Below, piece after piece: positions 1 to 64,000 of a DNA stretch of 64,000 nt (position 1 is its first letter; each line of letters opens with the position of its first letter). Under the pieces are notes generated by a model. That model saw only the letters and a program-made list of their open reading frames with translations. It ran no database searches and was not told the DNA's origin. A program made the position numbers and the translations under genes. Source of the DNA: Psychrosphaera aestuarii (lineage in GTDB: Bacteria; Pseudomonadota; Gammaproteobacteria; Enterobacterales; Alteromonadaceae); assembly GCF_017948405.1 (NCBI RefSeq), contig NZ_CP072844.1, positions 2,666,001 to 2,730,000 of the forward strand, written 5' to 3'.

Positions 1-2
1 TA

Positions 3-266
3 TTAACCTTACACGCCGCTTGGAAAATCGATACATTAGGGGTTAAACAAGCAATGACTGAAATATCGAGTATTAAGGTTGTGGTGCCTAATATGTTACA
101 ACAAGTAAGTGACATGGCGGTGCAAATATTTGGCGGAGCTGGAGTTTGTTCAGACCATCCTGTAGCCAGCTTTAACCAGATGGGACGTATCCTTAGGTTA
201 GCCGATGGTCCTGATGAGGTTCATATGGGCATGGTTTCTCGCTTAGAGTTAGCAAAGTACAAATAG
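3..266 (+). CDS. Acyl-CoA dehydrogenase, C-terminal end (partial)
   Basis: The reading frame is open from the window edge, so only about the last 87 residues are present and the true start lies upstream. The visible part has the C-terminal helix pattern of the FAD-dependent acyl-CoA dehydrogenase family, including a Q-I-F-G-G-A-G-V stretch (about 30 residues into the internal-Met segment) followed by S-D-H-P and a final helix with D-E-V-H. In the family this region forms the C-terminal helical domain that contacts FAD across the dimer. It oxidises acyl-CoA to enoyl-CoA in fatty acid or branched-chain degradation; the substrate cannot be read from this fragment. Six bases separate it from the next SDR gene, so it heads the same operon. 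Confidence 0.8.
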   Translation, partial: LTLHAAWKIDTLGVKQAMTEISSIKVVVPNMLQQVSDMAVQIFGGAGVCSDHPVASFNQMGRILRLADGPDEVHMGMVSRLELAKYK

Positions 267-272
267 GTAATC

Positions 273-1115
273 GTGATGAAAAAGACCCGTTACTTGATCA
301 CAGGTGGCGCTTCCGGGCTAGGTAAATCCTTAGCTTTAGCACTGGCCAAACAAAATCAAGCTGAATTGAAAATATGTATTGCCGATGTAAACGATGAGCG
401 TGGTGAAGCGGCTGTTAAAGAGTTAACTAACCTTGGTGCAGAAGCTTTTTATCAACGTTGTGATATCACCGATATGCAAGATGTTTCTGAATTGTATAAT
501 GCTGTTAATACTAAGTGGCAAGGCGTTGATGTAGTTTATAACAATGCTGGAGTTGCGACAGGAGGTTCGCTGCAAAGCGAATCTATTGAGCAATGGCAGT
601 GGATTTTGGATGTCAATTTACTTGGTATGGTGCGGGTTAGTCAGGTGTTCCTTGAGGGCTTTAAAGCCCAGGGACACGGACATTTCGTAAACATAGCGTC
701 ACAAGCAGGGTTAACTCCCATACCTCTAATGAGTAGTTACAACTCCGTAAAGTCGGCTGTAATTGCTTTGTCTGAAACAATGAAATTAGAGCTTGCTCAG
801 TACAATGTCGATGTGAGTGTGGTTTGTCCGAGTTTCTTCAAAACCAACCTAGATGAGTCGTTGCGCACGTCTGAAGCATCGGTCGGTAATTTGATGAATA
901 AACTGTTTGAGAGAGCGAAGCTTTCCTCAGATCAGGTTGCACAAACCATCGTGAACAAAGTTAACCAAGGTCAGTTTTTGATCTTAACTCACAAAGAAGG
1001 CATTAAAGCTTATCGATTGAAAAAGTTGATGCCTATCAATTGGTATCTATCCATGATGTTAAAACAAACTAAGGCTTTGTTAAAAAAGGGCCAGTCGTTA
1101 AGCAGGGAACAATAA
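273..1115 (+). CDS. SDR family oxidoreductase
   Basis: A 280-residue classical short-chain dehydrogenase/reductase. The N-terminus carries the cofactor-binding glycine motif (T-G-G-A-S-G-L-G, about residues 10-17), then a D-I-T motif, N-N-A-G near residue 90, a catalytic Ser in the I-A-S-Q-A-G segment and Y-N-S-V-K as the Tyr-x-x-x-Lys pair near residue 158. It should oxidise or reduce a hydroxy/keto substrate with NAD(P)(H) in the cytoplasm. The start is either GTG at 273 or the directly following ATG at 276. It is one base from the phosphotransferase gene downstream, which implies co-transcription in an acyl-CoA/lipid operon. The substrate is unknown. Confidence 0.85.
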   Translation: MMKKTRYLITGGASGLGKSLALALAKQNQAELKICIADVNDERGEAAVKELTNLGAEAFYQRCDITDMQDVSELYNAVNTKWQGVDVVYNNAGVATGGSLQSESIEQWQWILDVNLLGMVRVSQVFLEGFKAQGHGHFVNIASQAGLTPIPLMSSYNSVKSAVIALSETMKLELAQYNVDVSVVCPSFFKTNLDESLRTSEASVGNLMNKLFERAKLSSDQVAQTIVNKVNQGQFLILTHKEGIKAYRLKKLMPINWYLSMMLKQTKALLKKGQSLSREQ

Positions 1116-1116
1116 C

Positions 1117-2190
1117 ATGAATCAAGCTATTTTAGACCAAGCCAAAGCCGTGCGTACAGGTGAAGAGCTTCCTACAGATAAAATAGACAACTGGTTGAAG
1201 CGAACTTTACCTCACTTATCAGGGGTGCCAGAGGTAACTCAATATTCCGGAGGCGCGTCAAATTGGACCTATTGTTTAGATTATGACGATACTTCCCTTA
1301 TTTTACGCCGGGGTCCAGAAGGAACAAAAGCAAAAGGCGCACACGATATGGGACGAGAGTATCGTCTGCAAGAAGCGCTTCAGCCGGTTTATCAATACGT
1401 GCCAAATATGCTGGCCTTTTGTGATGATAACGATGTCGTTGGTGCCGATTTTTATGTAATGGAAAAGTTAACGGGCATTATTCCTCGAAAGAACTTACCT
1501 AGAGGGCTAACTACTACGCCTGAAAAAACCGAACAACTGTGTAAAAACGTTTTGGATTGCTTGGTTGAACTGCACAAGGTTGATTACAAAAAGGCTGGAT
1601 TGGATCACTTAGGTAAAGGCGTAGGATATACCCAACGTCAAATAGAGGGCTGGTCAGAGCGTTATACTAAAGCGAAAACATGGAATGTGCCTTCCGGAAA
1701 GTTTGTTATTAATTGGCTAAAGAACAACATGCCTGAAAATGAAACCATTTGTTTAACCCATAATGATTTCCGTTTTGACAATGTCGTTTTAGACCCAAAT
1801 GATTATACCAAGGTGTTGGGGGTACTTGATTGGGAGTTAGCTACGTTAGGTGATCCTTTGATGGACTTAGGTAATACGCTAGCGTATTGGGTTGAGTCGG
1901 ATGATGACTTCTTGGCACAGGGAAGTCGACGCCAGCCAACTCATTTAAAAGGCATGTTAACTCGCAAGCAAGTCGTAGAGTATTACTGTGACAAGATGGG
2001 AATAGAGGTAAACGACTTCACCTTTTATGAGGTTTATGGTTTATTCAGATTAGCTGGAATCGTCCAGCAAATTTACTATCGTTATCACCATGGGCAAACG
2101 AATAACCCTGCATTTAAACACTTCTGGGTATTTGTTCATTATCTATTACACCGCTGCAAAAAAGCGATCAAGGCACAAGGGCGTAAATAA
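1117..2190 (+). CDS. APH-type phosphotransferase family protein (ACAD10/11-like)
   Basis: A 357-residue aminoglycoside-phosphotransferase-fold protein. The Brenner catalytic motif is L-T-H-N-D-F-R-F-D-N (about residues 213-222) and the Mg-binding motif is V-L-D-W-E-L-A-T-L-G-D-P (about residues 237-248), both typical of the bacterial relatives of the kinase domain of ACAD10/ACAD11. In those animal proteins the kinase phosphorylates 4-hydroxy acyl-CoAs so that the fused acyl-CoA dehydrogenase can remove the phosphate. The presence of an acyl-CoA dehydrogenase two genes upstream fits that role and argues against antibiotic resistance. Its stop codon overlaps the start of the next gene (TAATG), indicating translational coupling. 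Confidence 0.8.
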   Translation: MNQAILDQAKAVRTGEELPTDKIDNWLKRTLPHLSGVPEVTQYSGGASNWTYCLDYDDTSLILRRGPEGTKAKGAHDMGREYRLQEALQPVYQYVPNMLAFCDDNDVVGADFYVMEKLTGIIPRKNLPRGLTTTPEKTEQLCKNVLDCLVELHKVDYKKAGLDHLGKGVGYTQRQIEGWSERYTKAKTWNVPSGKFVINWLKNNMPENETICLTHNDFRFDNVVLDPNDYTKVLGVLDWELATLGDPLMDLGNTLAYWVESDDDFLAQGSRRQPTHLKGMLTRKQVVEYYCDKMGIEVNDFTFYEVYGLFRLAGIVQQIYYRYHHGQTNNPAFKHFWVFVHYLLHRCKKAIKAQGRK

Positions 2191-2888
2191 TGGCTGCGAT
2201 CTATTTAATAAGGCATGGCCAAGCTAATACCAAGTCGGCTGACTACGATATGTTGTCTGACTTAGGTAAAGAGCAAGCTAAACTAATAGCTCAACCCTTG
2301 GCTGATAAATGTATCTCCCCCGATTCTTTAACTATAGGTGGCATGAAGCGGCACCAACAAACCGCTGACTTAGCCTTGTCATCTTGCCAAGTTGATGCCG
2401 ATAAAGCGTTGAAAGATATAGGTTGGAATGAGTACGACCATCAAGCCATTTTGGCGGGGTTAGACGAGAGATTGAGAACACCTGAAGGTATTCGGCAGTA
2501 CTTCATTGAAAACAATCTGCAAAAACATCAATTTCGCACTGTGTTTATTGAGGCCATGCACAAGTGGATGAAATCTAACAATTGCGAAATTTATCCTGAG
2601 TCTTGGCAAGAGTTTTCCAATAGGGTTGAGAAAGCTTTCGACTCTGTTTTAGACAAGGTAGAGCAAAACCACTTTGTCTTCACCTCTGGTGGCCCAATTA
2701 GCTTAGTTGTTGCTAGATTATTAGGACTTGATAAAGAACAGTTTATGACGATTAACTGGAATTTGGTCAATGCTGGCATAACTAAAATATTAGTGAATAA
2801 ACAGACAGGGCAATTGAGTTTGTCCTGTTTGAATGAACATACAATCTTTGACAAAGAAGAGCACAGAAACAAGCTCTCATACACTTAA
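2190..2888 (+). CDS. Histidine phosphatase family protein
   Basis: A 232-residue member of the phosphoglycerate-mutase-like histidine phosphatase superfamily. The N-terminus has the phospho-accepting L-I-R-H-G-Q motif (His about residue 9), and a second catalytic-site segment T-S-G-G-P lies near residue 168, where SixA/PhoE-like enzymes have S-H-G-G. The usual second His is therefore replaced by Ser, as happens in several subfamilies. It starts inside the stop codon of the APH-type kinase gene, so a kinase and a phosphatase are translationally coupled; acting on the same metabolite is an inference. The substrate is unknown. Confidence 0.75.
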   Translation: MAAIYLIRHGQANTKSADYDMLSDLGKEQAKLIAQPLADKCISPDSLTIGGMKRHQQTADLALSSCQVDADKALKDIGWNEYDHQAILAGLDERLRTPEGIRQYFIENNLQKHQFRTVFIEAMHKWMKSNNCEIYPESWQEFSNRVEKAFDSVLDKVEQNHFVFTSGGPISLVVARLLGLDKEQFMTINWNLVNAGITKILVNKQTGQLSLSCLNEHTIFDKEEHRNKLSYT

Positions 2889-2920
2889 CTTCAGCTGTAA
2901 ATACTAAAAAGAGAAATCAC

Positions 2921-3670
2921 ATGTTGAGAAAGAATATTTTAATAACGGGTGCAAGCTCAGGGCTAGGCAAAGGCATGGCAATTGAATTTGCCAAACAGGG
3001 AGCTAATTTGGCTTTGTGTGCCAGACGAGTCGAAAGGCTTGAAGATCTTAAAAAAGAGTTGGAGCAGGTTAACCCTAATATCAAGGTTTATATCGACAGT
3101 TTGGATGTAAACGATCACGAAGCCGTATTTACTGTCTTTGAAAAGTTTAAGCAGAAAATGGGGTCATTAGATAGAGTGATCGTAAATGCAGGTATGGGAA
3201 AAGGAGCTTCTATCGGTACAGGTTATTTCCATGCAAATAAACAAACCGCAGAAACTAATTTTGTCGCTGCCATTGCGCAAGCAGAAGCGGCAATGACTAT
3301 TTTTAGAGAGCAAAATGCTGGCCATTTGGTGACGATTTCTTCCATTAGTGCGGTAAGGGGATTCCGCCGAGCAATGACTGTTTACGCAGCAACAAAAGCG
3401 GCCATTACGTCATTGTCTGAGGGAATAAGAATTGACGTGATGAATACGCCAATAAAAGTGAGTTGTGTTCATCCTGGATTTATCCGAAGTGAGATTAACG
3501 AAACGGTGGAAAAAGTCCCATTTATTGTAGATACAGAAACGGGGTGTAAAGCCTTGGTTAAAGCTATCAATAAAGAAAAAGCCAACAGTTATGTACCATC
3601 GTGGCCGTGGGCAATTTTGCAGTGGGTACTACGAATTGCACCACTTTTTGTGATCCGGAAAATGAGCTGA
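2921..3670 (+). CDS. SDR family oxidoreductase
   Basis: A 249-residue short-chain dehydrogenase. It has the N-terminal T-G-A-S-S-G-L-G nucleotide-binding motif (residues 9-16), N-A-G near residue 90, a catalytic Ser in the T-I-S-S-I-S segment and Y-A-A-T-K as the catalytic Tyr/Lys pair near residue 154. The P-G-F motif after it (H-P-G-F-I) is standard for the family. A 32-base gap with an AGAG element before the ATG separates it from the histidine phosphatase gene, so it is probably the last gene of the operon. The C-terminus is rich in Trp and hydrophobic residues, which may indicate membrane association or a lipid substrate. It is distinct from the SDR encoded at the operon start. Confidence 0.83.
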   Translation: MLRKNILITGASSGLGKGMAIEFAKQGANLALCARRVERLEDLKKELEQVNPNIKVYIDSLDVNDHEAVFTVFEKFKQKMGSLDRVIVNAGMGKGASIGTGYFHANKQTAETNFVAAIAQAEAAMTIFREQNAGHLVTISSISAVRGFRRAMTVYAATKAAITSLSEGIRIDVMNTPIKVSCVHPGFIRSEINETVEKVPFIVDTETGCKALVKAINKEKANSYVPSWPWAILQWVLRIAPLFVIRKMS

Positions 3671-3873
3671 TTTTAACGTTCTCATTTATATCCCATTCTA
3701 ACCGTTCTTGCACTTAGCTTGAATAAATCCTATGGAGCTCTTTTGAATAATTCTCTGCTAGCTGAAGTTAACGGGCGTGATTCATAATTCTATTTTCAGG
3801 TTTGAACCCAATCAACCAAAAATCGGATGTTATTAAACGTTTTGCCAAACTCTATACTTCTAAGCTCTCCGTT

Positions 3874-4540
3874 TCATGTGAATGGTTTGCGAGGTGAAAT
3901 TTTGACTTTATCAATTCGGTAACCTCTTAGTTTTGAAGAATACTTATCGGCCGATAATTCTTCTTCAAACATGGCTGGCACGACATGGCTGTAATGCTGT
4001 TCTATCATGGCGGTACTGGTATCACATTGTTTTGCCTTTACGCACTTTGATTTTAAAACGAACGTTATGGTCTTGCCGTGTCATTTCTATATCGCCCCAG
4101 TAAAAGCCGCCCTTCTCGTTCCAACCTCACCACCTTTAGATGTTAAAACTGGAACTTGTGCAACAATCATCCACTTGCGATCAATAGCTTCCTTGAACAC
4201 CATTTGCAGTGCAACATTGTGAGTCATTAAGGTGGACTTTGATAATTGCCTGCCATTTTGCTCAAAGCGCCATTTGTCAAACAATCGTATTTTGTCTTGG
4301 TCGATCGAAGTAACAAATAGTTTGCCAAAATACGGGATGTGATATTTATCTAACGCCTGAATGTAATCTTTATAACTTACCTTGCCAGCTTTCAAGTCGA
4401 GTTGATTTTGAAGGTAGACGTAGAAGCCGTCTACTATGTCATGTCGTTGAATTTGTGTTGTCATAAATTCCAATATGACAGCGAGATGTTGATTTGCAAA
4501 GTGTTTAAAATTGCTCTGTAAGCGTTGATTTTATTGACAT
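3874..4540 (-). pseudogene. Degenerate tyrosine-recombinase (integrase) gene
   Basis: Reading the minus strand in three frames recovers pieces of one phage/ICE-type integrase. An ATG at 4540 opens M-S-I-K-S-T-L-T-E-Q-F. One base too many in a T-run near 4510 shifts the frame into K-H-F-A-N-Q-H-L and then about 128 residues of the core-binding domain (to 4087), ending K-G-G-E-V-G-T-R-R-A-A-F. The frame then jumps to W-G-D-I-E-M-T-R-Q-D-H (about 4098-4040), and jumps again to D-T-S-T-A-M-I-E-Q-H-Y-S-H-V (about 4010), which carries the nucleophile Tyr, and runs to a TGA at 3874-3876. The segments holding the catalytic Arg and the His-x-x-Arg box are missing, so the enzyme is dead. It sits next to a tRNA-Leu fragment, its presumed integration site. 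Confidence 0.85.
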
Positions 4541-4558
4541 CAATTTAGACACTTTGTA

Positions 4559-4611
4559 TTCAAAATCCGTTGCCTTCGGGCGTGGCGGTTCAAGTCCGCC
4601 CACCGGTACCA
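4559..4611 (+). other. 3' half of tRNA-Leu(CAA): attachment-site scar
   Basis: From 4559 the sequence reads as a class II leucine tRNA starting at the anticodon loop (TTCAAAA, anticodon CAA). It then has a variable arm with a TTCG-capped stem, a T-arm (GGCGG-TTCAAGT-CCGCC), the acceptor 3' strand CACCGGT and an encoded ACCA end. The matching 5' half (expected to begin GCCGGTG) is absent upstream, so this is not a functional tRNA. Duplication of a tRNA 3' end is what tyrosine-recombinase elements leave at one attachment site, and a broken integrase begins 18 bases away. I read this as an att remnant. Confidence 0.8.
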
Positions 4612-4641
4612 CTTACTTATATTTTTACTATGAGTAAAAGC

Positions 4642-4676
4642 AACCGACTTAATCAGCAATGAAAGTCGGTTTTTTT
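4642..4676 (+). terminator. Rho-independent terminator
   Basis: AACCGACTT pairs with AAGTCGGTT around an 11-13 base loop and is followed by a run of seven T. It lies 30 bases after the tRNA-Leu 3' fragment and was probably the terminator of that tRNA gene. Confidence 0.75.
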
Positions 4677-4859
4677 GTATCTATTTTTTATATCCCACCC
4701 GCAATTCAGCCATAAAAATAGGCTATTCACGGTTTTTTCAGTCTTGTTTATATTTAGTTGTTATAGGATTACTTTCTCAATTTTTACAATACGAAATTTG
4801 TTTAGAAATAGTCTTTTATGATTTGCTAATTTTATTTTACTGCCTGGAAATTAATTAAA

Positions 4860-5786
4860 ATGAAAAACTTTGGTCGTTGTATCTTTGCTACTTTGCTATT
4901 GTCGACAGTCTTATCCACTAGTGTTTTAGCTAACAAAGAAACTAATGTCGCTTCTCTAAAACAATTCGAAGTAGCGACATGGAATGTTGAACATTTAGCT
5001 TTTCCGATAAATCAAGGCTGTCGCCCAAGAGACGCGCGAGAGTTCAATGAACTAAAAGGCTATGCCAATTCATTAACAGCCGACATTATTGCATTTCAAG
5101 AAGTTAGCTCTTATGAAGCAGTCGAGAATTTATTCCCTAGCTCCGATTGGCAAATATTTGTATCACAGCGAGCTGATACCAAATCATACGACTGTAGAAA
5201 GTCTGGCTTTAAATCAACACAACAAAAAGTGGCTTTTGCGGTCCGAAAAGCACTCAATGTAAAACAAATCACCACTCTTGATGAATTTGGTATTGATAAC
5301 CCAGGATTACGTCATGGGTTAGAACTAACGGTAGAATCATCACTTGGTGACATTACGATACTAAATGTACATATGAAAAGCGGTTGCTTTGTTGATGACT
5401 TTACAAAAAAAGACTCCCGAGCATGTAAAACGTTAGCAAAGCAAGTGCCTGTGCTCGATGGATGGATTGAGAAAAAAGAGAAACAAGGAACACCCTATAT
5501 TGTTTTAGGTGATTTTAATCATCGCTTGTCAGCAAAAAATAATTACCTTGCGGATATATTGAAAAACAATTCAGACAACTCTGCTTCGACAATGCAATTA
5601 ACAACTCAAGACTCAGTTGGTTGCCACCCTCGTTATCCGGCTCCTATCGACCATATCATCTTGGGTAATGTAGACCCATCTAGCGTCAATAAAAAAGTCG
5701 TTGTCTACCCATATAAAAATATGGATCCTAAAGCTATGTTGAGCGATCACTGTGCCGTTTCGTTGTCGATAACGCCTGTCAAATAA
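4860..5786 (+). CDS. Secreted endonuclease/exonuclease/phosphatase (EEP) family protein
   Basis: A 308-residue protein with an N-terminal signal peptide (hydrophobic stretch about residues 8-24, ending A-N) that directs it to the periplasm or outside the cell. The EEP metal-dependent hydrolase fold is shown by T-W-N-V-E-H near residue 40, F-Q-E-V near residue 79 (catalytic Glu), a N-V-H-M segment, G-D-F-N-H-R near residue 220 and the C-terminal S-D-H-C (Asp-His pair). Members cleave phosphodiester bonds in nucleic acids, phosphoinositides or sphingomyelin; the substrate cannot be fixed here. Several Cys residues in the mature part fit an exported protein. It stands alone, downstream of the integration scar. 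Confidence 0.8.
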   Translation: MKNFGRCIFATLLLSTVLSTSVLANKETNVASLKQFEVATWNVEHLAFPINQGCRPRDAREFNELKGYANSLTADIIAFQEVSSYEAVENLFPSSDWQIFVSQRADTKSYDCRKSGFKSTQQKVAFAVRKALNVKQITTLDEFGIDNPGLRHGLELTVESSLGDITILNVHMKSGCFVDDFTKKDSRACKTLAKQVPVLDGWIEKKEKQGTPYIVLGDFNHRLSAKNNYLADILKNNSDNSASTMQLTTQDSVGCHPRYPAPIDHIILGNVDPSSVNKKVVVYPYKNMDPKAMLSDHCAVSLSITPVK

Positions 5787-6134
5787 GCACCTCTCTTAAA
5801 ATAACATGCAGATCGGCCAATGGCTGGTCTGTGTGTGTTTTGGCTTCACAATATATTTAGAGTCTTATAACCAACAGACAAGATGTATAAAGTGAGTTCG
5901 ACCTATCGAACAGTGCCATTATTAACCACTTATCATTAAAGTTAGTCTTTTGAGGCATTCTTCTATTATTTTTATCAGAATAACAGACCATGCCAATTCT
6001 CAATTTTTGATATAAAACACGGTCGCTAAGGTATTTTCTTACGCGGTTTATTTTTAAGAATTTCAAGCAAGTTAAAAAATCTACGTCTACACTTTCATGG
6101 TCTAATTCAAATCAAACACACATTAAATAGGCTT
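5787..6134. other. Intergenic region, 348 bases
   Basis: Apart from the hairpin at 5810-5841 I see no gene here. A 69-codon minus-strand frame exists (5857-6066) but has no recognisable domain, no clear ribosome-binding site and no conserved composition. The promoter of the downstream chemoreceptor gene should lie in the last 100 bases, but no strong -35/-10 pair stands out. Confidence 0.5.
5810..5841 (+). terminator. Probable terminator of the EEP gene
   Basis: AGATCGGCC pairs with GGCTGGTCT over nine base pairs (two of them G-U) with a three-base loop, 24 bases after the stop codon. It is followed by a T/G-rich tract ending TTTT. The imperfect T-run lowers confidence. Confidence 0.5.
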
Positions 6135-7670
6135 ATGAATAAACGAAACACCCAAATCATTAATGAAGAAGTCACTTTTTCTGACAGCGAAGAATTAGTC
6201 TCTACCACCGACTTACGCGGTGTTATAACCTACGCAAATGATGCGTTTTGTCGAGTTTCAGGCTTTAGTTACGATGAGTTGGTGGGTAAAAACCATAACC
6301 TAGTCAGACACCCAGATATGCCAAAAGAGGCCTTTGCTGACTTATGGAGCAATGTACAACAAGGTCGCTCATGGCGTGGCGCCGTAAAAAACCGTTGTAA
6401 AGATGGCCGCTATTATTGGGTTGATGCGTTTGTTACCCCTATTTACGAAGGTGGGAAAGTTATAGGTTTTCAATCGGTTAGAACCAACCTAAACAAAGAT
6501 TTAAGAATATCTGCTGAATCTGCATATTCAAAAATGAAAGCTGGAAAATCTGTTACTAATCCACTTGATTTATTTAACACTCGACTTACGATTTATGCAG
6601 TGCTTGCTTTGGCGTTGATCTACGTAACAACCATAGTGCCTCTTGCGGCTATTGGTTTTCTAATTTTACCTTTTATCACTTTTAAGCATGAATTAATCGA
6701 GTTCCCACAGCTTAGCGAATCAATAAAAAAACAGTCGGATAGTATTTCTCGCCTTATTTACAGTGGTAATTCAACACTTAGTAGCTTTGACTTCCAACAA
6801 AAAATATTAAAAGGTAAGGTTAATACAATTTTAGGCAGAGTTTTAGACAATAGCTCAGAGCTAAATCAGCGAACTCATGAGCTTGAAAAAGCTTCGCACT
6901 TATCAAAACAAGGTGTTGAGCGCGAAACTGAAGAGTTGCATTTGGTATCTACTGCAGTAGAAGAAATGGTAGCGACTATTGATGAAGTCGCTAAAAATAC
7001 CACTAGTACTAACGAAAAAGTTCGATTCGCCCATACAAACTGTGAAAAAGCGAGTTCAGTCATGGGCGAGACCATGGTTCAAGTTAATGCGCTTGCCGTA
7101 GAAGTTTCTAAATCAGCCAATTCCGCGACTGAATTAGCCAGTGAAGCAGAAAAGATTGGTGGGATTATGCAAGAAATTCAGGGCATTGCTGACCAAACAA
7201 ACTTGCTAGCATTAAATGCTGCAATCGAGGCGGCTCGTGCTGGTGAACATGGACGTGGTTTTTCAGTAGTCGCTGATGAAGTAAGAGCGCTTTCAAGTCG
7301 GACCCATGGCGCAACAGAGCAAATCCAAAAATCAATTTCTGAAATTCAATCTGTTTTACTCTCATGGTCAGACATGATGGATAAAGGTAAGGACTCTGCT
7401 GAAGTCTGTGTTTTAAAAGCCGAGCAGTCTCAAACAATGGTACAAGAAGTATATCAGTCGATTGCTGATATCTCGGATCTTGCTATTCAAATATCTACAG
7501 CTGCAGAAGAACAAAGCTTAGTGTCACAGGAAATAAGTCAAAACATCATTAACATTAGTGACGCATCTCAAAATAATCTAACACAAGCCGAATCAGTCTT
7601 ATCATCAAGTTCAGAGATAAGTATCCGAACGGAAAAATTAGCGTCTATGGCACTGACTTTTAAAGAGTGA
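6135..7670 (+). CDS. PAS-containing methyl-accepting chemotaxis protein (Aer-like)
   Basis: A 511-residue chemoreceptor. An N-terminal PAS domain (about residues 15-120) has the Aer-type pattern, with [19 protein letters not shown] and W-R-G-A-V-K-N-R motifs. In Aer this fold binds FAD and senses redox state. A hydrophobic hairpin at about residues 150-178 anchors it to the inner membrane without a periplasmic domain. The C-terminal coiled-coil signalling domain (about 230-511) contains the highly conserved hairpin tip [20 protein letters not shown], which contacts CheA and CheW. It should drive energy or oxygen taxis. It is monocistronic and followed by a strong hairpin. Confidence 0.9.
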
Positions 7671-7675
7671 TCATA

Positions 7676-7727
7676 AAAAGCGAGAGCCTCCCTACAGTGA
7701 CTCATAATCATGGTAGGTCTCGCTTTT
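7676..7727. terminator. Bidirectional terminator hairpin
   Basis: AAAAGCGAGA pairs with TCTCGCTTTT, with an inner CCTACAGTGACTCATAATCATGGTAGG segment that can pair further (CCTAC/GTAGG). A and T runs on both flanks suit termination of the chemoreceptor gene from the left and the CBS gene from the right, which converge here. Confidence 0.7.
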
Positions 7728-7758
7728 GCGCATTAAACTAATTGATTTAAAACTAGTC

Positions 7759-8322
7759 TTATAAACTATTAATCACATCATAAAGTTGAACAAATGAAGT
7801 CCTTGCCGCTAAATTAATCGGTAGGTGTAACTTCCTCGCGATGTCACTTGACGATATTACACCTCTAATTTGATGAAGACTTCTATCAACAACCAAGCAA
7901 TGCCTTAACCCATAGCTTTGCAGGGCTATAACAACATCGTTTACCTTCGCTGTTTGTAGCTCATCAAAATCAAACGCATGCAAGTTATATTTAGACTGCA
8001 TCAAGTCTCTTACCAGTATCTCGTCTCGACGATTGCCATTGGCTACCTCAGAAACAATTCGCTGTTCATTTAGTTCGTTTGTGCTGATCAAGCCTAAAAA
8101 ATCCTCTTGAGACGAAACCACAATTTTCATTTGTACATGCGCTTTTTTCATTAATGCAAGTGCATCAATAGCCTTTGTATCACCACTAATGACCAGAGGC
8201 TCATGTTCACTAAAGTCCGTAAAAATATCTGTTGCGGGTGATGCTAATGTGGTTTTCTCGTAGATGTCTGGGGTGACAATATTGTCAAAATGTTCAATAT
8301 TATATAAATGTAAGTTTTTCAT
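7759..8322 (-). CDS. CBS-domain protein
   Basis: A 187-residue cytoplasmic protein with two CBS motifs. The first (about residues 42-100) includes I-S-G-D-T-K-A-I-D-A-L-A-L-M-K-K and G-L-I-S-T-N-E-L; the second (about 105-175) includes D-L-M-Q, D-V-V-I-A-L-Q-S-Y-G-L-R-H-C-L-V-V-D and G-V-I-S-S-S-D-I-A-R-K-L. CBS pairs form a Bateman module that binds adenine nucleotides such as AMP or ATP. No catalytic domain is fused, so it is a stand-alone sensor whose partner is not evident from the neighbours. A perfect small inverted repeat lies just before its ribosome-binding region. Confidence 0.8.
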   Translation of the reverse strand: MKNLHLYNIEHFDNIVTPDIYEKTTLASPATDIFTDFSEHEPLVISGDTKAIDALALMKKAHVQMKIVVSSQEDFLGLISTNELNEQRIVSEVANGNRRDEILVRDLMQSKYNLHAFDFDELQTAKVNDVVIALQSYGLRHCLVVDRSLHQIRGVISSSDIARKLHLPINLAARTSFVQLYDVINSL

Positions 8323-8335
8323 ATGTACCTCTAAG

Positions 8336-8350
8336 GCACTCGATGAGTGC
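8336..8350 (-). promoter_or_regulatory. Inverted repeat upstream of the CBS gene
   Basis: GCACTC-GAT-GAGTGC is a perfect six-base-pair inverted repeat 14 bases upstream of the CBS start codon and directly before the AGAGGT Shine-Dalgarno. It could be an operator or an mRNA hairpin affecting initiation. It lacks the T-run of a terminator. Function is inferred from position only. Confidence 0.35.
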
Positions 8351-8379
8351 TTAAAATTAATTAACGTAAAAATAATTTA

Positions 8380-8712
8380 TTAATTTAGAGGTGAAACTGG
8401 TGGTGCTCTTACCTTTTGGAGATGATAGTTGCGTTTATTCGACTTCGGAAAAATAGTCGGCAATAAAGTATGAGGTACGGTACTTTTGTTGAACGATGAA
8501 TCATCACTTATAAATTCATCTGGCTCGCCGTCATTTAACTCTAACTCTTCACAAGCTTTTTCTAATGCGCTTAACTCTATTACATAACTAACATCATAAA
8601 GTGATGTGTTTTTAGCGCGCACTTCCGTATCAGCAACAACAAAGTTACTAAGAACGGTAAAAATAAACGCTAAAATATAGTTATTCACAATAATGCCCAG
8701 TGATTTACACAT
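8380..8712 (-). CDS. Small secreted protein of unknown function
   Basis: A 110-residue protein that I do not recognise. A hydrophobic stretch at about residues 5-26 ending V-V-A-D looks like a signal peptide, so it is probably exported. The mature part is acidic in the middle (E-E-L-E-L-N-D-G-E-P-D-E-F) and ends in a basic, Pro-containing tail. There is no cysteine pair, repeat or lipobox in the mature region. It lies upstream of the CBS gene on the same strand with a 57-base gap, so co-transcription is possible. No good Shine-Dalgarno is seen before the ATG, which lowers confidence in this start. Confidence 0.5.
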   Translation of the reverse strand: MCKSLGIIVNNYILAFIFTVLSNFVVADTEVRAKNTSLYDVSYVIELSALEKACEELELNDGEPDEFISDDSSFNKSTVPHTLLPTIFPKSNKRNYHLQKVRAPPVSPLN

Positions 8713-8799
8713 TAATTTATATTTGGGACAATTTTTAAACTTTCAATGTCTAAATATTAAATATAGATTAATAACACCATAGCCAAATAATAATTACGA

Positions 8800-9504
8800 A
8801 TGCTTTATATAACATTACTTACGTTACTCGCTGGCTTAGCAATCCCATTAGGGGCCTATATCGCGAGCATTAGATTCTTCACCAAAGAAAGACGAGAAAA
8901 CGAGTTTCGGCATAGCGTTATGGCTTTTGGTGGTGGCGCACTATTGTCTGCAGTTGCGCTCGTTCTGGTTCCGGATGGCATCCGACATTTGAGTATTATG
9001 ATGAGCAGCTTCTGTTTTATCATTGGCGGCTTGTTTTTTATGTTTATTGACATTCAGCTAAGTAAAACTAAAACCTCAGCCAGTCAGTTAACTGCAATGT
9101 TGACCGACTTTATACCTGAGTCACTTGCGCTCGGCGCTACTTACTCTGTAAGTACCGGCAGCGCTATTTTACTAACCATATTAATAGCATTACAAAATAT
9201 TCCAGAAGGCTTTAATGCGTATAGTGAGCTTAAAAGTACTAGCAAATATAGTCGCAACAAAATCATTAGCTTGTTTGTTGTCTTAGCATTGATTGGTCCC
9301 ATATTAGGTATATTGGGTTTTATTTGGTTGGTCGACTTTCCAGATGTGGTTGCAGGTATTATGTTATTTGCCGCCGGAGGTATTCTATATTCGGTTTTTC
9401 AAGATATAGCACCACAAGTTCCATTGAAATATAGCCACGCGCCACCTATTGGTGCCGTTCTTGGTTTTTTGTTAGGTGTAATAGGCCATATGCTTACTCT
9501 TTAA
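8800..9504 (+). CDS. ZIP-family metal transporter
   Basis: A 234-residue inner-membrane protein with about seven to eight hydrophobic segments. The signature region of ZIP transporters is recognisable: D-F-I-P-E-S-L-A-L-G-A near residue 107 and L-Q-N-I-P-E-G-F-N near residue 137, corresponding to the H-N-x-P-E-G motifs of helices IV and V that bind divalent metal. The first motif has F-I-P-E-S in place of H-N-x-P-E-G, so one metal-binding His is missing, as occurs in divergent bacterial ZIPs. It would move Zn, Fe or Mn into the cytoplasm; the metal is not predictable. No Zur or Fur box was seen upstream. Confidence 0.75.
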   Translation: MLYITLLTLLAGLAIPLGAYIASIRFFTKERRENEFRHSVMAFGGGALLSAVALVLVPDGIRHLSIMMSSFCFIIGGLFFMFIDIQLSKTKTSASQLTAMLTDFIPESLALGATYSVSTGSAILLTILIALQNIPEGFNAYSELKSTSKYSRNKIISLFVVLALIGPILGILGFIWLVDFPDVVAGIMLFAAGGILYSVFQDIAPQVPLKYSHAPPIGAVLGFLLGVIGHMLTL

Positions 9505-9568
9505 CCGCATATCCTTTGTAGTCTATAAGATTTATAATAGTCCTTCTTAACCGCGGATTGGCAATAAC

Positions 9569-9778
9569 ATGAACAGAAAAAAGAAAATTAATGAAACGCT
9601 TAAACGAAAAGCAAAAAAAATGAACGACAAGCGAAACCCAAAGAAAAAAGAAAGGTATATAAGTAAAGCTGAGCGAGCTAAGTTAGAAACAATAAAAAGT
9701 GAAGATACTAATCAAATAGATACCGACATGGGTGGTGTTTTTAATGAGAGTAATTCACAAGCTTTTGATAAAGAATAA
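9569..9778 (+). CDS. DUF2986 family small basic protein
   Basis: A 69-residue protein whose first 45 residues are extremely Lys/Arg-rich. It begins M-N-R-K-K-K-I-N and carries the Y-I-S-K-A-E-R-A-K segment that I recognise from the DUF2986 family of Shewanella, Vibrio and Colwellia relatives. The second half is acidic. No function is established. The strong basic charge would allow nucleic-acid or ribosome binding, but that is inference. It follows the ZIP gene by 64 bases and ends in a strong terminator. Confidence 0.75.
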   Translation: MNRKKKINETLKRKAKKMNDKRNPKKKERYISKAERAKLETIKSEDTNQIDTDMGGVFNESNSQAFDKE

Positions 9779-9811
9779 AAAGCCCAACCTAAATATTTAA
9801 GCTGGGCTTTT
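9777..9811. terminator. Bidirectional rho-independent terminator
   Basis: AAAAGCCCA-ACCT pairs with AGCTGGGCTTTT just after the DUF2986 stop codon. A-run before and T-run after make it usable in both directions, serving the DUF2986 gene and the convergent FAS1 gene. Confidence 0.8.
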
Positions 9812-9828
9812 ACTAGTTAAAGAATTAA

Positions 9829-11634
9829 CTAATCAAGTACTACGGTATCAATGACATGTATGATACCGTTTGTGGTGTAAATATCTGTAATGATGACATT
9901 AGCACCACCAAACTGCAGCATTCTGGAAGTTGGGTCAATCGAGACCGAAATCTCATTACCAGAGGCCGTAGGAACGGTTCTACCATTTGCTGCGTAAGCG
10001 GCCACCGAGTTAACCTCCCCACCGATAACGTGCTGTAACAAGACTTCTCTTAGTGCTTCAGTGTTTGCTAGTAGTGCTGATAACTCAGCGCTGTCAATCT
10101 TGTCAAACGCATCGTTAGTTGGTGCAAATACTGTAAATGTAGCCTCTTCATTCGCTAATGTATCCACCAAGTTTGCAGCGGTTAAAGCATCCACTAATGT
10201 TGTAAAGCGCTCATCAGCCACTGCAACATCAACTATACTCTCTGTTGGTTCACCAGCGTCTACAGGCGGCATTAGCACAGTATCAACTACATGAATAACA
10301 CCATTATCCGCCATGACATCAGTTGCGGTTACTAACGAGTTATTTACGTATAAAGATGAGTCAACATAAGATAACGCCAGCGCGTCCGTATTTGCAGTTG
10401 CAACTTGGTTTCCTGAGGTTTGCGCAGCTGTAATAGCCGCATCAGACATAATGCGACCTGACAACACATGGTATAACAGAATGTCCGATAACTTTTCAGT
10501 ATCAGCGAGTAGTGCGTCGACCGTTCCCTCTGGTAATTTAGCAAAAGCATCATCATTAGGCGCAAAAACGGTGTAGTTTGTATCAAAATCGCCTAATGTC
10601 ACGTCCAGGCCGGTTGCTTGTAATGCTGCCACCAGCGTCGTGAAATTACCATTCTCAATTGCTACATCTACTAAACTCATTGGTGGCTCTGGTAATTCAA
10701 CATCACCTATGACAACAGCATCAATTACATGAATCACACCATTAGATGCATACACGTCTTTTATAACGACGTTAGCGCCACCAAACGTAATAACATCAGA
10801 TGATGAATTAATTCCAACAGGAATACCGACTTGCGCGGCAGTTGTCGCCTCAGTGCCGTTTAGTGTGTAGGCTGTGACCGAATCAACTTCAATACCGGCA
10901 ACGACGTGTTGAAGTAAGATACTAGCTAATACATTGGGATTGTCTAATAAAAGCGCGATGTTTTCTTCGCCAACCATTTCAAATGCAGCATCAGTTGGGG
11001 CAAAAACAGTAAATACGGCATCTGGATCTGCAAGCACAGTGTCTAGCTGAGTCGCTTCTAGAGCAGCTACAAGGGTTGTAAAACGACCGTCCGCTACGGC
11101 TGTCTCGACAATATTACTTGTAGGGTTGCCTTTAGCTGTTGGTGGAATCAATACAGCATCAATAACATGGATGATGCCATTGTCTGTTTGAATATCTGTG
11201 GTAACGACTGTAGCGGTATTGACCAACAGGTCATCGCCATCTAATGATAATCCAACAAAATCACCATTCACCATTTCTACTTCTGTGCCAACCGCATTTA
11301 GCGCTGCACTCGCAGCGACTTGGCCGTTAATCACATGGTAAGTAAGTATGTTAGATAATGCATCTGCATCTGCTAATAAAGCGTTTATTGTATCTTCCCC
11401 TAAAAGCGCAAAGGCGTCATCTGTAGGTGCAAATACAGTAAAAGTAGCGTCAACGTCTGAAAGGGTTACATCAAGACCTGTGGTCTGTAGTGCAGTTACT
11501 AGCGTTGTAAAATTACCGTCTGCAACCGCTACATCAACGATGGTTGAGACTGGCTTGTCATCATCATCGTCACTGCATGCTGAAAGTAAAAACACACTGC
11601 AAAGTAAAATCAATAGAGCTTTTATTTTAATCAC
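9829..11634 (-). CDS. Lipoprotein with four fasciclin (FAS1) domains
   Basis: A 601-residue surface protein. The N-terminus is a lipoprotein signal peptide with lipobox L-S-A-C (Cys about residue 20) followed by an Asp-rich spacer. Four FAS1 domains follow in tandem (about residues 30-165, 170-310, 318-455, 462-601). Each shows the H1 box (F-T-V-F-A-P-T/N-D/N-D/A-A-F) and the H2 box ending G-V/I-I-H-V-I/V-D. FAS1 domains mediate adhesion to matrix or surfaces. Domains 1 and 3 resemble each other more than 2 and 4, which suggests duplication of a two-domain unit. Stand-alone gene, convergent with the DUF2986 gene. Confidence 0.9.
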   Translation of the reverse strand: MIKIKALLILLCSVFLLSACSDDDDDKPVSTIVDVAVADGNFTTLVTALQTTGLDVTLSDVDATFTVFAPTDDAFALLGEDTINALLADADALSNILTYHVINGQVAASAALNAVGTEVEMVNGDFVGLSLDGDDLLVNTATVVTTDIQTDNGIIHVIDAVLIPPTAKGNPTSNIVETAVADGRFTTLVAALEATQLDTVLADPDAVFTVFAPTDAAFEMVGEENIALLLDNPNVLASILLQHVVAGIEVDSVTAYTLNGTEATTAAQVGIPVGINSSSDVITFGGANVVIKDVYASNGVIHVIDAVVIGDVELPEPPMSLVDVAIENGNFTTLVAALQATGLDVTLGDFDTNYTVFAPNDDAFAKLPEGTVDALLADTEKLSDILLYHVLSGRIMSDAAITAAQTSGNQVATANTDALALSYVDSSLYVNNSLVTATDVMADNGVIHVVDTVLMPPVDAGEPTESIVDVAVADERFTTLVDALTAANLVDTLANEEATFTVFAPTNDAFDKIDSAELSALLANTEALREVLLQHVIGGEVNSVAAYAANGRTVPTASGNEISVSIDPTSRMLQFGGANVIITDIYTTNGIIHVIDTVVLD

Positions 11635-11763
11635 TTTTTTATTCCTTATGCGTATAGTTTGCCCAATTTTTACGCACTATTATTTTTCAACGATCACAAA
11701 TTATTAGTATTTTAAAAATATAATTTATTCAGTGAACCCTGTTTATTTTTTGACCGTAAGAGT

Positions 11764-13656
11764 CTAGTTATGCCTTTCCAATAGTGCCTGAAATTCTAAT
11801 CCTGGCATAGGCTTATATAAAAAGAATCCCTGGCCAATATCACAGCCGCGATGTTTTAAAAATGAGAGCGATGCTTGATTTTCTATACCCTCAGCAACCA
11901 CTTTTAAATTTAAATTATGTGCTAGGTTAATGATACTATCTGCAATTGCCGCGTTATGAGGTTGATCGCTCAATTCCAAAATGAAAGATTTATCAATTTT
12001 TAAAATATCTATTGGTAACTGATGTAGATATTGCAAAGATGAATACCCAGTTCCAAAATCATCGACAGCAACGGTGATCCCAAAATCTCTGAGCGCTTGT
12101 AAGATATCTTTTGCAAAAGCGATATTATCTAAGAAAAGTGATTCTGTTATTTCTATTTCTATTGCACTAGGAGGAATTGCAAACTTGGAAATGATACTTT
12201 TAAACTGAGCGACTAACTTTTTATTTCGAAACTCTACAGGCGACACGTTTATAGCCACCGGTAATACCGTTAAACCTTTATCTATCCAGTTACGAATATC
12301 CCTGCACGCCTCTTCGAGTACCCAAAGGCCAATATCATTGATCAAACCGGTCTGCTCCGCTACCGGGATAAATATATCAGGACGACTATTAGCCCCCTCT
12401 CTTTTCCAACGTAACAATGCTTCAACTGCAATTACTTTGTTATTTTTTAAGTCGACTTTAGGCTGATAATACAATTGAAATTCTTGATTGCTTATGGCAT
12501 CCCTTAAATGGTTCTCTACCTGCAATTGCTGAATAGAAGAGCGCTCTAATTCTGAGTCAAAATACTGATGATTATTTTTCCCCATCGCTTTAGCATGATA
12601 CATAGCCATATCTGCTTTTCTCAGCAGTTCATCGGTGTCCATACCGTCTTTAGGATACATACTAATGCCAATGCTAGAAGAAATATAAAACTCGCTATCT
12701 TCGATTAAGAACGGTTTAACCAATGCATCAATTATTCTGTGACTAATCACAGTGGATATACTTGACTCTTGCAGGTTCTCTAAAAGTACAACAAATTCGT
12801 CTCCACCGAGTCGCGCTAACGTATCAACATCCCTGATACAGGTTTTAATTCGCTGAGTGACTTCTTTTAATACTGCATCGCCAGCTTGATGACCGGCATT
12901 GTCATTAACTTTTTTAAAGTCATCTAAATCAATAAAAAGCACAGACAACTGCGTGTCAAAACGATTACAATAAGTAATACCATGAGAGAGTCGATCATCT
13001 AAAAGAGCGCGATTTGGTAGCCCAGTTAACGCGTCATGGAACGCTTGATGCTGAACCATAGCTTCATTTCTTTTTAATTCGCTGATGTCTCTAAAGCACC
13101 ATACTCTGCCAAGTACCTCGTTATTCTCAACCTGAGGAGACGTGTGATATTCAAAAAAACGACCATCTATTAACTTAATTTGCCCATAAAGCTCGGTCAT
13201 TGGGTTGTTCTTTATTTGCCTAAACTTATGCGCGAGCCTTGTTCTATCTTCAAACTGTTGAATGACCTTTTTTAATTTAAGCAAAGAAATTTTAGGACTT
13301 GTTAATATATCAATATTAACGAGTTGCGCGGCCATCTGATTAAACTTGGTTACCGAACCTTTTTCACTAATTGCTAAAATCGCCTCACCGGTAGCATCAA
13401 ATGTTGCATTTAATGCGGCAAGAGAGTGCTTTAGTTCATTTTGAACTACGAGCTGCTTGTCTACTTCTTTTCTTAGGGTTTCGTTTCGTGTTGATAATTC
13501 GGTTGATGTAAGCTCAAGAGATCGGTCGATCAATGACAACTCTCGTTCATTTTGCTCATAAGCTTCATTTACAGCGGCTAAGAATGGGCCGAGACTCTCA
13601 TCTTCACCATGTTCAGCTAAATACTTTTTGATTTGCCTTTTTAATAATCGATGCAT
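11764..13656 (-). CDS. PAS-GGDEF-EAL cyclic-di-GMP protein
   Basis: A 630-residue soluble protein. An N-terminal coiled coil (about residues 30-85) leads to a PAS domain (about 85-195), a GGDEF domain (about 205-365) and an EAL domain (about 375-628). The GGDEF active site is intact (R-L-G-G-D-E-F), and an R-D-V-D inhibitory site lies five residues before it. The EAL domain keeps V-E-A-L-L-R-W, E-I-T-E-S, V-D-D-F-G-T-G-Y-S-S-L and V-A-E-G-I-E, so both cyclase and phosphodiesterase activity are possible. Only two bases separate it from the upstream FIST gene, so the FIST protein is its likely sensor partner. No membrane segment is present. Confidence 0.9.
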   Translation of the reverse strand: MHRLLKRQIKKYLAEHGEDESLGPFLAAVNEAYEQNERELSLIDRSLELTSTELSTRNETLRKEVDKQLVVQNELKHSLAALNATFDATGEAILAISEKGSVTKFNQMAAQLVNIDILTSPKISLLKLKKVIQQFEDRTRLAHKFRQIKNNPMTELYGQIKLIDGRFFEYHTSPQVENNEVLGRVWCFRDISELKRNEAMVQHQAFHDALTGLPNRALLDDRLSHGITYCNRFDTQLSVLFIDLDDFKKVNDNAGHQAGDAVLKEVTQRIKTCIRDVDTLARLGGDEFVVLLENLQESSISTVISHRIIDALVKPFLIEDSEFYISSSIGISMYPKDGMDTDELLRKADMAMYHAKAMGKNNHQYFDSELERSSIQQLQVENHLRDAISNQEFQLYYQPKVDLKNNKVIAVEALLRWKREGANSRPDIFIPVAEQTGLINDIGLWVLEEACRDIRNWIDKGLTVLPVAINVSPVEFRNKKLVAQFKSIISKFAIPPSAIEIEITESLFLDNIAFAKDILQALRDFGITVAVDDFGTGYSSLQYLHQLPIDILKIDKSFILELSDQPHNAAIADSIINLAHNLNLKVVAEGIENQASLSFLKHRGCDIGQGFFLYKPMPGLEFQALLERHN

Positions 13657-13658
13657 TA

Positions 13659-14822
13659 CTACCGTCTTTCTCTAAACGTTGTCACTGTCATGGTTTGATT
13701 ATGCAAAACACAATGCTTTCCTTTACCTATTGGTGATAATTCCCCATACGAATAAAAACCACCCAATACACAGTTATTGCCTAATACATCTTGCACACTT
13801 TCCAACTCATATTCTGACTCTTGCTGCAATACCAATCTTCTTCCAACACAGCTGATTAATAGCGCAAAATCTGGCGAGTCGGATCCGGCAACTTCAAGTG
13901 CTTGAGCGGCGGCAGATTCGGCGCCATCAACCAGTTTTCCAGTATTAGCTCTCATTAATTTGGCGTATTTACCTTCTGGCATGTCACCGGCGAATATGAG
14001 AGAGTTTGTTTCTTCATCAATGTTTAGAATTGTACGAACTGTATAATCGGTGGAGTCTTCATTTTTTATACATATTGGAAAACGTAACGCGGATGCTGGC
14101 AGTTCGTTAGCAAAATCGCCTAAATATTCTTTATACAAAGCTAAAGCTGATTGGTTGTCTAATTCAAACAATACATTCGCTTCTGATTTAGTTATAAGTC
14201 GCTCTGGCCCAAAAGGAACCCACCCACCTAAACTACCATGACCTATCTCGATATGGTCACCATAAAAGCCGCACACAACGATCCGCTTTGTACCAATATC
14301 GTTATTGTGCCAAACGATGGTTTCGGTAAATTTATCTGCGTCTCCAGCTAGCCCTCCTGTAATCGTCACGTCATTAGGAAGCTTTTGTATTAAGCTATTC
14401 GCAAGTTCAGTTCCGTTTACATTCTGACCATCTGATATCACCAAAACATGTTTCAAATTCTGCGTTGGCAAATGTGATACCAGTTCATCCACAGCTAGTC
14501 CTAAATTAGCAAACTGCTCTAGGTTAACGCTCGTCGTTTTTACCTCTGTTTTTTCGAAAATCAGTTCGTTAACAACCACTGAATCGTCAAAAATGTCGAC
14601 GTCTTTTATTTCACCACTTGTTGTACACCCAATAATACTGGCATTTGGAAAAGCACTTTTTAGTGGTTCATGAAAACTCTGCTTTTGCATTAACTTTCTA
14701 TTACCGAAAACTAATAACAACTGGGCTGTACTGACTTTAGGTAAATTGCTGTTCCATGTGTTGTCGACATAGTGATACTGATTTGCTTTCATAATGCAGA
14801 ACCTTTCAAAATAAGTTTCCAT
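13659..14822 (-). CDS. FIST-domain sensory protein
   Basis: A 387-residue cytoplasmic protein matching the FIST N and C sensory domains: G-C-T-T-S-G-E near residue 45, G-G-L-A-G-D near residue 135, and the C-terminal part with L-I-S-C-V-G-R-R and G-G-F-Y-S-Y-G-E-L-S-P near residues 325-365. FIST domains are thought to bind small ligands such as amino acids and often pair with GGDEF/EAL or kinase proteins. It lies two bases upstream of a PAS-GGDEF-EAL gene on the same strand, which indicates a two-gene signalling operon. An alternative start at the M-K-A-N Met 12 residues in is possible. Confidence 0.85.
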   Translation of the reverse strand: METYFERFCIMKANQYHYVDNTWNSNLPKVSTAQLLLVFGNRKLMQKQSFHEPLKSAFPNASIIGCTTSGEIKDVDIFDDSVVVNELIFEKTEVKTTSVNLEQFANLGLAVDELVSHLPTQNLKHVLVISDGQNVNGTELANSLIQKLPNDVTITGGLAGDADKFTETIVWHNNDIGTKRIVVCGFYGDHIEIGHGSLGGWVPFGPERLITKSEANVLFELDNQSALALYKEYLGDFANELPASALRFPICIKNEDSTDYTVRTILNIDEETNSLIFAGDMPEGKYAKLMRANTGKLVDGAESAAAQALEVAGSDSPDFALLISCVGRRLVLQQESEYELESVQDVLGNNCVLGGFYSYGELSPIGKGKHCVLHNQTMTVTTFRERR

Positions 14823-14841
14823 TTGAGTTTAGCTCAAAACG

Positions 14842-14870
14842 AAAAAAGCCGGACTTATACCGACTTTTTA
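14842..14870 (-). terminator. Terminator of the frmA-fghA operon
   Basis: On the minus strand AAAAAGTCGG-TATAAGT-CCGGCTTTTTT forms a stem with one mismatch followed by a T-run, 30 bases past the fghA stop and just before the FIST gene. Confidence 0.7.
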
Positions 14871-14900
14871 TAATTTAACTAACTGTTTGTAAAGTTATAC

Positions 14901-15734
14901 TTATTTTAAGTGTCTTGCATGAAACGCTATATGTTGGTCTATGAAACTCGCAATAAAGTAATAACTATGGTCATATCCATCATGAAGATTTACTGTCGCT
15001 GCGTAATGATTATTTCGCGCTGCCTCAATAAACTGTTCAGTACGAAGCTGTTCTGGATAGAAGTTATCCGCTAATCCTTGGTCAATTAGTGTCGGTAAAT
15101 ATGTGTTAGTTTCACTAATTAATTCAACCGCATCATATTGTTTCCAACTGTCTTTGTTGTCTCCAAGATAAGCATTAAATGCCTTTATTCCCCACGGGCA
15201 TTCCATCGGATTGCAAATTGGGCTAAACGCAGACACTGATTCATAGCTGTTGGGGTTTTTTAGCGCAATTGTCAACGCACCATGCCCCCCCATTGAGTGC
15301 CCTGATATTGATTTTTTGTTAGAAACAGGAAACTCACTTTCTATTAAGTTAGGTAGCTCATTAACCACGTAGTCATACATTTTATAATGAGTATTCCATG
15401 GAGCCTGCTCTGCATTTAAGTAAAAACCAGCTCCTTGACCTAAATCATACCCGTCATCATTCGCGACGTCTTCGCCTCTAGGGCTAGTATCTGGCGCGAC
15501 AATGACGATCCCCAGCTCCGCTGCAATTTTGTGAGCACCCGCTTTTTGCATAAAGTTTTCGTCAGTACAGGTTAACCCCGACAACCAATATAAAACGGGC
15601 ATTTTATTAGTATCACTAATTCCTGGCGGCAGATAAACAGCAAATGTCATTTCACAATTGACACTATCAGAGTGATGCTTAAACTGCTTATGCCAACCAC
15701 CAGCACTTTTTGTCGCTGAAATATTTTCTAACAT
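14901..15734 (-). CDS. fghA: S-formylglutathione hydrolase
   Basis: A 277-residue serine esterase of the alpha/beta-hydrolase fold that splits S-formylglutathione into formate and glutathione, the second step of glutathione-dependent formaldehyde detoxification. The nucleophile motif is [10 protein letters not shown], and the C-terminal H-D-G-Y-D-H-S-Y-Y supplies the His. A longer in-frame start at 15785 would overlap the upstream dehydrogenase gene. I chose the ATG at 15734 because the protein then begins M-L-E-N like its homologues, has an AGG element upstream and leaves a seven-base gap. It is transcribed with the dehydrogenase gene. Confidence 0.92.
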
Positions 15735-15741
15735 TGACAAC

Positions 15742-16890
<1,149 letters not shown>

Positions 16891-17108
16891 TCAATAATTG
16901 CAATGAACTCATTAAAGACACGCAAGTATTGTTTAAAGTAGTAAAGTATATATTGTCTATATGCAGATTATTGCTATACGCTAAGTATATATAGGTAGGT
17001 CAAAATTTACATACAGGATTACACCAATTCTCTTTTACCTGTCTGCAATAATCGCTTCGATTAATAGTATTTGTTGTTTATCTTCGCTGGGGTGTCGCAC
17101 GATAAGGC

Positions 17109-19283
17109 TTAGTTATCCCAAGGCTCTGGTTTATGAAAGTAGTAGCCTTGGCAATAATCCAGGCCCAACTCCACCAGCATGGTAGATTCTTCGAGTGTCT
17201 CAACAAATTCTGCAACTGTTTCCATATCCATGGATTTCGCCAACGTAACCATAGTACTAACAAATGCTTGATTTCGAGGATTCTCTGTAATGTTCTTAAT
17301 AAAAACGCCATCTATTTTTAGCTTTTGAACCGGCAGTTTTTGTAAATAGCTAAATGAAGATAAACCACTACCAAAGTCATCTAACGCAAAGCGACAGCCA
17401 AGTTGAGTAATTTCATTAATGAAACCTATCGCAGACTCCAAGTGAGTAATAGCAAAAGTCTCTGTTATCTCAAAAGTAACAAGCTCGGGTGTAACACCAT
17501 ATTGATTAACTTTTTGTTTTACAAAGTCAATCATCCCAACATCAGCTAAGGTTTGACCAGAGAGGTTAATACAATAATGATCTTTTGATTGCGATGCGGC
17601 AATATTAATCAACGTTTTTTCTATTACCCACTTGTCGAGTTCATTCGCGATACTATTTTGCTCTGCGATAGGTATAAATATAGCTGGGCTAATAATATTG
17701 CCATCAGCGCCTTTTAACCTTATTAAAACTTCATACACCTTATTTGAAACGGCCCCCTTATTTCGTCGAATCTCTTGACGATAAAGCTCGAAACCTCGGC
17801 CTTTCAAAGCCTTTTGCACCTGCCGATAAATTTCCATTTCACTAGCATGTTGAACAAGTTCGGGATCATCACTTTGATATAGTAGTACTTGATTTCTGCC
17901 TTTGTGTTTTGCTGACTTTATTGTCAGTAGCAAGGAGCTCATAAGATGTTCGCCATCTGCTATATCATCATTTAATTGCACAACGGCAATGCAACTTGTC
18001 AAGCTGAAGTTTTTTGCAATATCAGAAATATCGAGGGTTTCGACCGAACTGCGTAAGACATTTGCATAATCTAGGGCATCTCTGTGGGCTAAAGTTGGAT
18101 ACAAAATGGCAAACTGATCATTACTAATGCGAGAGAACTTAGCCTCCTCCGGAATAATATCTTTAATAAAATCGGCTATCATTCTTAACGTCGAGTCACC
18201 CTTGGTGAAACCAACAGAATTGTTGAATAATTGAAACTTGTCTAAGTCTATAACAAACGCAACTCCTTGCTCAGACTCGATGGATGACTTTACTCGCTCA
18301 AAATAGTCGACAAACACCTGACGAGTCATTAGGCCTGTTAAATTATCATGCGACTTGCTGAATTCAAGCTGTCGAATTGCTTTAAGCTGGCCATAGCTTT
18401 TTTGCTTTTGTGAACAGTAACTAAACAATAATAACGCAGAAAATGTAATCCAGATTAGTAAAGACCATAAGTAGTTGTTCATCACTAAGTCTGATGCATA
18501 ATTATCTGACAACCGTATAGCAACATTCCACCGTGTGTTAGGTATTTCTTTTAAGTACGAAAATTCTGTTAACTGGGTTTCAGATAATTGTTCATCACTA
18601 AAACGGCTACTGCCTTTTTCATTGAGTTCTATTTCAACTTTTCTGTCTTGCCTTAATAAAAACAGCTCTTGTTGAGGCAATCGATACTTTTCCAATATTT
18701 CTTTAAAAACAGTAGGTTCGAACGCGACGAATATATAAAGTAAGTCTTGAGCTCCCATCAAAGGCTGGAGCAAGTCATAGTGCACTGACGCACCACTGCG
18801 GTGCAAAAACAATTGTTCTTGCCCACCATTTTGAATGGTTGAGTATATTTCTTCTTTGCAGTGGGCTAAAAAATCACCGGTAATATTTTTAAATACACCT
18901 TGTCCTTGCTGGTCAATTATTGAAAATAATCTTACGTTATCTAATTCACTACGGAAGGTTTTTAATAATGATAAGTAGTCTTCTCGCTCGGTTAAGTCTC
19001 CTTGGCGATATAAATCCATTAGCTCTGCTTGATTTCGCCATTGAAATTTATCAATTTCTTGTCGAAGTTGTATAAGGTGGCTCTGATACTCATTAACAAC
19101 CTGTTGTGTGACAGAGTCCATTAATGATGATTGGTAATCTTGATGTACTTTTATCGTATTGTGACTATTCCACAGCGACAGAATAAGTAATATCGCCACT
19201 GCGAAAAACAGTTGTGTTTTAGCGCTTTTCAACTCTTTTTTTACATAGCTAACACGAGAATTTAAATTATTGTCCGTAACCAT
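17109..19283 (-). CDS. Membrane GGDEF-EAL protein with degenerate GGDEF
   Basis: A 724-residue inner-membrane protein with TM segments at about residues 22-40 and 268-288 flanking a roughly 230-residue periplasmic sensor. A GGDEF-like domain (about 315-470) has its signature degraded to S-N-D-Q-F and no RxxD site, so it is unlikely to be a cyclase. The EAL domain (about 490-722) keeps the key residues: E-V-L-I-R, N-L-S, F-E-I-T-E-T, L-D-D-F-G-S-G-L-S-S, L-K-I-D-G, V-A-E-F-V-E and C-Q-G-Y-Y-F. It is therefore probably a cyclic-di-GMP phosphodiesterase controlled by a periplasmic signal, with the degenerate domain as a possible GTP-binding regulator. Confidence 0.88.
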   Translation of the reverse strand: MVTDNNLNSRVSYVKKELKSAKTQLFFAVAILLILSLWNSHNTIKVHQDYQSSLMDSVTQQVVNEYQSHLIQLRQEIDKFQWRNQAELMDLYRQGDLTEREDYLSLLKTFRSELDNVRLFSIIDQQGQGVFKNITGDFLAHCKEEIYSTIQNGGQEQLFLHRSGASVHYDLLQPLMGAQDLLYIFVAFEPTVFKEILEKYRLPQQELFLLRQDRKVEIELNEKGSSRFSDEQLSETQLTEFSYLKEIPNTRWNVAIRLSDNYASDLVMNNYLWSLLIWITFSALLLFSYCSQKQKSYGQLKAIRQLEFSKSHDNLTGLMTRQVFVDYFERVKSSIESEQGVAFVIDLDKFQLFNNSVGFTKGDSTLRMIADFIKDIIPEEAKFSRISNDQFAILYPTLAHRDALDYANVLRSSVETLDISDIAKNFSLTSCIAVVQLNDDIADGEHLMSSLLLTIKSAKHKGRNQVLLYQSDDPELVQHASEMEIYRQVQKALKGRGFELYRQEIRRNKGAVSNKVYEVLIRLKGADGNIISPAIFIPIAEQNSIANELDKWVIEKTLINIAASQSKDHYCINLSGQTLADVGMIDFVKQKVNQYGVTPELVTFEITETFAITHLESAIGFINEITQLGCRFALDDFGSGLSSFSYLQKLPVQKLKIDGVFIKNITENPRNQAFVSTMVTLAKSMDMETVAEFVETLEESTMLVELGLDYCQGYYFHKPEPWDN

Positions 19284-19401
19284 CTACCGCCCAAATTGAG
19301 TTTTCCATCATGAATGTTAGTCAATCACATCAAATGTAATCATAGAATGCAAAATCATAAAACGCTAACTTTTATTTAAACAGTTCAAGCACTTGCTAGC
19401 T

Positions 19402-19794
19402 TTAAGTGTCATTGTAGTTATTAAGTAAACTTCTGCATATATAAAAGGCTGGTTCTCCTTCTACCAACTTTTCCATCATTGTTTGCAGCTTCTCTTCTAT
19501 ACAAGCGGTTATAGAATCCTCTGCTAATAGACTAACAATAGACGACTCTATTTCAGCTAAAACTTCGGCATGAGATTCGGTTCTTAACAGAGCAATCAAA
19601 ATATCAATGTGTTCCGGATAGTATTTAAGGTTTTTGACAGCAAGAACTCTGATTTGATAACTGTTTGCAGTAGCCAATGAAATTAAATCGTGCTTAGTTT
19701 GACGATTTCTATTTTCTGCATCACTTTTTGTTATTTGAGTATTACCGTCTGAAAATGCTTCGGGTGAAGCCACGTCGTTAAAGTTTGCCATCAT
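19402..19794 (-). CDS. Small helical protein of unknown function (HEAT-like)
   Basis: A 130-residue cytoplasmic protein, predicted almost entirely helical. The segment S-Y-Q-I-R-V-L-A-V-K-N-L-K-Y-Y-P-E-H followed by I-D-I-L-I-A-L-L looks like a HEAT-repeat helix pair, and a second pair follows, but the match is only by pattern. No signal peptide or catalytic motif. It starts M-M; the second ATG is better spaced from a GAGG element. It lies 118 bases upstream of the membrane GGDEF-EAL gene on the same strand, so the two may be co-transcribed. Function unknown. Confidence 0.55.
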   Translation of the reverse strand: MMANFNDVASPEAFSDGNTQITKSDAENRNRQTKHDLISLATANSYQIRVLAVKNLKYYPEHIDILIALLRTESHAEVLAEIESSIVSLLAEDSITACIEEKLQTMMEKLVEGEPAFYICRSLLNNYNDT

Positions 19795-19918
19795 ACACCT
19801 CAGGCTTAAATCGAGTTTTATATCAATTCACACAGATAACTAAGTAATTATGGCACCGACTAACTTTAGATAAATAAGGATTTACCTAAATAACATCAGC
19901 GGTTCCCTTATTTTTCGT

Positions 19919-19955
19919 AAAAAAAAAGCAGCCAATCAATAATATGAAAGGCTGC
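19919..19955 (-). terminator. Terminator of the NarL-type regulator operon
   Basis: On the minus strand GCAGCC pairs with GGCTGC around a 16-base loop and is followed by nine T. It lies about 140 bases beyond the stop of the response regulator gene that ends at 20094. Confidence 0.7.
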
Positions 19956-20093
19956 ATTAGGTTGGAGAGTATCTGATTACCTTGAAAAAATTATAGAACG
20001 AACATAATCAGAAATATATGAGGGAATACCTAGCTTAATGCGCTCCTGATCCCTATAAGCTTGTTTTACTTGAAATGTTTAGCAAGTAGTCAA

Positions 20094-20747
20094 CTATAGT
20101 GTTGTAATTCCACTTTTTATAGCGTAGCGCACTAACGACGCAAGGTCTCTTATTTGGAGTCGTTCCATAATCTGCGAACGATGAGACTCAATTGTTTTTA
20201 CGCTAAGCCCCAAATCATAGGCTATTTCTTTGGTGCCTTTACCATCCGCTAACATTTTTAAAATCTCTGTTTGCCTTGGAGTTAATAGTTTTTCTGGTTG
20301 TAGATCAACTTGCTGCTTGGTGGGACTGATTGTTTCTAGTATTTGTTCCGACAGTTTAGGACTAATATAAACTTCGTTTCTTAGTACGGCTTCAAGCGCT
20401 AACTCTAGCTCTACTTCGGCAGAGTCTTTTAGTAAATAAGCATGTGCACCACGCTCAATGGCAGTTTGCAAGTAGTCACTTGTATTGTGCATAGTCAATA
20501 AAATAACCGGTAACTCTGGGTGTAAAGCTTTTACATCCGTTAAGGCATCTAATCCTGATTTATGTTTCATAGCGATATCTAGTACCACAACATCTGGACA
20601 AGTTTGCTCGATCAGCTCAATAACCTCGTTTCCATCAGCGCCTTCAGCAACCACTTCATAATCACCCAGGTCATCTAATAATGCTCGTAGACCCGCTCGC
20701 ACTAAGTGATGATCATCAACTAAAACCACCTTTTTTCTATCTTTCAT
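20094..20747 (-). CDS. NarL/FixJ-family response regulator
   Basis: A 217-residue two-component regulator. The receiver (about residues 5-122) has the acidic pair D-D-H-H near 11, the phospho-acceptor Asp in V-V-V-L-D-I-A near 57, Thr in L-L-T-M-H and Lys in L-L-K-D-S. A LuxR-type helix-turn-helix (about 148-212) reads L-T-P-R-Q-T-E-I-L-K-M-L-A-D-G-K-G-T-K-E-I-A. It should be phosphorylated by the HisKA_3 kinase encoded directly upstream, whose stop overlaps this start by four bases (ATGA). It ends a four-gene minus-strand signalling operon. Targets are not visible. Confidence 0.92.
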   Translation of the reverse strand: MKDRKKVVLVDDHHLVRAGLRALLDDLGDYEVVAEGADGNEVIELIEQTCPDVVVLDIAMKHKSGLDALTDVKALHPELPVILLTMHNTSDYLQTAIERGAHAYLLKDSAEVELELALEAVLRNEVYISPKLSEQILETISPTKQQVDLQPEKLLTPRQTEILKMLADGKGTKEIAYDLGLSVKTIESHRSQIMERLQIRDLASLVRYAIKSGITTL

Positions 20748-22765
20748 AATAGCTCTCCTTGATAGCCTTCTTTAGAGTCTAAACTTGTAAATGTATTTCG
20801 CAACGGTATTTGCACCTTAATATCAGTACCTAAAAAAGGTTTTGATAGTATTTTAAACTCACCACCAGCCAACTCTACTCGCTCTTTCATATTTACCAGA
20901 CCAACACTGTCACTTTGCGCGTGAACGTCAAAACCTCGACCGTCATCACTGATTTGCAATACTAAAACCTCATCATCACTTCGTAGTTTAACTTTCACAT
21001 TCTTTGCATCGGCATGCTTTACAATGTTAGTTAATGACTCTTGAACAATTCTGAACCCAACAATTTCGGCTTGCTTATCTATAAGCTCGTTAAAACCTGA
21101 GTCATCAATTTCGTAGTGCACGCCATCGATACTCAATAACTTATCCATTTGCCATTTTATAGCGGGAGAAAAACCTAATGAATCTAGCTGTGCGGGGCGT
21201 AATAAAAGAGACAAGTTTCTGACTGTATCTAAGCTTTGACTTGCAATCATGTGAATATCCGAAACCTTTTCCAGTAGAGCCTCATCGGTAATACGACGAC
21301 TAACCCACTTGGTTGCTAATAATATTGCAGTCAAAGACTGGCCTACATCATCATGCAACTCTCCTGCAATTTGTTTCCTCTCAGTTTCAATTAACTGCAA
21401 GGTTTTCGACGATAGTGCGCTCAATCGATTATTGGCTTTTGCCAACGCATTTTTAACCCTCAAAACGTCTGTTAAATCTCGAATAACAAACTGGATAGAC
21501 TCTATTCCATCATAAATAATTAAATTAACAGCAACTTCCGCTTCAAAATGTTCGCCAGTGTATTTTTTTAATTTGAAATTAGTGAATCCATAACTGCGCT
21601 TTTTACCAGCGAGCATGTACTTTATGCGATCTCGTAACAACGACTTGTCGTTATCTGAAACAAAATTTGAAATCATCATATCTTTTGTTTGTTCACCGTA
21701 AACAAAGTTAAATAGCTTTACCGCAGCCCGATTAAGAAAAACCACTTTCGATTTTTGCAATACCATAATGCCCTCTGGTATTGAGTCAATAAGTTGGTTC
21801 ATTTGTTGTTCGCGTTGACGTAACTTAATTTCAGTCTTTTTAACCGAAGTCATGTCATATAAGGTGCCTAATATGACGTTTTCTTTTTCAAAATATTGTG
21901 ATTGAACGACTACAAAAATCTGATTGCCACTACGATCTATAATCATTTTTTGTGCATTAAGAAAGCTATCCGCACTACCTTCCGTAAAAGATTTTTCAAC
22001 AAATTTAAAAATGGCGCAGTCCGCTTTTTTATCCAAATCTTCAATTAAAATAGGTGATGAAAACGTGTGATCAAGCCCGAGTAAATCACCAACTGAATCA
22101 CTGTAATATAATAGTCGAGACGCCAAATCTAGCTCCCAATAAGCAGCGCCTGCGGCCTGACGTGTAACATTGATATCGTTTTTAACGCCATTTGAGTAAT
22201 TTTCGCTACCTAACACTTTAGATGTAATTGCAACTTTAATAATACCTAAATTAGTATCATTAATATCGTAGGGGAAAAACGTAAGCTTCGACAATTTAGG
22301 CACCAATTTACCGTGCCTGTCTTTAACGTTAACATGAAGCATAAAGCTGGAATATTTCGGACGGGTTTTCAACCCCTCTAACCAGCCCTTCAATTCACCA
22401 TTACTTTCATCAGAGGTGACGTCAAAGAGACTAGTAATTATATGGTGTTCATTTAACGTTAAACGTTTTCTAGTCGATTGGTTGACTTCTAATATTTGCA
22501 AGTCATCTAAACTAATCAATAAACAGGGGTTACTTGCTTGATGTAGTATTTCGTTATGAAGGATTTCTTTGTGCACTTCCTGTTGTTTCTGATTGAGTTT
22601 AAACAATAACTCAGCGATTAAACCGAGAAAAAAATACAATCCAGCAGTAACAAAAAGTACATTTATCCAATCAACAAGGTGATATTGGGTTTTTATTACA
22701 AATGTTGATAACAAAAGAGTCAAGCATAGGCTAAGTAGTACTTTAGTTAACTCCAAATGACGCAT
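20744..22765 (-). CDS. Membrane PAS sensor histidine kinase (NarX/UhpB-type, HisKA_3)
   Basis: A 673-residue kinase. Two close TM helices at about residues 8-26 and 32-54 leave almost no periplasmic loop, so the signal is probably sensed in the membrane or cytoplasm. About three PAS-like domains follow (approximately 75-180, 205-315, 320-440). The dimerisation domain is HisKA_3 type with E-R-K-Q-I-A-G-E-L-H-D-D-V-G-Q (phospho-His about residue 465). The ATPase domain has D-D-G-R-G-F and G-L-V-N-M-K-E-R motifs. It overlaps the NarL-type regulator gene by four bases, making that the cognate partner. It lies 18 bases downstream of a REC-GGDEF gene. Confidence 0.9.
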   Translation of the reverse strand: MRHLELTKVLLSLCLTLLLSTFVIKTQYHLVDWINVLFVTAGLYFFLGLIAELLFKLNQKQQEVHKEILHNEILHQASNPCLLISLDDLQILEVNQSTRKRLTLNEHHIITSLFDVTSDESNGELKGWLEGLKTRPKYSSFMLHVNVKDRHGKLVPKLSKLTFFPYDINDTNLGIIKVAITSKVLGSENYSNGVKNDINVTRQAAGAAYWELDLASRLLYYSDSVGDLLGLDHTFSSPILIEDLDKKADCAIFKFVEKSFTEGSADSFLNAQKMIIDRSGNQIFVVVQSQYFEKENVILGTLYDMTSVKKTEIKLRQREQQMNQLIDSIPEGIMVLQKSKVVFLNRAAVKLFNFVYGEQTKDMMISNFVSDNDKSLLRDRIKYMLAGKKRSYGFTNFKLKKYTGEHFEAEVAVNLIIYDGIESIQFVIRDLTDVLRVKNALAKANNRLSALSSKTLQLIETERKQIAGELHDDVGQSLTAILLATKWVSRRITDEALLEKVSDIHMIASQSLDTVRNLSLLLRPAQLDSLGFSPAIKWQMDKLLSIDGVHYEIDDSGFNELIDKQAEIVGFRIVQESLTNIVKHADAKNVKVKLRSDDEVLVLQISDDGRGFDVHAQSDSVGLVNMKERVELAGGEFKILSKPFLGTDIKVQIPLRNTFTSLDSKEGYQGELL

Positions 22766-22783
22766 AAAACTCCCTTTTAATTT

Positions 22784-23710
22784 TTAAGCATCGTGGCTTT
22801 TCTCATTGTTTTTAACAACTTCAGTATACTTGCAACACACAATACGATTTCGACCTTGCTTTTTTGCAATTTCCATTGCTTCATCGGCCCGATTTAACAT
22901 TTCGATAACGGTGATATCATCCTTTACATTTTTAGTTAAACCAATACTGACTGTTACACCAACCATTTCGCTACCCAAACCATCTACTGATAACGTGGAA
23001 ATATTATGCCTTATACGCTCTGCAATTGTATAACCTTGAGGGGCCTTAGTTTTTGGAAACATGGTAACAAAGCTGTCATCGGTATAACGGCCAACAACAT
23101 CATATACCCTTATTACGTCTTGGATTAAACGACCACATTTAATTAAAACTTGGTCTCCAACTTCTTTTCCGAACTTATCGTTAATTCCTTTTAAATTATC
23201 AATATCGATTAAACAAACAACGCAATTATTCTCGTAACGGAGAGTTCGCTGCCACTCACTTTTCATTTGTTCCAACAGCGCTCTACGACTTTTCATGCCC
23301 GTTAATTCATCAGTTGTTGCCATCTGGTCAATCGTGTTTAAATGCTGAATTATCCTTTCACCGGCACGCAACCTCAACCACATTTCATTATGCCCAAAAG
23401 GCTTTGTCACAAAGTCGTCAACGCCATTAGCCAACGCTATATGTAGCTCCTCGTCACTTACCTTTTTAGTGACCATAATAATATAGATATGGCGTTTGGA
23501 TTTTTCTCGAATATGAGCGCACAAATCTATTCCCGACATATTGGGCAACGACCAGTCTGTGATTAGGATATTAATATCTGTATCTGACTCTATGACCGCT
23601 AGCGCCTGCTCGGCACTATCAAAGTCTATTGGCTCGTGTCCCCATTGTTTTAAGTTGTTTACCAATAACAACCTAATGATAGGATCGTCATCTACTATTA
23701 AAACTTTCAA
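22784..23710 (-). CDS. Response regulator with degenerate GGDEF domain
   Basis: A 308-residue protein: receiver at about residues 1-120 (acidic D-D-D near 7-9, phospho-Asp in L-I-T-D-W-S, Lys in V-T-K-P-F) and a GGDEF-fold domain at about 135-295. The catalytic signature is T-D-D-S-F instead of G-G-D-E-F, so cyclase activity is doubtful. An R-V-Y-D motif stands exactly five residues before it, matching the RxxD inhibitory site that binds cyclic-di-GMP in related proteins. It may therefore act as a phosphorylation-controlled c-di-GMP receptor. Its start codon directly abuts the stop of the large hybrid kinase, the likely phosphodonor. Confidence 0.85.
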   Translation of the reverse strand: MKVLIVDDDPIIRLLLVNNLKQWGHEPIDFDSAEQALAVIESDTDINILITDWSLPNMSGIDLCAHIREKSKRHIYIIMVTKKVSDEELHIALANGVDDFVTKPFGHNEMWLRLRAGERIIQHLNTIDQMATTDELTGMKSRRALLEQMKSEWQRTLRYENNCVVCLIDIDNLKGINDKFGKEVGDQVLIKCGRLIQDVIRVYDVVGRYTDDSFVTMFPKTKAPQGYTIAERIRHNISTLSVDGLGSEMVGVTVSIGLTKNVKDDITVIEMLNRADEAMEIAKKQGRNRIVCCKYTEVVKNNEKSHDA

Positions 23711-26700
23711 TTAGTTACGTCCTGTATAATTACTCAATTCATTTATAAGGGATTCTAAGCTTTTTTCGGTCTTGCGCCATTGTAGTTCAAATTCCAACAT
23801 TTGATTTTCTTTAGCAAAGGTCTCAAGAGCTATAAAGTCAGCATCAAAGCTACTACCAGTTAAATTACTCAACATTCCTTTGAGCCTATGGCACAATTTA
23901 GCCAGTGTGGTATGTTCTTTTTTATTAAATAATTCAGTCATATCATTAATTTCTTGAGGCAATATCTTAGCTGTCATTTCAACCATAGCGTCGATAGTAT
24001 CTTGTTGCCCTCCGGTGACCCTTTTCAAACCTACCAAGTCTAACCATTTATACTGAACAACATTATGACGGCTATCATCGCTGCTTGCTGCTTGCATAGG
24101 AGTTTTTGAGGTTTCATAAGAATCTGAAATACGCAGAGGTTGAGCAGGATGTTCTTTAGAAAAGTAAGACTCTAAAGTCATTAATAAGCCTCGTGAATCG
24201 ATTGGTTTAGTGAGGTAATTATTCATACCCGCGTCAATACAAATTTGACGGTCTCCAGATAAAGCATGTGCCGTTAAGCCAATAATAACAACTGGTTTTC
24301 TATTTTTGTGACGTTCCAAATCTCTAATCAACTTAGTAGCCTCTAACCCATCTAGCTCGGGCATCTGAACATCCATTAATATGACATCATATTCGCCACT
24401 CTTATACTGATCTAACGCTTGTTGGCCATTAAAGGCTAACGTAGTTTGGTGGCCTCTATAAGTTAAAATATCATGGACCAAACGGCTATTAATTGGATTA
24501 TCTTCCGCTACGAGTATATTGAGCAGTTTTTTCGGTGCCGGCAATTCATCGTCGATGTTTGTCTGTAAATCTGGTCGGTCAATTTCCATTATTTTTACCA
24601 GCATATTAAACACTTCTGACTGTTTAACTGGCTTTAAAATATAATTTTCAATGCCTACTTCATCGATCTTTGATAAAGCGTCATTAACATCTGTAGAGGT
24701 CAACATCATTATTGTTTGAGGTATTTTTGAGTACTTTTTCGTTAAGCTATCTATAAACGAAAAGCCATCCTCACCTGGCATATCCTTATCAACAATTAAT
24801 ACATCAACCTTGCCTTGATTTGCAATTTCATTTTGGTAAAGAACGAGAGCCTGTTCGGAGCTGCCCGCTATTATGGCCTTACACCCCCATGACATAATCA
24901 TGCTCTTTAACCACTTTCGGTTAACTGAATTATTGTCTACTACAAGACAGGTAATCCCTGTGAAATCGAAGTTGTTAATGATGTGAGCATGCCCTTCTTC
25001 ATCACTGAGCTTGTTAGGGTCACCTTTTCGTACTGGTATTTTAATTTCAAATTCAGAACCAATCGATGGCTGACTGTTAACCGTTAAACTGCCTCCCATT
25101 AGACTCACCAATTGACGAACAATTGGAAGCCCTAGCCCAGTTCCTCCAAACCTTCGTGTCGTTGTATTATCAGCTTGACCGAATGGTTCAAAGATTGTGG
25201 TTAATTTGTCTTCATCGATTCCAATGCCAGTATCTTTTATGGTTATTGAGAGTGTGAAAGGGTCTTCAACATTCAGTTCTGCTGTATCTACAGCACTAGA
25301 AAGCTCAACAATTACCTCTCCACTTTCTGTAAATTTCACTGCATTGCCGACTAGATTAAAAATGATCTGTCCCATTCTCATCTCATCTGCATAAATACAA
25401 CTTGGAACATGTAAATCAATATTATATTCCAGCTCTATCATCTTTTGATGAGCCGTAGGCGCAAACCCTTTGAGTATGTCACCAACTCTGTTGTCTAACG
25501 AAAAATTATCTTCTACTAGCTCTAACATACCGGCTTCGATTTTTGAGTGATCAAGTATGTCATTAAGGATCCGTAGTAAAGAAGCAGCAGAGTTTTTAAT
25601 GAGCTCTAAGTATTCGTTTTGGATGGGCGTCAAGTTGGTTTTTTTCAACAAGTCAGTAATTCCTAACACTCCATTCATTGGTGTTCTAATTTCATGACTC
25701 ATATTGGCTAAAAATTGGCTTTTGGCTAGGCTGTTTTTATCTGCTTGGTCTTTTAACGCGATTAAACGTTCTTGCGCTTCTCGTAGTTCAGTTACGTCTA
25801 TGTTACCGCCAACCATTTTAATCGGTTTACCTAACGTATCAGTGACAAATGTGCCTGATGCGATAATATATTTAATCGAACTTTCATCTAGATTTAAACG
25901 GAACTCACAAGACCAATCTCGGCAGTCACGGACAGAGGCTAATAGACTATGCTCAGCATGACTGCGGTCGTCTTCATGAATGAGCGTCAGCCATGTGCCA
26001 TAAAGATCAATTTCAGAGCATTTATCTTCATCTAGGTTATAAATAGAACACATGTTGCTGTCCCATTTCACCTCATCTGTCACTAAGTCCCAAGTCCACA
26101 CCCCTAACCCTGAAACTTTACCGGCCATTTCATTAACAAGCTTCACCTCTTTAATCTCTTTCAGAGCTGCTTGTCTTGCCTCAGCTTCTCTTGCAATTGC
26201 AATAGAACGCTGCCGAGTATTAACCAAAAGCTTGGATATGGTTACTATTAATCCACAAAAGATAAGTCCAAAAATAAACACTAAATTTGCTAAACTGCCA
26301 TCGCTTATTTTATCTTTACTGGTATATATTTTGACTTTCCATTCAACGCTGTCGAGCACTCTTGCCAATGATAATAAGCTCGTTGTATCTACACCTTTTG
26401 GTAACGAAATAACTTTCTCACCCAGCTCATTTTCAATCTCTATAAATAAACCCATTTCTTTGTATCGTTCGGTTAAATTGCCGATAAATACTTGAGTGTT
26501 TATTAATTGAAAAATATCTTTTGATGATGAGTTCAAACTTTTTTCATAAACTAAGAAATAGTTTGTTCCAATATCACTGGTAATTTTTGCTGAGGTAAAG
26601 ACGTTAGATATTGCGCTATTGTCAGCGTGATTGGCTAATTTTGAAGTGATTTTTCGCATTAAATCATCATCAACCGACTTACCTTTTACGTACAAGATAG

Positions 26701-27622
26701 ACAATTCATTATTTAAATTAGATTGTATAATGGCTGTTACGGCATTGAGACTAACAACATATGCTTCCAAGTCCTCGGGGTTAACTCGACCTAAATTAAG
26801 TAAATTATTGAGTTTGCTCATAGCTGATGAATAACGGTCAAACTCGTCATTTAAATCAGACTCAACGTGCTCTAAATAAAAAGATAAACGGCGCTCAAGT
26901 TGCAAACGCTCATGACCATTTAAGGTTTGCCACAGTGACAAGGTAATGGCGAGAATAAAAACAAATACAAGCGCAGGTATATCTATTTTAATGCGATTCG
27001 TAAATGCTTGTTGTAGATGAAATACAAAAGTTCCTAAAGAGACTAAGATGAATCCAATACAGGTATGCATCGCCATATGAGTAAGTTGTCCCCAACCATA
27101 CGCAGTAGTAACATCGCTAAAGTAGCCAGCAAAAGCCACACTAGATACAGCAAATACGACGCAAGTCATTACTAATGAAATATTAATCGGTATGTATTTT
27201 TTAGGGTAAGTATTCAGTAGCGTTAGTGCGACTCCTAATAATAAAAAACAAATACCTGTATTAGGAGACATCCGGCCAGGAGAAGTTGTATTGTCAGTAA
27301 GAAAGTGGGAGACAAATATTTCATCTAAACCGAGATTAACCCCAATAATGTATTGCATTACAGATAAGCTACTCAATAGCGCAGTAATAATACCTAATAA
27401 CGCAGACAGTTTAGATTGACCTTCGGTGAGCGACCATAAAGATAAACCTGATAGAAAAAACAACAGCGCAGTATTGAATTGCATTGGAGCAAAATCTTTA
27501 TGTATTTGAACAATGGACTGGTTTTCAACAATCCACCCCATCATTACAAAACTGCCTAAGACCATAACAAAAATAGATAATAGTGCAGGGAACGACTTTA
27601 GAACTGGCTGTTTATTTAACAA
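23711..27622 (-). CDS. Large hybrid histidine kinase (TM-sensor-PAS-HisKA-HATPase-REC-REC-HPt)
   Basis: A 1303-residue phosphorelay kinase. The N-terminus has about six TM helices (residues 12-205), then a further TM near 218-235, an extracytoplasmic domain of about 205 residues (to about 440) and another TM (about 445-465). A PAS/PAC region covers about 500-625. The HisKA box is M-S-H-E-I-R-T-P near 650. The ATPase domain has N-L-V-G-N-A-V-K-F, D-T-G-I-G-I and G-G-T-G-L-G-L-P. Two receivers follow (phospho-Asp in L-I-V-D-K-D-M-P and L-M-D-V-Q-M-P), then an HPt domain with C-H-R-L-K-G near 1245. It heads the four-gene minus-strand operon. The ligand is unknown; the membrane sensor resembles no domain I can name. 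Confidence 0.9.
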   Translation of the reverse strand: MLNKQPVLKSFPALLSIFVMVLGSFVMMGWIVENQSIVQIHKDFAPMQFNTALLFFLSGLSLWSLTEGQSKLSALLGIITALLSSLSVMQYIIGVNLGLDEIFVSHFLTDNTTSPGRMSPNTGICFLLLGVALTLLNTYPKKYIPINISLVMTCVVFAVSSVAFAGYFSDVTTAYGWGQLTHMAMHTCIGFILVSLGTFVFHLQQAFTNRIKIDIPALVFVFILAITLSLWQTLNGHERLQLERRLSFYLEHVESDLNDEFDRYSSAMSKLNNLLNLGRVNPEDLEAYVVSLNAVTAIIQSNLNNELSILYVKGKSVDDDLMRKITSKLANHADNSAISNVFTSAKITSDIGTNYFLVYEKSLNSSSKDIFQLINTQVFIGNLTERYKEMGLFIEIENELGEKVISLPKGVDTTSLLSLARVLDSVEWKVKIYTSKDKISDGSLANLVFIFGLIFCGLIVTISKLLVNTRQRSIAIAREAEARQAALKEIKEVKLVNEMAGKVSGLGVWTWDLVTDEVKWDSNMCSIYNLDEDKCSEIDLYGTWLTLIHEDDRSHAEHSLLASVRDCRDWSCEFRLNLDESSIKYIIASGTFVTDTLGKPIKMVGGNIDVTELREAQERLIALKDQADKNSLAKSQFLANMSHEIRTPMNGVLGITDLLKKTNLTPIQNEYLELIKNSAASLLRILNDILDHSKIEAGMLELVEDNFSLDNRVGDILKGFAPTAHQKMIELEYNIDLHVPSCIYADEMRMGQIIFNLVGNAVKFTESGEVIVELSSAVDTAELNVEDPFTLSITIKDTGIGIDEDKLTTIFEPFGQADNTTTRRFGGTGLGLPIVRQLVSLMGGSLTVNSQPSIGSEFEIKIPVRKGDPNKLSDEEGHAHIINNFDFTGITCLVVDNNSVNRKWLKSMIMSWGCKAIIAGSSEQALVLYQNEIANQGKVDVLIVDKDMPGEDGFSFIDSLTKKYSKIPQTIMMLTSTDVNDALSKIDEVGIENYILKPVKQSEVFNMLVKIMEIDRPDLQTNIDDELPAPKKLLNILVAEDNPINSRLVHDILTYRGHQTTLAFNGQQALDQYKSGEYDVILMDVQMPELDGLEATKLIRDLERHKNRKPVVIIGLTAHALSGDRQICIDAGMNNYLTKPIDSRGLLMTLESYFSKEHPAQPLRISDSYETSKTPMQAASSDDSRHNVVQYKWLDLVGLKRVTGGQQDTIDAMVEMTAKILPQEINDMTELFNKKEHTTLAKLCHRLKGMLSNLTGSSFDADFIALETFAKENQMLEFELQWRKTEKSLESLINELSNYTGRN

Positions 27623-27876
27623 CTTACTACCCTTAAACTTAAAGTATTGAATAAAATTTAGTCTAATTCCGAGTATCTACCAACAATTTGACTTTCAATT
27701 GGTCGACATTTTTAAAATTTGTTATAGAAATTAGTTACATAAATTAACAAGTCGGTCTTTGAAAAATCATTCAGTACCGATTTTAAACACTTGATTTTAT
27801 TTGACTTTATTTATACTCAAGCTATTTAATACAGTAGTCTATATATTTTGATTATTCAATCTAACGAGGAGAAGTG

Positions 27877-30564
27877 ATGAATAGTAATACGTTAGAAAGC
27901 TTCTTTTACAATGAGTATATGCCCCATGGGCACTGTTACATGTGGCAACCTCACATACTTTGGACAAACGTAGTTGCTGATTTACTTATTGCTCTGGCTT
28001 ACTTTTCTATTCCAATCGCTTTGTTAATCTTTGCGCACAAGCGTCCAGACATCGGATACAAAAAAGTTGTCTGGTTATTCTCTTCTTTTATTTTGTTTTG
28101 CGGTATCACCCACCTGTTCGGCATTATTACCATTTGGCAAGGTATATATGGCTGGCATGGTGTCATGAAGTCTTTTACCGCCGTAGTGTCTATTAGTACC
28201 GCTATCTACTTATATCGCATCCTTCCAGCGTTAGTAACAATATCGACTCCTGAACAAGTGGAAGATATAAAACAATCGTTAAGTAATGTTACAACCGAAA
28301 AGGAACAACTTTATCTACAAGTAGAGCAACAAAAGTTAGTTCAATTTATGATTGATACTATGCCGATTGGAGCGTGCTTATTAGGTAAGGAATACGAGAT
28401 TCTATTATGTAACGATACTTTTTGTTCAGAAACCGGTTTTAATAAAGAGCAAGCATTAGCGATAAAATTAGAGGGTTTACTTGCTCCCGATGATCCAAGT
28501 AATTTAGATTTTTTAAGCAAGCTTAATAACAAAAACACCTTGTTTTCAGATAAAGACAAGCTGCAAACCATACTTCAATTTAAAAATAGATTTGGAAATG
28601 TATTCCCAGCTGAAGTCAGCTTAGTCAAAAAGCAATTTGATCAACAACATTACTATATTTTTACGCTTCAAAATTTAACGGAAATAGAGGAAGTAAAACG
28701 TCAACTTATCGAGTCTCATAAAAAGCTAGAACGAGCAATAAACGCGGCGGAAGATGGTATTTGGGAATATCATATCCCTTCAAAACAAATGACTTGGTCA
28801 GATAAGTTCGCGGAATTGATTGGGGCGAATGACCATCTAGAAGAGTCGTTGGAAAACTGGAAACAACACATTCATCCAGACCAACTAAAAATTGTAGAAA
28901 CACAATTAAATAGCCTCTTTAATAAAAAAGAACGGTTTTCTATTGAGTATCTAGGTAAAAATTCCAGTGGCGAATATGGCTGGTTTAATTTTATCGGTAA
29001 GTCAATTTTCGATGATAATAACGTGCCTATTTCAATGTCAGGTTCACTGCGATACATACAAGACAGTAAAGCTCTTAAGCAACAAGTCGCTGAGAAAACA
29101 GAGCTTTTAAACGCCATATATGAAGGTGCGAATAATGCTATTTGGGTTGTGTCAGTTGAGGACACTGAACAGTTTCGTTTTTTAACCTTTAACCGTGCTG
29201 CTAGCGAGCGATTAAATGCACCATCGGAACAAGTCGCAGGAAAACTACTAACCGAATTATCGGGCACAGTGCTATCTGCAGACATCGTAGAAAAGTTAAA
29301 TCATCATTTCCAATCTTGTGTTGATATCAAATCAGTATCCGAATACAGTGAAATGATCCCCTATAAAGGCAAAAACTGCTGGTACTTCACGTCGCTTTAT
29401 CCAATTTTAAACGCTGACAATGATGTAGTGCGAATCGTTGGTTCATCTATCGATATCACCTCACAAAAAGAAGTTGAACAACAACTATCTGACAACAAAA
29501 ACTTCTTAGAAAATATTATTGATGCAAGCATTTGTGGAATTAGTTTATTTGACTTAACACAACAAAATGTGGTCCGGGTAAATCAGCGATACACCGATAT
29601 TCTGGGCTATACATTAGAAGACCTACGTAATGCCCAAGATAAACTCAGCATTTATCACCCAGATGACTTAGTGGATATTTCAAATCAAATAGAACTGGTT
29701 ATTCAATCACCCGTGAATGCTTCTCTGTCAAACAAACATAGATATCGTCATAAAAACGGTGGGTGGCGTTGGTGTAGCACTAATACAACTATTATCAAAC
29801 GGGATATTTACAACAACCCTTTAATAATGCTTACCACATTCATTGATATTACCGAGCAGTTAGAATTAATGGAAAAACTACAGGAGTCGAACGCCTACTT
29901 GGAGCGCTTTGCTATGGTGGCATCTCATGATTTGCAGGAACCACTACGTAAAATTTCAGCCTTTAGTGACATGCTTTCAGAACGACTTACGACTGATTAT
30001 GAATTAGACGAAGACAGTGAATTTCAATTAAGCAGGATTCGTGATGCGGCAGGAAGAATGAGGGTTATGGTTTCTGATATTTTGGGGCTTTCACAAATAA
30101 ATAGTATGGCAATACAAAAAACGGTTTTCTCGCTAAATGATGTTGTCAATGCAGCCACTGACCAATTACAAATGGCCATTGAAGACAGTGAAGCTAATAT
30201 AATAATAGAAAATGGCGAAGAAACTATAAATGCGGATAAGTCATTATTAATTCAGTTGTTACAAAACTTAATAAGTAACTCTATTAAGTTTAAATCAGAC
30301 CAGTCGCCTATTATTACTATTTCTATACAAAATTCCGCATATTTAACTATTATAAATATAAAAGATAACGGTATTGGAATGGAGTCTAAGTATTGTACTC
30401 AAATATTTGAACCATTTAGGCGTTTGCACGGTAAAGATAAGTATAAAGGAAGTGGAATAGGGTTGGCTATTTGTCAGCAGATATGCAAGGTCCACGGTGG
30501 CAAAATTGAATGTCAAAGTGAGTTGTCTCAAGGTACTAATTTTAAAGTGACATTAACAAAATAG
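27877..30564 (+). CDS. Ethylene-receptor-like multi-PAS histidine kinase
   Basis: An 895-residue kinase. The first 125 residues form three TM helices that match the ethylene-binding domain of plant ETR1 and cyanobacterial Etr1. Shared elements are P-H-G-H-C-Y-M-W, A-D-L-L-I-A-L-A-Y-F-S-I-P and F-C-G-I-T-H-L. Asp35, Tyr42, Cys75 and His79 have exactly the spacing of ETR1 Asp25, Tyr32, Cys65 and His69; Cys and His are the copper(I) ligands. Four PAS-like domains follow (about 145-260, 280-395, 405-525, 535-655), then HisKA with A-S-H-D-L-Q-E-P (His684) and HATPase (D-N-G-I-G-M, G-S-G-I-G-L-A). The ATG at 27877 is preferred over GTG at 27874 because AGGAG ends five bases upstream. It heads a three-gene operon. 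Confidence 0.9.
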   Translation: MNSNTLESFFYNEYMPHGHCYMWQPHILWTNVVADLLIALAYFSIPIALLIFAHKRPDIGYKKVVWLFSSFILFCGITHLFGIITIWQGIYGWHGVMKSFTAVVSISTAIYLYRILPALVTISTPEQVEDIKQSLSNVTTEKEQLYLQVEQQKLVQFMIDTMPIGACLLGKEYEILLCNDTFCSETGFNKEQALAIKLEGLLAPDDPSNLDFLSKLNNKNTLFSDKDKLQTILQFKNRFGNVFPAEVSLVKKQFDQQHYYIFTLQNLTEIEEVKRQLIESHKKLERAINAAEDGIWEYHIPSKQMTWSDKFAELIGANDHLEESLENWKQHIHPDQLKIVETQLNSLFNKKERFSIEYLGKNSSGEYGWFNFIGKSIFDDNNVPISMSGSLRYIQDSKALKQQVAEKTELLNAIYEGANNAIWVVSVEDTEQFRFLTFNRAASERLNAPSEQVAGKLLTELSGTVLSADIVEKLNHHFQSCVDIKSVSEYSEMIPYKGKNCWYFTSLYPILNADNDVVRIVGSSIDITSQKEVEQQLSDNKNFLENIIDASICGISLFDLTQQNVVRVNQRYTDILGYTLEDLRNAQDKLSIYHPDDLVDISNQIELVIQSPVNASLSNKHRYRHKNGGWRWCSTNTTIIKRDIYNNPLIMLTTFIDITEQLELMEKLQESNAYLERFAMVASHDLQEPLRKISAFSDMLSERLTTDYELDEDSEFQLSRIRDAAGRMRVMVSDILGLSQINSMAIQKTVFSLNDVVNAATDQLQMAIEDSEANIIIENGEETINADKSLLIQLLQNLISNSIKFKSDQSPIITISIQNSAYLTIINIKDNGIGMESKYCTQIFEPFRRLHGKDKYKGSGIGLAICQQICKVHGGKIECQSELSQGTNFKVTLTK

Positions 30565-30568
30565 GCGA

Positions 30569-30997
30569 ATGACTATGAATCATATAATTTTAGTAGAAGA
30601 TGATCCTGATGATGTCTATTTCTTTAAGAGCGGAATGAGAGATTGCGAGCGCGATTGTAATATTACTGTAATGGAGAATGGTGACAATCTGTTTAGATTT
30701 TTAGATAGGTCCGAAGTCTCTGACGAGATGGAAAGCTCTTTGATTTTTTTAGACCTAAATCTACCAAAAATGTCAGGGTTTGACATTTTAACTGCACTTA
30801 AAGAGCAAAAGTTACTAAATAAATTAGCTATAGTTATATATACAACGTCAAATTATCAAAAGGATATCGAAAAAGCATATGAATTAGGAGCAAAGTCTTA
30901 TTTTATAAAGCCCTCTAAGAGAGGTGACTTAATAAGTCTGTTAAACACAACAACCGACTACTGGTTTAAATACAATGAGTTGCCAAGGATGAGTTAA
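30569..30997 (+). CDS. Single-domain response regulator (Rcp1-like)
   Basis: A 142-residue stand-alone receiver of the Rcp1 type that accompanies phytochrome-like and other multi-PAS kinases. Residues: E-D-D-P-D-D near 10-15, phospho-Asp in I-F-L-D-L-N-L-P near 62, Thr in I-Y-T-T-S-N and Lys in F-I-K-P-S. There is no output domain, so it passes phosphate on or acts by protein contact. It is four bases behind the ethylene-receptor-like kinase and two bases before a REC-GGDEF gene, so the three form one transcription unit. A second ATG two codons in is an alternative start. Confidence 0.92.
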   Translation: MTMNHIILVEDDPDDVYFFKSGMRDCERDCNITVMENGDNLFRFLDRSEVSDEMESSLIFLDLNLPKMSGFDILTALKEQKLLNKLAIVIYTTSNYQKDIEKAYELGAKSYFIKPSKRGDLISLLNTTTDYWFKYNELPRMS

Positions 30998-30999
30998 GA

Positions 31000-31953
31000 A
31001 TGAATGATCAATTATTATACTTGTTAGAAGACAGCAAAGATGATGTTTATTTGGTCAAATCGATGTTGATCGGAAACTTTAAATCAAGTTTTAGTTTGAA
31101 GAGTTTCGAGACCGTCGCTGATTTAGAAAATGGCATGAAAAACATGTCGCCCGATTTAATTATAATCGATTTAAATGTACCTGATAGTGTTGGTCTTGAA
31201 ACGTTGGTTAGAGTTAAAAAGTTTGCAACTAACTTCCCTATTATTGTTTTAACTGGTTATGACGATGAAGTAACGGGAGAACGAGCAATTCAATTAGGCG
31301 CACAGGATTATATTCCAAAGTCTGATTTACATAAGTCACTTTTGTTAAGATCAATTCGATTTTCAAAAGAAAGATTCTCATTAGTAAAAAGCCTTGAAGA
31401 GAATGTTTTTAGAGATGCATTAACCTTGTTAAATAACAGGGAGTCTTTTAATGCAAAGTTAGACGAAATGGTTAACGAAGGTATTCGTTATGGAAAGAGT
31501 TTTGCTCTATTGTTCATTGATTTAGATAACTTCAAACAAATTAATGATGAATATGGACATTTAGTTGGAGACCAAATTTTAAAATCTGTGGGTTCTAGAT
31601 TAAATGTATTCAACCGAGGCTCAGATTATGTTGCACGGTATGGTGGGGACGAATTTGTGTTACTTGCACCGAATATTTCTGATTTAACTAATTTGAGCCA
31701 GCTAGCCAAAATTAAGTTTGATGTTATTAGCGGTGCCTACGCCGTGGAAACCTCTCAACTGGCGGTAAAAAACATTATTGTTGAAGCTAGCGTTGGCGGT
31801 GCGATCTTTGATATGCATGGCAAAACAGCGAATGAATTAGTCAAGTCTGCAGATGAAGCCATGTACAAAGCTAAGACACAACAAACCGGTATTGCCTTAG
31901 CAGATACTCCTATATTGCAAAAATATCTAGAACAAGACAAAACTAGCGATTAA
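31000..31953 (+). CDS. Response regulator diguanylate cyclase (REC-GGDEF)
   Basis: A 317-residue protein. The receiver (about residues 4-120) has E-D-S-K-D-D near 9-14, phospho-Asp in I-I-I-D-L-N-V-P near 54, Thr in V-L-T-G-Y and Lys in I-P-K-S-D. The GGDEF domain (about 135-300) keeps the full active site R-Y-G-G-D-E-F and an R-G-S-D inhibitory site five residues before it, so it should make cyclic-di-GMP from GTP with product inhibition. As last gene of the operon begun by the ethylene-receptor-like kinase it is the obvious output: signal to kinase to receiver to c-di-GMP. A terminator overlaps its stop codon. Confidence 0.92.
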   Translation: MNDQLLYLLEDSKDDVYLVKSMLIGNFKSSFSLKSFETVADLENGMKNMSPDLIIIDLNVPDSVGLETLVRVKKFATNFPIIVLTGYDDEVTGERAIQLGAQDYIPKSDLHKSLLLRSIRFSKERFSLVKSLEENVFRDALTLLNNRESFNAKLDEMVNEGIRYGKSFALLFIDLDNFKQINDEYGHLVGDQILKSVGSRLNVFNRGSDYVARYGGDEFVLLAPNISDLTNLSQLAKIKFDVISGAYAVETSQLAVKNIIVEASVGGAIFDMHGKTANELVKSADEAMYKAKTQQTGIALADTPILQKYLEQDKTSD

Positions 31954-31965
31954 TTCGCTAGTTTT
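31939..31965. terminator. Terminator overlapping the REC-GGDEF stop codon
   Basis: AAAACTAGCGA pairs perfectly with TCGCTAGTTTT around a five-base loop that contains the TAA stop. It serves the plus-strand operon and, with its A-run, the convergent amtB gene. Confidence 0.8.
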
Positions 31966-31981
31966 GTCTAACTAAAATACT

Positions 31982-33247
31982 TTAGCCTTTGATAAACTCG
32001 GGATAAGCGTCAATACCGCATTCAGACCTATCAACACCTTCATATTCTTGCTGTTTAGTAACTCGCAGACCAACAGTCTTTTTCAGTAATAACCATACTA
32101 GCGAGCTGGTTACAAACACCCATAGAAAGATAGTCAGTGCTCCAACAATTTGTCCAAATAGACTCACTTCTGGGTTAGTAATTGGCACAATAAGTAAGCC
32201 AATCAAACCAACAACACCATGAACTGAAATGGCACCCACTGGATCATCAATTTTTAATTTATCTAGACTTAAAATTGACAGAACAACAATGATGCCGGCC
32301 AATAATCCAAATAAACTAGCCGTTAATGCCGTTGGTGTCGTCGGCTCTGCAGTAATAACAACTAAACCAGCTAAAGCGCCGTTTAACGCCATCGTTAAGT
32401 CCGCTTTTTTAAATAGCACCACACTTGTTACTAACGCACCAATTACACCACTTGCTGCGGCTGCATTTGTATTTAAAAACACCATAGCGACAGTGTTCGC
32501 ACTGGACATATCTGACAGTTTTAACACTGAGCCACCGTTAAATCCGAACCATCCCATCCATAGAATAAAAGTACCAAGCGCAGCTAATGGCATATTAGAT
32601 CCCGGTATAGCCACGGCTTTACCGGAGGCGCTATATTTTCCCGTTCTTGCTCCTAAAAAGATAACGCCTGATAATGCGGCGGAAGCACCGGCCATATGAA
32701 CTATGCCAGAGCCAGCAAAGTCTGAAAAACCGAGCTCCTCTAACGAATACAAACCAAATACAGAAGCTCCGTTCCAGGTCCATGCACCTTCTACAGGATA
32801 AATTAAGCCTGTCATTACGACCGCAAACGCTAAGAACACCCATAGCTTCATTCGTTCGGCAACAGCACCCGAGACTATAGACATGGCGGTTGCAACAAAC
32901 ACCACTTGAAAAAAGAAGTCTGCAGCAGAAGAATAAACGGCATCACCTAACATAGGATCTTTTTTATCAGCAAAAGACTTTAGAACGTCAGCTTCATTAA
33001 TCGCCTCTATTGCGATCAAGCCTAAACCACCGTCATACATGATTGCGTAACCACAAATTAGATACATTACGCACGAAATTGAATAAAGCGCGATATTTTT
33101 AGTTAGTATTTCAGTTGTATTTTTAGCTCTGACTAAACCAGCTTCTAACATAGCAAAGCCAGCCGCCATCCACATAACGAGAGCGCCACAGACTAAGAAG
33201 TAAAAGGTATCCATTGCATATTGTAAATGAGAAATTTGAACGTCCAT
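31982..33247 (-). CDS. amtB: Ammonium transporter AmtB
   Basis: A 421-residue inner-membrane channel of the Amt/Mep/Rh family with eleven expected TM helices. Recognisable parts are the W-M-A-A-G-F-A-M-L-E-A-G-L-V-R-A-K-N helix near the N-terminus, D-F-A-G-S-G-I-V-H-M (first conserved pore His) near residue 180 and the V-H-G-V-V-G-L-I-G segment (second pore His) near residue 345. It takes up ammonium and is blocked by unmodified GlnK. The glnK gene ends eight bases upstream, giving the conserved glnK-amtB operon expressed under nitrogen limitation. No cleavable signal peptide is obvious. Confidence 0.95.
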   Translation of the reverse strand: MDVQISHLQYAMDTFYFLVCGALVMWMAAGFAMLEAGLVRAKNTTEILTKNIALYSISCVMYLICGYAIMYDGGLGLIAIEAINEADVLKSFADKKDPMLGDAVYSSAADFFFQVVFVATAMSIVSGAVAERMKLWVFLAFAVVMTGLIYPVEGAWTWNGASVFGLYSLEELGFSDFAGSGIVHMAGASAALSGVIFLGARTGKYSASGKAVAIPGSNMPLAALGTFILWMGWFGFNGGSVLKLSDMSSANTVAMVFLNTNAAAASGVIGALVTSVVLFKKADLTMALNGALAGLVVITAEPTTPTALTASLFGLLAGIIVVLSILSLDKLKIDDPVGAISVHGVVGLIGLLIVPITNPEVSLFGQIVGALTIFLWVFVTSSLVWLLLKKTVGLRVTKQQEYEGVDRSECGIDAYPEFIKG

Positions 33248-33255
33248 ATTAGCTC

Positions 33256-33609
<354 letters not shown>

Positions 33610-33641
33610 TTAAGTTTTTATCTCACTATTAGCAATAGCTT

Positions 33642-33657
33642 TGAAAGAAGAGTGCCA
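33642..33657 (-). promoter_or_regulatory. Candidate sigma-54 promoter of glnK-amtB
   Basis: On the minus strand TGGCAC-TCTTC-TTTCA matches the -24/-12 consensus (TGGCAC-N5-TTGCA) except for one base in the -12 element (T for the conserved G). It lies 48 bases upstream of the glnK start. Nitrogen-regulated glnK promoters are sigma-54 dependent in relatives. Confidence 0.55.
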
Positions 33658-33711
33658 AAACTTAAACTATTGATTTTTATATCTTAAAGCGATGGGAAAG
33701 ATTTTAGGCAT

Positions 33712-33736
33712 AAAAAAAGCACCATATCGGTGCTTA
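33712..33736 (-). terminator. Terminator of the iron ABC operon, overlapping an NtrC-like palindrome
   Basis: On the minus strand AAGCACC-GATAT-GGTGCTT is followed by a T-run, 27 bases past the stop of the ATPase gene. Positions 33718-33734 read AGCACC-N5-GGTGCT, the layout of an NtrC box (TGCACC-N5-GGTGCA). The centre is about 75 bases upstream of the -24 element of glnK, a normal enhancer distance. Confidence 0.7.
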
Positions 33737-33762
33737 AATTGAGTTAAATTGGTGCAATAACT

Positions 33763-34809
33763 CTAAAAATACACTTGGGTGATTGCTTGTTTTATTCTTA
33801 CCCTCACTTTTTGATTATAAAACGAGTCGTGGGTACGTACTTTAATTGATTGATGGTGCCAATTAAGAGTACTTTCAAAAAACTCACCAACAAAGCGCTC
33901 ACTATCTATCATAAAGGTAGGGGTTGTTGACGTTGTACTATTATTATTTTGAAGACCTATTTGATGCGGCCTTAAGTAAACTTTAACGTGCTCGCCTATT
34001 TTACTAGATAAATCCGTTTTCCCTGCGTATGGCAAAAGCCCCCACTCACTGGATAACTGATTTGGATTTTCAATAACGGCAGGAAGCCAAACACCAGGTC
34101 CCAAAAACTCAGTAACAAATTCATTGGCGGGGTAATTGAATAACTCGCCGGGAGTGTCAATTTGAGCAATTTCTCCAGATTGCAAAACGGCTATTCTATC
34201 GCAAAACACAAAAGCTTCATTTTGATTGTGTGTCACGAATAAAGCGGCAATATTTGACGACTTAAGAATAACGCGGATTTCCTCGATTAACTCAAATCTA
34301 AATTGAGGATCTAAGTTAGAAAATGCTTCATCAAACAAAAGTAATTCCGGCTCAGTTGCTAACGCTCTGGCGATAGCGACACGTTGTTGCTGTCCACCAG
34401 ATAGTTGATGAGGATAGCTATGTTTATATTCAGTCATTTTTATCAGGGATAACAACTCTGCTACTTTTGCTTCACGTTTTGCTAATTCCCACCTTTTTAT
34501 CCCAAACTCAATGTTTTCCAGTACAGTTAAATGAGGAAACAGAGCGTAATCTTGAAATATTAATCCTATATTTCTCTGTTCGGTAGGCAAGTTAACATCA
34601 TCTGCATTAAGGACTCGCCCTGACAGTAACACATCGCCATTAACTTGCTTAAGAAGGCCGGTAACTGCTTTTAATATTGTACTTTTACCACTACCAGATG
34701 GACCAAATAGTGCGACTATCTCACCATTTGCAATGGACAAGTCTAAGTCTTTTATTACAACTTGATCACCGTAACTTACTGATAAATTTTTTATAGTTAA
34801 TAACGACAC
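33763..34809 (-). CDS. fbpC: Ferric iron ABC transporter, ATP-binding protein (FbpC-like)
   Basis: A 348-residue ATPase of the CUT/FbpC group. It has Walker A G-P-S-G-S-G-K-S-T near residue 36, signature L-S-G-G-Q-Q-Q-R-V-A-I-A-R-A-L near 135, Walker B L-L-L-F-D-E-A-F-S-N-L-D near 155 and the switch His in F-V-T-H-N-Q. A C-terminal regulatory (TOBE-like) extension covers about residues 240-348. It powers import of ferric iron through the permease encoded nine bases upstream. It is the third gene of a Fur-box-headed operon. Substrate assignment rests on the binding-protein gene and the Fur box. Confidence 0.9.
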   Translation of the reverse strand: MSLLTIKNLSVSYGDQVVIKDLDLSIANGEIVALFGPSGSGKSTILKAVTGLLKQVNGDVLLSGRVLNADDVNLPTEQRNIGLIFQDYALFPHLTVLENIEFGIKRWELAKREAKVAELLSLIKMTEYKHSYPHQLSGGQQQRVAIARALATEPELLLFDEAFSNLDPQFRFELIEEIRVILKSSNIAALFVTHNQNEAFVFCDRIAVLQSGEIAQIDTPGELFNYPANEFVTEFLGPGVWLPAVIENPNQLSSEWGLLPYAGKTDLSSKIGEHVKVYLRPHQIGLQNNNSTTSTTPTFMIDSERFVGEFFESTLNWHHQSIKVRTHDSFYNQKVRVRIKQAITQVYF

Positions 34810-34818
34810 TTATATTTC

Positions 34819-36450
34819 CTAGCTCTGGCTATGTTCAATCGAGCGATTAATAAAAATAAGAGGGATGAGACCAACAATTACAATTAATATTGCACCTAGT
34901 GCAGCCTGCTCCAATTGCTCGTCACTCGCATATTGAAAAACATATGTCGGTAACGTGTCAAAGTTAAATGGCCTTAATAACAAGGCTGCTGGTAATTCCT
35001 TCATACTCTCAACAAAAATCAACAAACCCGCCACAAAAGCGCTTCTTTTTAATAACGGCCAATGTATCTGACGAAACAGACGACTTTGTTTACTTCCTAA
35101 GCTTTTGGCTGCCCAATCATAACTGACATTTAATTGCTGAAAGCTAGTTCTAATACTATTGTTAGCAATCGCTAAAAAACGAACAATATGGGTGAAAATA
35201 ATAGCTACCACGGTACCACTTAATATAAGCCCAGGTGTTGTCCACCCAAAAGCACCAGCTATATCGTTAATTGTATGATCTAACCCACTTAGTGGTATAA
35301 GTACGGCAATTGCTAATACCGTCCCAGGTACCGCGTATCCAAGACTTGCAATATTCAGACTATTTTTAGATAAGTTCGTTTTATTACTTCGTAAATTGAC
35401 ATTCAGTACTAAGGCAATTATTACACTCAAAATTGACACTACTATCGCTATATAAGCACTATTCCAAGCGTACTGCAGTACCTCTAAGGACCAAACTTCT
35501 TTATAATAATCAATAGAATAGTTAAGTAACACGAATGCAGGAACTGCAAATCCTGCGATAAATACCAGGCTACAAAATAATACTGCTAATATGTTTTTTG
35601 ATCCTTTTAATTGGTAAGTCAGTGGCTGGATCGACATTTTTGCACTGTTACTGTCTTTACCGCGTTTATTGGTTTTATGCTCTAGAACAATTAGCGCAAA
35701 AACACCCACTATCATTAATACAGAAAGCTTCGCTGCGCTGGCCAGGTCATAATAACCAAGCCAAGTGTCATAAACAGCTGTGGTAAGTGTATTTACTGCA
35801 AAATAATGAACCGTGGCAAAATCGGCCAAAGTTTCCATAAGAACCAATGAAACCGCTGCAACGATGGAATTTTTCGCTATTGGTAGAGAGACTGAGAAAA
35901 AGCTTCGAAGTGGCGAGTAACCCAAGGTTCTAGCAGCAAGCGTTAGTGATGCATTTTGGTTTAAAAAGTTTGCCTTGGCCATCAAGTACACATATGGGAA
36001 TAGTACTAGAGCCAACATACAGGCTGCACCACCTAAAGAACGTATATCAAAAAACCAATAATCATCCGGTGAACTCCAATCAAACCACGTTCGAAGCGTC
36101 GTCTGAATAGGGCCAGCGTAATCAAATAGGTCAGTGTATGTATACGCAATTAAGTATCCGGGCATCGCTAAGGGCAATACCAGTGCCCAATTAAATAAAT
36201 GTTTACCTGAAAACTCGCAACAAGCCACCAACCACGCAACTGGAACGCCGATTAAAGTCACAAGTAAACCTACGACGGTCATTAGAGTTAATGTATTTAC
36301 AACATAGTCTGATAAAACCGTTTCACGAATATGTTGAAAGCTTTGACCCGCTTCTGTAAACGATGTCATGACTAACGCCAGAATTGGTAGCGCTATTATT
36401 AATGCGAGAAAGGCTGACACATAGGTCAGCCTAGAAGTTTTTAACTGCAT
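34819..36450 (-). CDS. fbpB: Ferric iron ABC transporter, permease (FbpB-like)
   Basis: A 543-residue inner-membrane protein with about twelve TM helices in two homologous halves, the usual size for FbpB/SfuB-type fused permeases. Each half carries an EAA-loop-like motif facing the ATPase: one around A-A-R-T-L-G-Y-S-P near residue 175 and one around A-A-K-S-L-G-S-K-Q near residue 450. It moves iron released by the periplasmic binding protein across the inner membrane. It starts 15 bases after the binding-protein gene and ends nine bases before the ATPase gene. Confidence 0.92.
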   Translation of the reverse strand: MQLKTSRLTYVSAFLALIIALPILALVMTSFTEAGQSFQHIRETVLSDYVVNTLTLMTVVGLLVTLIGVPVAWLVACCEFSGKHLFNWALVLPLAMPGYLIAYTYTDLFDYAGPIQTTLRTWFDWSSPDDYWFFDIRSLGGAACMLALVLFPYVYLMAKANFLNQNASLTLAARTLGYSPLRSFFSVSLPIAKNSIVAAVSLVLMETLADFATVHYFAVNTLTTAVYDTWLGYYDLASAAKLSVLMIVGVFALIVLEHKTNKRGKDSNSAKMSIQPLTYQLKGSKNILAVLFCSLVFIAGFAVPAFVLLNYSIDYYKEVWSLEVLQYAWNSAYIAIVVSILSVIIALVLNVNLRSNKTNLSKNSLNIASLGYAVPGTVLAIAVLIPLSGLDHTINDIAGAFGWTTPGLILSGTVVAIIFTHIVRFLAIANNSIRTSFQQLNVSYDWAAKSLGSKQSRLFRQIHWPLLKRSAFVAGLLIFVESMKELPAALLLRPFNFDTLPTYVFQYASDEQLEQAALGAILIVIVGLIPLIFINRSIEHSQS

Positions 36451-36465
36451 TGGTTATCTGTGTAG

Positions 36466-37479
36466 TTATAAATCAAATTTAACTTTATCCACAAGTTTTA
36501 GCGCCTGCTCTCGATACTTGGCGATTTCTGTTAGAGGGAGCGAGTCTTCTTTAAACGAGCCCCAACTCAATACCATTTTTGATGCACTAACTGCAGGATT
36601 GACTGGATACTCCATGTTTAGCGATGCATATTGCTGTTGCGCTGATTCATCAACTAAGTAGGCTAATAATTTTTTCGCGTTATCTTTGTTTGGTGCATGT
36701 TTAGTGATCACCGCACCAGAAACGTTTATATGAGCACCACGGTCTTTTTGGTTTGGAAACACTAGGTTTACCGCATCAGCCCAAGGCTTCTGTTTTTCAT
36801 CCGTTAACATTTTGCCAAAGTAGTAACTATTACCAAGTGAAATCTCACACAAGCCTTCTTTAATGGCTTTTACTTGGCCACGATCATTGCCCTGTGGCTT
36901 ACGTGCTAAATTTGATTTTACACCTTTCAACCAAGATTCAGTATCCGCCTCACCGTGATGAGCAATCATTGAAGCAATTAACCCTAAATTGTACGGGTGT
37001 TTACCACTGCGAGTACAAACTTTTCCTGCAAACCTTTTATCGCTCAAGTCTTCATATTTAACAGTACTTGTATCAACACTAGAATTTTTGCTTACGTACA
37101 AACCGCGAGCTCGTTTAGTAAGAGCAATCCAATGATCACCTTCATCACGAAACTGTGATGGAACAATATCATTTACCAAATTAGAATCGATTTTCTGAGT
37201 CAAACCTTCTGTTTTTAACTGAAGTAACTTATTAAAATCCGAAGTTAACACTACGTCTGCTGGACTGTATTTACCTTCTCGTTTTAAACGTTCAATTAAC
37301 CCTTTTTTAGAAAACACAACTTTTGTTTTGATACCTGTTTCAGCGGTAAATTTTTCTAAGATAGGCTCAATAAGAAATGGCTGACGAAAAGAGTAAATAT
37401 TAACAGTGTCTGAACTTTGAGCCACGGTAGAAGTAAGAGAAGTGAAAAGCGTTATAGCAATTAAAAATAAACGTTTCAT
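36466..37479 (-). CDS. fbpA: Ferric iron ABC transporter, periplasmic binding protein (FbpA/FutA-like)
   Basis: A 337-residue substrate-binding protein with a signal peptide (residues 1-20, ending T-V-A-Q). The N-terminal V-N-I-Y-S-F-R-Q, the K-R-A-R-G-L-Y-V-S segment near residue 125, S-G-K-H-P-Y-N near 155 and G-N-S-Y-Y-F-G near 215 (the paired Tyr ligands of iron) place it with FbpA/FutA/IdiA. I chose the ATG at 37479: the frame opens at 37506, but that start would put nine residues before the signal peptide, and an AAGGGT element precedes 37479. A palindromic Fur box lies upstream, so the operon should be induced by iron starvation. Confidence 0.92.
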   Translation of the reverse strand: MKRLFLIAITLFTSLTSTVAQSSDTVNIYSFRQPFLIEPILEKFTAETGIKTKVVFSKKGLIERLKREGKYSPADVVLTSDFNKLLQLKTEGLTQKIDSNLVNDIVPSQFRDEGDHWIALTKRARGLYVSKNSSVDTSTVKYEDLSDKRFAGKVCTRSGKHPYNLGLIASMIAHHGEADTESWLKGVKSNLARKPQGNDRGQVKAIKEGLCEISLGNSYYFGKMLTDEKQKPWADAVNLVFPNQKDRGAHINVSGAVITKHAPNKDNAKKLLAYLVDESAQQQYASLNMEYPVNPAVSASKMVLSWGSFKEDSLPLTEIAKYREQALKLVDKVKFDL

Positions 37480-37513
37480 TGTGTACCCTTTGTTTATGTT
37501 ATTCATTTTTCTA

Positions 37514-37532
37514 ATTGAGAATGATTCTCATT
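37514..37532 (-). promoter_or_regulatory. Fur box upstream of the iron transporter operon
   Basis: ATTGAGAATGATTCTCATT is a 19-base near-perfect palindrome matching the Fur consensus (two inverted GATAAT/GAGAAT hexamers). It is 35 bases upstream of the fbpA start codon, in promoter position, so Fur with Fe(II) would repress the operon. Confidence 0.88.
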
Positions 37533-37581
37533 TATTTTATATAACGTTTTAACAATGTACAGAAAAATTTATCATGAAAAT

Positions 37582-37609
37582 AAAAAAAGCCTCCAATGAG
37601 GCTTTTTTT
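37582..37609 (-). terminator. Terminator of the HU gene
   Basis: AAAAAAAGCCTC-CAAT-GAGGCTTTTTTT is a perfect hairpin flanked by A and T runs, 27 bases past the HU stop codon on the minus strand. It would also stop transcription coming from the left. Confidence 0.85.
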
Positions 37610-37635
37610 GTCAACTTATCGAGAGACTCGGTAAA

Positions 37636-37911
37636 TTATGCGTTAACTGCATCTTTGATTGCTTTACCAGCTTTGAAAGCAGGAACTTTAGCAGCAGCAA
37701 TTTGAATAGTTTCACCAGTTTGAGGGTTACGGCCAGTGCGAGCTGCACGGTCATTAACTTTGAAAGTACCGAAACCAACTAAAGAAACGTCGCCGCCTTT
37801 AGCAAGCTCTTCAGTTACTGTAGAAACTAGGCTGTTAAGTGCACGTTCTGCGTCAGCTTTAGTCATGTCAGCACTTTGTGCCATTTTTTCGATTAGTTCA
37901 CTTTTGTTCAT
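37636..37911 (-). CDS. hup: DNA-binding protein HU
   Basis: A 91-residue nucleoid protein of the HU/IHF family. It has the N-terminal [10 protein letters not shown] dimerisation helices and the beta-arm segment [21 protein letters not shown] near residues 46-66. It bends and compacts DNA. The frame extends eight codons further up, but the ATG at 37911 gives the standard HU length and has an AAGGAT Shine-Dalgarno. HU-alpha and HU-beta cannot be told apart with certainty; the residues resemble HupA/HupB equally. Monocistronic with its own promoter and terminator. Confidence 0.95.
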
Positions 37912-37940
37912 TATTTTATCCTTTAGTTGAGACAAGGCTT

Positions 37941-37969
37941 ATCCTATGGAACCTATTTATAAAATTCAA
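37941..37969 (-). promoter_or_regulatory. Candidate sigma-70 promoter of the HU gene
   Basis: On the minus strand TTGAAT and TAGGAT are separated by exactly 17 bases, with TAGGAT 30 bases upstream of the HU start codon. Each hexamer matches consensus at four of six positions. Confidence 0.5.
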
Positions 37970-38043
37970 CAGTTGTTTTCGTATAATCCGTAAAAATAAC
38001 CACTTTTTTGCAATTTTTAGGTAATGTGTAGCGTTTTCAGGCC

Positions 38044-39390
38044 CTACACGCCTTGTGCTAACATGGCTTTAGCTAAAATATGGAAGCCTGCAACACTTGC
38101 ACCACGTTCATAATTTACGTCGCCAGTATCACTTTCACCGCATTTAACACACTGACCATGTATGTGTTTCATAATGTCTCGTAAACGACCGTCTAAATAT
38201 TCAAAGGTCTGACTTTCAAAGCCCGCGTTCTGTGACATCTCTAACCCCGAAACGGCTACCCCACCAGCATTTGATGCTTTGCCGGGAATGTAGCAACAGT
38301 TTTTCGCATTATGAATAGCTTCAATTGCTTCGGAAGTACAAGGCATATTTGCACCACAAATGACCACTTTGCAGCCGTTTTTAATAAGTGTTGATGCTTC
38401 TTCACCGTTCATTTCGTTTTGAGTGGCGCAAGGCACAGCAACATCACACTTATATTGCCACGGTTTCTCTCCCGCTCGCCATTCACCATCTCGCTCTTCT
38501 GCAAAAGACAACAAAGTATTGTCTTTGATATTGTCATATTTAATCAGCCACTCAATATCATCGTTACTAAAGCCATTATCTTTAAAAAGTACACCTCTAG
38601 AATTTGATAAAGTAATAACTTTAGCACCTTGCTCTAGTGCTTTTTTCGCTGCAAATAGGGCTACGTTGCCAGCACCAGATATTGTTAGCGTTAAGCCCTC
38701 TAACTGCAGTTCTTTATGTTCAAGAACATGTTGTAGAAAATAAATAACACCAAAACCGGTGGCTTCTGTGCGAACTAAACTACCACCCATTTCTATTGCC
38801 TTGCCAGTTAGCACACCACTAAACTGATTCCGTATTTTACGGTACTGACCGTATAAAAAGCCTATTTCTCGTGCGCCCACATTAATATCTCCAGCGGGTA
38901 CATCAACGTTTGCTCCTATGTGACGATAAAGCTGTGTCATAAATGCTTGGCAAAAACTCATAATCTCATGATCACTTCTACCTTTTGGATCAAAGTCAGA
39001 TCCACCTTTACCTCCGCCCAAAGGCAAACCTGTTAACGCATTTTTGAAACATTGTTCAAACGCTAAAAATTTAATCACCGATTCACTTACCGTTGGATGA
39101 AATCTTAATCCACCTTTATAAGGCCCAATTAAATTCGATTGTTGAACGCGCCAACCTCTATTCAATTGAGCACAGCCTCTGTCGTCTAACCATTCAACTT
39201 TAAATGAAATAATTCTATCCGGTTCAGTTAAGCGCTCAAAAATACGATACCTTCGATACTCATCGTTATCCTCCAACTCTTCGGCGACATTATCTAGTAT
39301 TTCAGTAACGGCTTGCATAAACTCAGTTTGGTTTGGATTTCTCTCTGTAATACGATTTTTCAATTCAGAGATATACTGACTATCCGGCAT
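38044..39390 (-). CDS. gdhA: NADP-specific glutamate dehydrogenase
   Basis: A 448-residue hexameric class I glutamate dehydrogenase that makes glutamate from 2-oxoglutarate, ammonium and NADPH. The catalytic Lys is in P-L-G-G-G-K-G-G-S-D-F near residue 128, and the catalytic Asp in V-P-A-G-D-I-N-V-G near 168. The Rossmann motif is S-G-A-G-N-V-A near 240. Its length matches E. coli GdhA (447). The gene lies 12 bases downstream of nhaA in the same direction. With glnK-amtB a few kilobases away it belongs to the nitrogen assimilation set of this window. Confidence 0.95.
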   Translation of the reverse strand: MPDSQYISELKNRITERNPNQTEFMQAVTEILDNVAEELEDNDEYRRYRIFERLTEPDRIISFKVEWLDDRGCAQLNRGWRVQQSNLIGPYKGGLRFHPTVSESVIKFLAFEQCFKNALTGLPLGGGKGGSDFDPKGRSDHEIMSFCQAFMTQLYRHIGANVDVPAGDINVGAREIGFLYGQYRKIRNQFSGVLTGKAIEMGGSLVRTEATGFGVIYFLQHVLEHKELQLEGLTLTISGAGNVALFAAKKALEQGAKVITLSNSRGVLFKDNGFSNDDIEWLIKYDNIKDNTLLSFAEERDGEWRAGEKPWQYKCDVAVPCATQNEMNGEEASTLIKNGCKVVICGANMPCTSEAIEAIHNAKNCCYIPGKASNAGGVAVSGLEMSQNAGFESQTFEYLDGRLRDIMKHIHGQCVKCGESDTGDVNYERGASVAGFHILAKAMLAQGV

Positions 39391-39402
39391 GGTGACTCCT
39401 TG

Positions 39403-40770
39403 TTATGAATTATTAGTTGGCGCAAACTTGAACAAAATATAACCTACCACACCGGCAAACAAAGAAGTAACAAGAATTGCTGTTTTTGCAATGGCTTGCG
39501 TTTCCAAACTGTTTTCAAAACCTAAACCTGTGATAAATATAGACATGGTAAAACCAATACCACCGAGCATCCCAAGTCCAACTATGTGTCTCATGGTTAG
39601 CCCTTTGGGTAATTGGCCTATACCTGTTTTTATCGATAACCAAACCATAAATGGAATACCTAGTCCTTTACCCACAATAAGTCCTAAAAAGATGCCCCAG
39701 GCCAAGGTGCTATTTAGCGTTTCCAATAAACTTGATGAGTCTAACTGTACACCGGCATTAGAGAAGGCAAATATTGGTAACACAAGTAACCCTACTGGTG
39801 TATGAAGTAACTGCTCCCATCTACGTAGTGGAGTGGTCGCTTGATTTGCCGTAACCTTTAATTGCTCTGCCAATTCGTGTTGTGTTTTGGAAGCAAGTAC
39901 AGGCTTTCGACTACCTTTATTGATAACGATACGCTGAAAACGTTGAGTAATTTTTGATAGTTTTTCAACCATTACGGTCGGTTTATGTTTCGGCCTAGCT
40001 GGTATCGCGGCCGCTATTAAGATACCGGCAATAGTCGCGTGAACACCGGAGCTTAGAACTGACAACCACAATAAAATACCAACAAACATGTACATAAATG
40101 GGCGACGAATGCCGATAAAATTAAAGAAGAAGAGGACTCCGGTTAGAATTGCTGACAACAGCAAGTAAAAGCTATTTATAGAGTCTGTATAAAACAATGC
40201 GATTACCATAATCGCGCCAATATCATCGATAATTGCTAAACCTGTTAAAAAAGCAAAGGCAGCCAGAGGGGCTCGAGTCCCTAATAAAGCTAATATTCCT
40301 ACTGCAAACGCCGTATCCGTCGCCATCGGAATACCCCAGCCTGCTATATATTCTGTATTGTAGTTGAGTACAGCAAATATAGTCGCGGGGAAAAACATAC
40401 CACCAGCGGCGGCGGCTAAAACTGGTATCAAACTGCTTGGCGAACTTAAGTCACCGACAAGAACTTCTCGTTTAATTTCCATACCTAATAATAGAAAAAA
40501 TAAAGCCATTAACCCGTCGTTAACCCAATGCAATATGGACATCTGATACAAATTATCATTAACTGCTAACCCGAATAGCGCATGTAATCCTCCGTAAACG
40601 GAATCAGCATAGCTTGAGTTTGCAATTATCAATGCCACTATAGTCGTCAGTAGTAAAACCTTACTACTCGTCGTTTGATCATCAATAAATCGCTGAAAAG
40701 GAATAAGTAACTGATCTACTTTTTTCTCAATAACAGGGGCTTTTACTCCAACCTTAGGCATTGTGTTCAC
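39403..40770 (-). CDS. nhaA: Na+/H+ antiporter NhaA
   Basis: A 455-residue inner-membrane antiporter that exports Na+ in exchange for H+. The paired ion-binding aspartates are in L-A-I-I-D-D-I-G-A-I near residue 170, and the unwound helix IV has M-A-T-D-T-A-F-A. It is longer than E. coli NhaA (388) because of about 25 extra N-terminal residues and a basic cytoplasmic loop around residues 255-310 (K-P-K-H-K-P and following). It overlaps the upstream small gene by 17 bases (8 if the second ATG at 40761 is used) and precedes gdhA, so the three are probably co-transcribed. Confidence 0.93.
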   Translation of the reverse strand: MNTMPKVGVKAPVIEKKVDQLLIPFQRFIDDQTTSSKVLLLTTIVALIIANSSYADSVYGGLHALFGLAVNDNLYQMSILHWVNDGLMALFFLLLGMEIKREVLVGDLSSPSSLIPVLAAAAGGMFFPATIFAVLNYNTEYIAGWGIPMATDTAFAVGILALLGTRAPLAAFAFLTGLAIIDDIGAIMVIALFYTDSINSFYLLLSAILTGVLFFFNFIGIRRPFMYMFVGILLWLSVLSSGVHATIAGILIAAAIPARPKHKPTVMVEKLSKITQRFQRIVINKGSRKPVLASKTQHELAEQLKVTANQATTPLRRWEQLLHTPVGLLVLPIFAFSNAGVQLDSSSLLETLNSTLAWGIFLGLIVGKGLGIPFMVWLSIKTGIGQLPKGLTMRHIVGLGMLGGIGFTMSIFITGLGFENSLETQAIAKTAILVTSLFAGVVGYILFKFAPTNNS

Positions 40771-41203
40771 TCCTTGCTTGATTAGATAACTTTTTTAGTA
40801 TTTCGATAGCATCAAAGTAAGTCGCAATTAGGTCAGCCACCCTGCGCTTTTCAACATCTGATTTTGACAGCTGAAATGTACTTCTAAGTTCGCTAAGATG
40901 CTCACTCTCTACTTTTAAACGTTGTTCAAGTAACGAGAGCTCTGGTGTTGACGTATTGCCCACACGAGCTTGATAAAAATGGTTATTCCAATTCGACATT
41001 ATCAAATGAATAACATCGGTGTCATGACTCGATGACATCCATTGTTTTACTTTGCCTGCTAGCTGTTGAAAAACCGTAGATACTTTTATAAGCCCATGCC
41101 GAACAGACAGGTCTTCTACTTGATTGGCTAAGTCTTCATAAAATTGGCTCGCCTCGATAAAGACGAGGGGACCTGAGTCATAATACTTTTTCATCTTGTA
41201 CAA
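40754..41203 (-). CDS. Helical protein of unknown function upstream of nhaA
   Basis: A 149-residue soluble protein that I do not recognise. It is predicted helical throughout, with a long central amphipathic helix (L-S-L-L-E-Q-R-L-K-V-E-S-E-H-L-S) and no signal peptide or TM. Scattered His and Glu residues could bind metal in a four-helix bundle, but no hemerythrin or ferritin signature is clear. Its 3' end overlaps nhaA by 17 bases, which suggests translational coupling. A role in ion or stress response would be inference from that position only. Met4 is an alternative start. Confidence 0.6.
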   Translation of the reverse strand: MYKMKKYYDSGPLVFIEASQFYEDLANQVEDLSVRHGLIKVSTVFQQLAGKVKQWMSSSHDTDVIHLIMSNWNNHFYQARVGNTSTPELSLLEQRLKVESEHLSELRSTFQLSKSDVEKRRVADLIATYFDAIEILKKLSNQARSEHNA

Positions 41204-41525
41204 CCTACTAAATTCAGAAAAACAAAGTAAAGTAGCTAGCTTTATGCCAAACCGACAAATACAACACTAACCACATGTTAATAAACAAATTTATAAGACT
41301 AGGACATAAGTTTTGCCGAGAATATTGAACTGAAATTTTATATTTTCTTGAAGAATTGACCTGATGCTTGTGTAATATTTACAGTAAAAGTGACGGAGAT
41401 ATTGTTCAAACCTAATCAATTAAAATAAAAATTAATAGTTTCAATGCGTTATAAATAAGGCATGGTTCTCGCTTTAGTTCTATAATTAACTAATAATCGT
41501 TGGATTCATTTCAACTGAGGTTTTC
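41204..41525. other. Intergenic region between divergent genes, 322 bases
   Basis: No gene or RNA is recognisable. It must hold the promoters of the nhaA-side operon and of the phosphatase-lipid kinase gene. A TTGACC at 41356 could be a -35 element, but no good -10 follows at the right distance. Confidence 0.45.
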
Positions 41526-43190
41526 ATGTACATAGAGTATTTATACGGATTTTTTGGCGCTCTACTGGCCTACACGGCAACTCAAATCGACTCTGTGATC
41601 CTGAGTGTTTTGCTTAACTGGATTGCCATTTCACTCTTAGTTGTATTTGTTGCTTATATGACAAATCAGCCAAGAATCTTTAGAAAACGTACCGACGGTT
41701 CTATCCCAGTCGCTATCCGCATTATCTTTCTACCGTTTATGGTTGGTGTACAGTTATACAATAAGATAGCAAAACGCAAAGACGTTAAAAGAAACCGCCA
41801 CTACATACACCACATTCAAGATCATATTTACCTAGCCAGCCGTTTATCTGCCGAAGAAGCCATGGAGTTAGAAGATCATGACGTAAAAGCGGTATTAGAT
41901 GTGACCGCTGAATTCGACGCTTTGGATTGGAGTAGTCGTTTTCTAGATATCGATTATTTAAATATTCCTATTCTAGATCACCGTAGTCCAACCCCTGAGC
42001 AATTGAGGCAGTCATTAAATTGGATTGACAATAAACGAAGACAGAACAAGCCGGTAATGGTGCATTGTGCGTTAGGAAGAGGTCGCTCTTTATTTTGTGT
42101 TGCTGCTTATTTACTAGCAAAACATCCGGAAAAAGATGTAAGAGATGTACTTAGTAGTATCACTGATATTCGCAATCAAGCCGGTTTAAACAAAAAACAA
42201 TTGAAAAGGCTAATACAATATCGAGAAGCAGGTCTTTTAACCTTAATGCAACCGGCTTGGTTAATCGCAAATCCTGTTTCGGGTAAAGGCAAATGGCCAA
42301 AATACAAAAATAAAATTCAGGCCTATTTAGAACAAAGGTTTAATCTAATTGTTGTAGAAACAACCGAAACCAAAAGTGCACAGGACTGGGCTAAAGAAGC
42401 AATCGATAAGCGCACTTCACTTGTCATCGCGGCGGGTGGAGACGGCACGCTTGCTGAAGTTGCAACAGAGCTGACTAATACTGATATCAAGTTTGGCATA
42501 ATCCCATTAGGTACAGCCAATGCTTTGGCACACACACTGTTTGGCGTATCCAGTAAAATTATCCCCGTAGAAACCGCCATAAAACATATTGTGAGTAACA
42601 ACACGATTGCCATGGACACCGCAGTTTGTAACGAAAAAACCATGCTGCTTGTGTCAGCCGTTGGTATAGAAGAAGAAATGATATCGTCTGCCGATCGAGA
42701 TGCTAAAAACAAACTTGGTCAATTTGCTTATTTACATGGATTTTGGCAAGCACTGAATACGTCTGAGCAATTGGATTTAATGGTCCAATTTGACTCAAAT
42801 CAAGCAAAACATATAAAGACGCGTAGCTTAGTCGTTGCCAACGCAGCGCCTTTCTCTACGGTTTTAGCCCAAGGCGACGGCAAACCCGATTTCCACGATG
42901 GACTATTAAATGTTACTTGGTTTGATGAGAGCAATACATCTCTCGAAAACTTCACTGACGTAGCAAGCTTAATCGTCGCTGGCGTATCAGAAAACCCTGC
43001 ACCTGAATCGATTCATACCGCTAAGGTGGAAACAATTAAGATTCGAAGTAAAAACGCCATTGGGTATGTCATCGACGGTGAGACTTTTGAATCAACAGAA
43101 ATAAACATCGCAATAAAACCGGCATCGCTTAATGTACTGTTATCGAAAGAAGCTATTGAGCAAACTGATGAAAACGGAGACGCGAAATGA
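41526..43190 (+). CDS. Dual-specificity phosphatase fused to diacylglycerol-kinase-family lipid kinase
   Basis: A 554-residue fusion. The N-terminus has two TM segments (about residues 5-45) and a short basic linker. A tyrosine/dual-specificity phosphatase domain follows (about 90-235) with the P-loop V-H-C-A-L-G-R-G-R-S (Cys-x5-Arg, about residue 180) and an upstream general-acid Asp in I-L-D-H-R. The C-terminal half (about 245-545) is a DAGK/YegS/LCB5-type lipid kinase with N-P-V-S-G-K-G near 250 and A-A-G-G-D-G-T-L-A-E-V near 303. The kinase would phosphorylate diacylglycerol or a sphingoid-like lipid at the membrane. The next gene starts inside its stop codon (ATGA). Confidence 0.88.
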   Translation: MYIEYLYGFFGALLAYTATQIDSVILSVLLNWIAISLLVVFVAYMTNQPRIFRKRTDGSIPVAIRIIFLPFMVGVQLYNKIAKRKDVKRNRHYIHHIQDHIYLASRLSAEEAMELEDHDVKAVLDVTAEFDALDWSSRFLDIDYLNIPILDHRSPTPEQLRQSLNWIDNKRRQNKPVMVHCALGRGRSLFCVAAYLLAKHPEKDVRDVLSSITDIRNQAGLNKKQLKRLIQYREAGLLTLMQPAWLIANPVSGKGKWPKYKNKIQAYLEQRFNLIVVETTETKSAQDWAKEAIDKRTSLVIAAGGDGTLAEVATELTNTDIKFGIIPLGTANALAHTLFGVSSKIIPVETAIKHIVSNNTIAMDTAVCNEKTMLLVSAVGIEEEMISSADRDAKNKLGQFAYLHGFWQALNTSEQLDLMVQFDSNQAKHIKTRSLVVANAAPFSTVLAQGDGKPDFHDGLLNVTWFDESNTSLENFTDVASLIVAGVSENPAPESIHTAKVETIKIRSKNAIGYVIDGETFESTEINIAIKPASLNVLLSKEAIEQTDENGDAK

Positions 43191-43939
43191 ACATAAACAT
43201 TAACACCCTAATTGGCTTTAAAATTAAGACAATTGATGGCACGTATGGCGTCGTTTCAGATTTCTTATTTACTGATGAAGATCATGTTATTCGGTATTTA
43301 GTTGTTGATCCACAAAAGTGGAATCCACTGAGCCAAAAGCTCTTAGTATCACCAGTTTCAGTCTATTATGTGAACCTAGACGCAAAAGAGGTTTGCCTTA
43401 GTATTGATACCGAAAAGTTACTGCAGAGTCCAGATGTAGAGGAGCAGGAAACGGTATCTCGTCATTTTGAAACAGAGTTGTATCGTTATTATGGTTATGG
43501 CTACTATTGGATGGGCACCGATCTTTGGGGAATGAGTTCAGATCCAAGCTTACTCCAAGCAACTATTGCGAAAGAAGAGGCTGAGGACAATAGAACAGAG
43601 CAAGAAATACACTTAAGATCCACTAACGAAGTGTTTAGTTATCTTGCCCAAAGTAGCGACGAGCAAAGCCTGCAGCTTTCTGATTTTGTGTTTAATACTA
43701 AATCTTGGTTAATATCATTTGCTGTAATTGACTGTCATACAGGTATGCTATCAAAAGAGCGTAGCCTAATTAAAATAGCCGCTATCAAACAATATAATTG
43801 GCACCAGCAGTCTGTTTCACTGAGTTTGCATTGGGAGCAGATCAAGGGAAACCCCCACTTTGAACCTAAGTTACTTAACAGCGAGAAGTTTTTGGCGATG
43901 ATGGATGTTTCTCCTACCACCCCGGATTTTGGCGGCTAG
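43187..43939 (+). CDS. PRC-barrel domain protein
   Basis: A 250-residue soluble protein. The first 70 residues are a PRC-barrel (I-G-F-K-I-K-T-I-D-G-T-Y-G-V-V-S-D-F-L-F and R-Y-L-V-V-D). A second, weaker copy appears at about residues 140-225 (S-T-N-E-V-F, then W-L-I-S-F-A-V-I-D). The middle has a Tyr-rich stretch (Y-R-Y-Y-G-Y-G-Y-Y-W). PRC-barrels are small beta domains found in RimM and photosynthetic reaction centres and bind proteins or RNA. Start overlaps the lipid-kinase stop by four bases, so the two proteins probably work together. Function unknown. Confidence 0.75.
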   Translation: MNININTLIGFKIKTIDGTYGVVSDFLFTDEDHVIRYLVVDPQKWNPLSQKLLVSPVSVYYVNLDAKEVCLSIDTEKLLQSPDVEEQETVSRHFETELYRYYGYGYYWMGTDLWGMSSDPSLLQATIAKEEAEDNRTEQEIHLRSTNEVFSYLAQSSDEQSLQLSDFVFNTKSWLISFAVIDCHTGMLSKERSLIKIAAIKQYNWHQQSVSLSLHWEQIKGNPHFEPKLLNSEKFLAMMDVSPTTPDFGG

Positions 43940-43975
43940 TGTAGGCTCTCCGAACAGCTTGATTGTTTAAACTGC

Positions 43976-43997
43976 ACAGTGAGTTAGTCCTCACTGT
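43976..43997. terminator. Hairpin between convergent genes
   Basis: ACAGTGAG pairs perfectly with CTCACTGT around a six-base loop that includes the stop codon of the minus-strand sigma-54 activator gene. T-runs are poor on both sides, so it is a weak terminator candidate. Confidence 0.45.
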
Positions 43998-45324
43998 ACC
44001 TTTCTAGTTTGTTGTATAGCGTCTTTACGCTAATCCCTAGTTTTTCTGCTGTTTCAGACTTATTTCCCTTATTTTTTTCTAAGTTTTTCTCAATTGCTAT
44101 TTTTTCAATATCTTCTAATGGGACATCAAGGGGAATCCCCAGTTCAGCATCGCTTGTTTCACTAGATGCAAGCTCATCAAAAAGTATGTGCTCGGGCCCA
44201 ATTACATCTTCGGCTAAAATAAAGCTGCGCTCGACCACATGCTTCAATTCTCGTACATTACCAAGCCAATGGTGTGCTTCTAACATATCTACCGCCTCTG
44301 ATGACATTGACTTGGCCGAACCGTTTTCCATATTCCGGTAAGCTAAAAAGTGCTGAGCCAAACCAACAATATCATCGCCTCGATTTCTAAGCGGCGGCAT
44401 TTGAATTGGAAATTGAGCTAGCCTGTAATATAGGTCCTCTCTAATAAACTCATTAAAGTTTTCACCCATTACTCTATTTGAAGCTGCTACTACCCTTACA
44501 TCGCAATGCAAAGTCTTGTCGCTGCCAACAGGCCTATAGTCCCCTGTTTCTAACACTCTTAGTAATTTAACTTGGTGCTCTAGTGGCATTTCGGTAATTT
44601 CATCTAAAAATAATGTGCCATTATTTGCTTGCTCAAACACACCTTTGTGATCACGATTGGCGCCGGTAAATGCGCCTTTAACATGACCGAACAATTCACT
44701 TTCCACTAACTCTGGACTCAATGCACCGCAGTTGACAGCGATAAAGGGGCCGTTCGCTCGACTACTGACTAAGTGTATTGTATTGGCGACAAGCTCTTTA
44801 CCAGTTCCGCTCTCACCGTTTACGAAAACATTAGCCTGCGTAGCGCTTACTTTGCGTAAAGTGCGATACAGCTTTCGCATCGGTTTTGATGATCCCAAAA
44901 GTAGCCCAAATTGATCTAATACACTTTTTTTCGCTGACTTTGAAACATGCTTTTGTTCCCCTAAGTCTTCCACAAGCTCATCAAGGGTAACGGTAATATT
45001 CTTTATATCGAAGGGTGCTCTAAAGTGATAAGTAATACCATTAAACATTGCCTCATCTAAATAGGCATTTGGCTTTCCATCACTAAAGATAATTATCTCA
45101 GTTTCGGTAGACTCATTTAATTCTTTTACCAAGGCTAAGTCTGATGCAGAAAACCGATTGCTTTGTATAAGAGCAATGTCTGCTGGCTCTGATTTAAGCT
45201 TTGTTAAACCCTCACCTTGCTCAGTGCAATAAAACGATTGTCTACCTGGTCCTGATATACCGGGCTGTATAGATTTGATTAATGATGTTTCTACTAAATC
45301 GATTAAAAAGCTAATGTTAGCCAT
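43984..45324 (-). CDS. Sigma-54-dependent transcriptional activator with non-canonical receiver
   Basis: A 446-residue enhancer-binding protein. The AAA+ domain (about residues 145-375) has Walker A G-E-S-G-T-G-K-E near 172, the sigma-54-contacting G-A-F-T-G-A loop near 220 and Walker [10 protein letters not shown] near 240. A Fis-type helix-turn-helix ends the protein ([19 protein letters not shown]). The N-terminal domain (1-120) has receiver-like spacing, but the phospho-Asp position reads I-A-L-I-Q-S-N-R, so it probably is not phosphorylated. Nineteen bases separate it from the upstream sensor kinase gene in the polysaccharide block, whose transcription it may control. Confidence 0.88.
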
Positions 45325-45343
45325 GTGTGTTAACGTCCATAGT

Positions 45344-47635
45344 TCAAGTTAGATGGTCCATTAAAACCAAATAAAATTTGCTTATATCAATAGGCTTGGC
45401 AACATAATCGTCAAAGCCTGCTATTTGGTATTCAGTTATATCTTCAGCCATAACATTGGCAGTTACAGCAATTAGTGGACTGGCGATTGGCTTACTTTTC
45501 AATACTTTACAAGCCGACAAACCATCTAAAATGGGCATCTGGATATCCAGCAATATTAAGTCAAAATCTCGTTCATGAGCTAAATCAACGGCCAGCTGAC
45601 CATTTTCAACTATTTCGAACTCACAACCCGTTTTCAACAATATGGCGCGAAATATCATTTGGTTCACTTTGTTATCTTCCGCAACTAAAATTCGCTTCGA
45701 TGCGAAATCAGGAATATCAAGTTCTTCCTCTTTTTGTATGTTGCTAGGCGAAGGAAATGAATAATCGGGTTTTAGTGGTATTGAAATCGTAAAGCAACTG
45801 CCTTTACCAAGGTCACTCTCTACTTGAATGTTTCCACCCATTAGTTCAACCAACATATAGGTAATTGGCATTCCAAGCCCTGTACCACCAAACTTTCTTG
45901 TAATCGATGTGTCGGCTTGCTCAAAGCGATAAAATAGCTTACTGACAGATTCATCATCCATTCCGATACCTGTATCTTTTACAATAAACAAAATCTGAGT
46001 ATCGTCACCTTTATTTTCTCTCGCGCTTATCTTGATAGTCACTCCGCCTGTATTGGTAAATTTTACGGCGTTGGAAATAATGTTGGTAAATATTTGCTGT
46101 ATCCGCGTCGGATCTCCAATCCAACCATCATGAAAATCGTTATCAAGGACTGTTTCTAATGTAATGTTTTTGCTTTGAGCCAACGCTATTTGTGGTGCCA
46201 ATACAGTATCTAAAATACTCCTGAATGAAAAAGGAACCGTTTCTAATGATAACTTTCCTGCTTCTATTTTAGAGAAGTCCAATATATCGTTAATAATAGT
46301 CAATAAAGATGAACTGGATGTTAACGCTTGATCTACAAGGTGTTTAACATTGGCAGGTAAGTTCTCTAGTTTTATAAGTTGCAGAGAACCAAAAATGCCA
46401 TTCATTGGTGTTCGAACTTCGTGGCTCATGTTTGCTAAAAATGCTGATTTGGATCGCGTTGCTACTTCCGCCTTTTCTGTTGATTGTGCTAGCTCTTCAT
46501 TTTTTTCTTCTAATAGCGCGACACTATGACTTAAATAGTCGTTTGCTCTCTCCAACGCTAGCGTTTTATCTTTGACCAACGCTTGTAATCGACGATTAAA
46601 TATCATTTGGTAAGCCAAGTAGCTAAATAGGATTATTGATCCTGCTGCTAAAACATAAATTGTATTTGTAGATAATTGAAATGGTTGAGCTTGGTGGTCA
46701 GAGAGTAGTAACCCGTCTATTGAAGACCCTGCACTTGCCATACCTAAATCTATATAAGCCTGTGCGATACGATCAAATCTTTCTGGATATACAGTTCCGA
46801 TTGGTACAAAACGCTCTTTAATAAGCTGCTGCGTCGATTTTGCCTCAAGCTGTAACTTCTCTCTATCGGCATCGGGGCTATATTTATTTAATATTAGGTC
46901 GATTGCTTGCTCAGGATTATTCACCGCGTCTTGCCATCCCCTTCTCGCGGCTTCTACAAAACGTTTAACCCCTTCCATATCTGAATTGACGCGCGACTCA
47001 GTAGTAAAAATAAGATCTCCATAAAAGTCGATTCCATAGCTACTCGGGTCAAGTACATTTACCTCATAGCCTGCCTTTCTATACAAATGAGGCTGATTCG
47101 ATAAGTAAGCCGAAAGTACGTCCGCTTGTTCATCTACTAATGCCCAATTATTAAAATTATGTGGGACATAGGTAAACTGCTCGCTACTAATGTTGAACAA
47201 CTGCAACATAGCTTGAATAGAGGCATCATCAACAGACCGTTGATACATAATACGCTTGCCAATTAAGTCATAAGGGCTAGTTATATTCGCTGATTTTAAA
47301 CTCATTAAAACCAAAGGACTCGATTGGAAAATAGTCGAAGCGATAACGACTTTTTTATCCAATAAACGGTGCAGAACAATACTCGAATCTGCAATGCCAA
47401 AATCAGCGCGCCCTTCGAGAACATCATTAAGAGGCGAGGTTTTCGGATTACGCTCATTAATAGTAACGTCAAAACCAGCTTCTTTAAAATAACCTTTCTC
47501 TAAAGCGACATAATAACCAGCAAACTGAAACTGATGCATCCACTTTAATTGCAACGATACTTGCTCAGCAGCTCCGGCTGATGGCGATCCTAAAAATAAG
47601 GAGAGGAATACAAAGAGGACTTTATTACAGCGCAC
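45344..47635 (-). CDS. Hybrid histidine kinase with NMT1/THI5-like binding-protein sensor
   Basis: A 763-residue kinase. After a signal peptide (residues 1-22) comes a periplasmic substrate-binding-protein domain of the NMT1/THI5 type (about 24-310), with [15 protein letters not shown] near the start. In transporters this domain binds pyrimidine or related ligands. A TM helix lies at about 322-342, a coiled coil follows, then HisKA (M-S-H-E-V-R-T-P near 405), HATPase ([14 protein letters not shown]) and a receiver (phospho-Asp in L-L-D-I-Q-M-P near 695, Lys in A-K-P-I-D). No HPt is present, so phosphate must leave through another protein. It lies between the polysaccharide export genes and the sigma-54 activator. 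Confidence 0.9.
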
Positions 47636-47715
47636 ACATTACTCCTTTGAATTGGTTAAGGATAATAATAGCTGATGACGACAAAGACTGGTTTAAAAGT
47701 TGATGATTATTTAAG

Positions 47716-49857
47716 TCAGGCGGTTCTTGCTTTTGATAAATCTGCTTTTAAATATTTTGAATATACTCCGGTATAGTACTTCTCGGTTTTCTTAACCTTA
47801 TTCAATATGATGCCGCCAACAATAATATTAGCTTGTGCGAGTTCTTCTAAACAGTTACTTAATTCATTTTGACTGGTTTTTTCAACATCAACAATCAGGT
47901 AAATACTGTCAACATGCTTTGAAATGACAAATGCATCACTAACTGACATTACTGGCGGGCATTCTAACACAACCCGCTCATAGTTTGATTTTAGCGCATC
48001 GACTATCTTCTTTAGTCTTGGTTGAGACAAAAATAACAACGGATTTTTTGACTGGAAACCCGCTGTTAACACATGGTATTTGTATTCGGTATCGCGATGA
48101 ATACTTTCACTAAGCTTTTGCTTTTTCGCGATTAGATTAGTAAGACCCGGACTATTAACATTAATGCCTAGTGCGTCACCAATTGATGGAAAACGTAAGT
48201 CCGCGTCAACAAGTATGGTCTTTTCAAGCTCAGAAAAACTATTGGCTAGTTGGATTGATAGACTTGATTTACCGTCGTTTGGGGTAATAGATGTAACTGC
48301 AATGACTTTTTGTCGCGACAACTTCCCATCAAGCAAAATGTTCGTTCGAGTTGAACGAAGCGCCTCCATGAAATTCATGTGTTTTGACGGATCGAGCTGG
48401 ACCAGCGGCTTTTTACGTACACCTCGCACCTTTATTTTCGGCACCACACCAATTATTTTAGTGTTGTAGGATCTTGCAACCTTTCTAAACTGCAGTACTT
48501 TGCTGGCTAACATGGCTTCAATAAGGACTATCATAGCGGCTAACAACGCACTGGCGAGTGCTGCTAGTGTATATATGAGTAACGACTTTTTATTATTTGG
48601 GCTAGAGCTTACTTCCGCTTTTTCAACAACAAGGAGGTTTGAGGCATTAGCTAGATCTCTCATCATTTCTGATTCTTTTAATCGACGCATCAAATTTTCA
48701 TATAGCTCTAGGTTCGCATCAAACTCTCGGCGTAATTTTTCGTATTCAAATTCAATCATGCCAAGATCTCTGAGTCTTGACGTTGCTTTTGTTAATGCGG
48801 CTTCTACCGACGTTACATTAGATAACTCAAGCTGTAATGTTTTGTTGATGGTTTTAATATGGCTATCAAGCTCTAGTGACACTTCAGAACGAGCGTCCTC
48901 GAACAACAACTTCGCTTTGATATATGCTGGATGTTTTGGGCCGTAACGAAGCTTAACTTGGCCGAATGCTTCTTGAGTATTTTGCAATTTAAGCTTGCTT
49001 TGACTTAACGTTTTTGAATTAGCGACCGCGGGTATACTAAAAAGCTCTTCTGGCGAGTATTTATGCTGAAGTATTTGCTGCTTCAATATTTGTAAGCGCT
49101 CAACTTCACGGGTGGTGTCATATTTTTCTTTGGTTAATTTTTCGAGCTTTGATTTCTCAACCGCTATCGCACTATTTATATCGATAAAACCATGCTCGTT
49201 TTGGTGCTCCGCTATTTTTCGTTCGGCTTCCAACAAGTTTTCTTTTACTCCTGAAAGTTTCGATTCCAGCCAGTAAGCATTATCTTTGTTCTTCCCTTCC
49301 ATAATTTCTTCTTTAAAATTAATGAAGGTTTTGGCAATTTCGTTAGCAACAATGGCTGAATGACTAGGTGAGTGTGACTCGTATGAAACTTCGACCAAGT
49401 TGGTACCAGCCTTGGGTAAAACATCTATGTTGTCGCTTAGTATATCGATAGCATAAGAGCGATTTTTAACGAGCAACTGTTCTGAATGAACAAAAGGTTC
49501 GTAACCAGACTGCATTTGATAATGCACATTATGAATTAGGTTCAAGTTATCAACAATTTGGCCTGCAAAACGGCGGCTTCTTAATAACTCCAGCTCTGTT
49601 TCTGTATTATCCGCAACAGTGAGTCCGCTTGTCATTATATTTTGGATAGCATCAGCTTTGGAGGACGTTTCTTTGAACATAATTAAGGTTGAAGAGGTAA
49701 ACCTATCAGGAACCTTCAGCAAGTAGTTATAAGTCAAAACAAAGGATAACAAAACACACAAGACCACAAACCACTTTCTCGACCAAACGATCGAAAATAG
49801 TTCTCCTAGGTCTATAACATCATCTAACTGATGTATTTGTTTGTTTTTTTCATCCAT
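47716..49857 (-). CDS. Polysaccharide co-polymerase / tyrosine autokinase (Wzc-like)
   Basis: A 713-residue inner-membrane protein. It has a Wzz chain-length domain with TM1 at about 29-47, a long periplasmic coiled coil (about 180-400), TM2 near 425-447 and a cytoplasmic BY-kinase domain (about 490-700). The kinase has Walker A I-T-P-N-D-G-K-S-S, Walker A' I-L-V-D-A-D-L-R and a C-terminal Tyr group (K-Y-Y-T-G-V-Y-S-K-Y). The Walker B region reads V-L-E-C-P-P, with Glu where most BY-kinases have Asp. It should couple polymer length and export with the OPX protein encoded one base upstream. Glycosyltransferase genes are not adjacent. Confidence 0.9.
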   Translation of the reverse strand: MDEKNKQIHQLDDVIDLGELFSIVWSRKWFVVLCVLLSFVLTYNYLLKVPDRFTSSTLIMFKETSSKADAIQNIMTSGLTVADNTETELELLRSRRFAGQIVDNLNLIHNVHYQMQSGYEPFVHSEQLLVKNRSYAIDILSDNIDVLPKAGTNLVEVSYESHSPSHSAIVANEIAKTFINFKEEIMEGKNKDNAYWLESKLSGVKENLLEAERKIAEHQNEHGFIDINSAIAVEKSKLEKLTKEKYDTTREVERLQILKQQILQHKYSPEELFSIPAVANSKTLSQSKLKLQNTQEAFGQVKLRYGPKHPAYIKAKLLFEDARSEVSLELDSHIKTINKTLQLELSNVTSVEAALTKATSRLRDLGMIEFEYEKLRREFDANLELYENLMRRLKESEMMRDLANASNLLVVEKAEVSSSPNNKKSLLIYTLAALASALLAAMIVLIEAMLASKVLQFRKVARSYNTKIIGVVPKIKVRGVRKKPLVQLDPSKHMNFMEALRSTRTNILLDGKLSRQKVIAVTSITPNDGKSSLSIQLANSFSELEKTILVDADLRFPSIGDALGINVNSPGLTNLIAKKQKLSESIHRDTEYKYHVLTAGFQSKNPLLFLSQPRLKKIVDALKSNYERVVLECPPVMSVSDAFVISKHVDSIYLIVDVEKTSQNELSNCLEELAQANIIVGGIILNKVKKTEKYYTGVYSKYLKADLSKARTA

Positions 49858-49858
49858 A

Positions 49859-50401
49859 TTAGAAGAAGCTCTTCTCTATTTTGATAACATCACCAGGCAT
49901 AATTATCGTCGATTTTTTTGCCTTAAACGTAACTTCCGGATAACCGCGCCGAACAATCCACTCTGAACTAGATGCGCGATCTTTAAGTCCACCGGATAAT
50001 GCAATTGCCTGCTCTATCGTCAATTCAGCCTGATATTTATAGCTACCAGGGCTTTTCACTTCGCCATGAATAAAAAACGGACGATATTGTCGAACTGTTA
50101 ACGTAACATAAGGATTAACTAAGTATCCATCTTTAAACAAGTTTTCTACTTTTGATTTAGCTTCTTCGCCCGTTAAGCCCTCTAAATTGACTTGCCCGAT
50201 TAAAGGTAAATTAATAAACCCCGCTTGGCTTATTTTGGCTTTTACGTTCAGCTCAGGTTCTTGGAAAACAAAGATTTCAATTTCATCACCTGGGCCTAGT
50301 TGGTACTCACTGGCAAAAGCAGGCATAGAACCTATCAATAATACAAAGAATAAAACTATTGTTGTTACATTGAACAGTTGCTTAAGGCTTTCCCGTGACA
50401 T
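49859..50401 (-). CDS. Polysaccharide export (OPX/Wza-like) protein
   Basis: A 180-residue export protein with a signal peptide (about residues 10-31, ending A-F-A). The export domain begins Y-Q-L-G-P-G-D-E-I-E-I-F-V-F, followed by a SLBB-type domain with V-K-S-P-G-S-Y-K-Y near residue 108. It is short for Wza (about 380 residues) and lacks a clear lipobox and the C-terminal outer-membrane helix, so it is a minimal OPX. The ATG at 50401 is chosen over an upstream one (50434) because it overlaps the preceding stop (TAATG) and has GGGAG eight bases before it. It partners the tyrosine autokinase. Confidence 0.88.
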   Translation of the reverse strand: MSRESLKQLFNVTTIVLFFVLLIGSMPAFASEYQLGPGDEIEIFVFQEPELNVKAKISQAGFINLPLIGQVNLEGLTGEEAKSKVENLFKDGYLVNPYVTLTVRQYRPFFIHGEVKSPGSYKYQAELTIEQAIALSGGLKDRASSSEWIVRRGYPEVTFKAKKSTIIMPGDVIKIEKSFF

Positions 50402-51555
50402 TATAGAATCTCCCAGCTCATGCTCAATGACCAATTAAAGCCGTCGTGTACAAGCGCTTGTCGAGAACCGTCTAAATTTTCATAACGCAGACTTGATGAA
50501 ATAGATAAATAATCAGATAAATTCCACTTTATACTCTGCTCTATACCCAAACTATCCGCTGAAATATCGTTGCCAAATTGGTAGTCTTTGTATGTCAGAT
50601 AGGAGTTTAGCGACCAACTCTGATTTACGTTCCAAACTAAGTTAGCAATGTAACCTGTTTGTTCTACGCTACCAAAATTGGCATCGGGCGAGCTGTCAAA
50701 CTGTCTTGTCGTCTCTAAATTAAATATAAAATCGTCACTTAACTTAATTCTATTCGCAATTTGCCATGAAAAAAGATCTGACTCTAGGGCATTATCATTT
50801 TGATATTGATGACTATTACCAATCAATATATCAAGTTGGCTGTTGCCAAGATATGCAGTTCTAAGACCTATGTATGCGTTTGTGATATCAAGTTTTTGTT
50901 TGTTTGTATTGGAAAAATCGGTTTTTGCTTGACGTTGACCCACTCGCACTAAAAAGTGTGAGTCTTCTGATATTCGATCTGAATAAACAACTGATGCTGC
51001 TAATGTGTTGCTTTTTTTCAAAAGCAAATTAGTGTCGCTAAAGTTTTCTATTTCAAGGTTTCGATCTAGCGCAATAGTTAGAGAGCGATTTTGACTAGCA
51101 CGACCTATCGTCCATAATACACCTTGAGAACTAACCTCACGTGAAACAATACTTGAAAAATCTGACTGAAATCTAGCTTGCTCTAGGTCTACTGATTCTA
51201 ACTTTTCACTTTGTTTAATGTAAACATCCACATCCATTACTGAGCTTAGAAAAATCCGACTTTCTAAGCTGACGGCGTAATCTAGCTCTCCGCTAATATC
51301 ATTCATAGAACTAGAATCAGAAAATTTCGATGTTGCCATATCTGCTGAAAACTTTGCGCCAACGCCATTAAATAGCTTAGTTATTGATAAGCTGGCATTT
51401 ATACTACTTTGAGTAACATTTTCTTGATATATTTCTGTGGATTTTTGAACGGCAGAGACTGTGACAGCTAGATTCTGCTGACTCCAATTTTGATCGGCAT
51501 AGCTGTTAAAGCTACCAATTATGTAAAAAAGACTTAAAATACTTAGGGTGCGCAC
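50401..51555 (-). CDS. Outer-membrane beta-barrel protein of a polysaccharide locus
   Basis: A 384-residue exported protein with a signal peptide (residues 1-20, ending S-Y-A-D). The rest alternates hydrophobic and polar residues in short strands, ending in an aromatic-rich strand (W-S-L-S-M-S-W-E-I-L), the pattern of an outer-membrane barrel of about 16 or more strands. I infer a secretion-pore or surface-anchoring role from its place at the head of the OPX-autokinase operon; its size and position resemble barrel proteins of exosortase/EPS loci. Its stop overlaps the start of the OPX gene, so the two are translationally coupled. Confidence 0.75.
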   Translation of the reverse strand: MRTLSILSLFYIIGSFNSYADQNWSQQNLAVTVSAVQKSTEIYQENVTQSSINASLSITKLFNGVGAKFSADMATSKFSDSSSMNDISGELDYAVSLESRIFLSSVMDVDVYIKQSEKLESVDLEQARFQSDFSSIVSREVSSQGVLWTIGRASQNRSLTIALDRNLEIENFSDTNLLLKKSNTLAASVVYSDRISEDSHFLVRVGQRQAKTDFSNTNKQKLDITNAYIGLRTAYLGNSQLDILIGNSHQYQNDNALESDLFSWQIANRIKLSDDFIFNLETTRQFDSSPDANFGSVEQTGYIANLVWNVNQSWSLNSYLTYKDYQFGNDISADSLGIEQSIKWNLSDYLSISSSLRYENLDGSRQALVHDGFNWSLSMSWEIL

Positions 51556-51584
51556 AACTTTTTTAATTATTATTTTATTTATCG

Positions 51585-51610
51585 CTGACTGATCGTTATT
51601 AATCAGCCAG
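51585..51610 (-). promoter_or_regulatory. Inverted repeat upstream of the beta-barrel gene
   Basis: CTGACTGAT and ATCAGCCAG form a nine-base inverted repeat with one mismatch, about 30-55 bases upstream of the start codon of the polysaccharide operon. It may be an operator. No sigma-54 -24/-12 pair was found nearby. Confidence 0.3.
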
Positions 51611-51734
51611 TGTTAAATTTAACTAAATTCAGCCTCAATGGATACTTTTTATTTAGATTAATTAGTTTTTTTAGTCACTTTTCATGAATTAATTTATCCA
51701 AGTAAGAATATCAACGGAGTATTAGCTAAGCAAT

Positions 51735-52700
51735 ATGAAAAACATCGATCAGATTAAGACAGATTTAACGAAGGATGAACAAAAAATCTGCCACAATTTT
51801 GCAGGCCTGCCTGTTGTTTGTGAAGGTCAAATACTGCTTGACCGATATAAGATTGAAAGCCTACAAGGTAAAGGTCGCTACGGCCTTGTTTATCAAGCGT
51901 TAGATATGAATTCAAACACTTTGATCGCATTAAAAGTTTTAGATAACTCATTGACTGAAGATGAGAGTACCATTACTAACTTTCGCAATGAGCTTGTTGC
52001 TGTAAAAAAGTTGATCCACCCAAATATTATTAAGTTCCATGAATACCACCAGGTAGCAGATTTACACTTTATTACTATGGACTGGATTGAAGGCGACAGT
52101 TTAGAAAATATTATTGCCAGTGAGTCTCTTTCAGCCGGACAAACATTAGACATAATTCAACAGCTTATGGAAGGCCTAAATTATGCGCAACAAGCAGGTG
52201 TAAAACACTTAGATATAAAGCCAGAAAATATCATGCTAGACAACAAGGGCAATCTTTTTATTGCTGACTTCGGTTTGTCCGTTTTAAGTAAAGATATGAC
52301 GTCAACTCGATTAAATGGAGGTCCTTATTACGCTCCTCCAGAATATTTATTGCACTCAGAGAGCAACCACACAACCGACTTGTACGCCGCTGGCGTCGTT
52401 TTTTATCAGCTGTGTTGTGACAAGTTACCGTTTATACAACAAACAGCAGACTTAAGTGCCGATGAAAAATTAAAAAGAAAGCCTAGTTTTGCGCCAACCA
52501 AAAAGCAGTTTAAACCGTTAAAAACTTGGATTGCTTCGCTAATTGAGTCAGATAAAGATAAACGCCCAACGACAATTGCTATCGCCATTGAGCGCTACTT
52601 TGACGCAATAGAAAAGAAACAAGACAATTTTTTTGGTATAAAAATTGGGCTAGTTACACTCGTTGCCATTGTCGCTTTTTATTTCGCGTCACTGCTCTAA
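51735..52700 (+). CDS. Membrane-anchored serine/threonine protein kinase
   Basis: A 321-residue Hanks-type kinase. The Gly-rich loop is G-K-G-R-Y-G-L-V near residue 41, the ATP-binding Lys is in I-A-L-K-V-L near 62, the catalytic loop is H-L-D-I-K-P-E-N near 155 and the Mg-binding motif A-D-F-G near 173. The arginine preceding the catalytic Asp is replaced by Leu (H-L-D, not H-R-D), so activation-loop phosphorylation may not be needed. One TM helix ends the protein (about 302-320) with no extracytoplasmic domain. It is monocistronic and divergent from the polysaccharide export operon. Its substrate is unknown; a role in that locus is conjecture. Confidence 0.88.
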   Translation: MKNIDQIKTDLTKDEQKICHNFAGLPVVCEGQILLDRYKIESLQGKGRYGLVYQALDMNSNTLIALKVLDNSLTEDESTITNFRNELVAVKKLIHPNIIKFHEYHQVADLHFITMDWIEGDSLENIIASESLSAGQTLDIIQQLMEGLNYAQQAGVKHLDIKPENIMLDNKGNLFIADFGLSVLSKDMTSTRLNGGPYYAPPEYLLHSESNHTTDLYAAGVVFYQLCCDKLPFIQQTADLSADEKLKRKPSFAPTKKQFKPLKTWIASLIESDKDKRPTTIAIAIERYFDAIEKKQDNFFGIKIGLVTLVAIVAFYFASLL

Positions 52701-52739
52701 ATGTGCTGAGAGGCGCAGTTAAATATTGCGGGTTAATAC

Positions 52740-54065
52740 TTACAAAGTCATGGCTGCTAATATTCCAAACAACACTAGCGGAATATTAAAATGAATAAAT
52801 GTTGGTACTACTGTATCCCAGATATGATCATGCTGACCGTCTACGTTGAGACCCGATGTCGGTCCTAACGTTGAGTCTGACGCCGGAGAACCGGCATCGC
52901 CTAACGCTGCTGACGCGCCAACCAATGCAGCCGTTGCTAACGGTGAGAAACCAAATGACAAAGCAAGCGGCACATATATCGATGCGATAATTGGAATCGT
53001 CGAAAACGATGAACCAATACCCATGGTAATTAATAAGCCGGTAACGAGCATTAAAGTCGCAGCTAACAACTTACTATCCCCTACCATACTGACTGTTGCG
53101 GATACCAACGAATCAATTGCTTGGGTGGCTTTTAATACTTCAGCAAAACCTGCCGCTGAAATCATAATAAACCCAAATACGCCCATAATCATAACGCCTT
53201 TAGAAAACACGTCTTGTGTTTCATCTACTTTTAAAACGCCACCAGCGATAAAAACAACGAGTCCAACTAATGAGCCAATAATGACTGAGTCCGTATACAA
53301 TTGAGATGCTAACGCCCCGACAATTGCGACAAAGGCGGTTATCAAATGGGAAGCTTTAACTGACACCTTTTCAGGCTCTGCGGCTAATATTTTTTCAATT
53401 GAGTATTGTCGTTTTCCTCGATAGCTTATCAACAAAGCGATACAAAGGCCTAAAAACATGCCAAATACAGGAATGGCCATAACTTGAGGTAATTGCTCTA
53501 CATTTATCGTTACGCCATTATCAACTAGGTTTTGAAATAAGATGGTGTTTAAGAATATTTTACCAAACCCAACTGGTAGCAACATATATGTAGCAGTAAG
53601 ACCAAAAGTTAATAAACATGCTACTGCCCTTCTGTCTAACTTAAGTTGCGCCATTACATGTAATAAGGGAGGAATTAAAATAGGAATAAATGCGATATGA
53701 ACGGGTACGGCATTTTGAGAGGCAATGGCGGCCAACAATATACTACTTAGCAGCCCAGCTTTAACCCAAACAGTGCTAACCGCTTTATCAGTCTGCGCAT
53801 TTATTTTCCCAATAATTTTTGTCGCTAATACATCAGTAATACCTGACTTTGAAATAGTGACAGCAAAAGCACCTAACATGGCGTAGTTTAAAGCAATAGC
53901 GGCGCCACCACCTAATCCGCCAGTAAAAACGTTAACCGTTTCTAAAAGACCTAAACCTCCAACTAATCCGCCAACTAAAGCGCTTACTATCAATGCCAAA
54001 ACGATGTTGACCCTAACTAAGCTTAATCCAACCATTAATAAAACGGCGACAACAACAGCATTCAT
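52740..54065 (-). CDS. Na+/H+ antiporter family protein (YuiF-like)
   Basis: A 441-residue inner-membrane transporter with about twelve TM helices. The sequence style (repeated G-G-L-G-G-G, internal [19 protein letters not shown] near residue 395) fits the YuiF/NhaC-like branch of the ion-transporter superfamily, annotated as Na+/H+ antiporters although some members carry amino acids such as histidine. It is monocistronic and convergent with the Ser/Thr kinase gene. Together with NhaA it would give the cell two sodium extrusion systems, consistent with a marine habitat. Confidence 0.75.
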
Positions 54066-54194
54066 TTGAGATTCTCTAGTTTGAAAATAAAGATGAGATT
54101 ATTACTGAAATAGATAGTCACTGGCTAGTAAAAACTAAATTTACCATGAGATATAAGGCGTTTAGTAAATAAAGGATGCTTTTGAATAAAGGAG

Positions 54195-54282
54195 GTATTT
54201 TATAATCTAAGTTCGATGCGGTGTCGGGTGCAATGGAGTGTCGGGTGCAATTGAGTGTAGCGAAATAGTGCCTCGACCCGGA
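54195..54282. repeat. 88-bp direct repeat, copy A
   Basis: Begins GTATTTTATAATCTAAG and ends TGCCTCGACCCGGA; about 81 of 88 bases match copy B. Its last 17 bases are the 3' end of tRNA-Phe on the minus strand, but the encoded CCA is mutated (TAG for TGG on the plus strand). It contains two short units of GTGTCGGGTGC. Confidence 0.9.
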
Positions 54283-54343
54283 CAAAATTGACAGGATCAA
54301 TTTTGAACAGCTTTAGCTGGCCCGAAGGGTAAAATACAAGGAA
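54283..54343. other. Palindrome-rich spacer between the two repeat copies
   Basis: Consecutive inverted repeats fill the spacer: CAAAATTGA/TCAATTTTG (54283-54305), CAGCTTTAGCTG (54308-54319), CCC-GAA-GGG (54321-54329) and AAAATAC/GTATTTT (54331-54350, reaching into copy B). On the minus strand these could end the tRNA transcript. Confidence 0.7.
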
Positions 54344-54431
54344 GTATTTTATAATCTAAGTTCGATGCGGTGTCGGGTGCTATGCGGTGTCGGGTGCTAT
54401 GGAGTGTAACGAAATGGTGCCTCGACCCGGA
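54344..54431. repeat. 88-bp direct repeat, copy B
   Basis: Second copy, overlapping the intact tRNA-Phe gene by its last 17 bases. Inside it the 17-base unit GCGGTGTCGGGTGCTAT occurs twice in perfect tandem, followed by a degenerate third unit. Confidence 0.9.
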
Positions 54432-54490
54432 ATCGAACCAGGGACACGAGGATTTTCAATCCTCTGCTCTACCAACTGAGCTATCGAGGC
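54415..54490 (-). tRNA. tRNA-Phe (GAA)
   Basis: A 76-base tRNA including encoded CCA. On the minus strand it begins GCCTCGATAGCTCAG and has anticodon loop TTGAAAA (anticodon GAA), T-loop GGTTCGATTCC and closing acceptor strand TCGAGGC plus ACCA. It is identical to the second tRNA-Phe at 54643-54718. Third gene of the tRNA operon. Confidence 0.97.
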
Positions 54491-54516
54491 ACATATATGT
54501 GCGAAAAGAGAGAAAA

Positions 54517-54592
<76 letters not shown>

Positions 54593-54642
54593 GACACCAA
54601 CCCATTGCTGGGATTTTCTCTTGCACTCACTCTTTTAAAGAA

Positions 54643-54718
54643 TGGTGCCTCGACCCGGAATCGAACCAGGGACACGAGGATTTTCAATCCTCTGCTCTAC
54701 CAACTGAGCTATCGAGGC
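54643..54718 (-). tRNA. tRNA-Phe (GAA)
   Basis: Identical in sequence to the tRNA-Phe at 54415-54490, with anticodon GAA and encoded CCA. It is the first gene of the operon, about 50 bases downstream of the predicted start point. Confidence 0.97.
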
Positions 54719-54775
54719 ACAAAGTGCTTGCAGCAAATATTCATGTTTTAAACAGTCCTACTTGGTGCGGCGTGT

Positions 54776-54804
54776 ATTAAACGGATTTTAGGTTTTCAAG
54801 TCAA
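54776..54804 (-). promoter_or_regulatory. Sigma-70 promoter of the tRNA operon
   Basis: On the minus strand TTGACT and TTTAAT are separated by exactly 17 bases, followed by a GC-rich discriminator (ACACGCCGCACC) of the kind found at stringently controlled tRNA and rRNA promoters. Confidence 0.8.
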
Positions 54805-54868
54805 CTAGTTTTTTAAATAGTTTCACTGAATGGGTATAAATTAAACTATCTGGGTGTTTTTTTTGCAA

Positions 54869-56023
54869 CTAAGCCCAAACATAGGGCTTAGAGTAGAAAT
54901 ATCCCTGCACTATTTCAATACCAGCTTCTCTGACGAAATTTAACTCTTCTTTGGTTTCTACACCTTCAGCAACGGTTCTCATGCCAAGCGCTTTTGCCAT
55001 TTCTACCGTTGAGCGAATAATAATTTTATTCTCTTCATGACTATGACAGTTACTAATGTATTGGCGATCTATCTTTAATTCCTTAAACGGAAATTCAGTC
55101 AACTGCTTCATTGTTGAATACCCAGTTCCATAATCGTCAATGGCTAACGAACAACCTAGCAGCCTTAAACGTGTCGCTATTTCTTGGGCTGTTAATAGGT
55201 TTTCAACCAAACACGTCTCAGTAATTTCAATGGTCAATCTAGCCGGTTGCACACCAAACTCTGAAAGTAACGAATCTATTTCATCAACAATACGATGAGA
55301 GTTTAAATCGCGCATTGATAAATTCATTGAGAAATTGATATTTTCGTATTTTGCCATTCGGGCCAATGACGTTCTAAACAAAACTTTATTGAACTCTGAA
55401 ATACGTCCGTTCTCTTCAAAATCACTAATGAACTGATTCGGATAAATAATAGAGCCATCTTGGGCTTTTAATCGAGACAGTATTTCGTAGCCAATAATAT
55501 TTTCATTTTCAATATTGATCTGCGGCTGTATGACCGGGCACAAGGTCACATCATTTATCTCAAAACTATCTGGGTCATAATTCCCAACAGTTGCCGCCAT
55601 TTCTGGGTTTTCTGCTGAAATAATACGAGATAAAGCACGATCAACAAGTCCGTTTAACTGGGCAGCAGAAAAGGGTTTTGTTAATTGGCCAAGAATTGCC
55701 AAGTGACGCTGCTTCGCAATTGATTCAGCCATTTGTAAAACTTTAGACTCAAAGCCACTGATAACAATTACCTGGCCTTTATAGCCTGCATCGCCTAACA
55801 ATTTTAAAAAAGCGATGCCGTCAATTTCTGGCATTTGCAAATCGACTAATACGAGGTCATTAAACTCAGAGTTAACGATTAAGCTTTCCAAACCCAAGTT
55901 CGGGTCACTGAAAAGGTTAACGTTTTTAAGACCAATCTCTTGGAATTTATCTTCTATAAAATGTAAAAAGAACGGATCATCATCTACTGCGGTAATCCTA
56001 TTTAATAAATTAATATATTCCAT
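54869..56023 (-). CDS. Response regulator with EAL phosphodiesterase domain
   Basis: A 384-residue protein. The receiver (about residues 8-125) has D-D-D near 13-15, phospho-Asp in V-L-V-D-L-Q-M-P near 60 and Lys in L-T-K-P-F. The EAL domain (about 145-382) has E-I-L-S-R-L, M-N-L-S, I-E-I-T-E-T, I-D-D-Y-G-T-G-Y-S, L-K-I-D-R, V-A-E-G-V-E and V-Q-G-Y-F-Y, so metal and catalytic residues look complete. It should hydrolyse cyclic-di-GMP under control of phosphorylation. It is divergent from a BvgS-like hybrid kinase 141 bases away, the likely phosphodonor, as in other REC-EAL/hybrid-kinase pairs. Confidence 0.9.
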   Translation of the reverse strand: MEYINLLNRITAVDDDPFFLHFIEDKFQEIGLKNVNLFSDPNLGLESLIVNSEFNDLVLVDLQMPEIDGIAFLKLLGDAGYKGQVIVISGFESKVLQMAESIAKQRHLAILGQLTKPFSAAQLNGLVDRALSRIISAENPEMAATVGNYDPDSFEINDVTLCPVIQPQINIENENIIGYEILSRLKAQDGSIIYPNQFISDFEENGRISEFNKVLFRTSLARMAKYENINFSMNLSMRDLNSHRIVDEIDSLLSEFGVQPARLTIEITETCLVENLLTAQEIATRLRLLGCSLAIDDYGTGYSTMKQLTEFPFKELKIDRQYISNCHSHEENKIIIRSTVEMAKALGMRTVAEGVETKEELNFVREAGIEIVQGYFYSKPYVWA

Positions 56024-56164
56024 ATTACGAGCACAAAAACCTTGATTAAACTGAGTTATAGGAGGTATTGTTTACTTAACGGACATTTGTATGCATAAAG
56101 TGAACAACTAGTTGTATTAATAAGCTAGTTCAAAATAATAATCAATAAATAAAGTCACTCATTA

Positions 56165-58969
56165 ATGGATAAAAAAATTAAAAAGCTCAAATTTGTTAGG
56201 ATAACACACATATTTATCATAGGTTTAGTGTTATTCGGATGCCTAGCGACAATGGCAGGTGTTGGCGGTTTATACACCTTCTCAAAGTGGTTACAACCAG
56301 ACCAACTCACCACCGACTTACAAAAACACGTAAATTCTATTGCTAAAGGCATGTCTGATGAAATAATGTCCATCGATAAACAAATTGAAGCTCAGCATTA
56401 TATTAGTGCAGTTCACGGCGAATCACAAAATAAAGCATTTTTTCTTTATCGCATGGAAAACGGTCAGCTCATAAAACAAGCTAGTACCAATCAGCTAAAA
56501 GGCTACATTCCAAGCCCTATTCTCGCTAATCACGTATCCGATTTAAATAGTTGGGTAGAAATTAGAAAGATCATTACCATCAATGGCGAAGAGGCTGGTT
56601 TATTAATTGGTACCATGCTGAAACAAAAAGCTGATATCGGCTTTATTTTCACTTTATTTATTATCTCTACTATTGGTGCGATAGTTTTAACTCGCTTGTT
56701 AGTCTCTATGTTCAACTCGAGCGTGAACCGGGACAGCCTGCCACTCATATCAGAAACGAACTTAATCCTTAATAAAGAAAAATTTGATAAACGTTTAGCT
56801 CCGAAACGATTTGGGCCATTTGCTATTCTAGCCGCAACCATTAATAGCCTATTCAAAAAAGTCGACAGTTTGCGAAAAGACAATATCGAGTTAGATATTG
56901 CTAATGACAAGCTAGCACAAGAGATGGAAAGTAAAATCAATGAGCGTACCAACGCTTTGCGAATGGCAATGGAAGAAGCGGAACAGGCTAATGAGTCTAA
57001 ATCGACATTCTTAGCGACCATGAGCCATGAAATAAGAACACCGATGAATGGTATTATTGGCTCTATCGATTTATTGCGCCGAAGTACCCTGAATCAGAAT
57101 CAATTCAGGTTATCCGATACAATTCGTGAGTCGGCCTTTTCCCTATTACGAATTATTGATGACATTTTAGACTTTTCAAAAATAGAAGCAGGTAAACTTG
57201 AAGTAGAAAGCATACCTATGTCCATTAACTCAATTGTAGAAGCGGTAGGACGCACTCTCCTGTCTGTTGCAGAACAAAAAAATATAGAACTTAGATTATA
57301 TTGTGACCCTGCTATCAGCGAGAGCTTAATGGGCGACCCAATTCGAATTCGACAAATCTTATTTAACCTTGCTGGGAATGCCATTAAATTTACCAATACC
57401 TCTACAACAAAAAAAGGTGTTGTACAAATTAGAGCAGAGATCAGCGAGAAAAACTTGGAATTTACTAACGTTGTACTGCGCGTTATAGACAATGGTAAAG
57501 GCATGACGGACCGACAAGTCAATTATGTGTTCCAGCCATTTAGCCAAGCTGAAGGTTCGGTCACTCGCCAGTTTGGTGGTACAGGCTTGGGATTAACTAT
57601 ATGCCAGCGTTTAACTGACCTTATGTATGGACATATAGATGTAAAATCTGAACTTGGTGAAGGTTCAGAATTTACCGTTTCACTACCGCTTCGCTCCAGT
57701 GTCGACAAAGTTACTACGCCAAACTACGACTTCTCTGAATTAGACTTAGTTTGCTTTTCAAGTGATTACCACAATATCGCTGCAATGGAGTCTTACGTAA
57801 AACATTACCAAGCGAATGTTGAGGTTTGCCATACGTCAGATTCCTTAAAGCAAATCATTGAACATTACCGCTTTGAACCGTCTCACCAATCTATTTGGGT
57901 CATAGACGCAACAATTCAGCACGATGAGACTTTAAACTTAGTGTATGACTTACTTGAAAATCCAAGTCTACTAAAAACTAAGTTTTTAGTGTTGAGTAAT
58001 GCCATTGAAAATCAAGTTCAAGAACATGACAGAATATGGTACATGCATGCGACTCCGCTTTGTCGAAGTAACTTACTTGAGCTTATTCAAGACGTTTCTG
58101 ACAATAAAAAGCACGACCCTGAAGCACCAAAAGACGAAGGCATAAAAACGATCCAAGCTATGTCTATTGAAGATGCGAGAAAAGCAAATCAATTGGTATT
58201 GCTTGCTGAAGACAACACCATGAACCAACAAGTTATTACCGAACAGTTAAATATGTTGGGCTATGCCGTTGAAGTCGCAAATGACGGACAAGAAGCGATA
58301 GAAATGTGGCGAAAAAACCATTATCCGTTAGTACTTACCGACCTGCATATGCCTTATAAAAGTGGCTATGATGTTGTAAAAGCAATTAGAGAAGAAGGCC
58401 CTGAGAGTTCCAGTGACAACTTTACTCGTGTCGTGGCAATTACGGCCAATGCATTAAAAGGCGAAGAACAAAAATGTATTAGTTTAGGTATGGACGGTTA
58501 TTTAACAAAACCGTTAGAGCTTAATGATCTCGAAGTTGTTATGAAAAAATGGCTCAATATCGAAGAAAGTGAATCTACTCAACTTTTAAAAGAAACAACC
58601 CGAACAAAGCGCGCAATATCCCTAGAGGAAAATGGTGAGCCAATACAACAATCCGTATTAGTTAGTTATCTTGGTAATGACAAAGAACGTCATCGTAAAT
58701 ATTTAGACATGTTCAAGGCTAGGGGAAATGAGCTGATTGATAAGATCAACCTTGCTGCGGAAAACTCAGAGCGTGACAATATTAAAAACCTTGCCCACCA
58801 ATTTAAATCGATGTCAAAAAGTGTCGGTGCAATGCCTTTGTTTAATTCTTCACAAACACTAGAGAGCGATGTTCAGTCGCTTGAAAGAGCGGATTTGAAT
58901 GATTTGTTAACTACTATTCAAAAACAATTTAACGAAGTTATCAACTACGTGAATGAAGAGTATAAATAA
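56165..58969 (+). CDS. BvgS-like hybrid histidine kinase with HPt domain
   Basis: A 934-residue kinase. TM helices at about residues 14-37 and 158-180 enclose a periplasmic domain of about 120 residues. A cytoplasmic linker and coiled coil (about 225-280) lead to HisKA (M-S-H-E-I-R-T-P near 290), HATPase (N-L-A-G-N-A-I-K-F, D-N-G-K-G-M, G-G-T-G-L-G-L-T) and a receiver-like region at about 520-640 without a clear phospho-Asp. A good receiver follows (phospho-Asp in L-T-D-L-H-M-P near 730) and a C-terminal HPt (L-A-H-Q-F-K-S-M near 880). Phosphate would pass from receiver to HPt and then to a separate regulator, plausibly the divergent REC-EAL protein. Confidence 0.9.
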   Translation: MDKKIKKLKFVRITHIFIIGLVLFGCLATMAGVGGLYTFSKWLQPDQLTTDLQKHVNSIAKGMSDEIMSIDKQIEAQHYISAVHGESQNKAFFLYRMENGQLIKQASTNQLKGYIPSPILANHVSDLNSWVEIRKIITINGEEAGLLIGTMLKQKADIGFIFTLFIISTIGAIVLTRLLVSMFNSSVNRDSLPLISETNLILNKEKFDKRLAPKRFGPFAILAATINSLFKKVDSLRKDNIELDIANDKLAQEMESKINERTNALRMAMEEAEQANESKSTFLATMSHEIRTPMNGIIGSIDLLRRSTLNQNQFRLSDTIRESAFSLLRIIDDILDFSKIEAGKLEVESIPMSINSIVEAVGRTLLSVAEQKNIELRLYCDPAISESLMGDPIRIRQILFNLAGNAIKFTNTSTTKKGVVQIRAEISEKNLEFTNVVLRVIDNGKGMTDRQVNYVFQPFSQAEGSVTRQFGGTGLGLTICQRLTDLMYGHIDVKSELGEGSEFTVSLPLRSSVDKVTTPNYDFSELDLVCFSSDYHNIAAMESYVKHYQANVEVCHTSDSLKQIIEHYRFEPSHQSIWVIDATIQHDETLNLVYDLLENPSLLKTKFLVLSNAIENQVQEHDRIWYMHATPLCRSNLLELIQDVSDNKKHDPEAPKDEGIKTIQAMSIEDARKANQLVLLAEDNTMNQQVITEQLNMLGYAVEVANDGQEAIEMWRKNHYPLVLTDLHMPYKSGYDVVKAIREEGPESSSDNFTRVVAITANALKGEEQKCISLGMDGYLTKPLELNDLEVVMKKWLNIEESESTQLLKETTRTKRAISLEENGEPIQQSVLVSYLGNDKERHRKYLDMFKARGNELIDKINLAAENSERDNIKNLAHQFKSMSKSVGAMPLFNSSQTLESDVQSLERADLNDLLTTIQKQFNEVINYVNEEYK

Positions 58970-58974
58970 ATAAA

Positions 58975-59006
58975 AGCCTGATAAAACGTTCGAGCTTTAT
59001 CAGGCT
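58975..59006. terminator. Terminator between convergent genes
   Basis: AGCCTGATAAA pairs perfectly with TTTATCAGGCT around a ten-base loop. The minus strand has a TTTTATTTA tail, so it best serves yggX, and it also lies six bases past the hybrid kinase stop. Confidence 0.7.
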
Positions 59007-59041
59007 AATTTAGATCAAAAGTAGTTGCTAAGGTTTATGCC

Positions 59042-59311
59042 CTATTTTTTAGGTACATAACCTTCAATTTCAACATCTTTACCTTCAAATAAAAAGCCGA
59101 CCATGGTTGTTTCTAATAACTCACGATGCTCTGGGTTAATCATTGACAGCTTATGTTCATTGATCAGCATTACTTGTTTCTTTTGCCACTCTGCCCACGC
59201 TTCTTTTGAAATATTATTAAAAATTCGAGTGCCGATTTCACCTGGATATAACTGGAAGTCCAATCCCGCTGATTCTTTTTTTAAGTATTCACAATAAACT
59301 TGACGTGCCAT
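59042..59311 (-). CDS. yggX: Probable Fe(2+)-trafficking protein YggX
   Basis: An 89-residue cytoplasmic protein of the YggX family, with the conserved start M-A-R-x-V-x-C-x-x-L-K-K, the segment P-G-E-I-G-T-R-I-F near 22-30 and [11 protein letters not shown]. The Cys near position 7 is the conserved one. YggX protects iron-sulfur clusters and labile iron against oxidation in enterobacteria. It lies 76 bases downstream of mutY on the same strand, the standard mutY-yggX arrangement of gammaproteobacteria, which makes sense because MutY carries a [4Fe-4S] cluster. Confidence 0.95.
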
Positions 59312-59387
59312 TTGAGTTTCACTTTTTATTTAATTTCAGTTACACACATTGTAATAAGGTTAATCCGCTTATGCTAGCGAGTTTTAA

Positions 59388-60479
59388 CTATAAGTCTTGT
59401 AACAACTTCTTAGCCACTGCCGACAAGCCAACTTTGGTATCCGTTATGTTAGTAGCGTCAAACCAAATTTCAGTTTGCTCAGAGACTCCCAGTGGTATAT
59501 CCGCCATGTCTGGTACTGGCAATAAGATAGGTTGAATATCAAGGTGATAATGACTAAATGTATGTCGAAACAGCTTATTCTCTTGAAAGTCGATATCCAC
59601 GTCCGTTAATCCAATACTATCTAGATACGTTTGCATTGCGACTAAGTCTTCAAACTCAGGGAAACTATAAAGTCCTCCCCAAATTCCACTACTTGGTCGT
59701 TGATACATATACACACTATTATGGTGATTCAACATAAGCATATAAACAAACCTAATTGGTTTATCTTTTTTAGGTTTTGAAAATGGAAATTCACTTTGGC
59801 GTTGCTCTAATTTAGCAACACACTGCTCTGATAGCGGGCACACACTGCATTTAGGCTTACTTCGTGTACATACGGTAGCGCCAATATCCATCATCACTTG
59901 GTTAAAATTACCAGGACGTGAACGAGGCGTTAACTGATCCGCATAGGACCATAATTCATTTTCTACCGCTTTTTTACCCGGCCACCCTTCAACAGCAAAA
60001 TAGCGAGTAAGCACACGCTTTACATTTCCGTCTAAAATTGCATGATGCTGTTGTAATGATAACGACAAGATAGCGCCAGCGGTGGAGCGTCCAACACCGG
60101 GTAAGTCGATCACTTTTTCAAAGGTTTCGGGGAACTTTCCTTTGTATTCATCACGAATTTTTTTCGCAGCTTTATGAAGATTTCGCGCCCTTGCGTAATA
60201 ACCTAAGCCAGTCCACAAGTGTAAAACTTCGTCTTCATTGGCGTTTGCTAGATCGTTAATGCTTGGAAAGCGCTGAATAAAGGTTTCAAAATAAGGGATA
60301 ACGGTTGTGACCTGAGTTTGCTGTAACATTACCTCTGATAGCCATACTTTGTATGGAGTTACGTCCTGCTGCCATGGCAGGTGTTTACGCCCATGCTTAT
60401 CGTACCAATCAAGCACTTGCCTAGAAAACCATTGTGATTGAGACGTTGTTAATTCAGTCATAACTGTTATTTTTGCCAT
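59388..60479 (-). CDS. mutY: A/G-specific adenine DNA glycosylase MutY
   Basis: A 363-residue base-excision enzyme that removes adenine mispaired with 8-oxoguanine. The catalytic Glu is in [10 protein letters not shown] near residue 50. The helix-hairpin-helix and catalytic Asp are in L-P-G-V-G-R-S-T-A and I-L-D-G-N-V near 125-150. The [4Fe-4S] cluster ligands follow as C-x6-C-x2-C-x5-C near 205-220. The C-terminal Nudix-like domain (about 240-363) recognises 8-oxoG. A second Met at 60461 is an equally possible start, since neither has a good Shine-Dalgarno. Divergent from trmB. Confidence 0.95.
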
Positions 60480-60483
60480 TATT

Positions 60484-60501
60484 CGCTATTTTTAAATAGC
60501 G
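60484..60501. promoter_or_regulatory. Palindrome in the mutY-trmB intergenic region
   Basis: CGCTATTT-TT-AAATAGCG is a perfect eight-base inverted repeat five bases upstream of the first mutY ATG. The two-base loop is too tight for a good hairpin, so a protein-binding site is more likely than a terminator. Function unknown. Confidence 0.35.
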
Positions 60502-60611
60502 CACACTATAACAAATAATCTTATTAATTGGCGTAAACCGCTTGAGACCCATGCGTTGCTGTAAGATAATGCGCGCCAAATTTAACCAAACACAACGAAA
60601 CATAAGAAATC

Positions 60612-61361
60612 ATGACTGACAATACTCGTAAAACTGCCGAACAAGCAAAAGCCGAAGGCAAGTACATTCGTACCATTAAAAGCTTTGTAAAACGTGAAGG
60701 TAGATTGACCAAAGGTCAGCAAAAAGCACTTGATCAGTTTTGGCCGACAATGGGTTTAGAACACACAAACGGCTTGATAGATTTTGTTGATGTGTTTGGC
60801 AACGACAATCCAGTTGTTCTTGAAATTGGCTTTGGTATGGGCGCCTCTTTAGTTCAGATGGCTAAAAACGCCCCTGATAAAAATTTTATCGGCATCGAGG
60901 TTCACTTACCCGGTGTTGGTGCTTGCTTGTCGTCTGCAGATGAAGCTGGCGTAACAAACTTAAGACTTTACAATCACGACGCCATTGAAATTTTGCGCGA
61001 CTGCATTGCCGATGAATCGCTGCAAACCGTACAGTTATTTTTTCCGGATCCTTGGCACAAAACTCGCCACCATAAACGTCGTATTGTTCAACCAGCATTT
61101 GTCGAGAGCCTACGTACAAAATTAAAAATAGGCGGCGTATTTCATATGGCTACGGACTGGGAAAACTACTCTGAGCATATGATCGAGGTAATGGACGCCG
61201 CAGATTCGTTTGAGAATATTGCTGGTAAAATTAATAGTGATGAAAATGCCACTAGTGTATTTGTCGAACGTCCTGATAGTCGCCCATTAACTAAGTTTGA
61301 GCAGCGCGGACACCGACTAGGTCATGGTGTTTGGGATATTATGTTTGAACGAGTGAAATAA
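60612..61361 (+). CDS. trmB: tRNA (guanine-N7-)-methyltransferase TrmB
   Basis: A 249-residue SAM-dependent enzyme that makes m7G46 in the tRNA variable loop. The SAM motif is L-E-I-G-F-G-M-G near residue 70. The family motifs [15 protein letters not shown] near 145, A-T-D-W-E-N-Y near 178 and R-P-x-T-K-F-E-Q-R-G near the C-terminus are all present. It is divergent from mutY, as in most gammaproteobacteria. The rsmC gene starts one base past its stop, so two RNA methyltransferases are co-transcribed. Confidence 0.96.
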
Positions 61362-61362
61362 A

Positions 61363-62442
61363 ATGGCATCAACCAGTAACACGATGCAACCTGAAAACCA
61401 AGTTATAGTCAGAAATATTGAACACCTTCCTTCTGGCAAGGTGTTGCTTATTGATGCACTTCCTGATCAGGCTATCAAAGAATTTTCGGCACTTAGACCT
61501 GATATAATCTGGACCGTTTATACGCCTTATATTGATACTGCAGAACAACTCTCAAATATTAATATTGCGTCGCAAGATTCCTTACCCGTACATAAATCAG
61601 CATGGCTGACGAGCGAGCAAGTAGGCTTATTTGATGCTGTTTTAATTTACTACCCTAAAGCCAAACAAAGATTTGATTACTACTTGTCTATGACCAGTCA
61701 ATTGTTAAAGCAAGACGGTCAGCTATTTATTGTTGGCGAAAAGAAAGGTGGCGTTAAAAGTTGTGACAAAGCGTTAAAGCCCTTTTCTGACGGGATAAAG
61801 AAACTCGACTCGGCGCGTCACTGTATGCTTTTTACAGCTACTTTTAACAATAAAGCGTGTACCAAATCCATGGACTCTTGGTTTAAAGAAGTAAACTTAG
61901 ACATTGATTTTGCTGGGACTACCATAAACTTAACCTTAGCCTCGTTGCCTGGTGTTTTTAGTGCTAAGCGTTTGGATAATGGCACTGAATTACTGTTAAA
62001 GAGTATGACTGCAGTTAACGGTAAAGGAATCGACTTTGGTTGCGGTTGTGGGGTAATTTCCGCAGCACTGAGCTTAAATAATGACAATGAGATAGTCGCG
62101 ATTGATGTTGACGCATTAGCGGTAGAGAGCAGTAATAGAACCTTTAAAATTAACGGTAGTAACGCCACGGCCATTCATTCTAACGGCCTATCGAATCTTA
62201 TGAATCAGAGCAACCAGTTTGACTTTATTGTCTCAAACCCGCCGTTTCATACAGGTTTACAGACAGACTACTCAATTGTTGATTTATTTTTGAAGAACAG
62301 CGCAAAGCTCATTAAGTCTAAATACGAAATGTGGATAGTTGCAAACTCGTTCTTACCTTACCCGCCTCTATTTAAAAAATATTTGAAGGCTGCAAACACC
62401 GTGGAAAACAACAAACGATTCTCGGTTTACCACATCAGATAG
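61363..62442 (+). CDS. rsmC: 16S rRNA (guanine1207-N2)-methyltransferase RsmC
   Basis: A 359-residue methyltransferase with the RsmC two-domain build: a degenerate N-terminal half (about 1-185) and a catalytic C-terminal half (about 190-359). The SAM motif is I-D-F-G-C-G-C-G-V-I near residue 225, and the catalytic motif is V-S-N-P-P-F-H-T-G near 290. It methylates G1207 of 16S rRNA in the assembled 30S subunit. It lies one base after trmB; a long perfect hairpin follows its stop. The symbol rests on the domain layout and the N-P-P-F motif. Confidence 0.9.
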   Translation: MASTSNTMQPENQVIVRNIEHLPSGKVLLIDALPDQAIKEFSALRPDIIWTVYTPYIDTAEQLSNINIASQDSLPVHKSAWLTSEQVGLFDAVLIYYPKAKQRFDYYLSMTSQLLKQDGQLFIVGEKKGGVKSCDKALKPFSDGIKKLDSARHCMLFTATFNNKACTKSMDSWFKEVNLDIDFAGTTINLTLASLPGVFSAKRLDNGTELLLKSMTAVNGKGIDFGCGCGVISAALSLNNDNEIVAIDVDALAVESSNRTFKINGSNATAIHSNGLSNLMNQSNQFDFIVSNPPFHTGLQTDYSIVDLFLKNSAKLIKSKYEMWIVANSFLPYPPLFKKYLKAANTVENNKRFSVYHIR

Positions 62443-62448
62443 TCCTTG

Positions 62449-62489
62449 TTGTTATGCGTAGGAAGTTGTTTGTTTTCTACGCATAACAA
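62449..62489 (+). terminator. Hairpin after rsmC
   Basis: TTGTTATGCGTAG pairs perfectly with CTACGCATAACAA (13 base pairs) around a 15-base loop, seven bases after the stop. The T-run is displaced (CCAACCTTTTT), so it could be a terminator or an mRNA-stabilising hairpin. Confidence 0.55.
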
Positions 62490-62661
62490 CCAACCTTTTT
62501 CGCAAAAAAAATAATTAAAGCAAAAGGTTAAATACACTTTATTTATTCATATTTAAGACTATTCTTAACAATAGCCACTATTTATAATAATCGCGAGTGA
62601 CTCTTTTTTGTACGTATCAAATTACAACTTACACTTAGTTAACTGCGTATCAGCCTAAGTT

Positions 62662-64000
62662 ATGAAACAATACAAACGTAGCATCTCTCTGAAGTCTGCA
62701 ATAAACCGTGCAATTCTGCTCGTTAGCATTGCAACTCTTTTTATTTCAGTCTCTATCTCCACTTATGTTTACAAACAACGGTTAGAGGGCGAGTCAGCGT
62801 ACTTAGCAAAAACTATCAGCGAAATAGTTGCTTATAATTCAGTTGTGCCTATCAGTTTTGATCTTAGAAAAGGTTTGAACGAATTTCTATCTACCCTGAA
62901 CAATATCTCCGAAATCGCTAACGTACATATCTATAAAATAGACGCTAGTAAAGAGGCTTTAAAGTTTTTTGCGAGTTACAACAAAATCGGCGTGTTACCT
63001 GTATCTACGCAAATCGAGCGCCTAACATACCTAAACAAAGCTAGGATAAATAATGGCTACTTAGAATACGCGATGGCAATAAAAGATCCTAAAATCGGTG
63101 ACGTAATTGGCCATGTATATATACGTACTCGACTTACCGCTTATTACGATAACCTCTACGATTTACTCAAAATTAATCTGCTAGTGATTGCTTTTGTCGC
63201 CTTACTGGCCTTTCTAATTGCGCAATCACTACGAAATAGAGTACTAAAACCCATTAATAATTTTGTTCAAGAGCTTGAGAGTGCTAGCCAAGATCAAGAA
63301 TTTAAAAAGAAAGTATCGCCTATTCCCTTTGATGAGATTAGTGTCATCGCAGACGCTGTAAATGAGCTTTTGATAAAAATAGCTCAGCAAATAAGACGAT
63401 TTTCATTGGCTGAACAAGAAATCACTCAACTAAATCAAAACTTGGAAGAAAAGGTGATATTTCGAACCAAAGCATTACGTGAGTCTAACGAAGAATTACT
63501 CAATGCTTTAGAGCAAGTACACCAATATCAATCTCAGGTTATTCAATCAGAAAAAATGGCAAGTTTAGGCCAAATGGTTGCGGGGGTTGCCCATGAAGTA
63601 AATACCCCAATTGGGTTAGGTGTTACAGCTTCAACAATGCTGTCAGATAGAATTGACGATATAAAAAGTAAATTGGATGATAAAACACTCAGCGCTGCCC
63701 AACTTGCGAGCTTTTTAAGTGACAGTCGGGAAAACACACAAATCATTTATCGAAATTTAACCCGAGCAGCGGACTTAATCAGTTCATTCAAACAAGTGGC
63801 GGTTGATCAAACTGCTGGTGTTATTAGAGAAATAAAACTGCATGAGTACTTGGACGAAATTATAAATTCTATGCAGCCGACTTTAAAAAAATACCGGCAC
63901 ATAGTAACGATTAATTGTGATGAAAGTTTAACGATTAAAACTAAGCCAGGGCCATTAAATCAAATCATCATCAACCTAATAATGAACTCCATCACTCATG
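62662..64000 (+). CDS. Membrane sensor histidine kinase with HAMP domain (partial, cut by window end)
   Basis: An ATG at 62662 opens a frame that stays open to the window edge (446 codons). TM helices at about residues 17-36 and 172-192 flank a periplasmic domain of about 135 residues. A HAMP domain (about 190-250, with V-L-K-P-I and a D-E-I-S second segment) leads to a coiled coil. The dimerisation domain has [21 protein letters not shown] (phospho-His about residue 312). The start of the ATPase domain ([12 protein letters not shown]-box) is visible before the end. The A-H-E-V-N-T-P type is common in NtrB/DctB-like kinases. The ligand and cognate regulator are outside the window. Confidence 0.9.

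Follow-up and report, generated by a model that had tools for sequence, protein, structure and literature searches.

A predicted ethylene receptor kinase in a putative operon with a receiver-GGDEF protein, and the recurrence of this linkage among its relatives

The closest described counterpart of the sensor kinase studied here is AzoEtr1 of Azospirillum brasilense, reported to be a high-affinity ethylene receptor with effects on both biofilm formation and root colonisation (PMC11819568). AzoEtr1 is a histidine kinase of 525 aa with one PAS domain, and AzoRRetr1, a single receiver without an output domain, is encoded just downstream (PMC11819568). Putative ethylene receptors have been reported in many proteobacteria (PMC11819568, PMC7700396), with diverse output domains (PMC7700396); an older view, quoted in PMC4686702, held them to be generally absent from bacteria other than cyanobacteria. 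In cyanobacteria, SynEtr1 (slr1212), GeiEtr1 and GeiEtr2 join an ethylene-binding domain (EBD) to a histidine kinase (PMC6682694), and a diguanylate cyclase gene in the neighbourhood of GeiEtr2 in Geitlerinema constitutes one published cyanobacterial precedent for the linkage described below (PMC6682694). Ethylene lowers biofilm in Azospirillum and raises it in Synechocystis (PMC11819568); it is also described as an inhibitor of AtETR1 kinase activity, and indirect evidence points the same way for SynEtr1. Plant hormone perception and c-di-GMP turnover meet in PcrK-PcrR of Xanthomonas campestris, in which a plant-hormone-type receptor kinase acts on a c-di-GMP phosphodiesterase (PMC7700396).

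We analysed a stretch of 64,000 nucleotides, referred to as the window, whose plus strand encodes an EBD-bearing kinase followed by two further signalling genes:

27877..30564, plus strand: EBD-PAS-HisKA-HATPase sensor histidine kinase, 895 aa (open reading frame list; Pfam domains)
27877..28269, plus strand: EBD, residues 1-131, the ETR1_N profile covering residues 27-121 (PF25487, E 1.3e-35; 43% identical across 126 aa to an EBD from A. brasilense that matches AzoEtr1)
27922..27936, plus strand: PHGHC motif, residues 16-20, immediately preceding helix 1 (of 105 bacterial EBD rows, 101 have His17 and 102 have Cys20)
27979..28014, plus strand: helix 1 residues Asp35, Tyr42, Ile45 and Pro46 (alignment to ETR1)
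28090..28113, plus strand: helix 2 residues Ile72, Cys75 and His79 (alignment to ETR1)
28339..29835, plus strand: PAS region, approximately residues 155-653, probably four PAS folds (Pfam PAS, PAS_3, PAS_9, PAS_4 and PAS_8 matches)
29899..30102, plus strand: HisKA dimerisation/phosphoacceptor domain, residues 675-742, with H-box SHDLQEPL (PF00512, E 6.8e-10; motif read from the sequence)
30235..30555, plus strand: HATPase_c domain, residues 787-893, with DNGIGM and GSGIGLA (PF02518, E 2e-23; motifs read from the sequence)
30569..30997, plus strand: single-domain response regulator, 142 aa, 4 bases past the kinase stop (PF00072, E 4.7e-17)
31000..31953, plus strand: receiver-GGDEF protein of diguanylate cyclase type, 317 aa, separated from the regulator by 2 bases (PF00990, E 4.6e-41; PF00072, E 5e-16)

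The kinase starts at the ATG at 27877, with an in-frame GTG one codon upstream, and the H-box in HisKA together with the G boxes in HATPase_c identifies it as a sensor histidine kinase. Its closest named relative in one scan, matched over residues 1-893 and 63% identical in the best segment, belongs to Psychrosphaera haliotis, a member of the order Alteromonadales, which agrees with the Alteromonadales-like genome proposed in an initial annotation made from the sequence alone. The same annotation had described an ETR1-type EBD with copper ligands on a four-PAS kinase, and had suggested a profile search of the N-terminal residues. That search bore the domain out: PF25487 (ETR1_N), with a curated cut-off of 27 bits, matched the whole kinase at E 4.7e-34 (117 bits) and residues 1-131 alone at 122 bits. 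Since the profile had zero matches in 14 control genomes, chance would be an unfair explanation of the match, and the EBD is a member of a known domain family. The proposed end of the domain, 28270, lies one base past codon 131. As to the PAS region, matches at residues 155-264, 427-528 and 566-653 and in further stretches, spanning about 500 residues, fit the count of four, although four separate domains were not delimited. The EBD is the only match to its profile in the window's genome, which has 35 matches to HATPase_c and 42 to GGDEF.

All seven residues that ETR1 needs for ethylene binding are present in the kinase (DYIPICH at 35, 42, 45, 46, 72, 75 and 79, in an alignment to ETR1). Asp35, Tyr42, Ile45 and Pro46 correspond to D25, Y32, I35 and P36 of ETR1, and Ile72, Cys75 and His79 to its I62, C65 and H69; the spacings of 7, 33 and 4 between Asp35, Tyr42, Cys75 and His79, already read as those of ETR1 in the initial annotation, were confirmed in this alignment. 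The Cu(I) ligands of ETR1 are the Cys/His pair. Among 105 distinct bacterial EBD rows (L020 and L021 were left out as duplicates and L244 as fragments), Cys75 was kept in 103, His79 in 102, the two together in 101 and Asp35 in 99, and all seven residues were intact in 75. Lys98 of helix 3, also present in the kinase, was kept in 99 of these rows, and corresponds to K91 of ETR1 and K98 of AzoEtr1 (PMC11819568). An AlphaFold2 model of the EBD, built on four sequences, placed helices at residues 25-55, 62-88 and 91-121, as would be expected of three N-terminal transmembrane helices, with a modest mean pLDDT of 71.8 (block means of 72-85 between residues 31 and 120, and values below 50 at residues 12-19). 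Foldseek found no match to the model at E <= 0.001; a search of PDB chains with the EBD gave two at E <= 10, both unrelated enzymes (best 0.09), and one with the ETR1 membrane domain gave nothing at E <= 0.1. Holding of Cu(I) at Cys75/His79 and binding of ethylene would follow from homology to receptors that need these residues.

Compared with AzoEtr1, the kinase has the same seven residues, with D35, C75 and H79 at identical numbers, the PAS and histidine kinase domains, and a single receiver just downstream (PMC11819568); an A. brasilense plasmid record (L258), whose EBD opens with the amino acids specified by the AzoEtr1 primer given in PMC11819568, shares the PHGxC motif before helix 1. 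In contrast, the kinase is longer than AzoEtr1 (895 aa, with several PAS matches), and no GGDEF gene lies in the 8.4-kb A. brasilense stretch of L258. SynEtr1, GeiEtr1 and GeiEtr2 resemble it in the seven residues, the histidine kinase and the one N-terminal Cys (PMC6682694), and differ in having GAF domains (PMC6682694, PMC7700396), none of which matched the 895-aa kinase at E 0.001. The plant receptors ETR1 and ERS1 share the three-helix EBD, the residue spacing and the histidine kinase fold (ETR1 is 41% identical to it over 97 aa). They have GAF rather than PAS domains and two N-terminal disulfide Cys (PMC6682694), whereas the kinase has one Cys before helix 1, within PHGxC; it thus lacks both marks of the plant receptor subfamily, in which signalling is described as mostly independent of the histidine kinase. 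PcrK-PcrR, unlike the kinase, senses cytokinin through a CHASE domain (PMC7700396).

The three genes form a tight putative operon headed by the kinase, in which co-transcription is probable. The single receiver is 51% and 53% identical to its counterparts at L178 and L187, and the Asp/Thr/Lys sets of the receivers, read by eye, are intact. The receiver-GGDEF protein has an intact GGDEF motif and an RGSD I-site (RxxD); this is the layout of a PleD-like diguanylate cyclase, for which c-di-GMP synthesis is predicted. The initial annotation was silent on this gene, and we judged the GGDEF wiring the more informative feature of the locus. A link to the convergent amtB/glnK-like genes, considered in view of reported effects of ethylene on nitrogen metabolism in Azospirillum (PMC11819568), was set aside: among the loci compared, the pair was seen at L178, L183 and L187, which belong to the same genus, and beyond these a single AmtB-like gene, 28% identical, lies beside an EBD gene, at L232.

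The linkage recurs in the family of the window's genome. From 101 places with an EBD we fetched 74 stretches, chosen by hand with higher scores first rather than at random, and excluded L242 and L245, which are degenerate and scored below 40 bits, and L244, whose gene is broken, leaving 71 intact EBD genes. Genes were taken as the longest open frames of at least 70 aa, domains were assigned with purpose-built HMMs, and the search for a GGDEF gene took in the three nearest genes in each direction, a run being co-directional genes with gaps of up to 300 bases. By this rule, 39 of the 71 shared a run with a GGDEF gene, which lay downstream in 36 cases (in two of them the kinase occupies a separate frame) and upstream in 3, and 13 were EBD-GGDEF fusions, together 52 of 71; a further 9 had an adjacent GGDEF gene on the opposite strand, and 10 had none. 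All 13 fusions, of about 320-335 aa, have GGEEF preceded by RxxD, and Pfam confirmed both domains in the three examined (L176, L198, L199). Outside the family we took all 25 places of a phylum-wide draw and L246, of the same order, less L241 (under 40 bits) and L243 (no HMM match); among these 24, a few of whose stretches finish near a contig end (e.g. L233) and may hide a neighbour, one had GGDEF in the same run (L246), none was fused, one was adjacent (L220) and 22 had none. The contrast between family and outside is large by Fisher's test, whose p-values, as throughout, ignore relatedness. As a rough baseline under a different rule, 3 of the 34 other HATPase_c matches in the window's own genome were followed on their own strand by a GGDEF gene no more than 3 kb away, two of them near 3 kb, and the 34 are not all kinases.

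The downstream genes can also be followed independently of the EBD. Matches to the receiver-GGDEF protein at E <= 1e-50 occurred at 32 places in the 395 family genomes, and comparison of coordinates put 26 of them 3-4 kb from an EBD. At L265, L266 and L267 the order kinase, single receiver, receiver-GGDEF is kept with a different kinase N-terminus, in which ETR1_N had no match at E <= 0.001; the EBD is therefore one exchangeable input of a common output and, among the sensors of the cassette seen here, the commonest. L264 keeps the cassette with a sensor that could not be judged, and at L268 and L269 the receiver-GGDEF gene has no neighbour matching the window's kinase.

The EBD itself is patchily distributed: it was found at E <= 0.001 in 93 of the 395 family genomes (91 above the cut-off; 25 of 52 genera), in 29 of 398 genomes of the whole-phylum draw, some of them from the same family (28 above the cut-off), and 4 of the 7 other genomes of the same genus have it. 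The family counts, together with the proteobacterial receptors already published (PMC11819568, PMC7700396), among them the ethylene-binding alphaproteobacterial AzoEtr1 (PMC11819568), do not support the suggestion in the initial annotation that such receptors, best known from plants and cyanobacteria, would gain a new kind of host with this locus. In a quick EBD tree (103 rows, 139 columns; L020, L021, L241, L242, L244 and L245 left out; 41 of 100 inner branches open), a clade of 64 rows (support 88) held 37 operon-linked, 13 fused and 9 adjacent rows, 4 without GGDEF and 1 unlabelled, and thereby 59 of the 63 GGDEF-linked rows in the tree, so that few events lie behind the family counts and these are not independent. 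The fusions make up one side of one branch (support 95), the window's EBD groups with L187 and L178 (support 98), and the minimum numbers of label changes were 9 for operon, 12 for none and 4 for adjacent. From this grouping and these changes, GGDEF linkage looks old in the group, in several forms, and not arisen anew in each genome. On plasmids, 21 EBD places in 18 records were all under 60% identity, and recent plasmid spread of the kinase gene is therefore not indicated; no plasmid record matched one EBD-GGDEF query at E <= 1e-60. Of eight plasmid places fetched, the two Acaryochloris loci L259 and L271 have the order EBD, kinase, receiver-GGDEF, one being split into several frames and the other interrupted between its EBD and its kinase by an IS1 transposase gene; HMMs found no GGDEF at the other six (L258, L260/L270, L261, L262/L272, L263 and L273) in flanks of 2 to 8 kb. 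With Acaryochloris and Geitlerinema, the linkage may reach beyond the family. Among viral contigs, 11 stretches matched a pattern and none encodes a relative.

Before helix 1, His17 and Cys20 of the PHGxC motif are about as conserved in the 105 rows as the copper ligands; the second His (His19) was kept in 68, the A. brasilense EBD having Val there. Most EBD loci were picked by the Pfam ETR1_N profile, and since PHGxC precedes the first residue that the profile matches, its conservation is not simply a product of the search. Both residues were kept in 99 of the 101 rows with both copper ligands and in 1 of the 4 without (99/2/1/3, Fisher 2e-4), an association that rests on 6 exceptional rows of 105, not independent of each other (L239 and L240 are sisters), and we treat it as a lead only. 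In cyanobacterial receptors a lone N-terminal Cys, such as Cys20 here, may replace the plant disulfide (PMC6682694); this explanation leaves His17 unexplained. A role of both residues in loading or completing the copper site seems plausible, and we claim no geometry for it because the AlphaFold2 model is too weak at residues 12-19.

We consider it most likely, with a probability of roughly 0.6, that the kinase is a Cu(I)-dependent ethylene receptor acting on c-di-GMP. The evidence is by sequence: domain homology, the seven residues, intact kinase, receiver and GGDEF motifs, and a tight gene order kept in relatives; from it we infer copper and ethylene binding, the partner receiver, the sign of the response and the effect on c-di-GMP. 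The three-helix N-terminal domain would hold Cu(I) at Cys75/His79, steadied by Asp35, and bind ethylene there as in ETR1 and AzoEtr1; binding would move the helices and, via the following helix and the PAS domains, which may bring other inputs, alter histidine kinase activity. The phosphoryl group would pass to the single receiver, to the receiver of the receiver-GGDEF protein, or to both, and the latter protein, by setting c-di-GMP synthesis, would act on the switch between attached and motile life. A change in receiver-GGDEF activity and in c-di-GMP would be expected, the single receiver serving as a second or competing phosphoacceptor.

The strongest rival reading, which we regard as unlikely while taking it seriously, concerns the ligand: the EBD would bind Cu(I) and sense copper itself, O2, CO or another alkene, its ETR1-like site being a general Cu(I) site for small ligands. 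Site residues double in copper coordination, so their conservation cannot fully separate ligands, and the limited literature searched yielded no direct text on ethylene in seawater that would name a source for the host. Sunlit dissolved organic matter and algae are plausible marine sources of ethylene. Against a different ligand, Tyr42, Ile45, Pro46 and Ile72, which ETR1 needs for ethylene binding and which are not known as metal ligands, are kept; moreover, AzoEtr1, with an EBD of the type 43% identical to this one, binds ethylene with high affinity (PMC11819568).

Slightly less probable still is a different output, in which the EBD signals through the single receiver, for instance to motility or taxis, and other kinases provide most of the input to the GGDEF protein. 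AzoEtr1 has a lone receiver just downstream (PMC11819568) and no GGDEF within the 8.4 kb, and the single receiver could therefore be the sole partner here too; a single receiver also intervenes in 30 of the 34 family operons in which a GGDEF gene follows an EBD kinase. In the remaining four, however, those of the hybrid kinases L159, L177, L180 and L184, the receiver-GGDEF gene comes directly next, and the 13 fusions join the EBD straight to GGDEF. That the EBD is blind to any ligand and serves to anchor the protein in the membrane and dimerise it, with sensing by the PAS domains, is improbable: homologues that have lost a copper ligand and retain the kinase (L239, L240 and L245 have Arg in place of His79, and L242 and L245 lack Cys75) suggest that a blind EBD can be tolerated, and the cassette occurs with an unrelated N-terminus, but the seven residues are intact here and in so many other rows, and Cys75/His79 in nearly all, which is not what would be expected of an anchor alone.

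Returning to the ethylene receptor acting on c-di-GMP, none was described for a proteobacterium in the titles and abstract openings of the literature searched, subscription journals lying mostly outside it; receptor wiring to GGDEF proteins and direct fusions thus form a variant for which we found no description in proteobacteria in that literature. For the family as a whole we offer, tentatively and with less than even confidence, a wider reading: ethylene, or another small Cu(I) ligand, would be a dedicated c-di-GMP signal, read by operons of receptor kinase and receiver-GGDEF and, in a separate clade, by EBD-GGDEF cyclases gated by ethylene within one polypeptide, with the His-x-x-Cys of bacterial EBDs, absent in that form from ETR1, loading or completing the copper site.

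Predictions of ethylene receptors in heterotrophic bacteria are common, but the processes under their control have been established in very few cases. With receptor and GGDEF protein tied together as often as in this family, bacterial ethylene sensing gains a concrete, measurable output, and the EBD-GGDEF fusions narrow the matter to a single polypeptide, namely whether ethylene changes its c-di-GMP synthesis, while the PHGxC motif provides a lead on how bacterial EBDs hold copper. If ethylene does change it, ethylene would be a signal between attached and motile life for these bacteria, and a compact genetic ethylene sensor would be at hand.

The signalling operon built on the ethylene-binding domain (EBD), in which an EBD-PAS kinase is followed by a single receiver and a REC-GGDEF protein, is bordered on both sides by genes of the opposite strand:

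20094-27622, (-) strand: four-gene signalling run, divergent from the EBD operon
31982-33594, (-) strand: putative amtB-like and glnK-like genes, convergent with the EBD operon

According to Pfam, the divergent run encodes a hybrid kinase of 1303 aa, a second receiver-GGDEF protein and a HisKA_3 kinase, and a NarL-like regulator was assigned by eye. Counterparts of the hybrid kinase and of the HisKA_3 kinase adjoin the EBD operon in two genomes of the same genus (L178 and L187), the former locus also carrying a counterpart of the receiver-GGDEF protein. The convergent genes, putatively amtB- and glnK-like, were also found as a pair at loci L178, L183 and L187, and at L232, a locus outside the family Alteromonadaceae, an AmtB-like gene (28% identical) adjoins an EBD gene.

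The gene order of PAS-kinase, single receiver and REC-GGDEF also occurs at three loci (L265, L266 and L267) with another N-terminus in place of the EBD, and this region of about 200 aa gave no Pfam match at an E-value of 0.001.

Among the EBDs themselves, alignment revealed the loss of a copper ligand in four kinases that still keep a long open frame, His79 being replaced by Arg in L239, L240 and L245, and Cys75 by Leu in L242 and by Ser in L245. Judged from these substitutions, the four are perhaps natural ligand-blind receptors. In four other loci (L216, L233, L247 and L248) Asp35 is replaced by Glu, with the other six binding residues intact; for the plant receptor, changing the conserved aspartate to Asn is reported to lower affinity about 100-fold. 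One further EBD gene (L244, genome G359) is divided between two frames and was excluded from the counts.

Finally, four loci (L205, L212, L213 and L255) encode separate proteins of 182-184 aa consisting of an EBD and a short tail, with Pfam applied to L205. Kinase genes flank the stand-alone EBD gene on both sides at all four, and a GGDEF-EAL-like gene lies within the run at three of them. These small proteins possibly represent a detached ethylene-binding subunit.
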